Positions 1 to 64,000 of a stretch of DNA of 64,000 nt are shown here, in pieces (the stretch's first letter is position 1; each line of letters begins with the position of its first letter). The notes beneath the pieces are model-generated. The model was not told where the DNA came from and ran no database searches. It saw nothing but the letters and a program-made list of their open reading frames with translations. This stretch comes from Burkholderiales bacterium Ga0077544. GTDB taxonomy: Bacteria > Pseudomonadota > Gammaproteobacteria > Burkholderiales > Burkholderiaceae_D. Location: NCBI GenBank assembly GCA_001464355.1, contig LNEU01000018.1, forward strand, positions 124,001 through 188,000, written 5' to 3'. The position numbers were made by a program, and so were the translations under genes.

Positions 1-786
1 GAGAAAAAGCAGTTTTTCCTTTGTTATCAACCGCAAGTGCTGGCATCGGATGGACGCACGGTGTGCCTGGAAGCGCTCATTCGCTGGCAGCATCCGACTT
101 ACGGCCTGGTGATGCCTGACCGGTTTATTCAGCTGGCAGAATCTATGGGGCTGATCGCTTCAATCGGCGCATGGGTCATCGACTCTGCATGCGAGCAGCT
201 GGCATGCTGGCGCGTCATGGGCTTTGAAGAAATCAGGGTCGCGGTCAATCTTTCGGCGCAGCAGTTGCTGGATCCCGATCTTGAAGAGACCGTCACCCGG
301 GCGCTAGAGCGCTCCAGCCTGTCGGGCAGTGATCTTGAACTGGAGATTACGGAATCCGTCCTGATGCAAGATCCCGAGAGATCCATAGAGCGGCTCGCCG
401 CGCTGCGCAAACTCGGTGTGCGATTGTCGATTGATGATTTCGGTACAGGATATTCTTCATTGGGTTATCTGAGGGTGCTCCCCGTACATGCATTCAAGCT
501 GGATCGCAGCTTTGTGCGGGATATCGGCAACGGCGGAAAAGATCTGGAAATTTGCGCGACGTCGATTGGACTCGCGAAAAATCTGGGGCTGGAAATTGTC
601 GCCGAGGGAGTGGAAACCGAAGCGCAAATGCAGCAACTGCGCACATTGGGTTGCCATCTGCTGCAAGGCTACTTTTTTGCTAAACCGCTCATTGTGGAAG
701 CGGCCAGCCACTTCCTCACATCCTGCTCACATAAAGTGCTAATGCCGCCAGAAGAGATACAGATGACATTGGGCCTGGCAGGCTGA
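1..786 (+). CDS. EAL-domain cyclic-di-GMP phosphodiesterase, C-terminal part (5' truncated by window edge)
   Basis: Frame is open from base 1 (EKKQFFLCYQPQV); motifs EALIRWQHP, ELEITESVLM, IDDFGTGYSSLGYL, VAEGVETEAQ, GYFFAKPL are typical of EAL domains. Confidence 0.93.
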   Translation, partial: EKKQFFLCYQPQVLASDGRTVCLEALIRWQHPTYGLVMPDRFIQLAESMGLIASIGAWVIDSACEQLACWRVMGFEEIRVAVNLSAQQLLDPDLEETVTRALERSSLSGSDLELEITESVLMQDPERSIERLAALRKLGVRLSIDDFGTGYSSLGYLRVLPVHAFKLDRSFVRDIGNGGKDLEICATSIGLAKNLGLEIVAEGVETEAQMQQLRTLGCHLLQGYFFAKPLIVEAASHFLTSCSHKVLMPPEEIQMTLGLAG

Positions 787-865
787 TCTTCGGTCGATTT
801 GCCTGCTTGTAGAAGCTTGTGTATCGACTGCCTGCAGCGCGCTAATGCGCAATATCACCCGCGCG

Positions 866-1174
866 TCACCACAGCGTATAAGTCATGATGAACCCGGCCG
901 ACACCATCGCGGTCAGTGCCACGGCGAACAAGCCTTCGGCGATGCGCGTCAGTAATTGAACCGTGCGCTGGTGTTTGGTGCGTAGCGCCCAGAACACGCA
1001 ATAGGTGCACAGCAGGAAAAACAGCGCGCTCAGGGCAAATATGTCGTCGACAACGGTGGCACCTGTCGTTCGGCGCATCGTTGAGAACAGGGTGATGCCG
1101 GTAATGCATAAACCGGCCATGGTGCCGGAGCTTGATAGCAGATGACGCAGTTCATCTCTCGTGTTGTTGTCCAT
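866..1174 (-). CDS. Small membrane protein, unknown function (DUF2721-like topology); ORF track start at 1270, likely start at 1174 (MDNNTRDEL)
   Basis: ORF with about three hydrophobic segments; internal Met at 1174 more plausible than 1270. Confidence 0.55.
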   Translation of the reverse strand: MDNNTRDELRHLLSSSGTMAGLCITGITLFSTMRRTTGATVVDDIFALSALFFLLCTYCVFWALRTKHQRTVQLLTRIAEGLFAVALTAMVSAGFIMTYTLW

Positions 1175-1362
1175 AGTCGGCCCCCGTGATAGCTCTGCTA
1201 ATAACTCTGGCGGCGGGTTTATGGTTGACGAGGACCTCGCAGAAGTAGCGATGTTGGCGATGAGATTCATCGCGAAACGCCAAACACCACCCTGAAAATA
1301 CCTCCTTGTGTTCTCAGGCTGATGTTTCTTGTATCTGCAACATGGTAAATGACAAGTTACCG

Positions 1363-2382
1363 CTATTTCATCAGGCCTTGAATTAATGCCGCATGAAAAC
1401 GCTCAGGCTGCTGAATTTGCGGTGAATGGCCCAGATCTTCGAATTCAACCAGGGTGGCATTCGGTATCGCGTTCGCGGCTACCTTGCCCAACACTGCATA
1501 ATTACCCAAATTCTTGCGCTGCTCTGGCGGCGCAAAATTTTTGCCGATTGCGGTGTTGTCACGTGTTCCTATCAATAACAGAGTCGGTACCTTCAATGTC
1601 GGGAATTCATACACGACCGGCTGCGTGTACACCATCTCGTAGGTCAGGGCTGAATTCCACGCCACGATGTTTTTACCTTCGCCTGAATACATGCCAGCCT
1701 GCATATCTACCCAACGGTCGAACTCCGGTTTCCACTGGCCGACGTAATAGGTATTTTGCTGATAGTTACGTATGCCCTTGGCATTTGTCTTCAGTTCATT
1801 GGCATACCATTGATCAACCGTCAGATAAGGTACACCCAGTGTTTTCCAGTCTTCCAGACCAATCGGATTGACCATCACAAGCTGATCGGTCTGCTGTGGA
1901 TACAGCAAGGCATAGCGTGTGGCCAGCATGCCACCCATCGAATGACCCATGACCGTGACCCGTGCTATGCCCAGACTGTTCAGCAGAGCGTGCGTATTGG
2001 CCGCGAGTTGATGAAAACTGTATTGATAGTGATCTGGTTTGGTCGACTTGCAGAACCCGATCTGGTCTGGTGCAATGACGCGATAACCTTCACTCGTCAG
2101 TGCCTTGATCGTTCCTTCCCATGTCGCTGCGCAGAAATTTTTTCCATGCATGAGTACTACCGTGCGCCCATTGGATGGCGATGATGGTGTGACATCCATA
2201 TAGCGCATCTGCACATCCTTGCCCTGTGAGGTAAAGGCATAGGTCTTGACTGGATAGGGATAGTCAAAGCCTTGCAACTCTGCGCCATAGCGCGGTCCAT
2301 CTTGTGCCAATGCAATGGCCGGCAAGGCTGTAGCCAGGATGGCGGCGGAAAGAAAAGTACTCAGTTTTGAATGCATGGACAA
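1363..2382 (-). CDS. Alpha/beta hydrolase with signal peptide
   Basis: Signal-like N-terminus; GHSMGG nucleophile elbow, LMHGKNFCAATWEG, LLIGTRDNTAIG, DLGHSPQIQQPERF. Confidence 0.88.
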   Translation of the reverse strand: MSMHSKLSTFLSAAILATALPAIALAQDGPRYGAELQGFDYPYPVKTYAFTSQGKDVQMRYMDVTPSSPSNGRTVVLMHGKNFCAATWEGTIKALTSEGYRVIAPDQIGFCKSTKPDHYQYSFHQLAANTHALLNSLGIARVTVMGHSMGGMLATRYALLYPQQTDQLVMVNPIGLEDWKTLGVPYLTVDQWYANELKTNAKGIRNYQQNTYYVGQWKPEFDRWVDMQAGMYSGEGKNIVAWNSALTYEMVYTQPVVYEFPTLKVPTLLLIGTRDNTAIGKNFAPPEQRKNLGNYAVLGKVAANAIPNATLVEFEDLGHSPQIQQPERFHAALIQGLMK

Positions 2383-2499
2383 GCCTCAGAAAAGTGAATC
2401 GACGGACTTATTGAGTAATCGCCGCCGATTTGGTTCCTGAGCGTAACTGCACGCAGTTGGAAGGAGTCTTTTTATAAGGTAGACAAAATGTGTCTAGGT

Positions 2500-3189
2500 T
2501 TATGGTTGACGAGGAGCTGGTGCATTTTCTGCCAATGCAATTCGTCTCCGCAAGCGTTCGGCTTCGACTGTGTCATCGGCATTTTCTGCGCGCAATAGTT
2601 GTACACCTAACCACGCCAGTAAGGGGCGACGCCAGCCTTGTGCCGAAGCGGTGTCTATTGCGACAGTCAGCACAGCAGGTGTGGCACGATTGCTGCGAAA
2701 CAGGACGCCGGCAGCAACTAGTCTGGCCAGTGGATCTTCTATATTTTGCAGAGCGCCAGAGGCTGCGACGTCGGAACTGGCGCCAGCGACCGTGCGATGC
2801 TGTTCAGGTAGCAAGACGATATCCTGCGGCTTGATTTTGCCGGCCAGATAATCTGCATAGGCGCGTTCTGGCGCGGCAGCATCTGTCCTCAATTTTTCGA
2901 AACCCTCGCATTCTTCAATGACCAGACTGGCGACTCGGCTCGCGCACCGCGTCAGTTCTACCCGGGCCATCAGGTCGGCGCGACCAGTGCGGCTGATCTC
3001 GCTACGCGCCAGATTGAATTCCTGTGTTTCGACGCGAGCATTTCCTTCCAGATAGGCGGCAGTGGCAAGCTCCATTGAATTCTTGGCATTTATCTGCCAT
3101 TCGGGGACGGGCTTGCCGGCACATGCCGCAACTAGTGTGAGTACGCTGATAAATAAGCTGATACGAGAGAAAATCGAGGTGGTTATCAT
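2500..3189 (-). CDS. Putative lipoprotein of MCE/ABC transport operon (track start 3225; likely start at 3189, overlapping the stop of the MCE gene)
   Basis: MITTSIFSRISLFISVLTLVAACAG lipobox-like signal; ATGA-type overlap with upstream MlaD-like gene. Confidence 0.65.
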   Translation of the reverse strand: MITTSIFSRISLFISVLTLVAACAGKPVPEWQINAKNSMELATAAYLEGNARVETQEFNLARSEISRTGRADLMARVELTRCASRVASLVIEECEGFEKLRTDAAAPERAYADYLAGKIKPQDIVLLPEQHRTVAGASSDVAASGALQNIEDPLARLVAAGVLFRSNRATPAVLTVAIDTASAQGWRRPLLAWLGVQLLRAENADDTVEAERLRRRIALAENAPAPRQP

Positions 3190-4172
3190 GGCAGCGTCAA
3201 CTCCGCATCGCGTGCAAACGGCCATTTGCGATTGATCTCGGTGACCAGTTGATCAACCTTGCGCAGGCTGCGATCCACGTCGGTGCGCAACACATCCAGA
3301 TCGCTAGTGGCGAGCTTGGCGTTGGCGCTGATGGCTTGCGCATCGACCAGTACCGCATCGACTTTTTTCAAACTGGCTCTGGCTTCGCTCAACATCGCAT
3401 TGAGCTGCACGATGGTGGCTTGGCTATTGCCATCCTTGCCGAAAATCTGATTGTCGGCTTTAACCAGCAAGCCATCGACTTTGGTCAGCACACTGTTGGC
3501 GCGATCCAGTGTCGCTACCAATTTTTTCGCATCTTTTTCATTGCCCATCAAGCCACCGAGCGCACCGTTCGGGCCGTTGAATTTTTCTGTCAGTGACTGC
3601 AAATTACTCAGACTGGTGCTGAGTGCGGATTCCGCTGCGGTCAGGCCGTTCAGGTTTTCAATCAATTGTTTGGCCGAAGCGACTAACAAGGGAATTTCAG
3701 CCGCGACATCACCGACTAGCAAGGTGCGCTCGGCACCGGCCGGCAACGGTGGATCGGCAGGTACGCCCGTGTAAGCGCGCATCTTGGTACTGCCGACAAT
3801 GCCGCGTTCCATCGCAAACACGCTGGAAGTCCGCAGCCAGTGCGCATCTTTCTCGGCGACATCGACGATCATGCGCGCCTTGCCTTCCTTGCTGAGTTCG
3901 ATACGACTCACGCGCCCGATAGGGAATCCGGAAAATGTCAGATCCATGCCGACCACCACGCCTTCTGAATCGTCAGCCAGCAAAACCAGTTCCTGTGTCG
4001 TTTCGAAAGCGCCGCGCGCATACATCAAGTATGCCGCCGAGCCGCATACCAGCGCGATCAGGAACAGCAACAGGATGCCTGCCTTGAACTCAAGATTTTT
4101 CGGCATCGCCTGCATGCTTGGTGGCGATGATGGGGTCGGTGTTTGGCTAGAATTGTCAGGGCGTTCTTGCAT
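3186..4172 (-). CDS. MlaD/MCE-family substrate-binding protein
   Basis: Single N-terminal TM followed by MCE-type sequence (DDSEGVVVGMDLTFSGFPIGRVSRIEL) and a coiled C-terminal region. Confidence 0.85.
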   Translation of the reverse strand: MQERPDNSSQTPTPSSPPSMQAMPKNLEFKAGILLLFLIALVCGSAAYLMYARGAFETTQELVLLADDSEGVVVGMDLTFSGFPIGRVSRIELSKEGKARMIVDVAEKDAHWLRTSSVFAMERGIVGSTKMRAYTGVPADPPLPAGAERTLLVGDVAAEIPLLVASAKQLIENLNGLTAAESALSTSLSNLQSLTEKFNGPNGALGGLMGNEKDAKKLVATLDRANSVLTKVDGLLVKADNQIFGKDGNSQATIVQLNAMLSEARASLKKVDAVLVDAQAISANAKLATSDLDVLRTDVDRSLRKVDQLVTEINRKWPFARDAELTLP

Positions 4173-4195
4173 GGGTGGTATTTGCCATATAAGGA

Positions 4196-5011
4196 TTAAT
4201 AATAGTTACCCATCAGTGAAGCAACTTCAATCAATAGAATCACGAAGAACAAACGCACCATTGCTGCCAATTCATTCGCGGCTTTGGAGCGACTATGCAG
4301 TGGCGTGTCGCGTGTATCGTACAGCGATGACGCCATCGGACTCAGCGATACTGCCAGACTGAAAAAGATGGTTTTCAGCAAAAAAATCATCGATACCGCA
4401 GGGTTGAAAATTTGTCCCACCACGCGCGTATAACCGGGCAGCGCCCAATGGGTAAAACCATAAATCGACAGATAGGCAAGAATCAGGGAAATTACGCAAC
4501 TCACCACCGCCAGCATCAAGACAGAAAACATGCCCGCCACTGCGCGCGGGAAAAATTCACGGCGTATCGGATCTATCCCTTGTTGTTGCAATAGTGCGAG
4601 ATCGCCACGCCTGCGCATTTCAGCCAGTTCCACGCCATCCGGCAAGGTGCGGCGCAAGGCAACGAATAATGCTGCTGTCAGCGGGATCAGCTCCAGTACC
4701 AATACGCGCACCACCATTTCCAGCGCATATTTGGAAAGACCGTAACTCAAGGCTGTGACAACCACGATGCGAATCAGGATCAGGCTGATCAAAGAAGTCA
4801 GCACCGTAAACCAGATCAGGTTCTGCGTCGTACCGAGTACGATCTGATAGGCAATCGCATGCCGGTTCTCGCGCTGATAGGTAGCCGGCGACAATGCCAG
4901 TGATAACACCAGCATGCCGAACAGCACGATGCGCCAGCCGCTGATCAGCCAGCGCAAGGTTGTGCGACCTATATGCCAGAAAGTGCTGAAGGGAGATGCT
5001 TTCATAGTCAT
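4196..5011 (-). CDS. MlaE-family ABC transporter permease
   Basis: Polytopic protein with MlaE-like sequence (LELIPLTAALFVALRR...ELAEMRRRGDLALLQQQGIDPIRREFFPR). Confidence 0.85.
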   Translation of the reverse strand: MTMKASPFSTFWHIGRTTLRWLISGWRIVLFGMLVLSLALSPATYQRENRHAIAYQIVLGTTQNLIWFTVLTSLISLILIRIVVVTALSYGLSKYALEMVVRVLVLELIPLTAALFVALRRTLPDGVELAEMRRRGDLALLQQQGIDPIRREFFPRAVAGMFSVLMLAVVSCVISLILAYLSIYGFTHWALPGYTRVVGQIFNPAVSMIFLLKTIFFSLAVSLSPMASSLYDTRDTPLHSRSKAANELAAMVRLFFVILLIEVASLMGNYY

Positions 5012-5167
5012 GCAAACATGGTAGCAGCGAAACGCGCGTGTCTATATGCGCGTGTCCATATATAAGTCGAATAATTGCTCGCCAGCTTTTGACTTTGCCG
5101 CAAGATCGCACCACACTGGATCTTTATCGATGGCAACGCAGATGTTTTTAGTCGTCACATTCAACTC

Positions 5168-5932
5168 ATGAATTTTTTCACTCCCGAACGCATTGCAAAG
5201 ACCCGGGCGCTTGCGCAGGGCGGCAAGCCTTTCATCTTTGATGATGGTGATATGCGTACCTTGCATTTCAATGAGCAGGTCGTGCAAAGCGCAATGCGTT
5301 TGTCGGCTCCGGACGAGTTGGTAATTCCGTATACGCAGGCGATGGCTGGATTCCTGTCCCTGCATCCGCTGCCGCAGCACATCCTGATGATAGGTTTGGG
5401 CGGCGGTTCCCTCGCCAAATACTGTTACCGGCACCTTCCGTTGGCACGCATCACCGTACTGGAATCGAATGCCGATGTGTTGTTGCTGCGAGATCAATTC
5501 CTGATTCCGCCGGATGACGCACGCTTGCGCGTAATACAGGTAGATGCGATTCCGTACATCGAGAACCTGGCGGTCGGTTCGGTCGATGTGATCATGCTGG
5601 ATGGCTTTGATGCGGAAGGCGTGTCGGCTACGCTACGCTCACCGGAATTTTTCATGAACTGCAAAGCCATTCTCGCCGATCGCGGTGTATTAATCATCAA
5701 CATGGGTGATCAACACGACCATATAGTCGGCACCGTGACGCAGGGGCAGGCCGTGTTTGGTGCATTCCATCACTGGTGGTTCAAGCTGGTAACGGATAAC
5801 AGTCATGTGGCGGTGGCCGTGAATGCCGCAGATGATGCAATCAGCGATGCGTGCTTAAGAAATGTGGCACTGAAAATCGGCGAACAGTTTTCACTCGAAC
5901 TTGTTTATCCAAAGAATTTGACGCCGGAATAA
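5168..5932 (+). CDS. Spermidine synthase-like / class I SAM-fold transferase
   Basis: HILMIGLGGGSLAKYCYRHLPLARITVLESNADV; DVIMLDGFDAEGV; lacks a recognisable N-terminal spermidine synthase domain. Confidence 0.75.
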   Translation: MNFFTPERIAKTRALAQGGKPFIFDDGDMRTLHFNEQVVQSAMRLSAPDELVIPYTQAMAGFLSLHPLPQHILMIGLGGGSLAKYCYRHLPLARITVLESNADVLLLRDQFLIPPDDARLRVIQVDAIPYIENLAVGSVDVIMLDGFDAEGVSATLRSPEFFMNCKAILADRGVLIINMGDQHDHIVGTVTQGQAVFGAFHHWWFKLVTDNSHVAVAVNAADDAISDACLRNVALKIGEQFSLELVYPKNLTPE

Positions 5933-6173
5933 AATTCCCCTGCGCGGCACCGAAGAGCTGTTACCCTCTTTGCGATTGGTGCGATGAAACAGAGCTTCGG
6001 AGATATTCGCTACGTAATTCACTGCAACAGGTGCTTAATCGACGTGATTCGATGGCATCGCGATCTTGCCGCAAATCAAATAGTCGGGAACTACTGCTCA
6101 TTTTTCGCCTCCAATTGAGCAAAATATGGACCACCATGTCAATCTAAAAGCCGCATAAGCGGGAGGAAAAAAT

Positions 6174-6338
6174 ATGGTCAGTACTATCCTGACGCATGCC
6201 AAACCGGCATGTGCAGTGCGATCTTTCGCCGCCCGTACAGTTCAGTTGCTTCGCATCAGAGTACCCGATGCGCATCTGAATCCAGTTACTCATTCGATAC
6301 ATATCGAAGGTGAAAAAAGCGGGGGCGTCTTTGCTTAA
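6174..6338 (+). CDS. Putative 54 aa small ORF upstream of and overlapping the glucan synthase start (not in the ORF track)
   Basis: ATG preceded by GGGAGGAAAAAAT; open to TAA at 6336-6338; translation MVSTILTHAKPACAVRSFAARTVQLLRIRVPDAHLNPVTHSIHIEGEKSGGVFA; overlaps the GTG start at 6310 by 29 bp. Confidence 0.35.
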   Translation: MVSTILTHAKPACAVRSFAARTVQLLRIRVPDAHLNPVTHSIHIEGEKSGGVFA

Positions 6339-9300
6339 TTCCATTCTTCAATATCTTCGATTTGGTTCCTTAGCCCGAATTGACGAGAACTTTCCCGACG
6401 AGCCGCCGCGCGTAGAAATTTTCAGCGCGGAAAAACTTGAGTCCCACGCGATCCATTTGGCGACTATTCAAAAAATAGGTGCCGCGCCACATCGCATGTC
6501 GATTTCTGCGTTGGCGCGCGCAGATGGTCGTACATTGATTGCGGCACATGCCGCGATAGGGCGCGCTGCTGGCGAGCGCCGTGCGATTACGTCAGCGGCG
6601 GAATGGCTGCTCGATAATCTGCATGTGGTGCAAGAAAACGTGTCGGGCGTGGTCGAAAACATGTCCCGCCGCGTATACAAATCATTGCCCAAGCTGATGG
6701 ACGGCGAATATGCCGGCATGCCGAGAATTTATGCCTTGTGCCAGGAATTTGCCGCACACACTGATAATCACTTTGATACCGATTTATTTCTGCGTTTTGT
6801 CAGTGCGTATCAACGCGTACAAGCGTTGACGATGGCCGAGCTGTGGACCTTGCCTGTGGTCATGCGTGCAGTCTTGCTCATGCATTTGCGTCGGGTGGCA
6901 ATGCGTGTGGTCAGAGCACAGGCAGCACGGCAAGCTGCCGACGATCTGGCCAATGAGCTGATCGCAATAGCACAAAAGACACCGGAAAAGGAGCAGCCGG
7001 CGATTGTGTTGCCTGCCGGACATTTGCGTCAGCCTTTTGTCGTACAACTGGTGCAACGCCTGCGTTACCAGCAACCGGGTTTTACGCCCTTGCTGGATGC
7101 GCTCGGTACGCGACTGGTCGATCAGAATCTGACCATTGACGATCTGGTATTGCGCGAGCATACAACGCAAGTTGCCTCCAATCAGACCATACGCAACATC
7201 ATCACCAGCATGCGCGGCATTGCAGCTTTCGATTGGCGTACATTTTTTGAATCGGTGAGTCTGGTCGAACAAAGACTGCAAACCTTGCCGGCTTATGCTG
7301 TACTGGATTTTCTGACGCGCGATCGCTATCGCAACATCATTCAGCAAATCGCACTGAATGCACGCTATTCGGAGCAACAGATTGCCGATGCATTGGTACG
7401 CAAGATCGAGTATCACCGCAGCCAGATGCAGCATGACGAGATCGTTGCCGATGAACGCGCGCTCGATCCCGGCCATTATCTGCTGGCCGGCGGCCGCAAT
7501 GACCTCGAAGCTGAACTGGGTTATCAGCCGCATTTTTCACAAAAATTCAAGCGTCATTACATTGCGCACGCCAGCCTGTATTACCCGCTGACGATTATTA
7601 CTCTGGCTTGTGTTTTGCTAGCACTTCCATTGCTGAGCGTGCACGACAATACAGTGCCGGATATTGCCTTGGCATTGCTGATCATGGCCGGATTTTTCCC
7701 CGCATCCGATATTGCGATTACGGTGGCAAACAAGATATTGATGCGACTGTTCTGGCCGCGTCATTTACCGCGCCTTGAGCTGGAAGATATTTCGGCAAGC
7801 CTGCGTACATTTGTCGCCGTTCCGGTGATGTTGACCAGCGAAGAGGGGATAGAGGAAGAAGTACGCCAACTGGAAGCGCATTACCTTGCCAATCCGGACG
7901 GTGAAGTTTATTTCACGCTGCTGTCGGATTGGGCAGATGCGAAACAAGAGCATATGCCGCAGGATATTTACCTGCTGGAAAAAGCACGCAGGGATATCGC
8001 TGAATTGAACGCCCGTTATGGCCCTAGTGTCAGCGGTCAGACGCGTTTTTATATCTTGCACAGGAAGCGTTTGTGGAATGCAGCGGAAGGTCGCTGGATG
8101 GGATGGGAACGCAAGCGCGGCAAGTTGCATGAATTTAATCGATTGCTGCGCGATGCGCACGATACCTCGTTTTTGCTTGATGCAATTGCGTTGCCGCAAA
8201 CTGTACGTTACGTGATTACGCTGGATGCCGATACGCGCATGCCTATCGGCGCCTTGCGCGCTTTGGTGGGTGTTGCTGCACATCCATTGAACCAGCCGCG
8301 CCATGATCCGAAAACCGGTCAGGTGATAGAAGGTTACGGCATCCTGCAGCCGCGCATCACACCGACTTTGCCGATGCGGCAGGAGCGCACATTGTATCGA
8401 CGCTTTTTCTCGGCACGCGGTGGCATCGATCCGTACGGCGGTGCAGTACCTGATGTGTACCAGGATGTATTTGGCTGGGGTAGCTATTCCGGCAAGGGTT
8501 TGTACGATGTCGACGCGTTCGAACGTGCGCTTGCCGGCAAGGTGCCGGAAAACACCATGCTCAGCCACGATCTGTTTGAAGGTGCGTTGGCGCGGGTGGC
8601 GCTGGTCAACGATGTAGAGTTATTTGAAGACTTCCCGTCGCATGTCGAAGAAGCCGCTGCACGTCAGCATCGCTGGACGCGTGGTGATTGGCAATTGCTG
8701 CCGTGGCTGCTGAATGGCGGTCGCGCGTCTATGTCTATTATCGATCGATTGAAGATCGTCGATAACATGCGGCGCTCCCTGATGGCGCCGGCGATTCTGG
8801 CCCTGCTGGTGACGGCGTTCTGTCTGCAATCTTCACCGATCTGGCCGTGGCTGGTGCTGGGCATAGTCGGCCTGGCTGCGCCCTCGGTATTCCAGTTTGT
8901 ATCCGATCTGCTGCCGCATCGCGATGACCTGTCATTCAAGGCGCACTGGCGGCGCGGGCTGGCCGTGTTGCCTGACACTGTTGCAGTGGTATTCATTTCG
9001 CTGGCGGTGCTGGCGCAACATGCGTGGCTGATGCTGGATGCGATATTCCGCACCTTGGTGCGCCTGATGTTTACGCGCAGGAAGTTATTGCAATGGGTAA
9101 CCTCGGCCCAGGTCAGAAAATCCAAGCAATATTCGATTTCCAGTTTTGCATGGCGTGGGCGCATGGGGGTGCTGCTGGCGCTGGCGATAACCGGGATTGT
9201 GTATCTGGCCAATCCGGATCGCTGGACGCTGGTGCTGCCGCTCTGTTTGCTGTGGCTCTTGAGTCCGCTTATTGCACGCTGGATCAGTCTGCCGCCGGTC

Positions 9301-12300
9301 GACAAGAATGTCGAACTGCTGGACGCGGATGAAGAAATGGAATTGCGTCTGACCGCGCGTCGTACCTGGCGCTTCTTCACGACTTTTGTGGTTGCACAAG
9401 ATAACTACTTGCCACCAGATAATTTCCAGGAAAAGCCATATCCCGTCATCGCACATCGCACGTCGCCAACCAATTTTGGCCTGTATCTGCTTTCCGTTGC
9501 CACCGCGCGCGATTTTGGCTGGCTGGGTTTGGCCGACATGATGCAACGGCTGGAAGAAACCATGGAAACGCTGCACAAGCTGCCGCGTTATCACGGTCAT
9601 TTTTTCAACTGGTATGAAACAGAGAGGCTGGAAGTTTTGTTACCGCGCTATGTCTCGACGGTGGACAGCGGCAATCTTGCCGGCCATCTGTTTGTACTGG
9701 CACAGGCATGCAAGGATGCGCGTGAACAAACCGTGCTGCGGCCTGGTGTCGCTGCCGGTATCGGCGATACCGTGCTGTTACTGCGTTTTGCAATTGAGGG
9801 GGTGGGTCGGGAGTCGCGTACACAAACTGTCAGCATCACCGAACTGCGCAAGTGTGCTGAACAATTCAGTGATCTGTTACTGGCAAATGGCAGCGGCTTT
9901 TCCACATATGCTGGCTGGCAAAAACTGGTCGAACGTGCAGAAGACCTGGTGGATCTGGCACAGGCATTTTCTGTAGAAATCCAGCTTCCCGACAACGAAG
10001 TACTGACTTGGACGCATGAATTGCGTGAAGCTGTGCGTACGCATTGTGCCGATTTTGTTGCAGTTGTGCCGTGGGCGCATCTGGAAGCGCAGGATCGCGA
10101 ACAAAGACAGAATGCCGAGCTGTGGCAACTCATCAACGCACAAATGTCTGGGGATATCGTGCTGGAAGAGTTGCCTGAGCGTTACGCAGTGGCGCGGCAG
10201 GAAGTCAGTCGTTTGTTTGCATCGCAAAACAGGCTTGACCCCGATGTGATGTCGCAGGCTCTGTTTGACGAGCTGGATACGATATTGAATCAAGCCGTAC
10301 TGCTGTCAACCAAATGGTTGTGGCGTCTGGAAACGCTGGAGAATTCCGCGCGTCAAATGGCGACTGACATGGATTTCCGTTTCCTTATGTCAGCTGAGCG
10401 CAAGCTGTTTTCTATCGGCTACAACGTCGACGAAGGACGGCTGGACGATAGCTATTACGATTTGCTGGCATCCGAAGCAAGACTCGCCAGCATGGTGACG
10501 ATCGCCGATCGCCAGGTGCCGCCATCACACTGGTTCCGTCTTGGTCGTCGCATGCTGGCGGGGACGGATTATCCGGTGCTCGCTTCATGGTCAGGTTCCA
10601 TGTTCGAATATCTGATGCCGTCCTTGGTGATGTCGTCGCCGCGTGGCAGCATGCTGGATCAAACCTGTCGCGGCATCATCAAACGGCAAATCGAGTATGG
10701 CAAGGAGCGCAAGGTGCCTTGGGGTGTCTCGGAATCGGCAATGAATGTCCGCGACCGCGCTTTTACCTATCAATATTCAGCATTCGGCGTGCCCGGTCTG
10801 GGCCTCAAGCGCGGACTGGAAAAGGATATAGTCATCGCCCCTTATGCGACTGGTCTGGCGGCGATGTACATGCCGAAAAGTGCTGTTGACAATTTCCGTC
10901 GATTGACCGGCATGGGTGCGGTCGGGCGTTACGGCTTTTATGAAGCGCTGGATTTCACGCCTGGTCGCCGTGCAGAAAATCAGACGATGGCGATCGTGTA
11001 TGCATACATGGCGCATCATCAGGGTATGTTGCTGGTCGCACTGGGCAATGTCATCAACAAAAACGTGATGCGACATCGCTTCCATCGCGAACCCATCATT
11101 CGCTCAGCCGAACTGCTCTTGCATGAATCGCAGCCGCGCTGGATACAGCCGGCTTCTCTGGCCATCAGCGACGATCTGGAACGGCCTACCGTGGTTGCGC
11201 CGGAATCGGGTGTGGCGCGTCATTTCTACAGTGCAATGACGGCGACGCCAGAAACGCAATTGCTGTCGAATGGACATTATGCAGTGATGCTGACGGCCGC
11301 CGGCTCAGGCTACAGTCTGTGGAACAAGCTGGGCGTGACGCGCTGGCGCGAAGATGCAACGCGCGATCAATGGGGCAGCCATTTGTATCTGCGCGATTCG
11401 GATAGCGGCAAATTCTGGTCGGCTTGTTATCAGCCGACTGCGGTCGAGCCGGATTCCTATGAGGTCAAATTTGCCGAAGATCGTGCGCGTATTTCGCGTG
11501 TGGACGGTACGATTTCCAGCATGCTGGAAGTGATTGTGTCGCCCGAGGATGATGCCGAGTTGCGCCGTCTGACGCTGACTAACAACGGCACGCGTGCGCG
11601 CACGATAGAAGTGACTTCGTATATGGAAGTACTGCTGGCACCAGTGGCGGCGGACGTCGCGCATCCTGCCTTTTCAAATCTGTTTGTCGAAACCGAATAC
11701 CTGCATGAAGTACGCGGACTGCTGGCGTCGCGTAGGCCGCGCAAGGATGGCGAAACGCGTCCGTGGGCTGCGCATGTGGTGGCGCGTGGCGAGGGTAGCA
11801 GTGCCATCGGAATCGAGTATGAAACCGACAGGGCGCGTTTCATCGGACGCGGTCAAGGCGTCAACCAACCGCGTTCGATCAGCGATGGTCGTCCATTGTC
11901 GAATACTGTCGGCGCAGTGCTGGATCCGATTTTCAGTCTGCGCGTGCGCCTGCGGATAGAACCGGGAGAAGTCTCGCATCTGGTCTTCACCACGATGGCT
12001 GCGAACTCGCGTGAAGAAATCATCAGCCTCGCTGATAAATATCACGACGGTTCAACCTTCGCGCGGATTTCCGCATTGGTGTGGACGCATGCGCAAGTGC
12101 AGTTGCATTACTTGCGCATCGAGCACTACGAGGCGGAATTGTTCCAGCATATGGCGAGCCGCATCTTGTTTTCGGATGTGTCATCGCGTGCCAGCCGGCG
12201 TGTGATTCGGGCCATGTCCTTGAGTCATTCCGGTTTGTGGGGGCAGGGAATTTCCGGCGACAGACCGATACTCTTGCTACGCATGGCCAAACAGGAAGAC

Positions 12301-15108
12301 TTGCGACTGGTTTCGCAATTACTGCGTGCGCAAGAATATTGGCGCATGAAGCAATTGCCGGTTGATCTCGTCATCCTGAATGAAAAAGGTGCGTCTTACG
12401 CGCAAGAGCTGCAGGTCTCGATGGAGAGCATGGTCAGAGCTGCGCAAGCATTTTCTGCGCAGCAGGAACAGGCCGAGCGTGGCGGTGCGTATATCGTGCG
12501 TGCCGATCTGATTACCGACGATGAACGTACCTTGTTGCTGGCTGCGGCACGCGTGGTGCTGGAAGGCGGACAAGGCAGTCTGGCCGAACAGATGCAGCCG
12601 CGTGCCGACAGCGATGTCGATGCACCTTTCTCATGGCTAGAGCGCGATATGCGTGTGCCGCAAGGCGCGCCTGCCGGACCGGCACCACAACTGACCTTGT
12701 TCAACGGTCTGGGCGGTTTCGATCAGAACGGCCGCGAATACGTGATTGTGCTGGGGCAGGATCAGGAAACACCTGCGCCGTGGATTAACGTGATCGCCAA
12801 TCCTGTGTTCGGCTTTACCGTTTCCGAACGGGGTGCCGGTTATACGTGGAGTTTGAATAGCCGCGAAAACAAACTGACGCCCTGGTCGAATGATCCGGTC
12901 TCCGATCCGTCCGGCGAAGCCTTCTATATACGCGATGAAGAAAACGGCGCCTTGTGGAGTCCGACCATGTCGCCGATACGTGTGCCGAACGCGACGTACA
13001 CGACACGCCATGGCCAAGGTTACAGTCGCTTCGAATTGACGTGCAGCGGCATCGCCAGCGAGTTGCTGCAGTTTGTCAGTTGGGACGATCCGGTCAAGAT
13101 TTGCCGCTTGCGTTTGAAAAACGTCTCGCGTAATTCGCGTCGTTTGTCACTGACGTCTTATGTCGAATGGGTGTTGGGCGCAGCACGTACCAATAACATG
13201 CCTTTTGTCGTAACCGAACGCGATGCAGAGAGCGGTGCGCTCTTTGCGCGTAACTCCTGGAATATCGAGTTCGGCCAACGCGTTGCATTCGTGGATCTGT
13301 GCGGCAGTCAAACCGCATGGACTGGCGACCGCAAGGAATTCATAGGTCGCAACGGCAATCTGCAAAAACCGGCGGGCCTGATAATGGGTCATAGCTTGTC
13401 GAATCGCGTCGGTGCCGGTTTCGATCCCTGCAGTGCAATGCAAACACTGGTTGAAATCGCCCCTGGTGCGGAAACCGACATCGTGTTCTTGATGGGACAG
13501 GCGGAGTCGGCAGAAGCCGCGCGCGAATTGGTACAGCGTTACCGCGAAGCCGATATCGATGAAGTGTTCGCAACCAGCCAGCGTAACTGGAGCGAGATCC
13601 TGCATACGGTACAGGTGGAAACGCCGGATCGTTCGATGGATTATTTGCTCAACGGCTGGCTCTTGTATCAAACCTTGAGTTGTCGTTTCTGGGCGCGTAC
13701 TGCGTTTTATCAGGCTGGCGGTGCGTATGGTTTCCGCGATCAATTGCAGGACACGCAAGCCTTGGCGCTGGTTGCTCCCAAGCTGGCACGCGATCAAATT
13801 TTGCGCGCATCTTCACGCCAATTCCCGGAAGGCGATGTTCAGCATTGGTGGCATCCGCCTAGCGGACGCGGTGTGCGTACACATATCTCGGATGACTTGA
13901 TCTGGTTGCCGTATTGCGCGGCGCATTATGCCGATGTGACTGGTGATAGGCAGATCTACGACGAGATGATTCCTTTCCTGGAAGGCGATTTACTACCGCT
14001 GGAGAAGGAAGACAATTACTTCGAAGCGAAAATCTCTAATGAAAAAGCTACGGTCTACGAGCATTGCGCGCGCGCTCTGGATCATAGCCTGCGCACAGGT
14101 CCGCATGGTTTGCCCTTGATGGGTGGCGGTGATTGGAACGATGGCATGAATCGCGTTGGTCACGACGGCAAGGGCGAAAGCGTCTGGCTGGCGTGGTTCC
14201 TGTATGCAACGCTACTGCGCTTTGCGCCGGTAGCAGAAGCGCGTGGTGACCAGATTCGTGTCACCCGCTGGCTGCAACACGCAGAGAAGTTGAAAGCTGC
14301 CACCGAGAAACATGCATGGGATGGCGCTTGGTATCGCCGCGCATATTTCGACGATGGCACGCCTTTGGGTTCTGCCAGCAATGCCGAATGTCGTATCGAT
14401 TCGATTGCGCAAAGCTGGTCGGTGATTTCCGGCGCGGGCGAAACCGGACGCTCGCAACGCGCAATGGAATCGGTCGATCAATATCTGATTCGTCCAGGTG
14501 ATGATTTGATTCTTCTGTTCACGCCACCATTCGACAAGACGCCGCTCGATCCTGGTTACATCAAAGGCTATTTGCCGGGCGTGCGTGAAAACGGCGGGCA
14601 GTACACGCATGCTGCAGTGTGGTGTCTGATTGCATATTCAATGATGGGCAAGGGTAGTCAGGCCCACGATTTGTTCAAGATGATCAACCCGGCTAATCGC
14701 ACCAGCACGCGTACCGGCATGGCTGCATACAAGGTGGAACCGTATGCAGTTGCCGCCGATATTTATGCCGAGTCGCCGCACGTACGACGCGGTGGCTGGA
14801 CCTGGTATACCGGCGCAGCCGGCTGGTTATATCGCGCTGGTGTCGAGTTCATACTCGGCTTGCAAGTCAAGGCAGACAAGCTCAGCCTGGACCCATGCCT
14901 GCCGCCGGAATGGCGTAATGCGAAACTGCATTATCGATTTGGTCGCTCTATATACAACATCAATATTGTCAATCCGGATGGCGTCAGCAAAGGCGTGGTG
15001 AGGGTTGAGCTGGATGGCGTTGCGGTAGCGGACAAGGTTGTTACCATGTTCGACGATCGCGCAACGCATACGGTGACCGTTGTGATGGGGTTCGACAAGC
15101 TGAGCTAA
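6310..15108 (+). CDS. ndvB: Cyclic beta-1,2-glucan synthase (NdvB/ChvB family: GT84 membrane region, glycoamylase-like region, C-terminal GH94-like region)
   Basis: 2932 aa ORF; YVITLDADTRMP, GGIDPYGGAVPDVYQD, DLFEGALARVALVNDVELFEDFPS, RHRWTRGDWQLLPWL; C-terminal GGDWNDGMNRVG and GAAGWLYRAGVEFILGL as in GH94 phosphorylases; GTG start. Confidence 0.93.
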   Translation: MKKAGASLLNSILQYLRFGSLARIDENFPDEPPRVEIFSAEKLESHAIHLATIQKIGAAPHRMSISALARADGRTLIAAHAAIGRAAGERRAITSAAEWLLDNLHVVQENVSGVVENMSRRVYKSLPKLMDGEYAGMPRIYALCQEFAAHTDNHFDTDLFLRFVSAYQRVQALTMAELWTLPVVMRAVLLMHLRRVAMRVVRAQAARQAADDLANELIAIAQKTPEKEQPAIVLPAGHLRQPFVVQLVQRLRYQQPGFTPLLDALGTRLVDQNLTIDDLVLREHTTQVASNQTIRNIITSMRGIAAFDWRTFFESVSLVEQRLQTLPAYAVLDFLTRDRYRNIIQQIALNARYSEQQIADALVRKIEYHRSQMQHDEIVADERALDPGHYLLAGGRNDLEAELGYQPHFSQKFKRHYIAHASLYYPLTIITLACVLLALPLLSVHDNTVPDIALALLIMAGFFPASDIAITVANKILMRLFWPRHLPRLELEDISASLRTFVAVPVMLTSEEGIEEEVRQLEAHYLANPDGEVYFTLLSDWADAKQEHMPQDIYLLEKARRDIAELNARYGPSVSGQTRFYILHRKRLWNAAEGRWMGWERKRGKLHEFNRLLRDAHDTSFLLDAIALPQTVRYVITLDADTRMPIGALRALVGVAAHPLNQPRHDPKTGQVIEGYGILQPRITPTLPMRQERTLYRRFFSARGGIDPYGGAVPDVYQDVFGWGSYSGKGLYDVDAFERALAGKVPENTMLSHDLFEGALARVALVNDVELFEDFPSHVEEAAARQHRWTRGDWQLLPWLLNGGRASMSIIDRLKIVDNMRRSLMAPAILALLVTAFCLQSSPIWPWLVLGIVGLAAPSVFQFVSDLLPHRDDLSFKAHWRRGLAVLPDTVAVVFISLAVLAQHAWLMLDAIFRTLVRLMFTRRKLLQWVTSAQVRKSKQYSISSFAWRGRMGVLLALAITGIVYLANPDRWTLVLPLCLLWLLSPLIARWISLPPVDKNVELLDADEEMELRLTARRTWRFFTTFVVAQDNYLPPDNFQEKPYPVIAHRTSPTNFGLYLLSVATARDFGWLGLADMMQRLEETMETLHKLPRYHGHFFNWYETERLEVLLPRYVSTVDSGNLAGHLFVLAQACKDAREQTVLRPGVAAGIGDTVLLLRFAIEGVGRESRTQTVSITELRKCAEQFSDLLLANGSGFSTYAGWQKLVERAEDLVDLAQAFSVEIQLPDNEVLTWTHELREAVRTHCADFVAVVPWAHLEAQDREQRQNAELWQLINAQMSGDIVLEELPERYAVARQEVSRLFASQNRLDPDVMSQALFDELDTILNQAVLLSTKWLWRLETLENSARQMATDMDFRFLMSAERKLFSIGYNVDEGRLDDSYYDLLASEARLASMVTIADRQVPPSHWFRLGRRMLAGTDYPVLASWSGSMFEYLMPSLVMSSPRGSMLDQTCRGIIKRQIEYGKERKVPWGVSESAMNVRDRAFTYQYSAFGVPGLGLKRGLEKDIVIAPYATGLAAMYMPKSAVDNFRRLTGMGAVGRYGFYEALDFTPGRRAENQTMAIVYAYMAHHQGMLLVALGNVINKNVMRHRFHREPIIRSAELLLHESQPRWIQPASLAISDDLERPTVVAPESGVARHFYSAMTATPETQLLSNGHYAVMLTAAGSGYSLWNKLGVTRWREDATRDQWGSHLYLRDSDSGKFWSACYQPTAVEPDSYEVKFAEDRARISRVDGTISSMLEVIVSPEDDAELRRLTLTNNGTRARTIEVTSYMEVLLAPVAADVAHPAFSNLFVETEYLHEVRGLLASRRPRKDGETRPWAAHVVARGEGSSAIGIEYETDRARFIGRGQGVNQPRSISDGRPLSNTVGAVLDPIFSLRVRLRIEPGEVSHLVFTTMAANSREEIISLADKYHDGSTFARISALVWTHAQVQLHYLRIEHYEAELFQHMASRILFSDVSSRASRRVIRAMSLSHSGLWGQGISGDRPILLLRMAKQEDLRLVSQLLRAQEYWRMKQLPVDLVILNEKGASYAQELQVSMESMVRAAQAFSAQQEQAERGGAYIVRADLITDDERTLLLAAARVVLEGGQGSLAEQMQPRADSDVDAPFSWLERDMRVPQGAPAGPAPQLTLFNGLGGFDQNGREYVIVLGQDQETPAPWINVIANPVFGFTVSERGAGYTWSLNSRENKLTPWSNDPVSDPSGEAFYIRDEENGALWSPTMSPIRVPNATYTTRHGQGYSRFELTCSGIASELLQFVSWDDPVKICRLRLKNVSRNSRRLSLTSYVEWVLGAARTNNMPFVVTERDAESGALFARNSWNIEFGQRVAFVDLCGSQTAWTGDRKEFIGRNGNLQKPAGLIMGHSLSNRVGAGFDPCSAMQTLVEIAPGAETDIVFLMGQAESAEAARELVQRYREADIDEVFATSQRNWSEILHTVQVETPDRSMDYLLNGWLLYQTLSCRFWARTAFYQAGGAYGFRDQLQDTQALALVAPKLARDQILRASSRQFPEGDVQHWWHPPSGRGVRTHISDDLIWLPYCAAHYADVTGDRQIYDEMIPFLEGDLLPLEKEDNYFEAKISNEKATVYEHCARALDHSLRTGPHGLPLMGGGDWNDGMNRVGHDGKGESVWLAWFLYATLLRFAPVAEARGDQIRVTRWLQHAEKLKAATEKHAWDGAWYRRAYFDDGTPLGSASNAECRIDSIAQSWSVISGAGETGRSQRAMESVDQYLIRPGDDLILLFTPPFDKTPLDPGYIKGYLPGVRENGGQYTHAAVWCLIAYSMMGKGSQAHDLFKMINPANRTSTRTGMAAYKVEPYAVAADIYAESPHVRRGGWTWYTGAAGWLYRAGVEFILGLQVKADKLSLDPCLPPEWRNAKLHYRFGRSIYNINIVNPDGVSKGVVRVELDGVAVADKVVTMFDDRATHTVTVVMGFDKLS

Positions 15109-15133
15109 TGCGTTGACGTAACTTCGCTGTCTT

Positions 15134-15171
15134 CGCTGCAGCCGCTGATACCGGCTGCAGCGTTTTCTTTT
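15134..15171 (+). terminator. Rho-independent terminator downstream of glucan synthase
   Basis: CGCTGCAGCCG-ctgatac-CGGCTGCAGCG perfect 11 bp stem followed by TTTTCTTTT. Confidence 0.85.
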
Positions 15172-15346
15172 CATTCCCATTTTTATCTTTAAGTACTTAG
15201 CTCAGCAAATTCCCCAACAAGGGAATAGCTAGGTAAAACCTCCATACCTCTTCCCTTTGCTTTGTTGTGAGGCTCACCATAATGATGCTTCACGTACCTG
15301 TTCCTGCGGGAGCCGTACGCAAACGACAACCTACGAGGATGACACC

Positions 15347-16267
15347 ATGCTGACTGAACGCGAACTTGAAAGCTCCTATCTGGGCCAATTCATCCCTGTG
15401 CATTACCACCACAATATGTTGATGGACCAAAATCGGATGTCAGGTTTCAAGGCCGCGATTAATCATTTGGTTGCACCCGGCGCCAAAGTGCTTGAGTTGG
15501 GAGGCGGCACGGGCGTGTTGTCATGGTTTGCGGCAGCCACTGCAGAAAAAGTCTGGTGCGTTGAGTACAACCCTGATCTCGTAAGAGAAGCGCGTAACTT
15601 CTTGTCCAAGAACGTCAATGGACACAAGGTTGAAGTGGTCGAGGCCGATGCGTTTGACTATTTGCCACCAGAACCTGTTGATGTCGTGATCTGCGAAATG
15701 ATCCACGTCGCGATGGTGCGCGAGAAGCAGGTGCAAGTGATCGAGGGATTCAAGCAACGCTATCTGGAAAAATTCGGTGGCCCTTTGCCGATCTTCATTC
15801 CGGAAGCGATGATCATGGCAGTTCAGCCCTTGCAGCAGGATTACTCGTTTGAAGGTTACAACGCGCCTATCGTGCAATTCCGCGAAGCGACGTTTGAGCA
15901 GGCTGGCAGCATCGATCTTGCTGCTCCTGCGGTGTATTCCCTGTTGGACTTTACGCAGACAGTCGGCATCGATATCGCATGGCAGGGTTCGTTTGTGATT
16001 GAACGTGACGGCATCGTCAATTCCTTGCGCTTCGTGACCAAAAATATCCTTGCGGTCGTGATGGAAAAAAATTCCACGATTGATTGGCTGAATCACTACA
16101 TGACTTTGCCTTTGGCAGATCCGGTTCTGGTCAAGGCTGGCGACCAGTTATGCGTCAGTTTTGCGTATAGGGCGGGTGGTTCTATTCAATCGTTGCAAGC
16201 TTCGATACGTGCGGGCGATGCCTCGATCTTTGCGGTAGAAGAGCAGATGGAAACGGTTGCTGCCTGA
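15347..16267 (+). CDS. PRMT-like class I SAM-dependent methyltransferase
   Basis: VLELGGGTGVLSWFAA (motif I), VEYNPD, VDVVICEMIHVAMVREKQ; start at 15347 preceded by GAGGAT. Confidence 0.8.
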   Translation: MLTERELESSYLGQFIPVHYHHNMLMDQNRMSGFKAAINHLVAPGAKVLELGGGTGVLSWFAAATAEKVWCVEYNPDLVREARNFLSKNVNGHKVEVVEADAFDYLPPEPVDVVICEMIHVAMVREKQVQVIEGFKQRYLEKFGGPLPIFIPEAMIMAVQPLQQDYSFEGYNAPIVQFREATFEQAGSIDLAAPAVYSLLDFTQTVGIDIAWQGSFVIERDGIVNSLRFVTKNILAVVMEKNSTIDWLNHYMTLPLADPVLVKAGDQLCVSFAYRAGGSIQSLQASIRAGDASIFAVEEQMETVAA

Positions 16268-16290
16268 TTTGTTGAACAAAACAGCGGAAT

Positions 16291-16327
16291 AAAAAATGCC
16301 GAGCCTAAGGAGGCTCGGCATTTTTTA
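16291..16327. terminator. Bidirectional Rho-independent terminator between convergent genes
   Basis: AAAAAATGCCGAGCCT-aagg-AGGCTCGGCATTTTTT. Confidence 0.93.
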
Positions 16328-16338
16328 TGCAAGTCAAT

Positions 16339-16554
16339 TTACTTCACAACCAGCGAAACCACGGTCAGCAAAACAGCAATGAAAATCGCCACGCCCAGCA
16401 ATGCGGCAACGATGACATAAACAGGATTGAGTCCGGTCACGTCTTTTTCATAATCGGAGCGACGACGCAGCCCGATGAAGGACCAGAACACCGCGCCCAG
16501 GGTGGCCAGAAAAGACGTTTTTTCAGTTTCTTTCTTGATCGGCTCTGTCATCAT
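16339..16554 (-). CDS. Small membrane protein, DUF2970-like
   Basis: 71 aa with ATLGAVFWSFIGLRRRSDYEKD and a C-terminal TM segment. Confidence 0.7.
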   Translation of the reverse strand: MMTEPIKKETEKTSFLATLGAVFWSFIGLRRRSDYEKDVTGLNPVYVIVAALLGVAIFIAVLLTVVSLVVK

Positions 16555-16719
16555 TTTTCCTTGAAGATTTAATCCGGACTGCTAGCTCCGAGTGCATAGC
16601 GCAGCTTCATTCTCCAACCCAGCTTTCCCGATTGACAGAATACCGACTACTGGGCGCCGTAGGCAGCATCAGATGCGCTTGTATTTTCCGTATCAGATGA
16701 TGGCACGACTGCTTTGCTG

Positions 16720-17787
16720 TTAGTGATTCGAGGTCAGCAGCGTCAGCGTCTGTATCAGCATTTTGCACTCATCCGGATTGCCTATGCTGATGCGCAAGTA
16801 CTGATTGATGCGTGGATGCTTGAAATGGCGCACGATAATCGCGCGTTCGCGTAATCCTGCCGCCAGTTGCTCGGCAGCATAGGACTCATGACGTGCAAAT
16901 ATAAAATTAGCCGCCGAAGGCAGTACCGAGAAACCAAGTTTTTGCAGCGAGGCAGTCATTTGCTCGCGACTGGCGATAATTGCCGCATTGGTTTTCTGGA
17001 AATAGGTTTCATCGCCATAGCTGGCGACTGCACCGGCCAGCGCCAATCTATCCATGGGGTATGAATTGAAACTGTTCTTTACACGTTCCAGCGCTTCTAT
17101 CAATTTTGCATGACCCATCGCGAAGCCGACACGCAAACCGGCCAGCGAGCGCGATTTCGAAAACGTGCGTATGACCAGCAGGTTGGGGTATTTATGGATC
17201 AGTGGAATCGCCGTTTCGCCGCCGAAATCTACATAGGCTTCATCGACCACGACCACCGCGTTTGGTTGCTTGATCAGCAATGCCTCAATCTTGGACAAGG
17301 CTAAGGGAATCCCGGTAGGCGCATTCGGGTTCGGGAAAATTATGCCGCCGCAGGCACGATTGTCGTAGTCGGCGGTATCGATTTCCATCGCACTGTTCAA
17401 TGGCACTTCGATGTAGTCGATGCCGAACAGCTTGCAATACACTGGATAAAAACTGTAAGTGATATCCGGGAACAGCAAAGGCTCGGAATGCTTGAGCAGC
17501 GACATGAAGGCAAATGCCAGCACTTCGTCGGAACCGTTGCCGACGAAGATTTCATTCGGTTGCACGTCGTGATAAGCAGACAGCGTCTTTTTCAGTTCGG
17601 ATGCATCCGGGTCCGGATACAGACGCAAGGAATCTGCAGTGACCGCATGCATCGCAGCAGTGACGGCGGGCGACGGCGGATATGGGTTTTCGTTGGTGTT
17701 CAGCTTGATCAAGCCCGGCAATTTCGGCTGCTCACCCGGTACATATGGCGTGAGTGTTTGCACAATGGGGCTCCAGAACTGGCTCAT
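16720..17787 (-). CDS. hisC: Histidinol-phosphate aminotransferase
   Basis: [67 protein letters not shown]. Confidence 0.93.
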
Positions 17788-17986
17788 GACTGCTTTCCTT
17801 TTTGATTGATACCGTCATTTTATCGTGTGCCGTGACAAAATAGAAAATCGCGGTGCTTGAAATAAGAACGTTCTCACAGATGCATGCGCCGATTTGTATA
17901 TTAGTGATGACGAGATGACATCGAACTGCAGCGCTTTTTCTCGTCCTCCGGCTGATAAATCCGCTTCGTTCTGGTACAGTGCCGCC

Positions 17987-18712
17987 ATGAGTAAATTGAC
18001 CCTAGACCGCATCCTGCAATCGCAGGGATTCGGCACCAGAAAATACTGTCGCGGCCTGGTCGAAGACGGCGAAGTCAGCATCAATGGCGAAGTTGTTGAC
18101 AGCATCAAGACGTCTTTCGACACGACCGATTTCGAATTCACGATTTTCGAAGAAGTGTGGCGCTATCGCGAGCACGTTTACATCGTGTTGAATAAACCGG
18201 CGAACTTCGAATGTTCACGCAAGCCCAGCCATCATCCCGGCGTATTGACCTTGCTTCCTGAACAATTCACTTGGCGCGACTTGCAACCTGTGGGCCGTCT
18301 CGATCACGATACGACCGGCATGTTGCTGATGTCGGATGACGGTCCCTTCATTCATGCGCAATCTTCACCGAAGCGGCATATTCCAAAAGTGTATGTCGCG
18401 ACTACGCATGATCCTGTAACGCCTGAGTTGATCGCGCTGTTGCTTGGTGGCGTGCAATTGCATGATGAACCGGCTCCGTTGGCAGCACAGACTTGCCGCA
18501 TGCTGGGTGATCATCAGATCGAAATTGTGCTGGAGCAGGGGAAATATCATCAGGTCAAGCGGATGCTGGCTGCGGCGGGGAACCATTGTTCGGCTTTGAG
18601 CCGGGTGGCGATTGGAGAATTGGCGCTGGAGTCGTTGGGGTTGGAAGAGGGTGAGTGGGTTTATTTGGATGCCGCGCAATTGGCTTTGCTTCGGGCGGTT
18701 GCTGACGCTTAA
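17987..18712 (+). CDS. rsuA: 16S rRNA pseudouridine synthase, RsuA-like
   Basis: S4-like N-terminus; VGRLDHDTTGMLLMSDDG; KVYVATTHDPVT; EGKYHQVKRML-like motif (EQGKYHQVKRMLAAAGNHCSAL). Confidence 0.88.
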   Translation: MSKLTLDRILQSQGFGTRKYCRGLVEDGEVSINGEVVDSIKTSFDTTDFEFTIFEEVWRYREHVYIVLNKPANFECSRKPSHHPGVLTLLPEQFTWRDLQPVGRLDHDTTGMLLMSDDGPFIHAQSSPKRHIPKVYVATTHDPVTPELIALLLGGVQLHDEPAPLAAQTCRMLGDHQIEIVLEQGKYHQVKRMLAAAGNHCSALSRVAIGELALESLGLEEGEWVYLDAAQLALLRAVADA

Positions 18713-18730
18713 TAATTCTTTTCTTTCTTC

Positions 18731-19260
18731 TATGAGATTCAGTTGCCGGGGGTAGCCCGGCGGCTACTTACTTTCTTTGCTTCGCCAAAGAAAGTAAGCA
18801 AAGAAAGGCGACGCAGAAGCCGTTGCCCGCTGCGCGGGTACCCAAGTCAAACGATCATCAGTCGGGAGCACAAACAAACTCGCCTTCGGCTCAAACAGGT
18901 TTCCGCTTGCCTTGGCAACGTCACATGCGGCTAACGTCAAACGCAAATCCTAACTGCAACCTCCACAACCTTAATCACTTAATAATTTTTGAATTGGTTC
19001 GTGTCAATGCTGTTGCCGTTGAACTGCCGTTGAAGTTAAACCGCTGTGACGCTGCCGTTTGTGCAGAGCAGAAAATGGAAAAAGAAGTGAACGCTGTCTG
19101 AGCCGCAGGCGAGTTTCGTTCGCTTCCCATTTTTTGATTTGCACAAGCGGGAACCCGAAGGGCAGCGGCTGTGCGGTCGCTTTCTTTTGCTTACTTTTCT
19201 TGGCGAAGCAAGAAAAGTGAGTAGCCGCCGGGCTACCCCCGGCTAACCCACTCTCATCGA
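18731..19260. repeat. ~530 bp element bounded by ~110 bp imperfect terminal inverted repeats with nested perfect hairpins
   Basis: Left arm 18731-18843 matches the reverse complement of right arm 19152-19260, including an identical 24 bp core GCCGGGGGTAGCCCGGCGGCTACT (18745-18768 vs rc of 19220-19243); hairpin CTTACTTTCTTTG-cttcgc-CAAAGAAAGTAAG at 18767-18798 and cognate hairpin at 19190-19221. Confidence 0.93.
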
Positions 19261-19304
19261 AGAGATGAACGCGTCAATTCCCTCAGTACGCAAAACATCA
19301 AACA

Positions 19305-22300
19305 TCAAAACCACTCCGCAGCATCTTCAATGCCACCAGGCGCATTTGCAGCAGCATCCTGCTCCATTTTCAACCAAATCTCAAACTGCTCTGCCGCCAT
19401 CGGCTTGCCAAAATAGTAGCCCTGCAACTCATCGCAGCCCGCCGCACACAGCAGGTTGACGTCCTGCTCCAGTTCCACGCCTTCGGCAACGACCTGCAAG
19501 CCCAGCGTATGTCCCAAGCCGATGATGGCGTTGGTGACGGCCAGATTGTGCGGTGAGATGTGGATGTTTTGCACGAAGGATTTGTCGATTTTTAGACGAT
19601 CGATCGGGAACTGGTATAGATAGTTCAGGCTGGAGTAGCCTGTGCCGAAGTCGTCGATCGATAAAGAAAACCCCAGCGCCTTGATTTGCTCCAGGGCTTT
19701 GATTGTGGCCGGTACGTCGTCCATCAGGATGGATTCGGTCAATTCCAGTTCGATGTTGCGGGCATCGGCGGGAATGTCTTTCAATGCGTGTTCCAGTACC
19801 TTCAGCAAGCCGCCTTCTTTCAGTTGCACTGCTGATAGATTGATCGATACCGGGATCTCGCCAAAACCACTGGCTTTCCATTCTACGTGCTGGCGCATCG
19901 CTTCTCTGATGATCCACGCGCCTATCGGGACAATCAAACCCGATTCTTCGGAGACAGGGATGAAGTTTGCCGGCTGGATCATCCCTTCGGTCGGATGCTG
20001 CCAGCGCACCAGGCTTTCGACGCCGGCCAGCCGGCCTGTCATCGCATTGATGCGTGGCTGATAATAGAGCACCAGTTCATTGCGTTCTACGGCATGGCGC
20101 AGATCGCTTTCCAGGTGCATGCGCTTGACGACGCGGTCATTCAGTTCAGCCGTGAAGAACTGGACATTGTTGCGGCCGCTTTCCTTCGCTTGATACATCG
20201 CTGAGTCGGCGTGACGCATCAGCAAGTCGATATCGTCGCCGTCATCCGGGTATAGCGCTATGCCTATGCTGCACGAGATATACAGTTCCATGCCGTCGAC
20301 AATATGCGCTTTTTGTATGCGTGGAATCATGCGCTGCTCGACCAGCTTGCCGACTTCTTCCGCACTTTCGACGTTGTTGAGAACGATGACGAATTCATCG
20401 CCGCCGAGTCGGCTGACGGTATCGCCTTCGCGCACTGTCTCTACCAGCCGACGCGCGACGGAGATCAGCAAGCCGTCGCCGATGTGATGCCCCATCGAGT
20501 CGTTGATGTTCTTGAATCTATCCAGATCGATGAACAAGACGGCGACCATACTTTCGGCGCGTTTGGCTTGCTGGATCGCCATCTGCAATCGTTCATCGAA
20601 CAGGAAGCGATTCGGCAACGCAGTCAGTACATCGTGATGCGCAAGATAGTGAATCCGTTGTTCATTGGCCTTGCGCTCGCTGATGTCGAGTGACATCGCG
20701 ATGTAATGCTGGATTTCTCCCTGCTTGTCACGTACCGCATTCATCACCAGCCAGGCCGGATACGATTCACCATCCTTGCGGTTGATCCACATTTCGCCTT
20801 GCCATGAGCCCTTGGTCGATGTGGTACGCGCGAGCGTCTTCGAGAAGTTTTTTTGATTGCGGTTCGATAGCAGCATCATGCTGTACTTGCCGATCAACTC
20901 ATGCAATTCATAGCCGGTGTTACGGCAGAATGCGCGGTTGACGGTGACGATGCGACCGCTGGCATCGATAATGACAATACTTTCCGACGACGCTTCGAAA
21001 ACCTTGGCCCACAGTTCCAGTCGCCGCTCCATGTACTTCATGTGATTGATCGGCGTGAAAGTCGTCAGCACAGCGGGTTGTCCCTGATAGTCGAGACAGC
21101 GCGCGGATACCAGTGCCCATGAAGGTTTTTCGCCGCCGGTCCAGCGCACTTCGAATTCATCAACGGTATCGGTGTCGTGCAAACGCTGGAAGAAGCGCGC
21201 ACGCAAGGCCGGCAGCATGCCGGTTTTCCATGGATTTTCGTCACGTCCGCCCAGCCAGGCGCGGGCAGCATCGTTCGCATGTAAAACCGCATGATCGGGA
21301 ATCGACGTCACCATCAATGGAATCGGAATGGCTTCTACCAGTTCATGCTGCGCCTGTGCGGCCCGGGTTTGTGCCACCAATTCCTGTTGTGCGATACGTT
21401 GCTGATCCAGTTGCTGCAGCATGCCATTGAAGCCTGTGACCAGGCGGCCGATTTCATCTGTACTGTCCCATGAAGAGCGCAATGAATAATCACCGGATCG
21501 GCTGACATTGTCTGCCACGCGCGCGAGATTGCGGATGGGCAGGGCGATCTGGCGTGCGACAAAAAATACCAGACTCAAAATCACCATCAACAGCAAAGCT
21601 GCGGTGCCCAGATGTTGCCACATGCGACTATAGGCTTCTGCGATACGCTCTTCCAGCAACCTGTGCATTTGCCGGTCGGCTGCGATCCACGCCGTTTGTA
21701 AATCACTTATCGCTGCGATTCTCAATGCTTGATAGTCGTCATCGTTTTCATCGACATTGATGATGCCGGCCATGGCCTGACTGGCAATCCGAAAACGCTG
21801 GATGGACACCAGCAAATCGTGACGCGATTTTTCCAGTTCAATGCGCAGAGTCGGACGGCTGGCAGCGAATGCCTCATCGTAATCGCTCTGAATCCCCTTG
21901 GTCGTGGCATCCAGCCTGCCTTCGAGAATCAGAAAGCGAGTCTGTTGGACAGACCGATTTTCATCGTAGATTTTTGGCAGTTGCGTGGCCAGATCGCCGG
22001 TACGGTCCAGCAGTTCCAGCAGCTCCGGAAAGCGCAAAACAATCAGCGACATCGTGTAATAGCTATCCAGGTCTGGGTCCAGGATCAGATTCGACTGATT
22101 GCCTATGCGCGTGAGCAAGGCGCGACCTTGTGTGAAAGCGTCGTCGGTTTGGGTCAGCGTATCGCGACCTGGCTGCGTTGCCTGCAGGGAGCTGGCAAAG
22201 GTTTCTGCCAGCTCCCTGCTACCCATGTCATTGCCATACTTGTTCTCTGCATCGCGAATTGACTGCGCATAATGCGCGGGCGGTAGCGTGCCAGATGCGG

Positions 22301-22508
22301 GATTGACCGATGCGATCAACGCTTCGCGGACGTTGGCAATGTACTGATTGCCAACGATTTCCTTGGTTGAAAAATTAATGGCGATAAATTTTTCATGGAT
22401 CAGGATGCCGGAAATGAAGATGACCGCAGTCAAATCGAGAAAGTAAATCAGTGCCAACTTGCGCCCGACTGTCAGACCACCGATTAATTTTGTAATACTT
22501 TTCTTCAT
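19305..22508 (-). CDS. Membrane-anchored HAMP-PAS-GGDEF-EAL protein (track start 22712; likely start at 22508, MKKSITKLIGG)
   Basis: Two TM segments, HAMP-like region, PAS-like region (ESIVIIDASGRIVTVNRAFCRNTGY), RLGGDEFVIVL, ESLVRWQHP, ELELTESILMDD, IDDFGTGYSSLNYL. Confidence 0.93.
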   Translation of the reverse strand: MKKSITKLIGGLTVGRKLALIYFLDLTAVIFISGILIHEKFIAINFSTKEIVGNQYIANVREALIASVNPASGTLPPAHYAQSIRDAENKYGNDMGSRELAETFASSLQATQPGRDTLTQTDDAFTQGRALLTRIGNQSNLILDPDLDSYYTMSLIVLRFPELLELLDRTGDLATQLPKIYDENRSVQQTRFLILEGRLDATTKGIQSDYDEAFAASRPTLRIELEKSRHDLLVSIQRFRIASQAMAGIINVDENDDDYQALRIAAISDLQTAWIAADRQMHRLLEERIAEAYSRMWQHLGTAALLLMVILSLVFFVARQIALPIRNLARVADNVSRSGDYSLRSSWDSTDEIGRLVTGFNGMLQQLDQQRIAQQELVAQTRAAQAQHELVEAIPIPLMVTSIPDHAVLHANDAARAWLGGRDENPWKTGMLPALRARFFQRLHDTDTVDEFEVRWTGGEKPSWALVSARCLDYQGQPAVLTTFTPINHMKYMERRLELWAKVFEASSESIVIIDASGRIVTVNRAFCRNTGYELHELIGKYSMMLLSNRNQKNFSKTLARTTSTKGSWQGEMWINRKDGESYPAWLVMNAVRDKQGEIQHYIAMSLDISERKANEQRIHYLAHHDVLTALPNRFLFDERLQMAIQQAKRAESMVAVLFIDLDRFKNINDSMGHHIGDGLLISVARRLVETVREGDTVSRLGGDEFVIVLNNVESAEEVGKLVEQRMIPRIQKAHIVDGMELYISCSIGIALYPDDGDDIDLLMRHADSAMYQAKESGRNNVQFFTAELNDRVVKRMHLESDLRHAVERNELVLYYQPRINAMTGRLAGVESLVRWQHPTEGMIQPANFIPVSEESGLIVPIGAWIIREAMRQHVEWKASGFGEIPVSINLSAVQLKEGGLLKVLEHALKDIPADARNIELELTESILMDDVPATIKALEQIKALGFSLSIDDFGTGYSSLNYLYQFPIDRLKIDKSFVQNIHISPHNLAVTNAIIGLGHTLGLQVVAEGVELEQDVNLLCAAGCDELQGYYFGKPMAAEQFEIWLKMEQDAAANAPGGIEDAAEWF

Positions 22509-22836
22509 TTTGACGATCAGCCAATAGAGGTTGTATTCTTTATCAGCAATGGACGTGCCATCGATTCGGATTAGATGGCAAAGATTTTGTGCTGATCCAA
22601 TCCCATAACGGTGCGCGAATCTGTTGCAACAATTTCTTTTGCGCAATTTCCGTGCGCTTGCGAGGATACAGGAAAATAGCGCCCATTTAACGCACCCAAG
22701 CGAGGCGCGCACTGATTTGTGTCTGCCATCGATTCAAATGTAAATTTCCGTTAAAGATGGATGCCAGCAACAAATTTGAATATCACGCACAGCCTTGATG
22801 CGATATGATTAATTTCATGTATGCATCATATTTTCA

Positions 22837-25374
22837 TTGGAGACAAGTAAGGTAATGCACGCCATCAAACCTGTGATTCAACTGGCCAAGGAACGTGCGC
22901 TATTCCGATTTTCCGCTCTTGCAGCGCGCATGCTGCAGGAAGCGAATGCCAGCATCAGGCAAGTCACTCCCGGCGCCGGTTCGGCGAACGAACAAAAGAC
23001 CATTTCCGCAGCCAAAGAATGGTTGGCAACGCAGGAAGTTCCTTTTCTCAAGCGCCTGAACGCAAGCTATTCCGGTTATGTCGAGCGCGGCATGCAAACC
23101 ATGTATCGCGATCTGCGCCACGAGTTGCAGGATGCATCAGTCAATAGCTGGGCCCTGATCGACGACGAAACCATTACGCGCCAGATTGAAGTGGAACGGC
23201 GCGTGCTGCGCCTGCGCGACGCCGATCAACTCAGTCTCGGGCGTTTGAATTTGATGATCGCGCAACTGCATGACGAGCATGACGTGCGTGAGCGGGAGAA
23301 TCCTTTCCGTCCGTATCTGATGGCGCGCGCCTTGCACGATGTACTGTGTTCTATGTGCAGTACCAGCGACTTGTGTGCGATGCTGTTCGATCACATGTCA
23401 GGTGCCTTGGCAGCCGAACTGCCAGAATACTTTGCCGCAATTCGTGAAGTGTTCGAATCAAACGGCGTGCATGCGCGTCTACTGGCGCGTCCAGCTTCAT
23501 TGAATCGTCGCGATCGCGCAATGCTGATGCCGCAAGGGCAGAATTTTTCGCAAGTTATCTTCGGTGGAACGCCGCATGCCGGTGGCGATCAAGCAGCGAA
23601 TCCGGGCAGTAATCCAAGCAGTAATTCAGGGAATAGCGCAGTTGCTGGTTCGGGCAATAACGGCGTGAACAATCCCGGCAATCCATCCGCAAATCCGGCA
23701 GGTGCTTATCAAAGTAATTATTCCGCTGGCTACACAGGGAATCAAACAGGCTACTACCCGCCTAATTTTTCCTTGCCGCCAGCGCTGGAACACATATTGT
23801 CGCTGATGCAGCAACGTGCATCGGATGCGCCTGATGTGCTACGTACACCGGAGCAGGAGGGGCAGGCCGCGTTGCAGGATTTTGTATGGAAAATATTTGG
23901 TCAGGTTGCGCCGGAACGCATCCCGTCTCATCCGCGCCATGCGGACACTCCGCCTAGCGAATTTCGTCCAGTCGTTGATGAAGACACGTCGAAGCCGCAT
24001 CCATTGACCAGTCAGTTGCATCGTCTGCAACAGGAAGCCGTCAACGGCGTCGCGCGCGACGATGAAAGTCAACTGCTTGATTTGCATAGCGAACTGGAAA
24101 CCGAAAGACTGAGCGAGATGGAGCGCGTGACGATAGACGTTGTCGCGATGCTGTTTAATTTTATCGCCAATGATGTGTCGCTACCGGATGCATTTCGCGC
24201 CACGATCACGCGTTTGCAAGTGCCTTTCCTGAAGGCGGCGATGCTGGTGCCGCGTATTCTGGAGCAGGCGGATAATGCCCCGAGAAAATTACTCAACCGC
24301 ATGGCGTCGCTGGCAATCGGACTCGACCCAAAGACCGCGCCCGGTATTGAAATACATGCACAGATGGTGGTGACGGTAGAGAAAATCCTGAATGATTTCA
24401 AGACGGATTTGATTGTTTTTGCGGATGCGTTAGCGCAATTTGATGAGGCAATTGCAAGAATACTGCGTGAATACGATGCGGAAATCCAGCGTGTCATCCA
24501 GGCGCTGGACGAAGCTGAAAAAGATCCGCAACGTTACGATGTCCTGATTGTGGAAACCGTCAATGCGATGCGTGAGCGCCTGCAGACGGTACAGACAGAT
24601 CCGCGTGCAGTCGATTTCCTGATCCGGATATGGTCACGCGTGCTGGTACATGCAAATGAAGATGAAAGCATAGACAGTCAAGCGTATCGCGATGTCGTTC
24701 CCGAATTGATCTGGAGCGTACATCAACACGATTTGACCGAGCGCAGTGCGTTGATGAAGCTATTGCCCAAGCTGGTCAGGCAGGTCAAGCAAGGGATGAA
24801 ATTAATTGCACTGCCAGAGACGGAAACCAAGCAGGCGATCGACGATCTGATTGCGATGCATGCGACGGTGCTCGGGATGATACAAGCGACGCCGCTCAAG
24901 GCATCGGTCAAGCTGGAAACCTTGCATCAGCATTTTGCATCCTTGCGTATCGGTAGCGCGAATGCGGAAGCGGCCACCATACACGCACCGACCGTGCCAC
25001 AGCTTCGCCTTGAATCCGCTTTGCGCAAATTCAATGTGGCTGCACATCAGTATCTGGATAACGATATGGGCACCTTGCTCAGCTCCGATGCCGGTTGGCT
25101 GGGCGGCATGCACGCGGGAACGGTAGTTGAATGGTGGGCTAACAATATCTACCAGCCGGCACGTTTGATGTGGGTAAACCCGCAGCAGTCGTTCTATCTA
25201 TTTCAGCTGGTTGTCTCTCACGAGCCGCCGCGCTTGCTGATTTATTCGTCGATTTCCTTGATCAAGGCGTTGCGCGAAGGATCGATAGGCATGATCGAAT
25301 ACGCTCCTGTCTTCGATCGCGCAATCGAATCGCTGCTGGACGTTGCAGAAGTCCAGCAGCCGCTGAGTGTCTAA
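22837..25374 (+). CDS. DUF1631-like protein of unknown function with Asn/Gly/Ser-rich linker
   Basis: 845 aa ORF; internal N/G/S/P-rich segment (NPGSNPSSNSGNSAVAGSGNNGVNNPGNPSANPAG); overall sequence resembles the betaproteobacterial DUF1631 family. Confidence 0.75.
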   Translation: METSKVMHAIKPVIQLAKERALFRFSALAARMLQEANASIRQVTPGAGSANEQKTISAAKEWLATQEVPFLKRLNASYSGYVERGMQTMYRDLRHELQDASVNSWALIDDETITRQIEVERRVLRLRDADQLSLGRLNLMIAQLHDEHDVRERENPFRPYLMARALHDVLCSMCSTSDLCAMLFDHMSGALAAELPEYFAAIREVFESNGVHARLLARPASLNRRDRAMLMPQGQNFSQVIFGGTPHAGGDQAANPGSNPSSNSGNSAVAGSGNNGVNNPGNPSANPAGAYQSNYSAGYTGNQTGYYPPNFSLPPALEHILSLMQQRASDAPDVLRTPEQEGQAALQDFVWKIFGQVAPERIPSHPRHADTPPSEFRPVVDEDTSKPHPLTSQLHRLQQEAVNGVARDDESQLLDLHSELETERLSEMERVTIDVVAMLFNFIANDVSLPDAFRATITRLQVPFLKAAMLVPRILEQADNAPRKLLNRMASLAIGLDPKTAPGIEIHAQMVVTVEKILNDFKTDLIVFADALAQFDEAIARILREYDAEIQRVIQALDEAEKDPQRYDVLIVETVNAMRERLQTVQTDPRAVDFLIRIWSRVLVHANEDESIDSQAYRDVVPELIWSVHQHDLTERSALMKLLPKLVRQVKQGMKLIALPETETKQAIDDLIAMHATVLGMIQATPLKASVKLETLHQHFASLRIGSANAEAATIHAPTVPQLRLESALRKFNVAAHQYLDNDMGTLLSSDAGWLGGMHAGTVVEWWANNIYQPARLMWVNPQQSFYLFQLVVSHEPPRLLIYSSISLIKALREGSIGMIEYAPVFDRAIESLLDVAEVQQPLSV

Positions 25375-25407
25375 ACCGGGTTGTGTGTGAAGAGGTTTAT
25401 CTGACGC

Positions 25408-26778
25408 TTATTTGATGATTTTGTAGCAGGGCACATAAGCCTTGCCCGGCAGCTTCATCCTGCTCTGCACAACAAATGCCGACAACAGCGTATCCATCGG
25501 CTCCATGATGTCGCGATCACCGCTGATTTCAAACAGACCGTGTTTTTCAATCGAGCGTATCCCGCTGTCTTTCACGTTGCCTGCCACCACACCTGAGAAG
25601 GCACGACGCAGGTTGGCTGCCAACAAGTGACTTTCCTGATTCTTGTGCAAGGACAGATTGCGCATGTTTTCATGCGTAGGGAAAAAAGGTTGCTGGAACG
25701 GATGATCGATTTTCAGCGTCCAGTTGAAGTAGTACGCATCACCCTTGCTCTTGCGGAACTCGCGCACCTGCGCGATACCGGCCTGCATTTCTTGCGCAAC
25801 CAGCTCAGGATCATTGACGATGATTTTGTACAACCCTTGCGCCTTGGGCCCCAAAGTCGCACCGATGAAATAATCGATTTGCTTGAAGTAATCGACGGAA
25901 TCGGCAGGGCCGGTGAAAATCAGAGGGAAGGGCAGGCCGGCATTGTCCGGATGCAGCAGGATGCCGAGGATGTACAGAATTTCTTCCGCCGTTCCGGCAC
26001 CACCGGGAAACACCACGATGCCGTGTCCGGCACGGACAAATGCTTCCAGACGTTTTTCGATGTCCGGCATGATGACCAGATCGTTAACGATAGGGTTAGG
26101 GGCTTCCGCAGCGATGATGCCGGGTTCGGAAATGCCGAGGTAACGTCCGGTCGAAATCCGCTGTTTGGCGTGACCGATGGTGGCGCCTTTCATCGGGCCT
26201 TTCATTGCCCCCGGGCCGCAACCGGTACAGATATCCATGTCGCGCAAGCCGATCTGGTAGCCCACTTTTTTGGAATAATCGTATTCCTCGCGTGAGATCG
26301 AGTGGCCGCCCCAGCAAACTACGAGCTTGGGATTCAGATTCGGATGCAATGCATTGGCATTGCGCAGGATGCTGAACACAGAATCGCTGATGCCGGCTGA
26401 AGATTCCAGGTCAAAGGTCGGGTTGGAAATAATTTCATCGTGGATGTACAGAACATCGCGCAAGACCGAGAACAAGTGCTCATGTATGCCCTTGATCATT
26501 TTTCCGTCTACGAAGGCGCTGGCGGGCGCGCCCTTGATGTCCAGCTTGATACCACGTTCGCGCTGAATGATGCTGATATCGAAAGACTTGTAACGCTCGA
26601 GCAATTCCTTGCCGTCGTCGGTAGTGCTGCCGCTGTTAAGCACGGCCAGTGCGCAGTTGCGAAACAGGCTGTACAAACCGCCGTTGCGGGTGTCGAGCAG
26701 TCTTTGTACTTCGGCCTTGGATAGAATGTCCAGGCGACCTTCAGGCGAGAGTAGGGTGTCGATTACTTCGTATTCCAT
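25408..26778 (-). CDS. ppnN: Pyrimidine/purine nucleotide 5'-monophosphate nucleosidase (LOG family)
   Basis: LOG-type signature FPGGAGTAEEILYILGIL; LVVCWGGHSI; CTGCGPGAMKGPMKGA; full-length PpnN/YgdH-like sequence. Confidence 0.9.
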   Translation of the reverse strand: MEYEVIDTLLSPEGRLDILSKAEVQRLLDTRNGGLYSLFRNCALAVLNSGSTTDDGKELLERYKSFDISIIQRERGIKLDIKGAPASAFVDGKMIKGIHEHLFSVLRDVLYIHDEIISNPTFDLESSAGISDSVFSILRNANALHPNLNPKLVVCWGGHSISREEYDYSKKVGYQIGLRDMDICTGCGPGAMKGPMKGATIGHAKQRISTGRYLGISEPGIIAAEAPNPIVNDLVIMPDIEKRLEAFVRAGHGIVVFPGGAGTAEEILYILGILLHPDNAGLPFPLIFTGPADSVDYFKQIDYFIGATLGPKAQGLYKIIVNDPELVAQEMQAGIAQVREFRKSKGDAYYFNWTLKIDHPFQQPFFPTHENMRNLSLHKNQESHLLAANLRRAFSGVVAGNVKDSGIRSIEKHGLFEISGDRDIMEPMDTLLSAFVVQSRMKLPGKAYVPCYKIIK

Positions 26779-26912
26779 GAGTGCTTAGCTTCCGGATGAT
26801 TGGATCGGGTGCGCCATTTTAATGCGCAAACAGTTTGACGTCTGTGTTTGATTTGGCCTGTCTTCAGACTGGCGGCACAGACGGTCTGGTGCGGGCTGTG
26901 AAGTTTGACCGG

Positions 26913-26942
26913 CACCTGCCGAAATCAGAATTTCGGCAGGTG
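26913..26942. repeat. Perfect 13 bp intergenic inverted repeat without a T-tract
   Basis: CACCTGCCGAAAT-caga-ATTTCGGCAGGTG. Confidence 0.8.
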
Positions 26943-26996
26943 TAGTCCGGGTATGCAGATGATGAAGGGTGGCCGACGCGCGGCCGACACCATTGC

Positions 26997-28013
26997 CTAG
27001 TTTCTGGGCGAGAAATCGAATGCTGCTTTCAGTGCCTGATATGCCTTTTGTGCAACGACAGTGTGCACGGGTGGTGCAACATTGACGATGACCGCATACA
27101 GATCGCCGGCCGCCGCATCACCGGAAACGCCGGGAATTCCTTTGCCCCTGAGGCGCAATTTGCGTCCAGGCATAGAACCGGCTGGGATCGATAACTGTAT
27201 CGAACCTTCAGGCGTAGGCACATTGACGGTGGTGCCCACAGCAGCAAGCGCCGACGTTAATGGAATATCGAAATAGATGTCGCGTCCCTCGATGCGATAA
27301 CGACGATGCGGGCGGATCACGACTTCCAGGTACAGATCACCGGCCTTTCCTTCGCCCATGCCGGGAAATCCCTGGCCCGCGAGTCGCAATGTTTGTCCGG
27401 CACGCATGCCTTTTGGCACGCTGACCTTCAGTGTACGTTTGGAAACGATAGGCATGCCATACTCATCGGTGACGTAGGTCGGCATCGAAATACTGCAAGC
27501 AGTGCCACGGAACGCATCTTCCAGATTGATTTGGACTTTGGCATGCTGATCGCTGCCATGCACATTGATGGCGCGATGTTTGGGAGGCGCCGCTTGGGGT
27601 CTGCCCATAACCTCATCCAGAATTCCACTGAAATTGCCATCGCTGCGCTTGTCTGCACGCGGGTCAGCATTCCAGTCGTTGCGAGGCGCGCTGCGGCTGG
27701 CAGTACTTTTCGTCCCTTTGGTTTCCCCGCGCGTATCTTTCTTTGCATCAAAACTGTGGCTGCGCGCAGCTTGTGGCGGCACTTCCTTGCGGGTATAGAA
27801 AAATCCCGATATCTGGTCGTATTCCAGACGTTTTTCAGGATCTTTCAATACCTTGTAGGCTTCGCCAACTTCCTTGAAGCGCAACTCTGCCAGTGCTTCA
27901 CGGCTGACGTCAGGGTGATATTTACGCGCCAGCTTGCGATACGCGTCTTTTATCACGTCCTGTGTCGCATCGCGCGGCACGCCTAGTATTTGGTAGTAAT
28001 CCTTTGATTTCAT
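26997..28013 (-). CDS. cbpA: DnaJ C-terminal-domain co-chaperone, CbpA-like
   Basis: KDYYQILGVPRDATQDVIKDAYRKLARKYHPDVS J-domain with HPD; no zinc-finger cysteine repeats; DnaJ C-terminal region. Confidence 0.88.
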   Translation of the reverse strand: MKSKDYYQILGVPRDATQDVIKDAYRKLARKYHPDVSREALAELRFKEVGEAYKVLKDPEKRLEYDQISGFFYTRKEVPPQAARSHSFDAKKDTRGETKGTKSTASRSAPRNDWNADPRADKRSDGNFSGILDEVMGRPQAAPPKHRAINVHGSDQHAKVQINLEDAFRGTACSISMPTYVTDEYGMPIVSKRTLKVSVPKGMRAGQTLRLAGQGFPGMGEGKAGDLYLEVVIRPHRRYRIEGRDIYFDIPLTSALAAVGTTVNVPTPEGSIQLSIPAGSMPGRKLRLRGKGIPGVSGDAAAGDLYAVIVNVAPPVHTVVAQKAYQALKAAFDFSPRN

Positions 28014-28331
28014 TGTCAGATTTCGTAACTCTCAGCTGAGCGTATGCCATCGTTAGGGAATATGTTCTTTGCGGAAAACAGTTCTTTCTGCAAGAGCATT
28101 CTGACATTGGTGGCACTTTGCTGAAATGATGAACAGGGCAACTATTGCTCGTCAATTAATGCAATAGTAGACAAAAAATAGTGGCTATGCCGGGCTGAAT
28201 ACTGTCTATTCCCGCCATTGATGTTGGCGGATCAAGCATGGAAAACGACGATTCAGCTATGTCTATTATGCTTTGAAGGGCATACTCTCAACTTCGTTCA
28301 ATAAACGACATTTTTAAGTTGGAAAAAAGTT

Positions 28332-28556
28332 ATGACCTACGAAGAATATCTGGATGAAGTCACTACATTGCTGACTGAAATGTACGATCTGACTGATGCC
28401 GCTGCGATCAAGCATGTGATGCGCGCCCAATCCGCCGATTTTTTTACGTTGCACGATGATGATCCCGCAATGCGTACCCAGGAGCGAGCGGTAGAAGATG
28501 CGAAGACCATTTTCAAGCAGCGCAATGTGTCCAAGCCGGAAATTTTCAAGAAATAA
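28332..28556 (+). CDS. Small hypothetical protein (74 aa)
   Basis: Acidic short ORF with good coding character and no overlapping gene. Confidence 0.55.
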   Translation: MTYEEYLDEVTTLLTEMYDLTDAAAIKHVMRAQSADFFTLHDDDPAMRTQERAVEDAKTIFKQRNVSKPEIFKK

Positions 28557-28776
28557 AGCACCGCTGTCATTCATCGCACCACTGCAATTCGCCAGTTCAT
28601 GGCCGCAGATCCGGCCAGCGCGTCGCCTTGTATGTTGGCGGGACGGCAATGCCGGTCGCTGTATCAGCCTGGCATTCTTTGAAAAAGCGGAGTTCCATGC
28701 GTTTGCATCCCCGCCTGCACGTTGCAGTTTTCTTATTTCCCCTGTATCTCCCCTGTTTATATCGGTGACGTCTCTG

Positions 28777-29897
28777 TGAGTGAACAATCAATTATCAGCT
28801 GGAACGAAGCGGACACAGAATGCTCTGCGCGCTGGCAGTCCGAGAACAAGTCCGCTGCGCCCAAACGCGTCGTTATTGCCGACGACAAGATGACTGCCGA
28901 TTCAGCCTTCCGACTGGCCAGCGAAGGCAATGCCTTGCTGTGGCGTGGCGATTACCAAAATGCACGGCAGTTGCTGCAGGCTTTGGCGCGACGTACCGAG
29001 CGTAAGCCACGTAAAGCTGCGACTTCACCGCTGGATGCGTTCAATCTGCATAGGCAGGCGCAATCACAGCGCGCTCGTACGCTGGGTATGTTGCTGATAG
29101 AAGTCGGCGCCGATTACACGATAGGTTTGCGCCGTGCACCTGACATCAAGCTTGCCTGCAATGAAGCGTATGGCGCCAGCAGCGGTCCCTTCATCGTCTC
29201 GCTGCGCGAAATACTCGGCTTGATCGGTGCGCATGAATGGCGCAAGAACGGCGTCGAAATTCCCGCATTGAATGAGCGTATCCATCCTCACTACGGGGTG
29301 TTTTCCCCGGTGCGTGGTGAATATTTGAATCTGATTGCCGAAGCACCATTGCCGACGACCAAACTGGCATTCGATATCGGTACCGGCACCGGCGTGATTG
29401 CCGCCTTGCTGGCACAACGTGGTATCGAAAAGGTGATCGCCACCGATCAGGATGCGCGTGCGCTGGCGTGCGCCCGGGAAAATCTGATGCGTCTCGATTT
29501 GCGCGATAGGGTGGACGTGATAGAGGCAGATTTATTTCCAGAGGGAAAAGCCGCGCTGATCGTTTGCAATCCGCCTTGGATACCGGCACGCCCGAATTCA
29601 TCGATCGAATATGCGATCTACGATCCGGATAGCCGCATGTTGCGCGGATTTTTGAATGGCTTGGCAGAACATCTGGAACCTAAAGGCGAGGGCTGGCTGA
29701 TCCTGTCCGATCTCGCAGAACACCTGGGATTGCGTACGCGCGAAGCATTGCAGCAGATGATAGACGGAGCCGGTCTGAAGGTAATCAAGTGCATGGATAT
29801 CAAGCCGACGCATCCACGTGCCGCAGATGAAACTGATCCCTTGCACAGCGCGCGCTCGAAAGAGATCACGTCCTTATGGCGTCTAGCTGCACGCTGA
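28777..29897 (+). CDS. HemK/RlmG-like class I methyltransferase (track start 28722; possible GTG start at 28777)
   Basis: LAFDIGTGTGVIAALLAQRG and NPPWIPARP (NPPY-like motif). Confidence 0.78.
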
Positions 29898-29964
29898 CCA
29901 AGATAATTTGCCATTCACACATACAAGGAATGGCAGCAATAGAAATTGAAATAGAGGAAATTCG

Positions 29965-30174
29965 ATGAGTAATAAACCATCCCGCACCCTGACTTTCAAA
30001 TGCGCGAAATGCACAAAGTCAGTTCAAGTCTTTTTGCAGAAGGTTTCAGCCTGCTCGCATATCCAGCCGTATCAAGGCATCTGCAGCTGTGGCGAGATTC
30101 GACGTCACGCGACCGGCGGCAAGGATGTGGTGGCATCCTTTGTGGCAACGGGCGAAATCGACCATCACCACTAA
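29965..30174 (+). CDS. Small zinc-ribbon-like protein (69 aa)
   Basis: CAKC...C...CSCG cysteine pattern; ATG preceded by GAGGAAATTCG. Confidence 0.6.
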   Translation: MSNKPSRTLTFKCAKCTKSVQVFLQKVSACSHIQPYQGICSCGEIRRHATGGKDVVASFVATGEIDHHH

Positions 30175-30180
30175 AAACAA

Positions 30181-31575
30181 TTAACCGTTATCGGTTTCGA
30201 TAAAGCGCATCTTGAAATTACGCCCCTTGATATTGCCATTGCTTAGCTGCGCATAGGCCTTGTCGGCCGCGCGCCTATCGAGCGCCACATAGGTCATGAA
30301 TTCAAACACATTGATCTTGCCGACCTGATCCTTGGTCAGTCCGACATCGCCGGTCAAGGCGCCGAGCAGATCGCCGGGACGCAATTTATCCTTCTTGCCA
30401 CCCATGATGCACAGCGTAACCATAGGTGCATGCAGGTCTGCACCCATGGCTGGTTCAGCCGATTTCAAGTCAAACCATTGTGCCGGCTTGTGCTGATATT
30501 CCTCGATCAGCTTGACCCATTTTTTCTCGTTCGGCGCACACAGACTGAGCGCCAGGCCTTTGTCCTGACCGCGACCGGTACGACCGATGCGATGGATATG
30601 CACTTCGGTATCTTTCGATACATCGACGTTGATGACAGCGCCCAGCGATTGAATATCCAGTCCGCGCGCGGCGACGTCGGTCGCTACTAAAACAGAACAG
30701 CTCTGATTGGCGAACAAGACCAGAATTTCATCGCGTTCGCGTTGTTCCAGTTCACCATATAAAGCCAGCGCGCTAAAACCTTGCTCGCGCAACTCTGCCG
30801 CCAACTCACGACAATGAATCTTGGTATTGCAGAAGGCCAGCGTCGATACCGGACGGTAATGCTTTAACAGCGTGGCGACGGCCGCGTTGCGATCGTCGTA
30901 GCCGACTTCGTAAAAGCGCTGTTCGATCTGATCATCATTGTGTTGCGCTTCGACTTTGACTTCTACCGGTTCACGCAAGAACTCTGCGCTGGCTTTGCGA
31001 ATATCGTCCGGGTAAGTCGCCGAGAACAGCAAGGTCTGGCGACGCGTAGGGCAGGCGCTGACGATGCCAGCGATCTCTTCATAAAAACCCATGTCGACCA
31101 TGCGGTCGGCCTCATCCAGCACCAGCGTCTGCACGGTGGACAGATTAATTGTGTTGCGACTGATGTGGTCGCGCAGGCGGCCCGGGGTGCCGACCACGAT
31201 ATGTGCACCGTGTTCCAGCGACGCGATTTGCGGTCGCATGGGCGCACCGCCGCACAGCGTCAGCACTTTGATGTTGTCGGTAAAGCGGGCCAGGCGGCGC
31301 AATTCATTGGAAACCTGATCCGCCAGTTCGCGTGTCGGGCAAATCACCAGCGCCTGTATTGCAAACCAGGTTGGATTCAACTTCTGCAGCATGCCGATAC
31401 CGAAGGCCGCCGTCTTGCCGCTGCCGGTCTTGGCCTGCGCAATCAAATCACGCAATTGCAAAATGACCGGCAGGCTTTGCGCCTGGATAGGTGTCATCTC
31501 GCGGTACCCCAGTGCGTCGAGATTGCTCAACATGGCGGGTGAAAGAGACAGGCTGGAGAAGGAACTTGGATTCAT
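30181..31575 (-). CDS. dbpA: ATP-dependent RNA helicase DbpA
   Basis: DEAD-box motifs AKTGSGKT, PTRELADQV, DEAD, SAT, HRIGRTGR; C-terminal DbpA-type RNA-binding region. Confidence 0.93.
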   Translation of the reverse strand: MNPSSFSSLSLSPAMLSNLDALGYREMTPIQAQSLPVILQLRDLIAQAKTGSGKTAAFGIGMLQKLNPTWFAIQALVICPTRELADQVSNELRRLARFTDNIKVLTLCGGAPMRPQIASLEHGAHIVVGTPGRLRDHISRNTINLSTVQTLVLDEADRMVDMGFYEEIAGIVSACPTRRQTLLFSATYPDDIRKASAEFLREPVEVKVEAQHNDDQIEQRFYEVGYDDRNAAVATLLKHYRPVSTLAFCNTKIHCRELAAELREQGFSALALYGELEQRERDEILVLFANQSCSVLVATDVAARGLDIQSLGAVINVDVSKDTEVHIHRIGRTGRGQDKGLALSLCAPNEKKWVKLIEEYQHKPAQWFDLKSAEPAMGADLHAPMVTLCIMGGKKDKLRPGDLLGALTGDVGLTKDQVGKINVFEFMTYVALDRRAADKAYAQLSNGNIKGRNFKMRFIETDNG

Positions 31576-31954
31576 GAGTGGCTAGCGTGATGCAGAAAAG
31601 GACTCGCAGTCTAACAGGCATGGAGCAATAGATGAAAAGCGCGGTGAAAGTTGGCGTGAGCCTACGGTTTTTACAAGTTCAGGCAATCGTCAGTAATTCA
31701 CGTAAAAACAGGCGAAATTTCATGACCGAAGATGCCATACCACATTATGAAAAATTACTATCGCGATGCAGCATATAAAAATTTCAATGAGCAAAATATC
31801 GTTTCATATACAGAAAAACAGAATGTAACCACATGAATATAAACGATTAAATATATTTAAAATATCTTATATAAGACATTGTTGCTCCGCAAAATATCTC
31901 CTATGATTAAGGCAGATTTTCGTTTGTGCACTTATAAAACTTAGGAGACACATC

Positions 31955-33283
<1,329 letters not shown>

Positions 33284-33291
33284 AATGACTG

Positions 33292-33328
33292 CTGCAAGGC
33301 CGAACTTCACAAGAGTGCGGCCTTGCAG
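33292..33328 (+). repeat. Perfect 11 bp intergenic hairpin between aceA and aceB
   Basis: CTGCAAGGCCG-15 nt-CGGCCTTGCAG. Confidence 0.75.
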
Positions 33329-33445
33329 AGAACAAAACCCGGCATCAAACGAAGCATGAAATCATTTTCACAACGTTAAAACACAATCTTTAAAACTGAT
33401 TTTTATAACTGATTTTCTATAACTAATTAATAGACGGAGACAAGC

Positions 33446-35044
33446 ATGGCAGAGATCACACTAGACATCCCGGCAGGAATCGAGATTGAAGGCGAATTCA
33501 ACGAAGAATACGAACAAGTGTTGACGCCTGATGCCCTAGCGCTGGTCGTTAAATTGAGCCGTGCATTTGAAGCACGCCGGCAGACTTTGCTGCAGATGCG
33601 TGTCGACCGTGCGAAGCGCATCGATGGCGGCGAGCGTCCGGACTTTTTGCCGGAGACCGCACACATCCGTGCCGGCGACTGGCGCATCGCACCGATACCG
33701 GCTGCACTCGAATGCCGTCGCGTCGAAATTACCGGGCCGGTCGATCGCAAGATGGTGATCAATGCATTGAACTGCGGTGCGGATATGTACATGGCCGATT
33801 TTGAAGATGCCAATACGCCTAGCTGGGACAACCAGATTCGCGGCCAGATCAATCTGATCGATGCCGTGCGCAAGACCATTACGCTGGATACCAACGGCAA
33901 GCATTACCAGCTCAATGACAAGCTCGCGACGCTGATGGTGAGACCCCGTGGCTGGCATCTGGATGAAAAACATGTGCTGGTCGATGGCAAGCGCGTGTCC
34001 GGTGGCATCTTCGACTTTGCACTGTTCATGTTCCATAACGCGCATGCATTGCTGGCGAGTGGTGCGGGCCCGTATTTCTACCTGCCCAAACTGGAATCGC
34101 ATCTGGAAGCACGTCTGTGGAACGACATCTTTGTCATGACGCAGCGCGAGATGGGTCTGCCGCAAGGAACCATCAAGGCCACCGTATTGATAGAAACCAT
34201 ACTCGCTGCATTCGAGATGGATGAAATCCTGTATGAACTGAGAGAGCATAGTGCGGGCCTGAATGCAGGGCGCTGGGATTACATTTTCTCGTGCATCAAG
34301 AAGTTCCGGCTCGACAAAAATTTTTGCCTGGCCGATCGCGCCAAAGTAACGATGACGGTTCCGTTCATGCGTTCCTATGCGTTGCTGCTGCTGAAAATCT
34401 GCCATCAACGCGGCGCGCACGCGATGGGCGGCATGGCGGCCTTGATCCCTATCAAAAACGATCCGGTGAAAAATGAAATAGCGATGAACGCTGTGCGTCT
34501 CGACAAAGAGCGCGATGCCATCGATGGCTATGACGGTGGCTGGGTCGCGCATCCGGGTCTGGTCGATCTGGCCATGACGGAATTCAAGAAAGTCCTGGGC
34601 GACAAGCCTAACCAGATAGGCAAATTGCGGCCCGACGTCAGTGTCGCCGCAGCCGACTTGCTGGACTTTCAGCCCGAGAAGCCGATCACCGAAACCGGCC
34701 TGCGTTACAACATCAATGTCGGCATCCATTATCTGGGTAGCTGGCTCGACGGCAATGGCTGCGTACCTATCCATAACTTGATGGAAGACGCCGCCACTGC
34801 AGAAATCAGCCGCTCGCAAGTGTGGCAATGGATACGCTCGGACAAGGGCGTGCTGGAAGACGGCCGCAAGATCACAGTCGAGATGGTGCGCGGCCTTATC
34901 AAGGAAGAGCTGGCCAAGGTCAAGATGTTCGCCCCTAACGGCAACAGTGCTAGCTATGCACGTGCCGCACAGATATTTGAAGAAATGTCGACGGCAGAAT
35001 CGTTTGCGGAATTTTTGACCTTGCCGCTGTACGAAGAAATCTGA
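33446..35044 (+). CDS. aceB: Malate synthase A
   Basis: MADFEDANTPSWDNQIRGQINL, RPRGWHLDEKHVLVDG, GMAALIPIKNDP, NVGIHYLGSWLDGNGCVPIHNLMEDAATAEISRSQVWQW. Confidence 0.97.
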   Translation: MAEITLDIPAGIEIEGEFNEEYEQVLTPDALALVVKLSRAFEARRQTLLQMRVDRAKRIDGGERPDFLPETAHIRAGDWRIAPIPAALECRRVEITGPVDRKMVINALNCGADMYMADFEDANTPSWDNQIRGQINLIDAVRKTITLDTNGKHYQLNDKLATLMVRPRGWHLDEKHVLVDGKRVSGGIFDFALFMFHNAHALLASGAGPYFYLPKLESHLEARLWNDIFVMTQREMGLPQGTIKATVLIETILAAFEMDEILYELREHSAGLNAGRWDYIFSCIKKFRLDKNFCLADRAKVTMTVPFMRSYALLLLKICHQRGAHAMGGMAALIPIKNDPVKNEIAMNAVRLDKERDAIDGYDGGWVAHPGLVDLAMTEFKKVLGDKPNQIGKLRPDVSVAAADLLDFQPEKPITETGLRYNINVGIHYLGSWLDGNGCVPIHNLMEDAATAEISRSQVWQWIRSDKGVLEDGRKITVEMVRGLIKEELAKVKMFAPNGNSASYARAAQIFEEMSTAESFAEFLTLPLYEEI

Positions 35045-35067
35045 TCGAAGAAATTTAATTCGGGGGA

Positions 35068-35095
35068 GGGGGCTGCATCGCGCAGTCCCCGTTTT
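35068..35095 (+). terminator. Rho-independent terminator downstream of aceB
   Basis: GGGGGCTGC-atcgc-GCAGTCCCC followed by GTTTTG. Confidence 0.7.
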
Positions 35096-35360
35096 GTCCA
35101 TTGACCTTCAAGACGGACGGCAAATCTCTGTTGCTGTGACAGGATTTGCCACTTCGCTTTGCATCTCGTAATGAGATCGCGTCACGTCAAGTCAAGTCAG
35201 CAATGTCGATGCCTAGGAATTGTTTAATTTTAAACCCACAATTTAATTTGGATTTCGCCAACTATAATTGGCAAGCTATTCGTAACAAGATGAAATGAAA
35301 TGTTTCGTTTTTTTCATTACTTTTTTATATAAAACAAGTTTGCCAACTGAGGTAATTGCA

Positions 35361-35963
35361 ATGAAGTGTTGTCAGTGTTCATCGCTAGCAATGTATCAAG
35401 TAACAGTGAAAAATTTCCCGCTGTGTCTAGATTGCTACTTAAAGTTTTCGCAAATTCAGCAACGAGAGCTTGAGAATCATGAGCGCATGGCTAATTTTCA
35501 CATGGATGAAATGTCTGCGGTAACTGGTCTTCCTTCGCTTGGCCCACGTTTTCCTGCTCGTCCTCTACCGGTAATCGTTTCAGGAGTGAGATTGAATAAT
35601 ATTTCTGTAAACAACAGCGTGGTTGGCACCATAAATACTGGCTCTATTGGCAGTGTTGATCAATCTATCTCAGCATTAGTTCAATGTGGAGCCCCCAATG
35701 TGGCTGCCGCAATAAAAGGTCTCTCTGAAGCCGTTCTCCAAAGTAGCGACCTAACGCCAAATCAAAAAAATGAAATAATAGAAAGTCTCAGTGTTCTCGC
35801 AAAAGAGGCTGCGACACCACAAGACCAACGTCGAAATACAGTTGCTGCCGCTTTACTTGAGCGAGCTACGCAGATAACTGCTCTGGCAAACGATGTAGCT
35901 GATATATGCTCTAAGTGGTGGCCAGTTATAGCTGCTTTATTTTCAGGGGCCTCAAATTCCTAA
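35361..35963 (+). CDS. Hypothetical protein with N-terminal zinc-ribbon-like cysteines (track start 35295; likely start 35361)
   Basis: MKCCQCSSLAMYQV...LCLDCY; central VVGTINTGSIGSVDQSISAL; C-terminal hydrophobic helix; GAGG upstream of ATG. Confidence 0.65.
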   Translation: MKCCQCSSLAMYQVTVKNFPLCLDCYLKFSQIQQRELENHERMANFHMDEMSAVTGLPSLGPRFPARPLPVIVSGVRLNNISVNNSVVGTINTGSIGSVDQSISALVQCGAPNVAAAIKGLSEAVLQSSDLTPNQKNEIIESLSVLAKEAATPQDQRRNTVAAALLERATQITALANDVADICSKWWPVIAALFSGASNS

Positions 35964-35986
35964 CCGCTCATTAAAGAAAACGTTAG

Positions 35987-36697
35987 ATGTCAGTTACCCT
36001 TCGCCGCATATTTGACGCGCAACCTGCCACTTGGCAAGAACTCGAGTTGTTAGTTGAGAAAGCCTTTGTAGAAATGGGTTATGAAACCCACAGAGGCCAT
36101 GAGTTGAAAACTGTCCGTGGCAAAGTAAAAGTGGATGTATACGCAGTAAAGCGGAGTACCCCAATACCAACGGTCGTTCTATGTGAATGCAAATATTGGG
36201 CAAAGCCCGTAGAACAAAATACTGTATACGGCTTTCGTTCTATCTGTGCTGATGTAGGTGCTCATTTCGGTCTCATTATTTCGCGCGAAGGGTTTCAGTC
36301 GGGGGCAAATGAAACTCGTGAGGCAACAAATGTTCATTTACTCGACTTTAATGCTTTTCAGGAAACGTTCTTTGATGAATGGCGCACAGGAATTTTCATG
36401 AAATTCGCACAAATGAGTGACGTACTAATGCCTCTTATTTACAACCGCTATAGCATCAAAGACGCAACCCTTGAAGCAAAACTTAATGACCTGAATCCAT
36501 TCGTGAAATATGAAATGTTTTTTGGTGAGCGCAGCTTTAGTTCTTACTTCGTCCGGAACGATGATCTTCCCGTCGAACTCACAGATCCGCGAGGACATCC
36601 TAAAGAACTGCGGCGTATGACCATTCGTTCACATCGTGAGTACTTTGAAGTTGCTGCGCAAGGAGCAGAAGATGCGAATAAACATTTTGAGCTCTAA
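35987..36697 (+). CDS. Mrr-like restriction endonuclease-fold protein
   Basis: WQELELLVEKAFVEMGYETHRG...KVKVDVYAV...VVLCECKYW: PD-(D/E)xK core (D...ExK) typical of Mrr_cat. Confidence 0.75.
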   Translation: MSVTLRRIFDAQPATWQELELLVEKAFVEMGYETHRGHELKTVRGKVKVDVYAVKRSTPIPTVVLCECKYWAKPVEQNTVYGFRSICADVGAHFGLIISREGFQSGANETREATNVHLLDFNAFQETFFDEWRTGIFMKFAQMSDVLMPLIYNRYSIKDATLEAKLNDLNPFVKYEMFFGERSFSSYFVRNDDLPVELTDPRGHPKELRRMTIRSHREYFEVAAQGAEDANKHFEL

Positions 36698-36798
36698 CAT
36701 TTCGTTTAATAGATGCGTCCAATGGCTAAGTTTTTGGCATTCCTTCATGTTGCGCACTTTTGTAAAATTGGCTGCCGCTCACCCTGACTTACCCATTT

Positions 36799-36812
36799 TT
36801 GATTTGGATCAA
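36799..36812. promoter_or_regulatory. FNR/ANR box upstream of hemN
   Basis: TTGAT-TTGG-ATCAA, perfect match to consensus TTGATN4ATCAA; TAGACT -10-like element at about 36834-36839 with class II spacing. Confidence 0.88.
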
Positions 36813-36896
36813 GATCACCCAACCCCGTCTCCGTAGACTCCACCTGCGGTCGTGACATGTCCTGATTTCGGGGCAGTCGATCGCCGGAACGGGAAA

Positions 36897-38339
36897 ATGA
36901 CAGCTTCAGCGATACCAATCACTTTGCTTCCTTCGGTGGAATTCGATGCGCAACTGATACGCAAGTTGAATCAGGTGGGTCCGCGTTACACGTCTTATCC
37001 AACAGCTGATCGCTTCACGGCGGAGTTCGGCTATCGAGATTATCTGCAGGCGGTAACGGGTGCGCGCGCACGCAGCAATACCCACCCCTTGTCCGTTTAC
37101 ATACACATCCCGTTTTGCGAGTCGATTTGTTACTACTGCGGTTGCAACAAGGTGGTGACCAAGGATCACAGCAAGGCGGTGACCTATCTGAGTTATCTGA
37201 AGCGCGAGATTGAAATGCAGGGTCGCCTGCTGGTCGGCGCCAATCAGATCGAGCAATTGCACTTTGGCGGCGGCACGCCGACTTATCTGACTGATGCGCA
37301 GATGGAGGATCTGATGGCGCATTTGCGTCGCTGGTTTAGCTTCGCGTCAGATGCGAATGGCGAATATTCTATTGAAGTCGATCCGCGTACCGTTACGCGC
37401 GAGCGCGTCCATGCCTTGCGTCGCCAGGGTTTTAACCGCATCAGTCTGGGTGTGCAAGACTTCGACGCCGATGTGCAGAAGGCCGTCAATCGCATCCAGC
37501 CCGAGAGTGAAACACTGGAAGTCATCAGCGCCGCGCGCGAAGCGCAGTTCCGTTCTATCAGCATCGATTTGATTTATGGCTTGCCGAAGCAGAACCTGAT
37601 CACCATGAATCAGACGTTGAACAAGGTGATTGCAGCCGACCCCGACCGTATTTCGATCTACAACTATGCGCACTTGCCGCATTTGTTCAAGCCGCAGCGC
37701 CGTATTGCCGAGGCTGACTTGCCGGATCTGGAAACCAAGCTCGACATGCTGGCGCTCTGCATCAAGCGTCTGACCGAGGCTGGTTATGTGTATATCGGCA
37801 TGGATCATTTTGCCAAGCCGACCGATGATCTGGCGATCGCGCAAAGACAGGGACGCTTGCATCGCAACTTCCAGGGGTATTCCACCCATGTCGGTGCTGA
37901 TCTGATTGCCTGCGGGATTTCCGCCATCAGCGCCGTCGGTGCAACTTATAGCCAGAACGTGAAAACGCTGGATGAATACTACGAGCAGATAGAGCAAAAT
38001 GAATTGCCGATTGCGCGCGGCATCAAACTGACGATGGATGATCTGCTGCGACGCATCATCATCCAGATGCTGATGTGTAATTTCGAGCTGTCGGTGGCGG
38101 CAATCGAGCTGGCTTATCCGATTTCGTTTCACACTTATTTTGCAGGCGAGCTGGAGAAATTGCGCGTGCTGGAACAAGACGGCTTGCTGATTATCGATGA
38201 TGAATGGATCAGCGTCACACTCAAGGGACGCCTGTTGATCCGCAATATCTGCATGGTGTTCGATCGTTATTTGAACGCTGCCGCCGATGCTGCAAGCAAG
38301 ACTGGCGTTCGACCGTTACGCCATTCCAAAACTATTTGA
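36897..38339 (+). CDS. hemN: Oxygen-independent coproporphyrinogen III oxidase
   Basis: VGPRYTSYPTADRF, YIHIPFCESICYYCGCNKVVTKD (radical SAM CxxxCxxC), LHFGGGTPTYL. Confidence 0.95.
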   Translation: MTASAIPITLLPSVEFDAQLIRKLNQVGPRYTSYPTADRFTAEFGYRDYLQAVTGARARSNTHPLSVYIHIPFCESICYYCGCNKVVTKDHSKAVTYLSYLKREIEMQGRLLVGANQIEQLHFGGGTPTYLTDAQMEDLMAHLRRWFSFASDANGEYSIEVDPRTVTRERVHALRRQGFNRISLGVQDFDADVQKAVNRIQPESETLEVISAAREAQFRSISIDLIYGLPKQNLITMNQTLNKVIAADPDRISIYNYAHLPHLFKPQRRIAEADLPDLETKLDMLALCIKRLTEAGYVYIGMDHFAKPTDDLAIAQRQGRLHRNFQGYSTHVGADLIACGISAISAVGATYSQNVKTLDEYYEQIEQNELPIARGIKLTMDDLLRRIIIQMLMCNFELSVAAIELAYPISFHTYFAGELEKLRVLEQDGLLIIDDEWISVTLKGRLLIRNICMVFDRYLNAAADAASKTGVRPLRHSKTI

Positions 38340-38351
38340 CGCGGGGAGCGC

Positions 38352-39167
38352 GTGACTGGATTCAGCCTTCTTCCATTCTTCATGATAGGCCTGCTCGGCG
38401 GCTTGCATTGCATAGGCATGTGCGGCGGCATCGTCAGCGCATTCACGGCTGCATCGAAACCTGCGCGCGCCTTTCCGGTTGCGGTGGTGGGCGTGCAGCT
38501 GACGCAGACGCTTGCATGGGATAACGTGACGCGGGTCTTTGCATACAACGCCGGTCGCATCGGCAGTTATGCGATTGCCGGTGCCATCGTGGGTAGCGTC
38601 GCCGGCAGCATTCACTCTCTGGCAGGTCTTGCATCGTTGCAACTAGCCGGCTACTGGCTGGCAAATCTGATGCTGGTGGTACTGGGCTTGTATTTGATGG
38701 ATGTATGGCGCGGCCTGGCCTATCTGGAAAATTTCGGACAAATTATCTGGCGACATATACAACCATTGATGAAGCATTTGCTGCCCATCGATCATGCAGG
38801 CAAAGCCTTTGCGCTCGGCGGATTGTGGGGCTGGCTGCCGTGCGGCATGGTCTATAGCGTGTTGCTGACGGCGATGTTCACCGGTAGTGCAGTGTCTGGT
38901 GCCAGCGTCATGCTGGCGTTCGGTTTGGGAACCTTGCCGATGATGCTGGGCCTGGGATTGATCGGTAGCCGGCTGCGCGTATGGTCGCAGCAACGCGCGG
39001 TGCGCATGGCTTGCGGTGCGCTGGTACTGGCCTTTGGCGTGCTGGGTCTGATGCGCGCCAGTGGCATGTCGGCCGGCTATATGGATGTGTTCTGTATTTC
39101 ACCGCCATCGATGGCTGTTGTCACGCCTGCCGCGAGCACGCCAGCGATACTGGAAGTGGCGCAATGA
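38352..39167 (+). CDS. Sulfite exporter TauE/SafE-family-like membrane protein (CcoI-linked type)
   Basis: GLLGGLHCIGMCGGIVSAF and GLWGWLPCGMVYSVL; stop overlaps ccoI start. Confidence 0.82.
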   Translation: MTGFSLLPFFMIGLLGGLHCIGMCGGIVSAFTAASKPARAFPVAVVGVQLTQTLAWDNVTRVFAYNAGRIGSYAIAGAIVGSVAGSIHSLAGLASLQLAGYWLANLMLVVLGLYLMDVWRGLAYLENFGQIIWRHIQPLMKHLLPIDHAGKAFALGGLWGWLPCGMVYSVLLTAMFTGSAVSGASVMLAFGLGTLPMMLGLGLIGSRLRVWSQQRAVRMACGALVLAFGVLGLMRASGMSAGYMDVFCISPPSMAVVTPAASTPAILEVAQ

Positions 39168-41722
39168 GTGCGGTTCCGGCTATCGACAATCAGCTTGCTG
39201 CAGAGGCGACGCTGCCGGATGCTGCCTGCTATCACTGCGGTTTGCCGGTGCCGCTGTCGGTGCCGGGACTGCATGCGTCCAAGTGGCAAGTCGAGATAGA
39301 CGATCAGCCGCGCGCCATGTGTTGTCCCGGTTGCGCAGCGGCGGCACAAACGATCATGGACATGGGCTTGTCCGATTACTACCGTACCCGTTCGGCTTTT
39401 TCTTCTCAGGTGGACAGTGCGGCGCTGCTGCCGGAGGAATTGCGACTCTATGATTTGCCGGACGCCAGCAAGCAATTCGACCTGAATGCAGAAAGTGCAG
39501 AAGCCACCTTGTCGATTGAAGGCATACGCTGTGCGGCCTGCGTGTGGCTGATTGAAAGACGTCTTGCGCACTTGCCCGGCTTGCAGGCGATCAATCTGAA
39601 TGTGGCTACTGAACGCCTGTATGTGCGCTGGGACAAGTCGCTGTGCAAACCCAGCGACATTCTTCAAGCCCTGCGCGATATCGGTTACACCGCATATCCA
39701 TACGATACGAACCGGCACGATGCGCAATTGCGCCGCGCCAGTCGTACGTTGTCACGTCAATTGTTCGTCGCCGGACTGTCGATGATGCAGGTGATGATGT
39801 ATGCGGTACCCGCATACATTTCGCACGATGGCACGCTGGAAGCGGACATGGCCGAGCTGATGCGCTGGGCCAGCTTGTTGCTGACGATACCGGCCATCTG
39901 TTACTCGGCCTTGCCGTTCTTTCGCGGGGCATACGCCAGTCTGCGTCAAGGGACACTGGGCATGGACGTGCCGGTTTCGCTCGGCATAGGTGCAGCTTTT
40001 TTTGCGAGTTTGCTGGCCGTGTTGCAGGGAAGTGGCGACGTCTATTTTGACTCCGTGACGATGTTCATCTTCTTGCTGCTGTGCAGCCGTTATCTGGAAT
40101 TAGTAGCGCGCCGCAAAGCCGCCAGTGCGCTGGAAAAATTGCAGCATGCGTTGCCGGCCGCAGCGTCACTGATGCGCGCTTATCCAGCACAACGCGATTG
40201 CACCACGGTCGCGGCGACGCAGCTGTGCACCGGCGATTTCATCCTGGTCAAGCCGGGTGAGGCCATTGCGGTGGATGGCGAGATCGTCGAAGGTAGCAGC
40301 ACGATAGACATGTCGCTGTTGACTGGTGAAAGCCTGCCTTTGAAGAAAAGCGCAGGCGAGATCCTGCCGGGCGGCGCGGTCAATATCTCGCAGGCGATCG
40401 TGCTGCGTGTCTGCAAGGTCGCGGCCGAGAGCACGCTGTCGCAATTGATCAAGCTTATAGAGCGTGCCGGCCATGCCAAGCCGCAGATATCCTTGTGGGC
40501 CGACCGCGTCGCAGCATGGTTTGTGGCAGGACTGTTGCTGTTGGCGGTAGCCGTATTCCTGTTCTGGCAATGGCATGAGCCGTCGCGTGCGTGGCAGATT
40601 GCGATTGCGGTACTGGTCGTATCTTGTCCGTGTGCGTTGTCGCTTGCGACGCCGACTGCGCTGGCGGCTGCGACCGACAGACTGGTACAGCAGGGCGTAT
40701 TGATCGTGCAGCCGCATGTTCTGGAAATTCTGCATCGCACCAGCCATATCGTGTTCGACAAAACCGGCACGCTGACAGTAGGCAAGCCGGCCCTGCAAAA
40801 ACTGCAAACCTTCGGCCTGATGGATAGGCGTGCTTGCCTGCAGATTGCCGCAGCACTGGAGCAATCGAATGCGCATCCGCTGGCGCAGGCGATTATCGCG
40901 GCGGCCGATACAACAGCGCCAGCCATCTCGATGGAAGAAGTCATCTATGTCGCGGGGCAGGGTGTGGAGGGTGTGATAGACGGGATACGCTACCGACTCG
41001 GCAGCGCGTCGTTTGTCAGCGAGTTGGCGGGACGTGCGGTCACCGATCATGGTGCAGCCGGAATGACGCCGGTTTATCTGGCCCGCAGCGATGCCTTGCT
41101 CGCGCGGTTTGATCTGGCCGACGCGATACGTGATGATGCGCACGAGGTGATTGCCTATTTTCAGCGGTCCGGTAAAACCGTTATCTTGTTAAGCGGTGAT
41201 CAGGACGACGTCACCCGGCACGTTGCGCAGCAACTCGGCATCGCTGAAGCGCATGGCGCATGCCTGCCAGAGCAGAAGCTGGCATTCGTCCAGGCACTGC
41301 AGCAGCGTGGCGCCATCGTCGCGATGGTGGGTGACGGCATCAATGATGCCGCTGTGCTGCGTGCTGCTGATGTATCTTTTGCAATGGGTTCTGGTTCGGC
41401 ACTGGCACAGACGCATGCCGATACGGTCTTGTTGTCGCCGCATCTGTCGGCGGTATCCAATGCTGCAGAAGTTGCCAATAAAACCATGCATGTGATCCGG
41501 CAGAATCTGGCGTGGGCCACGTGCTACAACCTGTTGGCGATTCCGGCAGCGGCAGTCGGCTGGATCAATCCGTGGTTGTCCGGCATCGGCATGTCTGTCA
41601 GCTCGGCAGTGGTGATTGTGAATGCGCTGCGCTTGCGCCGCATTCCACGTGCAAAGGCGAGCATGCGCAAGTCAATGACTGATCAAGGCAGCATCGCTGT
41701 CGCATTACGGAGGCAGGTGTAA
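39164..41722 (+). CDS. ccoI: Cu-translocating P-type ATPase, cbb3 oxidase assembly (track start 38981; real start likely 39164)
   Basis: MCCPGCAAAAQTI, GIRCAACVWLIE, VSCPCALSLATP (CPC), DKTGTLTVG, MVGDGINDAAVL. Confidence 0.93.
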   Translation: MSAVPAIDNQLAAEATLPDAACYHCGLPVPLSVPGLHASKWQVEIDDQPRAMCCPGCAAAAQTIMDMGLSDYYRTRSAFSSQVDSAALLPEELRLYDLPDASKQFDLNAESAEATLSIEGIRCAACVWLIERRLAHLPGLQAINLNVATERLYVRWDKSLCKPSDILQALRDIGYTAYPYDTNRHDAQLRRASRTLSRQLFVAGLSMMQVMMYAVPAYISHDGTLEADMAELMRWASLLLTIPAICYSALPFFRGAYASLRQGTLGMDVPVSLGIGAAFFASLLAVLQGSGDVYFDSVTMFIFLLLCSRYLELVARRKAASALEKLQHALPAAASLMRAYPAQRDCTTVAATQLCTGDFILVKPGEAIAVDGEIVEGSSTIDMSLLTGESLPLKKSAGEILPGGAVNISQAIVLRVCKVAAESTLSQLIKLIERAGHAKPQISLWADRVAAWFVAGLLLLAVAVFLFWQWHEPSRAWQIAIAVLVVSCPCALSLATPTALAAATDRLVQQGVLIVQPHVLEILHRTSHIVFDKTGTLTVGKPALQKLQTFGLMDRRACLQIAAALEQSNAHPLAQAIIAAADTTAPAISMEEVIYVAGQGVEGVIDGIRYRLGSASFVSELAGRAVTDHGAAGMTPVYLARSDALLARFDLADAIRDDAHEVIAYFQRSGKTVILLSGDQDDVTRHVAQQLGIAEAHGACLPEQKLAFVQALQQRGAIVAMVGDGINDAAVLRAADVSFAMGSGSALAQTHADTVLLSPHLSAVSNAAEVANKTMHVIRQNLAWATCYNLLAIPAAAVGWINPWLSGIGMSVSSAVVIVNALRLRRIPRAKASMRKSMTDQGSIAVALRRQV

Positions 41723-41728
41723 ACGGAC

Positions 41729-41875
41729 ATGGAAGCTTTATACCTGTTGATCCCGCTGAGTATCCTGATCGTATTCCTCGCAATATGGATATTCTTTCGT
41801 GCCTCCGACGGTGGTCAGTTTGACGATCTGAAAGGCCCGGGCGAACGACTTCTTCAAGATGACGATAGTCCTTGA
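41729..41875 (+). CDS. ccoS: cbb3-type cytochrome oxidase assembly protein CcoS (48 aa; below the ORF track cut-off)
   Basis: Translation MEALYLLIPLSILIVFLAIWIFFRASDGGQFDDLKGPGERLLQDDDSP; position immediately after ccoI. Confidence 0.92.
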   Translation: MEALYLLIPLSILIVFLAIWIFFRASDGGQFDDLKGPGERLLQDDDSP

Positions 41876-42039
41876 AATACATCGACATCTGATCATTGTC
41901 TGCCGCTCTGCAGTTGCGCGTGAACCGTCGCGAGTTCTGGCAAGTGACTATCTGCATCGCAAATAACAAACAGAAAAGAGACAAGTAAAGGGCACGTAAC
42001 AAGCACGTCGCACTATTTGCGGGCTTTGCTCTGCAAATT

Positions 42040-42053
42040 TTGATGCAAATCAA
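42040..42053. promoter_or_regulatory. FNR/ANR box upstream of ccoN
   Basis: TTGAT-GCAA-ATCAA, perfect consensus. Confidence 0.9.
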
Positions 42054-42115
42054 AATGCATATTCCACCAGCACCTTACCCTCAAGTTCATCATCGTTGTA
42101 CTTTAGGGAGAAGGT

Positions 42116-43546
42116 TTGGTGGACAAGACACTTGACTACAACTACAAGATCGTCAAACAGTTTGCGATCGCCACAGTTGTGTGGGGAGTGATAGGGATGC
42201 TGGTTGGCGTCTTTATCGCGGCACAACTGGCATGGCCTGCACTTAATTTCGATATTCCATGGCTGAGCTACGGTCGCTTGCGTCCACTGCATACCAACGG
42301 CGTCATCTTTGCGTTTGGTATTTGCGGACTCTTCGCGACGTCATACTACGTGGTGCAGCGTACCTGTCAGGTACGTTTGTTCTGCGACAAACTGGCAGCA
42401 TTCACATTCTGGGGCTGGCAACTGGTGCTGGTACTGGCCGTCATTACTTTGCCTATGGGCTGGACCCGTGCCAAGGAATACGCCGAGCTTGAATGGCCGA
42501 TCGCGATATTGATCACCGTAGTGTGGGTAGCTTATGCGGTGGTCTTCTTCGGTACACTGCTCAAGCGCAAGGTCGCACACATCTATGTCGCCAACTGGTT
42601 CTTTGGCGCCTACATCATTGCTGTCGCGTTACTGCACATTGTCAACGGTGCCAGCATGCCGGCCTCGCTCGGCAAATCTTATTCGGCTTATTCTGGTGTG
42701 CAGGATGCGATGATCCAGTGGTGGTATGGCCACAATGCAGTCGGCTTCATCCTGACTGCCGGTTACCTCGGCATGGTGTATTACTTCATTCCGAAACAGG
42801 CTGAGCGGCCGGTGTATTCCTACCGTCTGTCCATCGTCCATTTCTGGGCGCTGATCTTTACGTATATGTGGGCAGGTCCGCATCATTTGCACTACACGGC
42901 ATTGCCGGACTGGACGCAATCGATAGGCATGGTGTTCTCGCTGGTGCTATTGGCACCGTCGTGGGGCGGCATGATCAACGGCATGATGACCTTGTCCGGC
43001 GCATGGCACAAACTGCGCTCCGATCCTATTCTCAAGTTCCTGATCGTATCGCTGTCTTTCTACGGCATCGCCACCTTTGAGGGTCCGATGATGTCGATCA
43101 AGACAGTCAACTCCTTGTCGCATTACACAGACTGGACCATCGGTCACGTACATGCCGGTGCATTGGGCTGGGTCGGCTTCATCACCATGGGTTCGATCTA
43201 TTACCTGATTCCGCGTTTGTCCGGCAAGAAGGAGATGTGGAGCATGCGTCTGATCGAACTGCATTTTTGGGTCGCGACCATCGGCATCGTGTTGTACATC
43301 GCATCGATGTGGATTGCCGGCGTGATGCAGGGCTTGATGTGGCGCGCAGTCAATCCTGACGGCACCTTGACTTACACCTTTGTCGAGAGCGTGAAGGCGA
43401 CGTATCCGTACTACGTGATCCGTTTTACTGGCGGCCTGTTGTACCTGTCTGGCATGTTGCTGATGGCTTACAACACCTGGATGACGATGCGCGAGAGTAG
43501 TGCCGTCAATGCACGCATCCCTGCGGTCCTTCCGGCACACGCATAG
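42116..43546 (+). CDS. ccoN: cbb3-type cytochrome c oxidase subunit I (TTG start at 42116 or GTG at 42119)
   Basis: Heme-copper oxidase subunit [53 protein letters not shown]. Confidence 0.96.
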
Positions 43547-43571
43547 ATACAAACAGATCAAGGAGTATTGA

Positions 43572-44186
43572 ATGAAATTTTCACATGAGTGGATCGAAAA
43601 GAATCCATGGCTGTTGATCGCGCTGGTGACGCTGGTGATCAGCGTCGGCGGTGCGGTAGAGATCGTGCCGCTGTTCTTCCAGAAATCGACCACTGAGCCG
43701 ATTGCAGGATTGAAGCCGTATTCGCCCTTGCGTCTGGCCGGTCGCGATATTTATACACGCGAAGGTTGCTACAACTGTCATTCGCAAATGATTCGTCCTT
43801 TCCGTGCAGAGACCGAACGTTACGGTCATTACTCGGTTGCCGGTGAATTTGTTTATGACAGACCGTTCCAGTGGGGCTCCAAACGTACCGGTCCGGATCT
43901 GGCGCGTGTAGGCGGACGTTACAGCGATGAATGGCATCGTACACATCTGGATAATCCGCGCGATCTGGTGCCTGAATCGAATATGCCTGGTTATCCATGG
44001 CTGGCAAAAACCAAGCTGGTGCCGGCAGAGATTACGCCGAAGATGAACGCGCTGAAACGTCTTGGCGTGCCTTACTCAGATGAAGAAATCAAGGCCGCAC
44101 CAGCCGCACTGGTTGGTAAGACGGAGCAGGATGCGTTGGTGGCATATCTGCAGGGACTAGGCATTTTGATCAAGGCGAGACGCTAA
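43572..44186 (+). CDS. ccoO: cbb3-type cytochrome c oxidase subunit II
   Basis: [47 protein letters not shown]. Confidence 0.96.
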
Positions 44187-44188
44187 TC

Positions 44189-44362
44189 ATGAACATTTCC
44201 ATCGATGCGAGCAGCATCATGACAGTAGTGAGTTTTTTGACATTCGTCGGCATCCTGGTGTGGACGTTTGTCATGCATCGCGGCAGCGATTTCGACAAGG
44301 CAGCACGTACGCCGTTTGCAGATGAAGAAGATATGGAGAACGAGGAGCAGCGCCATGTCTGA
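44189..44362 (+). CDS. ccoQ: cbb3-type oxidase subunit CcoQ (57 aa; below the ORF track cut-off)
   Basis: Translation MNISIDASSIMTVVSFLTFVGILVWTFVMHRGSDFDKAARTPFADEEDMENEEQRHV; overlaps ccoP start. Confidence 0.9.
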   Translation: MNISIDASSIMTVVSFLTFVGILVWTFVMHRGSDFDKAARTPFADEEDMENEEQRHV

Positions 44363-45293
44363 TTTCACCAATGATTTCTGGAATATATACATCACGGTAC
44401 TGACGCTGCTCGGCATCATCGGTTGCGGCATCCTGTTGTGGTCGCAATCCCAGGTCAAAGTCAAGATTGAGCCGGGTACAAATCATCAAATGGAAACCAC
44501 CGGTCACGTCTGGGATGAAGACCTGACCGAACTCAACACACCGATGCCGCGCTGGTGGATGTGGTTGTTCTACATCACGATCGTTTTTGCATTGGCTTAT
44601 CTCGCGTTGTATCCGGGACTCGGCACCTATGTCGGCAAGTTGGGCTGGAAGTCGGCAGATGCTTACCAAACAGAATTGAAAAAAGCCGATGCCGATTACG
44701 GTCCGCTGTTCAATCAATATCAGCAGCAGGATTTGAAAGCAGTTGCAGCCGATTCACAGGCACATGCCATTGGTGAACGCTTGTTCCTCACTTATTGCGC
44801 GCAATGCCACGGTTCGGATGCGCGTGGCAACAAGGGTTATCCGAATCTGACTGACAAGGATTGGCTGTATGGCGGCACACCGGAAGTCATCAAGACCACG
44901 ATCCTGCAAGGACGCCACGGCGTGATGCCTTCGATGGCTGCAGCGCTGGGTTCCGACAAGGATGTGGAAAACGTCGCGCATTACGTGTTGAGCTTGTCCG
45001 GCTCCAATTCCGATCCTATCAAGACTGTGTTCGGTAAACCGAAGTTCGCCGCATGCGCGGCGTGTCATGGTGCCGATGGCAAGGGTAATCAGGCATTGGG
45101 CGCGCCTAATCTGACCGACAAGGTGTGGTTGTACGGCGGCAGCGCCAACACGATCATGGAAAGCATACGCAAGGGGCGCGACAACATGATGCCGCCTTTC
45201 GAAGATTTCCTGGGCGACGCCAAGGTGCATGTGCTGGCTGCGTATGTATGGAGTTTGTCGAATGACGTCAAAGCTGAGCAGCCGAAAAAATGA
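44355..45293 (+). CDS. ccoP: cbb3-type oxidase subunit III, dihaem cytochrome c (track start 44268; likely 44355)
   Basis: MSDFTNDFWNIYI; two CxxCH motifs (CAQCHGSD, CAACHGAD). Confidence 0.95.
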   Translation: MSDFTNDFWNIYITVLTLLGIIGCGILLWSQSQVKVKIEPGTNHQMETTGHVWDEDLTELNTPMPRWWMWLFYITIVFALAYLALYPGLGTYVGKLGWKSADAYQTELKKADADYGPLFNQYQQQDLKAVAADSQAHAIGERLFLTYCAQCHGSDARGNKGYPNLTDKDWLYGGTPEVIKTTILQGRHGVMPSMAAALGSDKDVENVAHYVLSLSGSNSDPIKTVFGKPKFAACAACHGADGKGNQALGAPNLTDKVWLYGGSANTIMESIRKGRDNMMPPFEDFLGDAKVHVLAAYVWSLSNDVKAEQPKK

Positions 45294-45390
45294 TGGAAGT
45301 CAGGCGAGACTGCATGTGCTGGATCTCGCCTGATGCCATCCATAAATTTGTTTTTGTAGTTGACCAAAGATTGAAAGAGCAGGCACGAGC

Positions 45391-46791
45391 ATGAGCGTCA
45401 GCGACCCTGAAGTTTCCGTCATCAAGATGTATGCCGCGCGGGAAGAGATATATCCGCGCGAGACGAAAGGGCGTTATGCAAGCTTGCGCTGGATATGCGT
45501 ATGGCTGACGCAGCTCGCGTTTTACGGGCTTCCGTGGCTGAACTGGAATGACAGGCAGGCCTTGCTGTTCGATCTGGCCGCGCGCAAGTTTTATATTTTC
45601 GGCATCGTGTTGTGGCCACAGGATTTTATTTATCTTGCGGCTTTGCTCATTATCTCTGCCTATCTGCTGTTTCTGGCGACGGCGATTGCCGGCCGAGTCT
45701 GGTGCGGTTTTGCCTGCCCGCAAACGGTTTATACAGAAATTTTTCTGTGGATAGAGCGGATGATAGAAGGCAAGCGCAGCGCACGCATGCGCCTCGACAA
45801 ACAGCCTGCATCATTTTCCAAGATTGCAAAAAAGACCGCCAAGCATATGGCGTGGGGCGGCGTTGCACTATGGACGGGGTTCACGTTCGTCGGCTACTTC
45901 ACTCCGATTCATACCTTGACGCAGGAAGTATTGAACCTTGCACTCGGCCCGTGGGAGCTATTCTGGGTATTGTTTTATGCATTCGCCACTTACGGTAATG
46001 CAGGCTGGTTGCGTGAACAGGTCTGCAAGTACATGTGTCCCTACGCACGCTTTCAGAGCTCGATGTTCGACAAGGATTCGCTGATCATCAGCTACGATCG
46101 AAAACGCGGCGAACCACGCGGCATGCCGAGCAAGCATGCAGATGCATCGGCGAAGACATTGGGGGATTGCATAGATTGCACATTGTGCGTGCAGGTTTGT
46201 CCGGTCGGCATCGATATCCGCGATGGCTTGCAGTACGAATGCATAGGATGTGCCGCCTGCGTCGATGCCTGCAATACGGTGATGGATAAAGTAGGGTCAC
46301 CGCGCGGCTTGATTCGTTATACGACGGATAACGCGCTGACCAACAATCTGTCGATCAAGGAAGTCCGGCGGCGTGCGTTGCGTCCACGAGTATTAATCTA
46401 TACCGGCATCCTGCTGGCAATTGTGGTGACCTTCTTTTCGGCACTCGGTTTGCGTACACCGCTCAAGCTAGACGTGATTCGCGATCGCGGTGCGATGGGG
46501 CGCGAGGTCGAGGACGGCATGATAGAAAATGTATACAGACTGCAAATCATGAACACGGCAGAAGCCGCGCACCGCTATCAAATCAGCGTGGCCGGCATTG
46601 AATCGCTGGCACTGGCAACACCGGATGTCGTCGATCTGGCGCCAACCGAAACGCGTGCAGTACCAATCAGAGTACGGGCTGCACAAGGGCAGGGTGCACC
46701 AGGCTCCAACAAGATAACCGTCACGCTGAAAGCAATCGATGATGACGGCCTGCAAGTCACTGAAGACGCGGTATTTTTTGTGCCGCGTTGA
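45391..46791 (+). CDS. ccoG: cbb3 oxidase accessory protein CcoG (polyferredoxin-like)
   Basis: VWCGFACPQTVYTEIFLWIER; CIDCTLCVQVCPVGIDIRDGLQYECIGCAACVDACN. Confidence 0.95.
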   Translation: MSVSDPEVSVIKMYAAREEIYPRETKGRYASLRWICVWLTQLAFYGLPWLNWNDRQALLFDLAARKFYIFGIVLWPQDFIYLAALLIISAYLLFLATAIAGRVWCGFACPQTVYTEIFLWIERMIEGKRSARMRLDKQPASFSKIAKKTAKHMAWGGVALWTGFTFVGYFTPIHTLTQEVLNLALGPWELFWVLFYAFATYGNAGWLREQVCKYMCPYARFQSSMFDKDSLIISYDRKRGEPRGMPSKHADASAKTLGDCIDCTLCVQVCPVGIDIRDGLQYECIGCAACVDACNTVMDKVGSPRGLIRYTTDNALTNNLSIKEVRRRALRPRVLIYTGILLAIVVTFFSALGLRTPLKLDVIRDRGAMGREVEDGMIENVYRLQIMNTAEAAHRYQISVAGIESLALATPDVVDLAPTETRAVPIRVRAAQGQGAPGSNKITVTLKAIDDDGLQVTEDAVFFVPR

Positions 46792-46810
46792 AATAGCCAA
46801 GGAGAACAAT

Positions 46811-47338
46811 ATGTCGAAGGTTGCATCGATACCGAATGCCACGCACAACGAAGGTCCCTGGTACAAGCACCGCTGGCCCTGGTTGTTGATGATGGGCCCG
46901 TTCGCGGTAGTGATCGCGGGCAGTATCACGATCTGGATTGCCGTGACACAGCAGGATGCGTTGGTGGTGGATGACTATTACAAGCAGGGCAAGGCGATCA
47001 ATCAGGATTTGCGGCGCGATCGCGTCGCTAGCGATTTGGGCGTACAGTTCTCTGCGCATTACGACGCATCTACCCGCATGTTGAGTGGGTCGGTATCCAA
47101 CGAGGCGAGGCAGGCGATAGACAGTATCAGCGTGCGGCTGATACACGCAACGATTCCGGAAAAAGACCTTGTGCTGCTCGCCCAGCCTGATCAGGCTGGA
47201 AAATTTTCAGTCGCTTTACCCTTGCTGGCGATGGGGCGCTGGCAGGTACTGGTGGAGAATCAGAAGCGCGACTGGCGTTTGAACGGTAGTTGGAGCTGGC
47301 CGGCGCAACGCAGTATTGCCATTGCTGCAGACGAATAA
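46811..47338 (+). CDS. ccoH: FixH/CcoH-like membrane protein
   Basis: PWYKHRWPWLLMMGPFAVVIAGSITIWIAV...VVDDYYKQGKAINQDLRRD. Confidence 0.87.
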   Translation: MSKVASIPNATHNEGPWYKHRWPWLLMMGPFAVVIAGSITIWIAVTQQDALVVDDYYKQGKAINQDLRRDRVASDLGVQFSAHYDASTRMLSGSVSNEARQAIDSISVRLIHATIPEKDLVLLAQPDQAGKFSVALPLLAMGRWQVLVENQKRDWRLNGSWSWPAQRSIAIAADE

Positions 47339-47372
47339 AAAATAAAGCAGCTCAATAAAAAGAGGAGACACA

Positions 47373-47603
47373 ATGCAACGACTATTGATGATCGTTCTAT
47401 GGCCTTCGTTTTTGGTGGCTATCGTAGCGGAAGGCGCACTGTTTTCACTGATCGACCCCTTGCATGGTTCCGTGGTTGATGGCAAAGAGGCAGTCTGGTC
47501 GCTGGCGACTTACACCATAGGCTTCTTTCTCCTGTGGCTGTTCTGTGCATTGTCGAGCGCGCTGACCTGTTATCTGGGCCTGGGCGCAAAGGAAATAAAG
47601 TAG
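47373..47603 (+). CDS. Small two-TM membrane protein in cco cluster, unknown function
   Basis: 76 aa, two hydrophobic segments; AGAGGAGA SD upstream. Confidence 0.7.
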   Translation: MQRLLMIVLWPSFLVAIVAEGALFSLIDPLHGSVVDGKEAVWSLATYTIGFFLLWLFCALSSALTCYLGLGAKEIK

Positions 47604-47701
47604 CGGCGCGAAGGCGTGCAGATTGAGTCGCTAACAAGTCGCGATCATCATGCACTGCATTCTGAAAAGGCCAGGGGCCGCAAGTTGTTGCGATAGCGGC
47701 A

Positions 47702-48457
47702 TCAGCCGCAGGTTTCCGTCCCTGCAGCCATTGCCTTCAAGGTGACGGGGTCAAGCAATACGATTTCACGATTGCTGACGGTTAGCAATCCTTGCTTTTT
47801 GAATTTGGAAAGCAGACGACTGATACTTTCTATCGTCAGACCGAGATAATTTCCGATATCTTCGCGCGACATGCGCAACTGGAAGTCTGTCGAGGAATAG
47901 CCGCGCGCCGTGTAACGCGATGCCAGATTCACCAAAAAGGCAGCAAAACGCTGCTCAGCGCGCATATTGCCCAGCAGGAGCATGACGCTTTGTTCACGCG
48001 TGATTTCCTGACTCATCATGCGATGAAAGTGCCGCAGCAGGATGGGCATGGTGCCGAACAACTCTTCCAGTCTGGGAAACGGGATCTCGCAGACTTCACT
48101 ATCTTCCAGTGCAATCGCATCGCAATGATGACGGTCTGTACTGATCGCATCCATGCCGAGTAATTCGCCGGCCATCTGGAACCCGGTAATCTGCTGCTCG
48201 CCGCCGGCATTGATCTGATATGTCTTGAAATGACCGATCCGTACTGCGTATAGATTGGTAAATGGATCATCCATCCGGTACAGGTAACCGTCACGCGGCA
48301 CCTTCCGTCGGCGACCGATGATCTCATCCAGCTTGTCCATATCGTTTTCACCCAAGCCCATGGGCAGGCACAACTGGTGCATGCTGCAGGTTGCGCAACT
48401 GGTGCGCAGTGAAGTAACGAGGGAAGACGGATGGGGGAGGGGGGAAGAATTGCTCAT
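47702..48457 (-). CDS. fnr: Fnr/Anr-type CRP-family transcriptional regulator
   Basis: N-terminal cysteines CATCSMHQLC, cNMP-binding-like domain with CDAIALEDSEVCEIPF, C-terminal HTH (MSREDIGNYLGLTIESISRLLSKF). Confidence 0.92.
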   Translation of the reverse strand: MSNSSPLPHPSSLVTSLRTSCATCSMHQLCLPMGLGENDMDKLDEIIGRRRKVPRDGYLYRMDDPFTNLYAVRIGHFKTYQINAGGEQQITGFQMAGELLGMDAISTDRHHCDAIALEDSEVCEIPFPRLEELFGTMPILLRHFHRMMSQEITREQSVMLLLGNMRAEQRFAAFLVNLASRYTARGYSSTDFQLRMSREDIGNYLGLTIESISRLLSKFKKQGLLTVSNREIVLLDPVTLKAMAAGTETCG

Positions 48458-48487
48458 GATTTATTATGCATCCTGGTAGCAATTATT

Positions 48488-48506
48488 AAGTGCACTACGT
48501 GCACTT
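48488..48506. promoter_or_regulatory. Perfect 8+3+8 palindrome between fdxA stop and fnr start
   Basis: AAGTGCAC-TAC-GTGCACTT. Confidence 0.6.
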
Positions 48507-48513
48507 TAAACGT

Positions 48514-48876
48514 TTATTTTTTGTTTGCAAAATGACCAGCTTGTATTGTTGTCTGAAGCAAAGATATCTTGTCTTGGATTTTTGCCCATTTTTCATGATC
48601 CGGCATCGGTTCCTGTTGCAGCTTGATCCGCTTCCATTCCGGATGATGTGACAAGTTACGGTTCAATTCGACAAAATGCTTTTGATCCTCGGCGATTTCA
48701 GAGGCGCCGATAATGGCATTGACCGGGCATTCAGGTACGCACACCGAGCAATCTATGCATTCATCCGGATTGATGGCCAGAAAGTTGGGCCCTTCAAAGA
48801 AACAATCCATAGGGCATACCGCGACGCAATCTGTGTATTTGCACTGTATGCATGATTCAGTCACTACAAAAGGCAT
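48514..48876 (-). CDS. fdxA: 7Fe ferredoxin
   Basis: [18 protein letters not shown]...[16 protein letters not shown]. Confidence 0.95.
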
Positions 48877-49154
48877 GTCTCGGATCCATTTTCCATAGGA
48901 TTCGCCATTGTAAGCGCTAAGGGAATTAATTCCTTAAATAAGGGTATTGATGAAAAATACTCAACTCCATGTCTTCTACACGAAATAATTGCATCGCCTG
49001 ACAGACCGATCTGCCCTGGACTTTCAGTCCAGCGGCGAACATATACAATATGGATATTGCAGAAACGTCACTTTGCGTGAAACAAATGGTTTCAACTTGC
49101 GGGCGCAATGCCTGCTAAAGTTGCGGCGCACACAAGACTTAACAGGGGATCGCG

Positions 49155-51572
49155 TTGCGGCTGTTTTCACTTATTAAAAAATCCATCGTGGATTGGTCCG
49201 AGCGACCAACCGACATCAAACTTCGACAGGCAGGAATAGTGGCGCTGATAGGCGCTGGGGCTTTTGCATTGCTGATGGCGCTCTTTACCGCCTTGTTCAT
49301 TGTTCCCAATCTGCCACCCATCGATGCATTGACCGACTACAGGCCGAAAATTCCGCTGCGCGTCTATACCGCCGACAATGTCTTGATAGGTGAATTTGGC
49401 GAGGAGCGTCGCGATTTTGTATCGATAGCGGGAATTCCATCGAGTATGAAGAACGCGATCATCGCGATTGAAGATAATAATTTCTATGAGCATGGCGGCG
49501 TCGACGTTTTGGGCGTGGTGCGTGCCGGCCTGGCGAATCTGATACATAGCCGCTCGCAAGGCGCTTCTACCATCACGATGCAGGTTGCGCGTACCTTTTT
49601 GCTGACGCGTAAAAAAACCTACAGCCGCAAACTGCAAGAAGTCCTGCTGGCATACCGTATCGAAAAGAATCTGACCAAAGATCAGATTCTGGAGTTGTAC
49701 ATGAATCAGATTTATCTGGGACAGCGTGCTTATGGTTTCGGTAGCGCTTCACGTATCTACTTTGGCAAACCGATCAAGGAGTTGACCATTGCCGAAGCCG
49801 CGATGCTGGCCGGCTTGCCGAAGGCTCCCGCCAGTGCCAATCCGGTTGTCAATCCGAAGCGCGCTACCGAGCGTCAGCAATACATACTCAAGCGCATGCA
49901 CGATCTGGGCTTTATCACGCAAACGCAATACGAGAATGCCAAGGCGGAAAAACTGAACGTGCTGGCTGACGGCAATCGTTTCCGCACGCATGCAGAGTAC
50001 GCTGCCGAGCAGGTGCGCCAGTTCATGTACACGCAATACAAGGACGAGATCTATACCAGCGGCATGAGCGTCTACACCACGCTCAACAAGGCTGATCAGG
50101 ACGCGGCTTACGAGGCGCTGCGACGCGGCGTATTGGACTATGACAAGCGCCACGGCTATCGCGGCCCTGAAGATAATATCGATTTGCCGAAAGACGCAGA
50201 AGACAGGCAGCAGGCCATCGAAGACATTCTGGTCAAGCATCCGGATAGTGACGACTTGAAGGCGGCTGTCGCGACGGCGGTTTCAGCGAAATCAGTTAGC
50301 GCTGAAACGCTGTCCGGCGACAATATAGAAATTACCGGTGTCGGCTTGCGTTTTGCTGCATCAGGCTTATCGAGCAAGGCGGCTGAAGATAAAAAAATCA
50401 GGCCGGGTTCGGTAATTCGCGTTGTGCAAGACAGCAAGAAGAAATGGGCTATCGTGCAATTGCCGGAAGTCTCTGCCGCTTTCGTTTCCATTAATGCGCA
50501 GGATGGCGGCATACGGGCGATGGTCGGCGGTTTTGATTTTGCGTTGAATCAGTTTGATCATGTCACGCAGGCATGGCGACAACCCGGCTCTACCATCAAG
50601 CCCTTCGTTTATTCGGCTGCGCTGGAAAAGGGATTTTCACCCGCGACTCTGGTGAACGATGCGCCATTGGCCGACGACAGCATGACCGAGCAAAACGGCA
50701 AGGCCTGGAATCCGGGTAACGACGATGGTAATTACGATGGTCCGGTCACGATGCGTACCGGCTTGAAGCGCTCAAAAAATCTGGTCTCTATCCGCATTTT
50801 GCGCAAGATCACGCCACCGTTTGCAATCGAACACATGGCACATTTCGGTCTGCAGGCAGACAAGCAGCCATCCAATCTGACACTGACCCTGGGCACAGGT
50901 TCTGTCACGCCGTTGCAGATGGCGGGTGCCTATGCGGTATTTGCCAATGGCGGTTTTAAATTGAAGCCTTATCTGATTCAGAAAGTTGTCGACGTACGCG
51001 GCAATGTATTGATGGAGGCTGATCATCCGCAAGCAGGGGATGAAACCGCACGTGCCATCGATCCGCGCAACGCTTTCATCATGAATACGATGTTGCGCGA
51101 CGTTGTACGCTCCGGTACAGGTTACATGGCCGGGCAACGATTGGGGCGCAGTGATCTGGCCGGAAAAACCGGTACCACCAACGATTCCATGGATGGCTGG
51201 TTTGCCGGTTACGGCCGCGATGTGGTGGGCGTGGCATGGATGGGTTACGACACGCCGCGTACGCTCGGCAGCAGAGAGTTCGGCAGCACGCTGGCACTGC
51301 CGATCTGGGTTGATTACATGAAGACTGCGCTGCGCGGCAAGCCGGAAATCCAGAGCGCCGTGCCAGCTGGCTTGACGCAAGTCAATGGTGATTGGTCTTA
51401 TGACGAATACGTCAATGGTGACGCGGTCAGATCGGTGGATGTGGATGAGCAAAAGGGATTCTGGGAGCGCTTGTTTAATCCGGATAACGAACCACAAGCC
51501 CCGGGAAATATAAATCCAGATGGCGTGAATCCGGAAGAAAAACAGAATAACGAAGATATGTATCGCGGTTAA
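49155..51572 (+). CDS. mrcA: Penicillin-binding protein 1A
   Basis: GT51 (EDNNFYEHGGVDVLGVVRA, GASTITMQVARTFLL) and transpeptidase motifs (GSTIKPFVYSAAL, KTGTTNDSMDGWFAG). Confidence 0.95.
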   Translation: MRLFSLIKKSIVDWSERPTDIKLRQAGIVALIGAGAFALLMALFTALFIVPNLPPIDALTDYRPKIPLRVYTADNVLIGEFGEERRDFVSIAGIPSSMKNAIIAIEDNNFYEHGGVDVLGVVRAGLANLIHSRSQGASTITMQVARTFLLTRKKTYSRKLQEVLLAYRIEKNLTKDQILELYMNQIYLGQRAYGFGSASRIYFGKPIKELTIAEAAMLAGLPKAPASANPVVNPKRATERQQYILKRMHDLGFITQTQYENAKAEKLNVLADGNRFRTHAEYAAEQVRQFMYTQYKDEIYTSGMSVYTTLNKADQDAAYEALRRGVLDYDKRHGYRGPEDNIDLPKDAEDRQQAIEDILVKHPDSDDLKAAVATAVSAKSVSAETLSGDNIEITGVGLRFAASGLSSKAAEDKKIRPGSVIRVVQDSKKKWAIVQLPEVSAAFVSINAQDGGIRAMVGGFDFALNQFDHVTQAWRQPGSTIKPFVYSAALEKGFSPATLVNDAPLADDSMTEQNGKAWNPGNDDGNYDGPVTMRTGLKRSKNLVSIRILRKITPPFAIEHMAHFGLQADKQPSNLTLTLGTGSVTPLQMAGAYAVFANGGFKLKPYLIQKVVDVRGNVLMEADHPQAGDETARAIDPRNAFIMNTMLRDVVRSGTGYMAGQRLGRSDLAGKTGTTNDSMDGWFAGYGRDVVGVAWMGYDTPRTLGSREFGSTLALPIWVDYMKTALRGKPEIQSAVPAGLTQVNGDWSYDEYVNGDAVRSVDVDEQKGFWERLFNPDNEPQAPGNINPDGVNPEEKQNNEDMYRG

Positions 51573-51747
51573 TTTTTGTCGTGAGACAGCGAGTTTGTGA
51601 CGGCAAGATAACCTGAAGAATATTCAGCGCGGTCGGATGTGGTGTGGCATGTAGCGCGGTATGTAATGCAGCGTGCGCAGCATATCGAATGTCCCTTTGG
51701 TAAGTCGCGCATTTGGATCATGCATCCCGTCTGGTTTCAGTCTGGTG

Positions 51748-53307
51748 TCACGCGGAAGGCGCCGTTTCAACCCGGCGTCTTCCCAATCCTTTGGCCTTGT
51801 ACATTGCCCGATCTGCCCGGTGCAACAATGCTTCACTGGTGACGCCAGACTCCGGATAGGCAGCAATGCCTATACTGGCGGAAATACTGACAGTGATGCC
51901 GTCAAGAACATACGGCTCGGATATGCATTCGACCAGTTTTTCTGCGGTTGCCTTGGCATTTGTCATGCTGGTTCCTATCATGACAATCGCGAATTCGTCG
52001 CCACCCAGGCGCGCCACGATATCGGAGCTGCGGCTGCCGGCTTTTAGTCGAGCGGCGACGCTGCGCAGCAATCTGTCACCGGTTTCATGGCCATGCCCAT
52101 CGTTGATGATCTTGAAACCGTCCAGATCTATATACAGTATGGATAGTTGACTGTGATTGCGTTCGCACAGCAGCAGTTGTTGATTGACGATCTCATTGAA
52201 TAGCGTGCGATTGGCGAGGCCGGTCAGACCATCGTGATTTGCGCGGTGTTGTGCGCTCTGCAGCATGGCTGATGCTTTCATCAAAGAGGCACCAACTTCG
52301 TCTGCTTCACGCAGATGCAAAGGCGGAACGTCGACTTTTTCGCCACTACCCAAAGCAAGCGCCGGGCCGGTTAGACCGTGCACCGAGAGGGCAATGCGGC
52401 CACCAATGAACCATGCCGCAGCAAGACTGCAGATCAGCAAACCAATCGTGGCGAAGACGAGAAAGAACAAGGTTTCTCGCAACTCGTGGTGCAGACTCTG
52501 TGTCGGTATGCCGATAGCCAGCGACCAGTTTGAAACGGATGAGCGGCTGAAGACTGTTTGTACGGAAATGCCGTCATAGGTCACGCTTTCAAACGTATTT
52601 TCTGTCGCTGCCTTCATTTGCCTGACCATTTCCGGTGTGGCCATTTTTCCTGCGTAGTGCGCCATGTCACGAGTGCGCGCCACGATTCTGCCACTGCCAT
52701 CGAAGATGGCGGCGATCCAGCCTTCCGGCAGCCTTTGCTGCAACAGCAGTTTTTCAAACCGTTCGGGAAAGATGCCGGCATTCAGATTGTATTGAATGGT
52801 TTTCCCGGGGACGGGAACGCCTACCGCGAGCATTGGACGCTGGGTTACCTCGCCGATAAAAATATCCGAAATAACAGGTCGGCCTGTCTCATAAATCATA
52901 TGCATACCGACAAATTTGCTGGAGTTCGGAAGCGCGGTATCGAACGGGCGACGGGTATTGATATATTGCTTCCCATGAATGTCGAGCAGAGCAATATTAA
53001 TGTCGTCTTGGTTGGTCTGATTACTCAATACCTGGTGGGCTTGCTGATAGAAGGCGCGAAAATTGCGAGACTTGATATAAGACGATGTGGAAAGTGCGAC
53101 TAGAGAGGATTCGATGCTGGCAAGATCACGGTCAACCACCGAGATCATGGCTCTTGCGGTGTGGAGCGAATTTGCCAGCAGTTGATCGCGGGCGCGCTGG
53201 TAATCGTATGCGATCAGCAAGACCGCCATCAGAGATGCCGGGACTACGCACGCCATGACGAGTAAAACAAGCTTGGAGCGTATCGTGGGCGCGCGCTTTG
53301 TTTTCAT
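51748..53307 (-). CDS. Diguanylate cyclase with periplasmic Cache-like sensor
   Basis: N-terminal TM, ~240 aa extracytoplasmic region, TM/HAMP-like, GGDEF domain with RLGGDEFAIVM. Confidence 0.92.
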   Translation of the reverse strand: MKTKRAPTIRSKLVLLVMACVVPASLMAVLLIAYDYQRARDQLLANSLHTARAMISVVDRDLASIESSLVALSTSSYIKSRNFRAFYQQAHQVLSNQTNQDDINIALLDIHGKQYINTRRPFDTALPNSSKFVGMHMIYETGRPVISDIFIGEVTQRPMLAVGVPVPGKTIQYNLNAGIFPERFEKLLLQQRLPEGWIAAIFDGSGRIVARTRDMAHYAGKMATPEMVRQMKAATENTFESVTYDGISVQTVFSRSSVSNWSLAIGIPTQSLHHELRETLFFLVFATIGLLICSLAAAWFIGGRIALSVHGLTGPALALGSGEKVDVPPLHLREADEVGASLMKASAMLQSAQHRANHDGLTGLANRTLFNEIVNQQLLLCERNHSQLSILYIDLDGFKIINDGHGHETGDRLLRSVAARLKAGSRSSDIVARLGGDEFAIVMIGTSMTNAKATAEKLVECISEPYVLDGITVSISASIGIAAYPESGVTSEALLHRADRAMYKAKGLGRRRVETAPSA

Positions 53308-53596
53308 TATGGCGTCGGGTAAATGTTGCCTGACTATTCAGGAAATGCAAATTTTATAACATTTCGATTGTGTAACCGGTTTTTTATTGCCTAAAGAAAA
53401 ACAATCAGGTGGTCATGCAAATAGTGTTGTGATTTTTCTGCAAGATTGATTACACGCATCAATTTACTTGGCAAAAGAAAATTTCAGAGGCATCGTAGAG
53501 CGCCAGAACGGTAGCTTGATTGCAGATGCATTGCCGATGCATCTCCGATCATCTGCTGCCGATTATTTAATTATTCTCTTGCTGTCTTGCGCCGCC

Positions 53597-54583
53597 ATGC
53601 CTTTACGGACTTTCACCGCTCTCTGCTTGTACCTGCTGCTTTTGCCCGCTTATACGGCTGAACCTGTCATTCAGAACGCGCTCGGCATGAAGTTCGTGCT
53701 GCTGCCTGCAGGCGAATTCCTGATGGGAAGCGATGCCTCGGTGGATACGCTGGCGCACAGCTATCCTCAATATGAGCGCAAACGTTTTGAAGAACTGGCG
53801 GATGAGGCACCGGTGCACAAGGTGCTGATCACGCAAGCTTTTTATATGGAGCAGCACGAAGTGACGGTAGGACAGTTTCGACGCTTTCTTGCTGCTTCCG
53901 GTTACACGCCTGAATCCGAGGCCGATGGCAGTGGCGGCTATGGCTACAATCCCGATTACGATCCGGCAAAATCCGCACGAGGCGATGCTTTTGAGGGACG
54001 TAATATCAAGTATTCGTGGCGCGATCCGGGTTTTGCGCAAGATGATGATCATCCGGTTGTGAATGTTACGTGGAACGATGCAATTGCACTGTGCAAATGG
54101 CTGACTGCCACCGAGGGGAAAACATATCGTTTGCCGACCGAAGCTGAATGGGAATACGCGGCACGCGCAGGGACGCGCACGCAGTATTACACTGGCGACG
54201 ATCCGCAGTCGCTGTTGGCGGCAGCCAATGTGTTCGATGACGATGCTGCAAAAAACTGGTCTGCATGGCGCAGCTATGCACTGGTCGGTTCGGATGGCTT
54301 TGCCTTTACGGCACCGGTAGGTAGTTTTGCGCCCAATGCTTTCGGACTGTACGATATGCACGGCAATGCATGGGAGTGGACTGCCGATTGGCATGATGAT
54401 CGTTATTATGCGAACTCACCGGTGGTCGATCCGCAAGGGCCGGAAAGTGGAAGTGTGCGAGTAAGACGCGGTGGTTCATGGCATACGTGGTCATTTTATG
54501 CACGGTCTTCTTACCGTAACTGGAATGCGCCCAGTACGCGTTATACGCTGGTTGGCATGCGACTGGTGCGTGAAGCGGATTAG
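53597..54583 (+). CDS. Formylglycine-generating-enzyme/SUMF1-domain secreted protein (track start 53468; likely 53597)
   Basis: GMKFVLLPAGEFLMGSD, HPVVNVTWNDAIALCKWL, YRLPTEAEWEYAARAGT, NAFGLYDMHGNAWEWTADW, RVRRGGSW. Confidence 0.88.
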   Translation: MPLRTFTALCLYLLLLPAYTAEPVIQNALGMKFVLLPAGEFLMGSDASVDTLAHSYPQYERKRFEELADEAPVHKVLITQAFYMEQHEVTVGQFRRFLAASGYTPESEADGSGGYGYNPDYDPAKSARGDAFEGRNIKYSWRDPGFAQDDDHPVVNVTWNDAIALCKWLTATEGKTYRLPTEAEWEYAARAGTRTQYYTGDDPQSLLAAANVFDDDAAKNWSAWRSYALVGSDGFAFTAPVGSFAPNAFGLYDMHGNAWEWTADWHDDRYYANSPVVDPQGPESGSVRVRRGGSWHTWSFYARSSYRNWNAPSTRYTLVGMRLVREAD

Positions 54584-54668
54584 TCACAACTGAATAATTT
54601 TTGTTTGCTGCTGCGCTGATGTTTGCTCGGGGCTCAGTAGGAATATGCGATTGATGAAGTAAGGAAAA

Positions 54669-54998
54669 ATGAAGACATTGATAGACGTGACGGGGTGCTT
54701 TCCCGTTTTACGCGCGCTGAATGCGCAACAATTTACAAATGCAATCGAGCCCCGCTTGCTGGATATTCGTAATCCATTGACTGGTTTGCAAATCGATATG
54801 TTCGGCAAGGTAACTTCGGTAGAGATCGCGGAAGAACTAGGCATCGTCACAGTGGAAATAGACGTTGCGGATGATTTTTTGCAGCGCTATCAATTGCAGC
54901 CGGAGCAGATCCGTACGATTCTCGTCGAGCGCATTACCAAATTGCGACATCCTGCAACGGGCGCTATGGCGAGAGTGGAGGCACGGCTGGCGAGTTGA
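54669..54998 (+). CDS. Hypothetical protein (109 aa)
   Basis: ORF with AAGGAAAA upstream; no recognisable family. Confidence 0.5.
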   Translation: MKTLIDVTGCFPVLRALNAQQFTNAIEPRLLDIRNPLTGLQIDMFGKVTSVEIAEELGIVTVEIDVADDFLQRYQLQPEQIRTILVERITKLRHPATGAMARVEARLAS

Positions 54999-55076
54999 TG
55001 CAGATAGCTGAGCTTGCTCGGTGATGTTGGGTAATCGTTGTGTACGGTTATTTTAAGTATCGGCAGCAAAGAAAAA

Positions 55077-55589
55077 TCAGCGGACCTTGCTGCGCGATCT
55101 TTCTTGCTTGTCCAGCGCGGTCAAGATGCGCTTCTGATTCAACGGCGACAGGTGTTCGACGAACACCATCCCTTGCAAATGATCGAGTTCGTGCTGTATG
55201 CACATCGCCTTCAAACCATCCGCCTGCAACTCAAACGGCTTGCCATCCAGATCCAGCGCACGCACGCGTATCCATGCCGCGCGACTCACTGTCTCATAGA
55301 CATCACGAACAGATAAACAGCCTTCCTCGAACTCCGCTTTGCCGCCCATCTTGATCACTTCAGGATTGATCAACACCAGCAGTTGATTGCCTTTCTCTGA
55401 TACGTCCACCAGGATGATTCGCAGGTGCACGTCCACCTGCGTTGCAGCCAGGCCTATGCCATCGGCTGCATACATTGTCTGCGCCATGTCGCGCACCAGC
55501 TTGTGAATCTGTTCGTCTATCTTGGCGACCGGCTGCGCAATCGTGTGCAGCCGGTCGTCGGGATATTGCAGGATGGCTAGCTTGCTCAT
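55077..55589 (-). CDS. def: Peptide deformylase
   Basis: [30 protein letters not shown]. Confidence 0.95.
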
Positions 55590-55762
55590 GTTGATTCAGA
55601 TTTTCTCGAAGATGACGCATGCACATTTTAATTGACTGATTTTTATCACCGCGCCAGTCAATTTTTATATTTCGTTTACACCCTACACCGAAGTCTTTAC
55701 TAAATTTTTAGACCATTTCTCCTAAGCTACTTCTCATCAAAACAATGATGTGGAGTTTGAAA

Positions 55763-55855
55763 ATGGACCTCGTATTTATAAGCGCAATCGCAGCGTTTTT
55801 GCTGGTTTGCTGTGTATTCGCCGAAGGCTGCAGCAAGTTGGGAGAGCGTAAATGA
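55763..55855 (+). CDS. 30 aa small putative membrane peptide upstream of kdpF (not in ORF track)
   Basis: MDLVFISAIAAFLLVCCVFAEGCSKLGERK; stop overlaps kdpF start (ATGA). Confidence 0.6.
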   Translation: MDLVFISAIAAFLLVCCVFAEGCSKLGERK

Positions 55856-55941
55856 ATCTATTTTACGTAATCGGCGCGCTGGTGGCGGCCGGTTTGCTTA
55901 TTTATCTCGTGACGGCATTGGTGAAGGCGGAGGATTTATAA
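55852..55941 (+). CDS. kdpF: KdpF (29 aa; below ORF track cut-off)
   Basis: MNLFYVIGALVAAGLLIYLVTALVKAEDL immediately upstream of kdpA. Confidence 0.9.
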   Translation: MNLFYVIGALVAAGLLIYLVTALVKAEDL

Positions 55942-55942
55942 A

Positions 55943-57748
55943 ATGACTTCGCAATCCATCATGTACCTCGTTGCATTTTTATCCGTATTGCTGGTTCTGG
56001 CGTATCCCTTGGGCCTGTTCATGGCGAAAGTCAGTGACGGTACGCCGATACGCGGCTTGGGCTGGGTGCTCAAGATAGAAAATGTTCTGTATCGACTTGC
56101 AGGTCTCGGCGTGCAATCTGCGATGAGCTGGAAAAGCTACGCCATCGCGCTATTGGTATTCAACACTGTAGGTGCGCTATTTGTATATGCGGTACAGCGC
56201 GCGCAAGCCTGGTTACCACTGAATCCACAAGGTTTTGGTAACGTCAGTTCTGATTCATCGTTCAATACTGCAGTCAGCTTTGCCACAAATACAAACTGGC
56301 AAGGCTATGCCGGCGAAACGACGATGAGTTATTTAACGCAGATGCTGGCGTTGACCGGGCAAAACTTCTTTTCAGCGGCCACCGGTATCGCCGTTGCATT
56401 TGCACTGATTCGTGGCTTCAGTTCCCGTTCTGCCAAATCGATAGGCAACTTCTGGGTTGATCTGACACGTTCCACGTTGTACATCCTGTTGCCACTTTCC
56501 ATCATCGTATCGATTGCCTTGATGGGGCAGGGCGTGATCCAGAATTTCTCTGCATATCAAGATGTCTCGCTGATCGATCCAGTGACGTATCAGCAAGCCA
56601 AAACGAACCCTGACGGACAGCCTGTGGTGGATGCTGAAGGCAAGCCCCTAATGGAAACCTTGACTGCCAAAACGCAAACCATCGCAATGGGGCCGGTTGC
56701 ATCACAAGAAGCAATCAAGATGCTGGGTACCAATGGCGGCGGTTTCTTCAATGCGAACTCGGCTCATCCTTACGAAAATCCGACTGCACTCAGCAACTTC
56801 ATCCAGATGCTGGCGATCTTCCTGATTCCGGCTGGTCTGTGCTTTACGTTCGGCCGCCTGGTCGGCGATATGCGGCAAGGCTGGGTAGTACTCGGTGCGA
56901 TGACCCTGATCTTTATCGTGATGACATCGATCGTGATGATCTCGGAACAAACCGCGCACCCAGCGATGCAAGCGCTAGGCGTTGATCAGGCCCCCAGCCC
57001 AACCCAATCCGGCGGCTACATGGAAGGCAAGGAAACCCGGTTCGGCATCAGCGCGTCCGCCTTGTTCACTGCGGTGACGACGGCTGCGTCATGCGGTGCC
57101 GTCAACAATATGCATGATTCGCTGATGCCACTGGGCGGCTTCGTGCCACTGGTATTGATGCAATTTGGCGAAGTCGTATTCGGCGGTGTCGGGACCGGTT
57201 TGTACGGCATGTTGATCTTCGCGATTCTTGCAGTGTTCATTGCCGGCCTGATGATAGGTCGCACGCCGGAATATCTGGGTAAAAAAATCCAGTCTTACGA
57301 AATGAAGATGGCATCGATTGCGATTTTGGTGACCCCGACTCTTGTACTGGTTGGGACTGCGATTGCTGTACTGCTTGAACCGGGTAAGGCTGGGATTGCC
57401 AATCCGGGCGCGCATGGTTTCTCCGAGATTCTCTATGCGTTCACGTCGGCAGCCAATAACAACGGTAGCGCGTTTGCAGGATTGTCTGCCAACACGCCGT
57501 TCTATAACACGCTGCTGGCAGTCGCGATGTGGTTCGGCCGATTCGCGATGATCGTGCCGATTCTGGCGGTAGCCGGTTCGCTGGCAGGTAAGCAAAAACT
57601 GGAAGCTAATGCCGGCACGATGCCTACGCATGGCCCGCTGTTTATTGCCTTGCTGGTGGGTGTCGTAGTGCTGGTTGGCGTATTGAATTACGTCCCGGCG
57701 CTGGCACTCGGCCCCATCGTCGAACACCTGCAATTGTTCTCTCGATAG
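55943..57748 (+). CDS. kdpA: K+-transporting ATPase subunit A
   Basis: NTNWQGYAGETTMSYLTQM, GTNGGGFFNANSAHPYENPT. Confidence 0.97.
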   Translation: MTSQSIMYLVAFLSVLLVLAYPLGLFMAKVSDGTPIRGLGWVLKIENVLYRLAGLGVQSAMSWKSYAIALLVFNTVGALFVYAVQRAQAWLPLNPQGFGNVSSDSSFNTAVSFATNTNWQGYAGETTMSYLTQMLALTGQNFFSAATGIAVAFALIRGFSSRSAKSIGNFWVDLTRSTLYILLPLSIIVSIALMGQGVIQNFSAYQDVSLIDPVTYQQAKTNPDGQPVVDAEGKPLMETLTAKTQTIAMGPVASQEAIKMLGTNGGGFFNANSAHPYENPTALSNFIQMLAIFLIPAGLCFTFGRLVGDMRQGWVVLGAMTLIFIVMTSIVMISEQTAHPAMQALGVDQAPSPTQSGGYMEGKETRFGISASALFTAVTTAASCGAVNNMHDSLMPLGGFVPLVLMQFGEVVFGGVGTGLYGMLIFAILAVFIAGLMIGRTPEYLGKKIQSYEMKMASIAILVTPTLVLVGTAIAVLLEPGKAGIANPGAHGFSEILYAFTSAANNNGSAFAGLSANTPFYNTLLAVAMWFGRFAMIVPILAVAGSLAGKQKLEANAGTMPTHGPLFIALLVGVVVLVGVLNYVPALALGPIVEHLQLFSR

Positions 57749-57821
57749 TTCTCACAATAATCAACCAGAAACGGTGAGCGCGAGCCGCTTGCCGCTCTCA
57801 CCAAATTAAAGAAAGCCTGCC

Positions 57822-59921
57822 ATGCAAATGCCAGAATCCAATGCGGTGCCTGTCGTGTCACGTAAAAGCCTGACGCTTTTCGATACGGCCTTGATAGGTC
57901 CAGCCATTGTCGATGCATTCAAAAAACTGACGCCACGTGCACAGTGGCGCAGTCCTGTGATGTTTGTTGTCTATGTTGGCAGCATCATTACTACATTGTT
58001 GTTCCTTCAATCACTCTTCGGTAAAGGCGAGGCCAGCCCTGGCTTTATCTTTGCCATTTCGATTTGGCTATGGTTCACGGTGCTGTTTGCCAACTTCGCC
58101 GAATCATTGGCCGAAGGACGCAGCAAGGCGCAAGCTGCGTCCTTGCGCGCCTTGAAGCAAACCGTGCTGGCGAAGAAACTCTCAGTGCCTAAGCACGGCA
58201 CATCATGGTTGCCTGCATCGCCGGCCGATTTGCGCAAGGGCGATACCGTACTGGTCGAAGCCGGCGACGTGATTCCGGTCGATGGCGAAGTGCTAGAGGG
58301 AGTGGCATCCGTCGATGAAAGCGCCATCACCGGCGAATCGGCTCCCGTGATTCGTGAGTCGGGCGGTGACTTTTCTTCCGTCACCGGCGGCACGCGCGTG
58401 TTGTCAGACTGGCTGGTGGTGCGCATCGCGGTCAATCCTGGCGAAGCCTTCATTGATCGTATGATCGCGATGGTCGAAGGTGCGAAGCGTCAAAAGACAC
58501 CGAATGAAATCGCCTTGACGATTTTGCTGGTCGCACTGACCATCATCTTCCTGATCGTGACTGTGACCTTATTGCCGTTCTCACTGTACTCGGTAGAAGC
58601 GGCTGGTAGCGGTTCACCTATTACCATCACAGTATTGATCGCACTGCTGGTCTGCTTGATCCCGACCACCATAGGTGGCTTGTTATCAGCGATTGGTGTG
58701 GCCGGCATGAGCCGCATGATGCAAGCCAATGTGATCGCCACGTCGGGACGTGCAGTAGAAGCGGCAGGCGACGTCGATGTATTGTTGCTGGATAAGACGG
58801 GCACCATCACACTGGGTAATCGCCAAGCATCAGAATTTTATCCAGCACCGGGCATCACGCAAATTCAGTTGGCCGATGTTGCACAACTCGCTTCGCTGGC
58901 CGATGAAACGCCGGAAGGCCGCAGCATCGTCATCCTTGCCAAACAGAAATTCAATATACGCGAACGCGATATCGCTGCCTTGAACGCGAGCTTCGTTCAC
59001 TTCAGTGCGCAGACACGCATGAGCGGCGTTGATATGGGAGAGCGCATTATCCGCAAGGGTTCGGTTGATGCGGTGAAAAAGCATATCGAATTGCTGGGCC
59101 GTCCATTCCCTATAGAAGTATCGAATACGGTGGACGATATTTCACGCCGCGGCAGTACGCCTTTGGTGGTGGTTGATGATGGTCGTGTGATGGGCGTGGT
59201 CGAACTAAAGGATATCGTCAAGGGCGGTATCAAGGAACGCTTCGCCGAACTGCGTCGCATGGGCATCAAAACCCTGATGATCACCGGCGACAACAAGCTG
59301 ACTGCAGCAGCGATTGCGGCCGAAGCCGGCGTCGATGACTTCCTCGCCGAAGCGACGCCGGAACAAAAACTTAAACTGATACGCGAATACCAGTCGCAAG
59401 GCCGTCTGGTCGCGATGACTGGCGACGGTACCAACGATGCGCCGGCATTGGCGCAGGCCGATGTTGCGGTAGCGATGAACTCCGGCACACAAGCAGCGAA
59501 GGAAGCCGGCAACATGGTCGATCTGGACTCCAATCCTACCAAACTGCTGGAGATCGTCGAGATCGGCAAGCAGATGTTGATGACGCGCGGTTCACTGACG
59601 ACGTTCTCTATCTCCAATGATATCGCCAAGTATTTCGCGATCATCCCGGCTGCATTTGTCACGACTTATCCGCAGTTGAAGGCGCTGGACATCATGCATT
59701 TGAGCAGCCCGTCATCGGCCATCATGTCGGCCGTGATTTTCAATGCGCTGATCATCGTTGTGCTGATCCCGCTGGCCTTGAAGGGTGTCAAGTATCGCGC
59801 GGTGGGTGCTGCCGCCTTGTTACGTCGCAATATGCTGATCTATGGTCTGGGCGGAATATTGGTGCCCTTCGTCGGCATCAAATTGATCGACATGATCCTG
59901 ACCGTTTTTGGTCTTATCTGA
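57822..59921 (+). CDS. kdpB: K+-transporting ATPase subunit B
   Basis: P-type ATPase; [30 protein letters not shown]. Confidence 0.97.
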
Positions 59922-59928
59922 ATCAAGA

Positions 59929-60516
59929 ATGAAACGAATTAATATGAAAGCGACATTTCGTCCCGCACTGGTTTTATTTGCCGTGCTCACCCTGATTTGC
60001 GGCGTCATCTATCCGTTCGCGGTTGCCGGCATCGGCAAGCTTGCCTTCATTGAGCAGGCAGAAGGCAGTCTGGTATCACGTAACGGCGAGCTGGTTGGCT
60101 CCGCGCTGATCGGTCAGGCGTTTTCATCTCCCTGGTATTTCTGGGGACGTCCATCAGCTACAGGCCCTATGCCTAACAACGCGGCGGCCTCCAGCGGTGC
60201 CAATCAGGGGCCGCTTAATCCGGCATTGATCGACAACGTGAAAGGTCGCATCGCTGTGTTGAAAGACGTTGATCCTGACAATACCTTGCCGATTCCTGTG
60301 GATCTGGTGACTGCCTCAGCGAGCGGACTCGATCCTGAAATCAGTTTGGCGGCGGCGCAGTATCAGGCAGTTCGCGTCGCGCGTGAACGCAAGATGGCGC
60401 TGGAAGAAGTGCACAGCATCATAGGCAAGTACAGCAGAGGCCAATATCTTGGATTCTTCGGTGAGCCGCGCGTGAACGTACTGGCATTGAATCTCGCACT
60501 GGACCAACGTCAGTAA
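59929..60516 (+). CDS. kdpC: K+-transporting ATPase subunit C
   Basis: GSALIGQAFSSPWYFWGRPSA, SASGLDPEISLAAAQYQ. Confidence 0.96.
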   Translation: MKRINMKATFRPALVLFAVLTLICGVIYPFAVAGIGKLAFIEQAEGSLVSRNGELVGSALIGQAFSSPWYFWGRPSATGPMPNNAAASSGANQGPLNPALIDNVKGRIAVLKDVDPDNTLPIPVDLVTASASGLDPEISLAAAQYQAVRVARERKMALEEVHSIIGKYSRGQYLGFFGEPRVNVLALNLALDQRQ

Positions 60517-60636
60517 TCGCTAGTTCGGGCGGCCGCAGCATGCAGTGCCCGTATTTTCCTGTTGTGAGTGCCTGGCGTTTTCACCGAATATGGCACAATC
60601 AAAGCCATTACTTTATTCCTTATCGTCGCCACATTT

Positions 60637-63396
60637 ATGCCTCCAGTCGATCACCAACGTCCTGACCCAGATGCCTTGTTGGCGCATGTGCAGGAACAGG
60701 AGCGTAGAGCCGAACGGGGGACATTACGCATTTATTTCGGCGCGTCTGCCGGCGTAGGGAAAACCTATGCGATGTTGTCTGCTGCGCGCCGGATGCAGGC
60801 CGAAGGTCACGATGTGCTGGTTGGCATCGTCGAGACGCATGGCCGCAGCGAGACCGCCGCTTTGCTTGATGGACTGGACGTGCTCCCACGCAAAGAAATT
60901 GCGTATCGCGACAAGACCATTACTGAATTCGATATCGATGCAGCACTGGCACGCAAGCCGGCATTGATTCTGGTAGACGAGCTGGCACATTCGAATGCGC
61001 CGGGTTCGCGTCACCCCAAACGCTGGCAGGATGTGCAAGAGCTGCTGGAAGCCGGCATAGACGTCTTCACAGCAGTCAATGTGCAGCATCTGGAAACCCT
61101 GAACGATGTGGTAGGCGGCATCACGGGTATCCGCGTCGCGGAAACCCTGCCGGACACTGTATTCGATCAAGCCGACGAAGTCGTATTGGTCGATATACCC
61201 GCTGATGATTTGCTTGCGCGTCTCAGTGAAGGCAAGGTTTATCAGCCGCAACAGGCTGAACGTGCATCGCGCAATTTTTTCCGCAAAGGCAATTTGATTG
61301 CGCTACGCGAGCTGGCCCTGCGCCGTACCGCTGATCGTATTGGCGATGACGTACAAGCCTATCGGATAGAAAAATCCATCAATGGCGTGTGGAAAACCGA
61401 TTCCGATCTATTGGTCTGCATAGGTCCTCGTGCCGGTTGCGAACATGTGATTCGCAGCGCGGCGCAACTCGCCGGACAGTTGAACGCTGAATGGCATGCG
61501 GTGTATGTGGAAACACCGCAATTACAGCGTCTGTCTGCGGCACGGCGCGAACATATTCTGAAGACCTTGAAACTGGCGCAGGATCTGGGGGCAACCACGG
61601 CCGTCCTTTCCGGCGGTGATATTGCACGTGAAATCGTCCACTATGCGCGTAGTCATAATTTTTCGCGCATTGTCCTGGGCCGAGGACATGCCAGATGGTT
61701 TTGGCAGACCTCGCATTTGAAGCGTATTGCGCACTATGCGCCGGACATCGATTTGATGGAAACCGGACAAGGCGACAATGAGTCTTCTGCGTCGCACAGT
61801 TTTGCCGAGCGCTCAAGCCTGACTGCGGATGAAATGCCAGCCGCCCAGAAACACCGCTATTGGCCTTACGGCTGTGCAGTCGCTGCCTGCGGTTTTACCG
61901 CCTTGCTGGCAACGCCGCTGCTGCCGCATCTGGATCTGGCCAATATCGTGATGCTGTTTTTGCTGACAGAAGTATTGATTGCCGTCCGTTTCGGGCGTGG
62001 CCCTGCAGTAATGGCGGCATTTCTCAGCGTCGCCGTATTTGATTTCTTTTTCGTTCCGCCGCGCTTTTCATTTGCAGTCAGCGACGTACAGTATCTGGTT
62101 ACCTTTGCAGTGCTGTTGGTGGTCGGATTGATTGTCGGTCAGCTGACATCGGGATTGCGTTTCCAGGCCAAGATTGCTGCACATAGGGAAGGCCGGGCAC
62201 GTGCTCTGTATGAATTTTCTCGTGAGTTATCGGGGGCATTGCAAACTGAGCAGATATTCGAGATTACGCAATCCTTCATACAGAGAACCTTCCGTGCCAA
62301 GGCCATATTGTTGTTGCCTGATGATGCGGCACGCTTGTCGCTTCCTTCCAATGTTGGTGGCAATGCTGCTAACCCAGCAGAACTCGATATCGGCATAGCG
62401 CAATGGGCATTCGATCGCGCTACGCCAGCCGGTATGGGAACAGACACGCTGCCAGCTAGTATCTATTTTTATCTGCCCCTGGTCGCGCCGATGCGCACGC
62501 GTGGCGTTCTGGCAATTCAACCCGAGAACCGGCGCTGGATTCTGATTCCCGAGCAAAGACAGCAACTCGATACCTTTGCCGCGCTTGCTGCGATTGCACT
62601 TGAACGCGTGCATTACATCGAGGTAGCGCAAGACGCGCTGGTACGTATGGAGTCAGAACGTTTGCGCAATTCACTGCTGGCTGCGTTGTCGCATGATTTG
62701 CGCACTCCGCTGACTTCGCTGGTTGGCTTGTCTGAATCGTTGACGATGTCGAAGCCGCCACTGACCAGCAGTCAGCAAGAACTTGCGCAAGCCTTGCACG
62801 ATGAAGCGCTGCGCATGGGACATCTGGTTTCCAATTTGCTGGATATGGCGCGCATACAAAGCGGTGAGGTCAAACTCAATTTGCAATGGCAGGAATTTGA
62901 AGAAGTTGTCGGCAGTGCATTGCGTGCCAGCCAATCCGCGATAGTTCGTCATGAGATCAAAACCAGGTTGGCGCATGACTTGCCGCTGGTACGCTTCGAT
63001 GCTGTATTGATAGAACGTGTGTTGTGCAACCTGATAGAGAATGCAGCCAAGTACACACCGGCCGGCTCGCGCATCACCATCGCGGCAGAAACCAACGGAC
63101 GTTTTCTGGAAGTGGCGGTCTATGACAACGGCCCAGGTCTGCCGACCGGACAGGAAGATGCCATCTTTGAAAAATTCACCCGAGGTGAACGTGAATCTGC
63201 AACGCCAGGCGTAGGCCTCGGATTGGCAATTTGCCGCGCCATCGTCGAAGCGCATCAGGGAATGATACGTGCAGCGCATTCGCCGGAGGGTGGTGCTTCC
63301 ATCAATTTCACTTTGCCGCTAGGCACACCGCCGACTATGCCGGACCTGGACAACGATATGGACAATCGCGACACCACTTTGGATCACGCATCATGA
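60637..63396 (+). CDS. kdpD: Sensor histidine kinase KdpD (track start 60568; likely 60637)
   Basis: RIYFGASAGVGKTYAML, USP-like region, 4 TM, SHDLRTPLTSL H-box, NLIENAAKYTP N-box, GVGLGLAICRAIVEAH. Confidence 0.95.
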   Translation: MPPVDHQRPDPDALLAHVQEQERRAERGTLRIYFGASAGVGKTYAMLSAARRMQAEGHDVLVGIVETHGRSETAALLDGLDVLPRKEIAYRDKTITEFDIDAALARKPALILVDELAHSNAPGSRHPKRWQDVQELLEAGIDVFTAVNVQHLETLNDVVGGITGIRVAETLPDTVFDQADEVVLVDIPADDLLARLSEGKVYQPQQAERASRNFFRKGNLIALRELALRRTADRIGDDVQAYRIEKSINGVWKTDSDLLVCIGPRAGCEHVIRSAAQLAGQLNAEWHAVYVETPQLQRLSAARREHILKTLKLAQDLGATTAVLSGGDIAREIVHYARSHNFSRIVLGRGHARWFWQTSHLKRIAHYAPDIDLMETGQGDNESSASHSFAERSSLTADEMPAAQKHRYWPYGCAVAACGFTALLATPLLPHLDLANIVMLFLLTEVLIAVRFGRGPAVMAAFLSVAVFDFFFVPPRFSFAVSDVQYLVTFAVLLVVGLIVGQLTSGLRFQAKIAAHREGRARALYEFSRELSGALQTEQIFEITQSFIQRTFRAKAILLLPDDAARLSLPSNVGGNAANPAELDIGIAQWAFDRATPAGMGTDTLPASIYFYLPLVAPMRTRGVLAIQPENRRWILIPEQRQQLDTFAALAAIALERVHYIEVAQDALVRMESERLRNSLLAALSHDLRTPLTSLVGLSESLTMSKPPLTSSQQELAQALHDEALRMGHLVSNLLDMARIQSGEVKLNLQWQEFEEVVGSALRASQSAIVRHEIKTRLAHDLPLVRFDAVLIERVLCNLIENAAKYTPAGSRITIAAETNGRFLEVAVYDNGPGLPTGQEDAIFEKFTRGERESATPGVGLGLAICRAIVEAHQGMIRAAHSPEGGASINFTLPLGTPPTMPDLDNDMDNRDTTLDHAS

Positions 63397-64000
63397 GCGA
63401 AGCATTACCGATTGCATTGCTGGTTGAAGACGAACCGCAAATTCGCCGATTCGTACGCGCCGGTTTGGAAGAAGAAGGTTGGCAAGTCTTCGAATCGGAA
63501 ACCATTAAACGCGGACTGATCGATGCCGGCACACGCAAGCCGAACCTGATCGTGCTCGATCTCGGTTTGCCGGACGGCGACGGCGTGGATTTCATTCTGG
63601 ATGTGCGCAAGTGGTCGGCTGTCCCCATAATCGTGCTGTCGGCTCGCGTAAATGAAAGCGACAAGATCAAGGCACTCGATGCGGGTGCCGATGATTATTT
63701 GAGCAAGCCATTTGGTGTGGGAGAACTGCTGGCGCGTGTGCGTTCCACCGTGCGCCGACATCGCAAGTCAGCAAGCGATGAGCAAGAAGCGTTTCAATTT
63801 GGCGACGTCAAGCTGGATATGAAAGCGCACCTGGTTACCAAGGGGAATCAGATGGTGCATCTGACACCGACTGAATACCGCCTGCTGAGCGTGCTGGCAA
63901 CGAACGCCGGCCGCGTCGTAACGAATCCGCAATTGCTGCGCGAAGTGTGGGGGCCATCGCATTCGGAAAGTAGTCACTACTTGCGCATCTACATGGGACA
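63393..64000 (+). CDS. kdpE: Response regulator KdpE (3' truncated by window edge)
   Basis: LLVEDEPQIRRFVRAGLEEEG, LDLGLPDGDG, LSARVNESDKIKALDAGADDYLSKPFGVGELLARVR; overlaps kdpD stop (ATGA). Confidence 0.93.
   Translation, partial: MSEALPIALLVEDEPQIRRFVRAGLEEEGWQVFESETIKRGLIDAGTRKPNLIVLDLGLPDGDGVDFILDVRKWSAVPIIVLSARVNESDKIKALDAGADDYLSKPFGVGELLARVRSTVRRHRKSASDEQEAFQFGDVKLDMKAHLVTKGNQMVHLTPTEYRLLSVLATNAGRVVTNPQLLREVWGPSHSESSHYLRIYMG

Follow-up and report, generated by a model that had tools for sequence, protein, structure and literature searches.

Several described families of repeated or structured bacterial sequences come close to the element discussed here. TwoAYGGAY was regarded by its discoverers as probably an RNA and not cis-regulatory (Weinberg et al. 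2010, PMC2864571), and it has been proposed as a candidate for CsrA binding (PMC4333381). RsmU, an RNA described as limited to Xanthomonas and as stemming from the comEA 3′ UTR (PMC7694677), is a different RsmA-binding RNA and was set aside. Among DNA elements, the intrastrand triplex repeats TM-ECO share with our element a repeated bacterial Y-R-R mirror motif and form G/C-rich DNA triplexes (Holder et al. 2015, PMC4666352), while REP/REPIN and MITE-like palindromes, and the GTAG-tagged REPs in particular (PMC3733652), share with it a GTAG beside a GC-rich hairpin, inverted pairing and intergenic spread. Here we analyze an inverted repeat from a 64,000-nucleotide stretch of the genome of Burkholderiales bacterium Ga0077544 (contig LNEU01000018.1, positions 124,001 to 188,000; henceforth the window). 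The genus label Herminiimonas, used below for this genome (G000) and twelve congeners, is a probable assignment.

Results and Discussion

The element lies where a prior sequence-only reading had placed it, between an rsuA-like pseudouridine synthase gene (17987–18712, + strand; from the ORF list, with its start set at MSKL) and a GGDEF/EAL gene (19305–22712, − strand; ORF list), both of which converge upon it. The imperfect inverted arms of about 110 bp with a 24-bp core described at the time are readily recovered: arms 18745–18828 and 19160–19243 are 83% complementary over 84 nt without gaps, a gapped comparison covers 105 nt at 83.8% identity (E = 7e-27), and the longest exact match, of 24 nt, joins 18745–18768 with 19220–19243. 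Each arm also holds the 13-bp hairpin with CTTCGC/GCGAAG loop that had been noticed (18767–18798 and 19190–19221). The arms are thus as claimed, but the element reaches beyond the ends first drawn, with a second inverted pair further inward (18876–18903 and 19089–19116) and with conserved outer tails that on both sides come near the stop codons of the neighboring genes. Aligned units and their consensus fold divide it into a left unit of the L type (18745–18930, − strand), with its 5′ end near CCGCATGTGACG, and a right unit of the R type (19041–19243, + strand), which starts with CCGCTGTGACG, as do solo copies. The 3′ tail of the left unit (18713–18744, − strand), conserved among copies, runs up to the rsuA-like stop codon, and that of the right unit (19244–19304, + strand), conserved in congeners, to the GGDEF/EAL stop codon. 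Between the divergent units lies a variable spacer (18931–19040, unstranded) with weak conservation among copies; the spacers of two other copies in this genome, L034 (C15) and L033 (C5), carry AACCGC hexanucleotide tandem repeats of varying length, which the window copy lacks. Elsewhere in the window, a 2932-aa ORF at 6310–15108, by eye cyclic β-glucan synthase-like (NdvB-like), is unrelated to the element.

Our searches constrained the hairpin only, as ACTTTYYTTG-N6-CAARRAAAGT or 11-bp forms thereof, and left the downstream purine run free. In oriented cases with an asymmetric purine core in the stem (AAGAAAA, AAAGAAAA, AAAAGAAA, AAAGAAAAA, AAGAGAAA, AAGAAA and similar), this run is the mirror of the stem core in 98 of 108 and a direct repeat in two, both of which are mirrors too; these counts, and those related to them, include related sequences. 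Such a mirror complements the other strand in parallel orientation and cannot form ordinary pairs with it, which is what a third strand requires. The six-base hairpin loop, in turn, pairs with bases past the purine run to form a helix designated S1. In alignment A1, which comprises 90 sequences without gaps and in the selection of which S1 played no part, this helix is 79% paired compared to 50% after shuffling, and its covariation amounts to 0.61 against 0.195, a value that no shuffle out of 500 reached and that slid registers do not approach. The hairpin stem, S2, is extended outward by compensating pairs (GC44/CG41; UA76/CG10; UA45/UG35/CG5/GC2), followed by a fourth pair that is G-U in 135 and G-C in 40 cases. 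Compensatory change in the hairpins, a check proposed by the sequence-only reading, is thus present.

On the outward strand the parts follow one another as S1a, a U-rich L1, S2a, S1b and S2b, and L1 runs in the same direction as S2b, the purine strand. The left triple-helix pseudoknot occupies 18766–18812 (− strand), with S1a at 18812–18807, L1 at 18806–18800, S2a at 18799–18786, the hairpin loop (S1b inside) at 18785–18780 and S2b at 18779–18766; the right one occupies 19176–19222 (+ strand), with S1a at 19176–19181, L1 (TTCTTTT) at 19182–19188, S2a at 19189–19202, the loop (S1b inside) at 19203–19208 and S2b at 19209–19222, both assigned from the mirror third strand and S1/S2 covariation. 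A second helix between hairpin loop and flanking strand, as in triple-helix H-type pseudoknots, is given by the S1 covariation, and a third strand in register (U.A-U, C.G-C) by the mirror covariation. These data support an H-type pseudoknot with its U-rich loop 1 in a major-groove triple helix, and we predict that this triple helix forms in solution. The C+.G-C triples require protonation, a point that we count against our explanation.

The order Y-loop-R-linker-R with a mirror third strand also fits the intrastrand triplex layout of Holder and co-workers, and the conserved structure could accordingly be one of DNA, be it a purine-motif intrastrand triplex or another single-stranded DNA fold of that kind. 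We consider this highly improbable. The free linker of about 3 nt that goes with a purine third strand is not what is found, as the linker bases pair and covary, and the covarying stem-adjacent pairs leave at most 1 nt to the purine third strand, which is awkward for B-form DNA and natural for an A-form loop 1. Judged from known geometry, the 0–1 linker nucleotides between L1 and S2a suit the deep A-form groove and thereby favor an RNA triple helix over a B-DNA purine triplex. The window motif is moreover A/T-rich, unlike TM-ECO, and its loop is paired as a pseudoknot. CsrA-type loops and a wobble strand bias also indicate RNA, and it is this bias together with the paired linker that led us to reject the DNA purine triplex.

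The bias is as follows. On the outward strand the stem extension contains 76 U-G and 5 G-U pairs and no A-C. Across whole Herminiimonas units read on that strand, G-U and A-C number 77 and 0 (R type) or 40 and 2 (L type), against 17 and 34 or 6 and 16 on the opposite strand, and fold energies are likewise lower on the outward strand (−156 vs −135, −152 vs −131). An excess of G-U and not of A-C points to an RNA read on the outward strand. Just 3′ of the first pseudoknot, a GC-rich hairpin pairs through its loop with 3–4 bases ahead of its stem to form a second one. The partners in the left unit (18745–18766, − strand) are GTAG and the CTAC loop of hairpin GCCGGG-CCCGGC, an assignment based on complementarity of loop and pre-stem bases across taxa; in the right unit (19221–19243, + strand) GTAG at 19221–19224 pairs with loop CTAC at 19233–19236, the stem being 19227–19232/19238–19243. 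Other copies have TGC/GCA, CCCC/GGGG, TCC/GGA, TTG/CAA, CAG/CTG or CTCG/CGAG at these positions, and the mean complementary run is 2.80 in 119 distinct cases compared to 1.65 when shuffled (maximum of 1000, 1.96). The palindromes GTAGCC-CGGC-GGCTAC and CCGGG-GTAG-CCCGG of the sequence-only reading exist, and their overlap is accounted for by their being two halves of this one pseudoknot. A REP/RAYT reading of the GTAG was discarded, as it is replaced by TGC, CCCC, TCC, TTG or CAG that still pair with the loop; our units are also much larger than REPs and REPINs and have no known link to RAYT.

Genus-wide unit alignments comprise 206–212 columns with 74–76 pairs for a unit of about 205 nt. Despite sequence divergence, the R and L types have one fold in common, in which a 4-bp closing helix encloses a long hairpin and a small hairpin and is followed by the 3′ module. 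The sequences ahead of solo copies showed no conserved promoter, which counts against our explanation. With fold and strand given by comparative evidence, we infer that the arms are the 3′ ends of presumably transcribed, outward-read structured RNAs of about 205 nt. Structured RNA was one of the options offered by the sequence-only reading and is the one supported, now with a strand and a fold attached; its chromatin option found no support. The pseudoknots, the mirror third strand, the outward orientation, the TwoAYGGAY/CsrA link and the association with terminators and convergent genes were not part of that reading. Its view of the element as largely non-coding agrees with the base-pair covariation, which supports non-coding structure. 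The 63-aa frame that it reported is open in 30 of 44 inspected arms and broken by indels in the others, so that openness alone does not settle coding; in view of the frame shifts in some arms and structural covariation throughout, we did not treat it as a gene. The peptide string it named, like motif strings, gave no match in text searches of papers. The structure suggests that “hypothetical proteins” of the LLTFFASPKK type may be readings of a structured RNA gene.

The element belongs, as had been surmised, to a widespread repeat family, and its multi-copy spread is evident from comparison. Its own genome contains about 15 arm cores, distributed over five full pairs, one further pair cut short where a contig begins, three solo units of the right type and a single left-type arm where a contig ends. 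All twelve congeners possess the core (13 of 13 genus genomes with covariance model R1), and in the class, matches were obtained in 20 of 274 genomes by one-arm BLAST and in 33 of 143 with R1. The latter probably undercounts, given the variant core GTTTTGGGTTCCGTTTTTTGGACGAGCAAAAAATGGAAC at L403 (~1654–1701), where the module accepts another stem sequence. A pattern scan of named genomes returned mostly beta- and gammaproteobacteria, and also Selenomonadales, Myxococcota and a Chitinophaga, and an Ilyobacter (Fusobacteriota) megaplasmid has the core pattern in seven places; INPHARED phages and E. coli collections gave no match to the 48-nt consensus at E 0.01. Arrangements other than the outward pair occur: a Halothiobacillaceae MAG (L122) has an array of three same-orientation cores within 1.3 kb (~29–54, ~776–801 and ~1316–1341), a Xanthomonas (L151) has two tandem cores 400 bp apart, and a Pasteurella multocida plasmid record (L237, 3001–3045) has a solo module that starts 13 nt past the stop codon of dapF, in the gap separating this gene from a DUF484 gene that lies upstream of xerC.

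Gene context was assigned with a codon-usage gene caller, which replaced first-pass counts on raw ORFs. There are 46 distinct outward-facing pairs, mostly with an interior of 340–575 bp. Convergent genes flank 25 of 42 pairs (p = 2e-6 against one quarter), with arms mostly 26–160 nt from the gene stops, and in 53 of 77 solo units (p = 0.001) the gene on the RNA 3′ side turns its own 3′ end toward that of the RNA, so that comparison places the units by gene 3′ ends. From this position one could argue for a bidirectional termination or insulation element between convergent genes, with arms that act within read-through mRNAs of the neighbors, each of which the distal module would cap, and not as separate RNAs. 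We regard this as unlikely. Often an intrinsic terminator already stands between the gene and the element, many solo copies sit between tandem genes, and the structured 5′ domains and GGA hairpins would be left unexplained. Many solo copies have no same-strand gene upstream, so that their transcription from outside is not assured, a point against our own reading. Terminators are also met at the tails themselves: in 30 of 63 Herminiimonas units the 3′ tail ends, with “...CCAAT”, exactly at the A-run of the neighbor's intrinsic terminator, in many cases with near-constant tail length and unrelated hairpins. In controls, terminator-like hairpins number 20 of 63 in the mirror orientation and 16 of 54 in the 5′ flank.

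Closely related genomes differ by gain and loss of copies. In G010 (L220), the closest relative, the element is present but inverted at the intergenic site that it occupies in the window, as could result from inversion or gene conversion by way of the arms, whereas in G004 the site is empty. Three other sites filled in G000 are empty or scarred in a congener, and two of these scars retain the outer hairpin, the outcome one would expect if GCCGGG repeats had recombined it away by deletion between them. The search in relatives proposed by the sequence-only reading thus yielded empty sites, the presence/absence at orthologous positions typical of MITEs and other transposable elements, but no clear target-site duplication in the aligned sites. 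No transposase was seen in pairs with a long interior, which contain ordinary genes, so that an autonomous copy among these pairs was not favored. The RVT_1 reverse transcriptase (PF00078) is absent in 8 of 13 Herminiimonas genomes, including G000, G005, G010 and high-copy ones, for which reason a retroelement primed on terminator T-tracts, fitting in orientation, was not favored. The non-autonomous mobile element of the sequence-only reading is a plausible candidate. In its full form, a non-autonomous MITE- or SINE-like element would insert beside terminators, with the arms, or the 3′ ends of an RNA or single-stranded DNA, as the signal for a mobilizer and with a fold that serves mobility and not regulation. 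We rate this as possible but rather doubtful. Near-identical multiple copies within a genome, presence/absence, the inverted copy in the closest relative, tails that end at terminator A-runs and the right-hand terminator of C15 that is present in empty sites all speak for it. Against it stand fuzzy boundaries, the want of transposase, target-site duplication and, in most genus genomes, reverse transcriptase, control terminator counts that are not far lower, and deletion scars that account for part of the polymorphism. Mobility as such appears likely, if partly confounded by deletion.

An Rfam scan of the window gave no relevant match, TwoAYGGAY (RF01731) at its gathering cut-off of 43 bits matched neither the window nor its genome, and Rfam holds no family for the 3′ module. 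The pair of hairpins with AYGGAY/ANGGA loops that marks this family is missing from Herminiimonas units, in which a single one of 87 upstream hairpin loops carries GGA. The four Herminiimonas genomes tested (G000, G005, G009, G010) lack CsrA (PF02599), as does one other Burkholderiales genome tested; of 24 core-bearing genomes outside Burkholderiales, 23 encode it and the remaining one is 73% complete. In other class genomes, where the 5′ part differs, 47 of 150 upstream hairpin loops include GGA and 1 of 150 includes TCC, and downstream loops have GGA in 9 and TCC in 7 of 105. Two distances ahead of the core stand out for the GGA hairpins, near 61 and 88 nt, which fits a CsrA ligand with two sites. 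They thus appear to accompany CsrA, while the 3′ module appears to persist without it, in what is essentially one lineage contrast with no kinship correction. In gammaproteobacterial relatives, TwoAYGGAY scores above cut-off just 5′ of the core on the same strand (L396, 1501–1615 before a core at 1650–1695; L398, 2810–2938 before a core at 2946–2995), and 8 of 12 TwoAYGGAY-positive genomes are core-positive (hypergeometric p = 0.0009). About half of the best TwoAYGGAY loci have no recognizable module; at L397, L399, L400 and L402 no triple-helix module is recognizable downstream, and L397 and L400 have a simple hairpin instead. In the matches seen here the Rfam match ends before the triple helix and second pseudoknot. 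Like the window element, TwoAYGGAY is multi-copy and intergenic and, in gammaproteobacteria, has the same 3′ module directly downstream; the window element lacks AYGGAY hairpins. By these comparisons, which argue for modularity, the window element is itself not TwoAYGGAY, and our strict claim is of a new candidate 3′ RNA module common to TwoAYGGAY RNAs.

Conclusions

Our best explanation, to which we give an even chance, is that the element is a divergent gene pair for structured RNAs of about 205 nt read outward, with an exchangeable 5′ domain and a stable 3′ module. Each RNA would combine a lineage-specific 5′ domain with a conserved 3′ end of two consecutive pseudoknots, in the first of which S1 (4–5 bp) and S2 (~14 bp) would stack and the U-rich loop 1 would lie in the deep groove of S2 through U.A-U and C+.G-C triples. 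Such a rigid end may block 3′–5′ exonucleases and so set and stabilize the RNA 3′ end. In CsrA-bearing hosts the 5′ domain is predicted to be the CsrA-binding (TwoAYGGAY) domain, whereas CsrA-less Herminiimonas would carry another 5′ domain on the same stable end. The copies would be small non-autonomous insertions placed next to intrinsic terminators, most of them where two genes converge, and the distal module would also cap transcripts that read through from either side. By analogy we favor a 3′ stability or end-forming role for these repeat-borne RNAs beside host terminators. More tentatively, and with somewhat less than even confidence, we propose that this undescribed, phylum-crossing module is a transferable stable end for multi-copy regulatory RNAs, in which lineages swap the 5′ effector, with a CsrA sponge in hosts that have CsrA and something else in those that do not, and in which the RNA genes disperse as small terminator-aimed elements.

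The orphan Rfam family TwoAYGGAY hereby gains a candidate for its missing 3′ half and a testable link to CsrA, and covariation reveals a triple-helix pseudoknot repeated many times in bacterial chromosomes. With triple-helix H-type pseudoknots (telomerase RNA, SAM-II riboswitch) and 3′ triple-helix stability elements (viral ENE, MALAT1) the module shares a pyrimidine loop 1 that follows the stem 2 purine strand in parallel, predicted triples of the U.A-U type and a 3′-terminal position. It has no known ligand or telomerase context, differs from these RNAs in its two consecutive pseudoknots and its many bacterial genomic copies, and we know of no sequence relation to any of them. Should protection of RNA 3′ ends prove to be its role, bacteria would have in this module a counterpart of the ENE and MALAT1 triple helices, usable as a stability tag.
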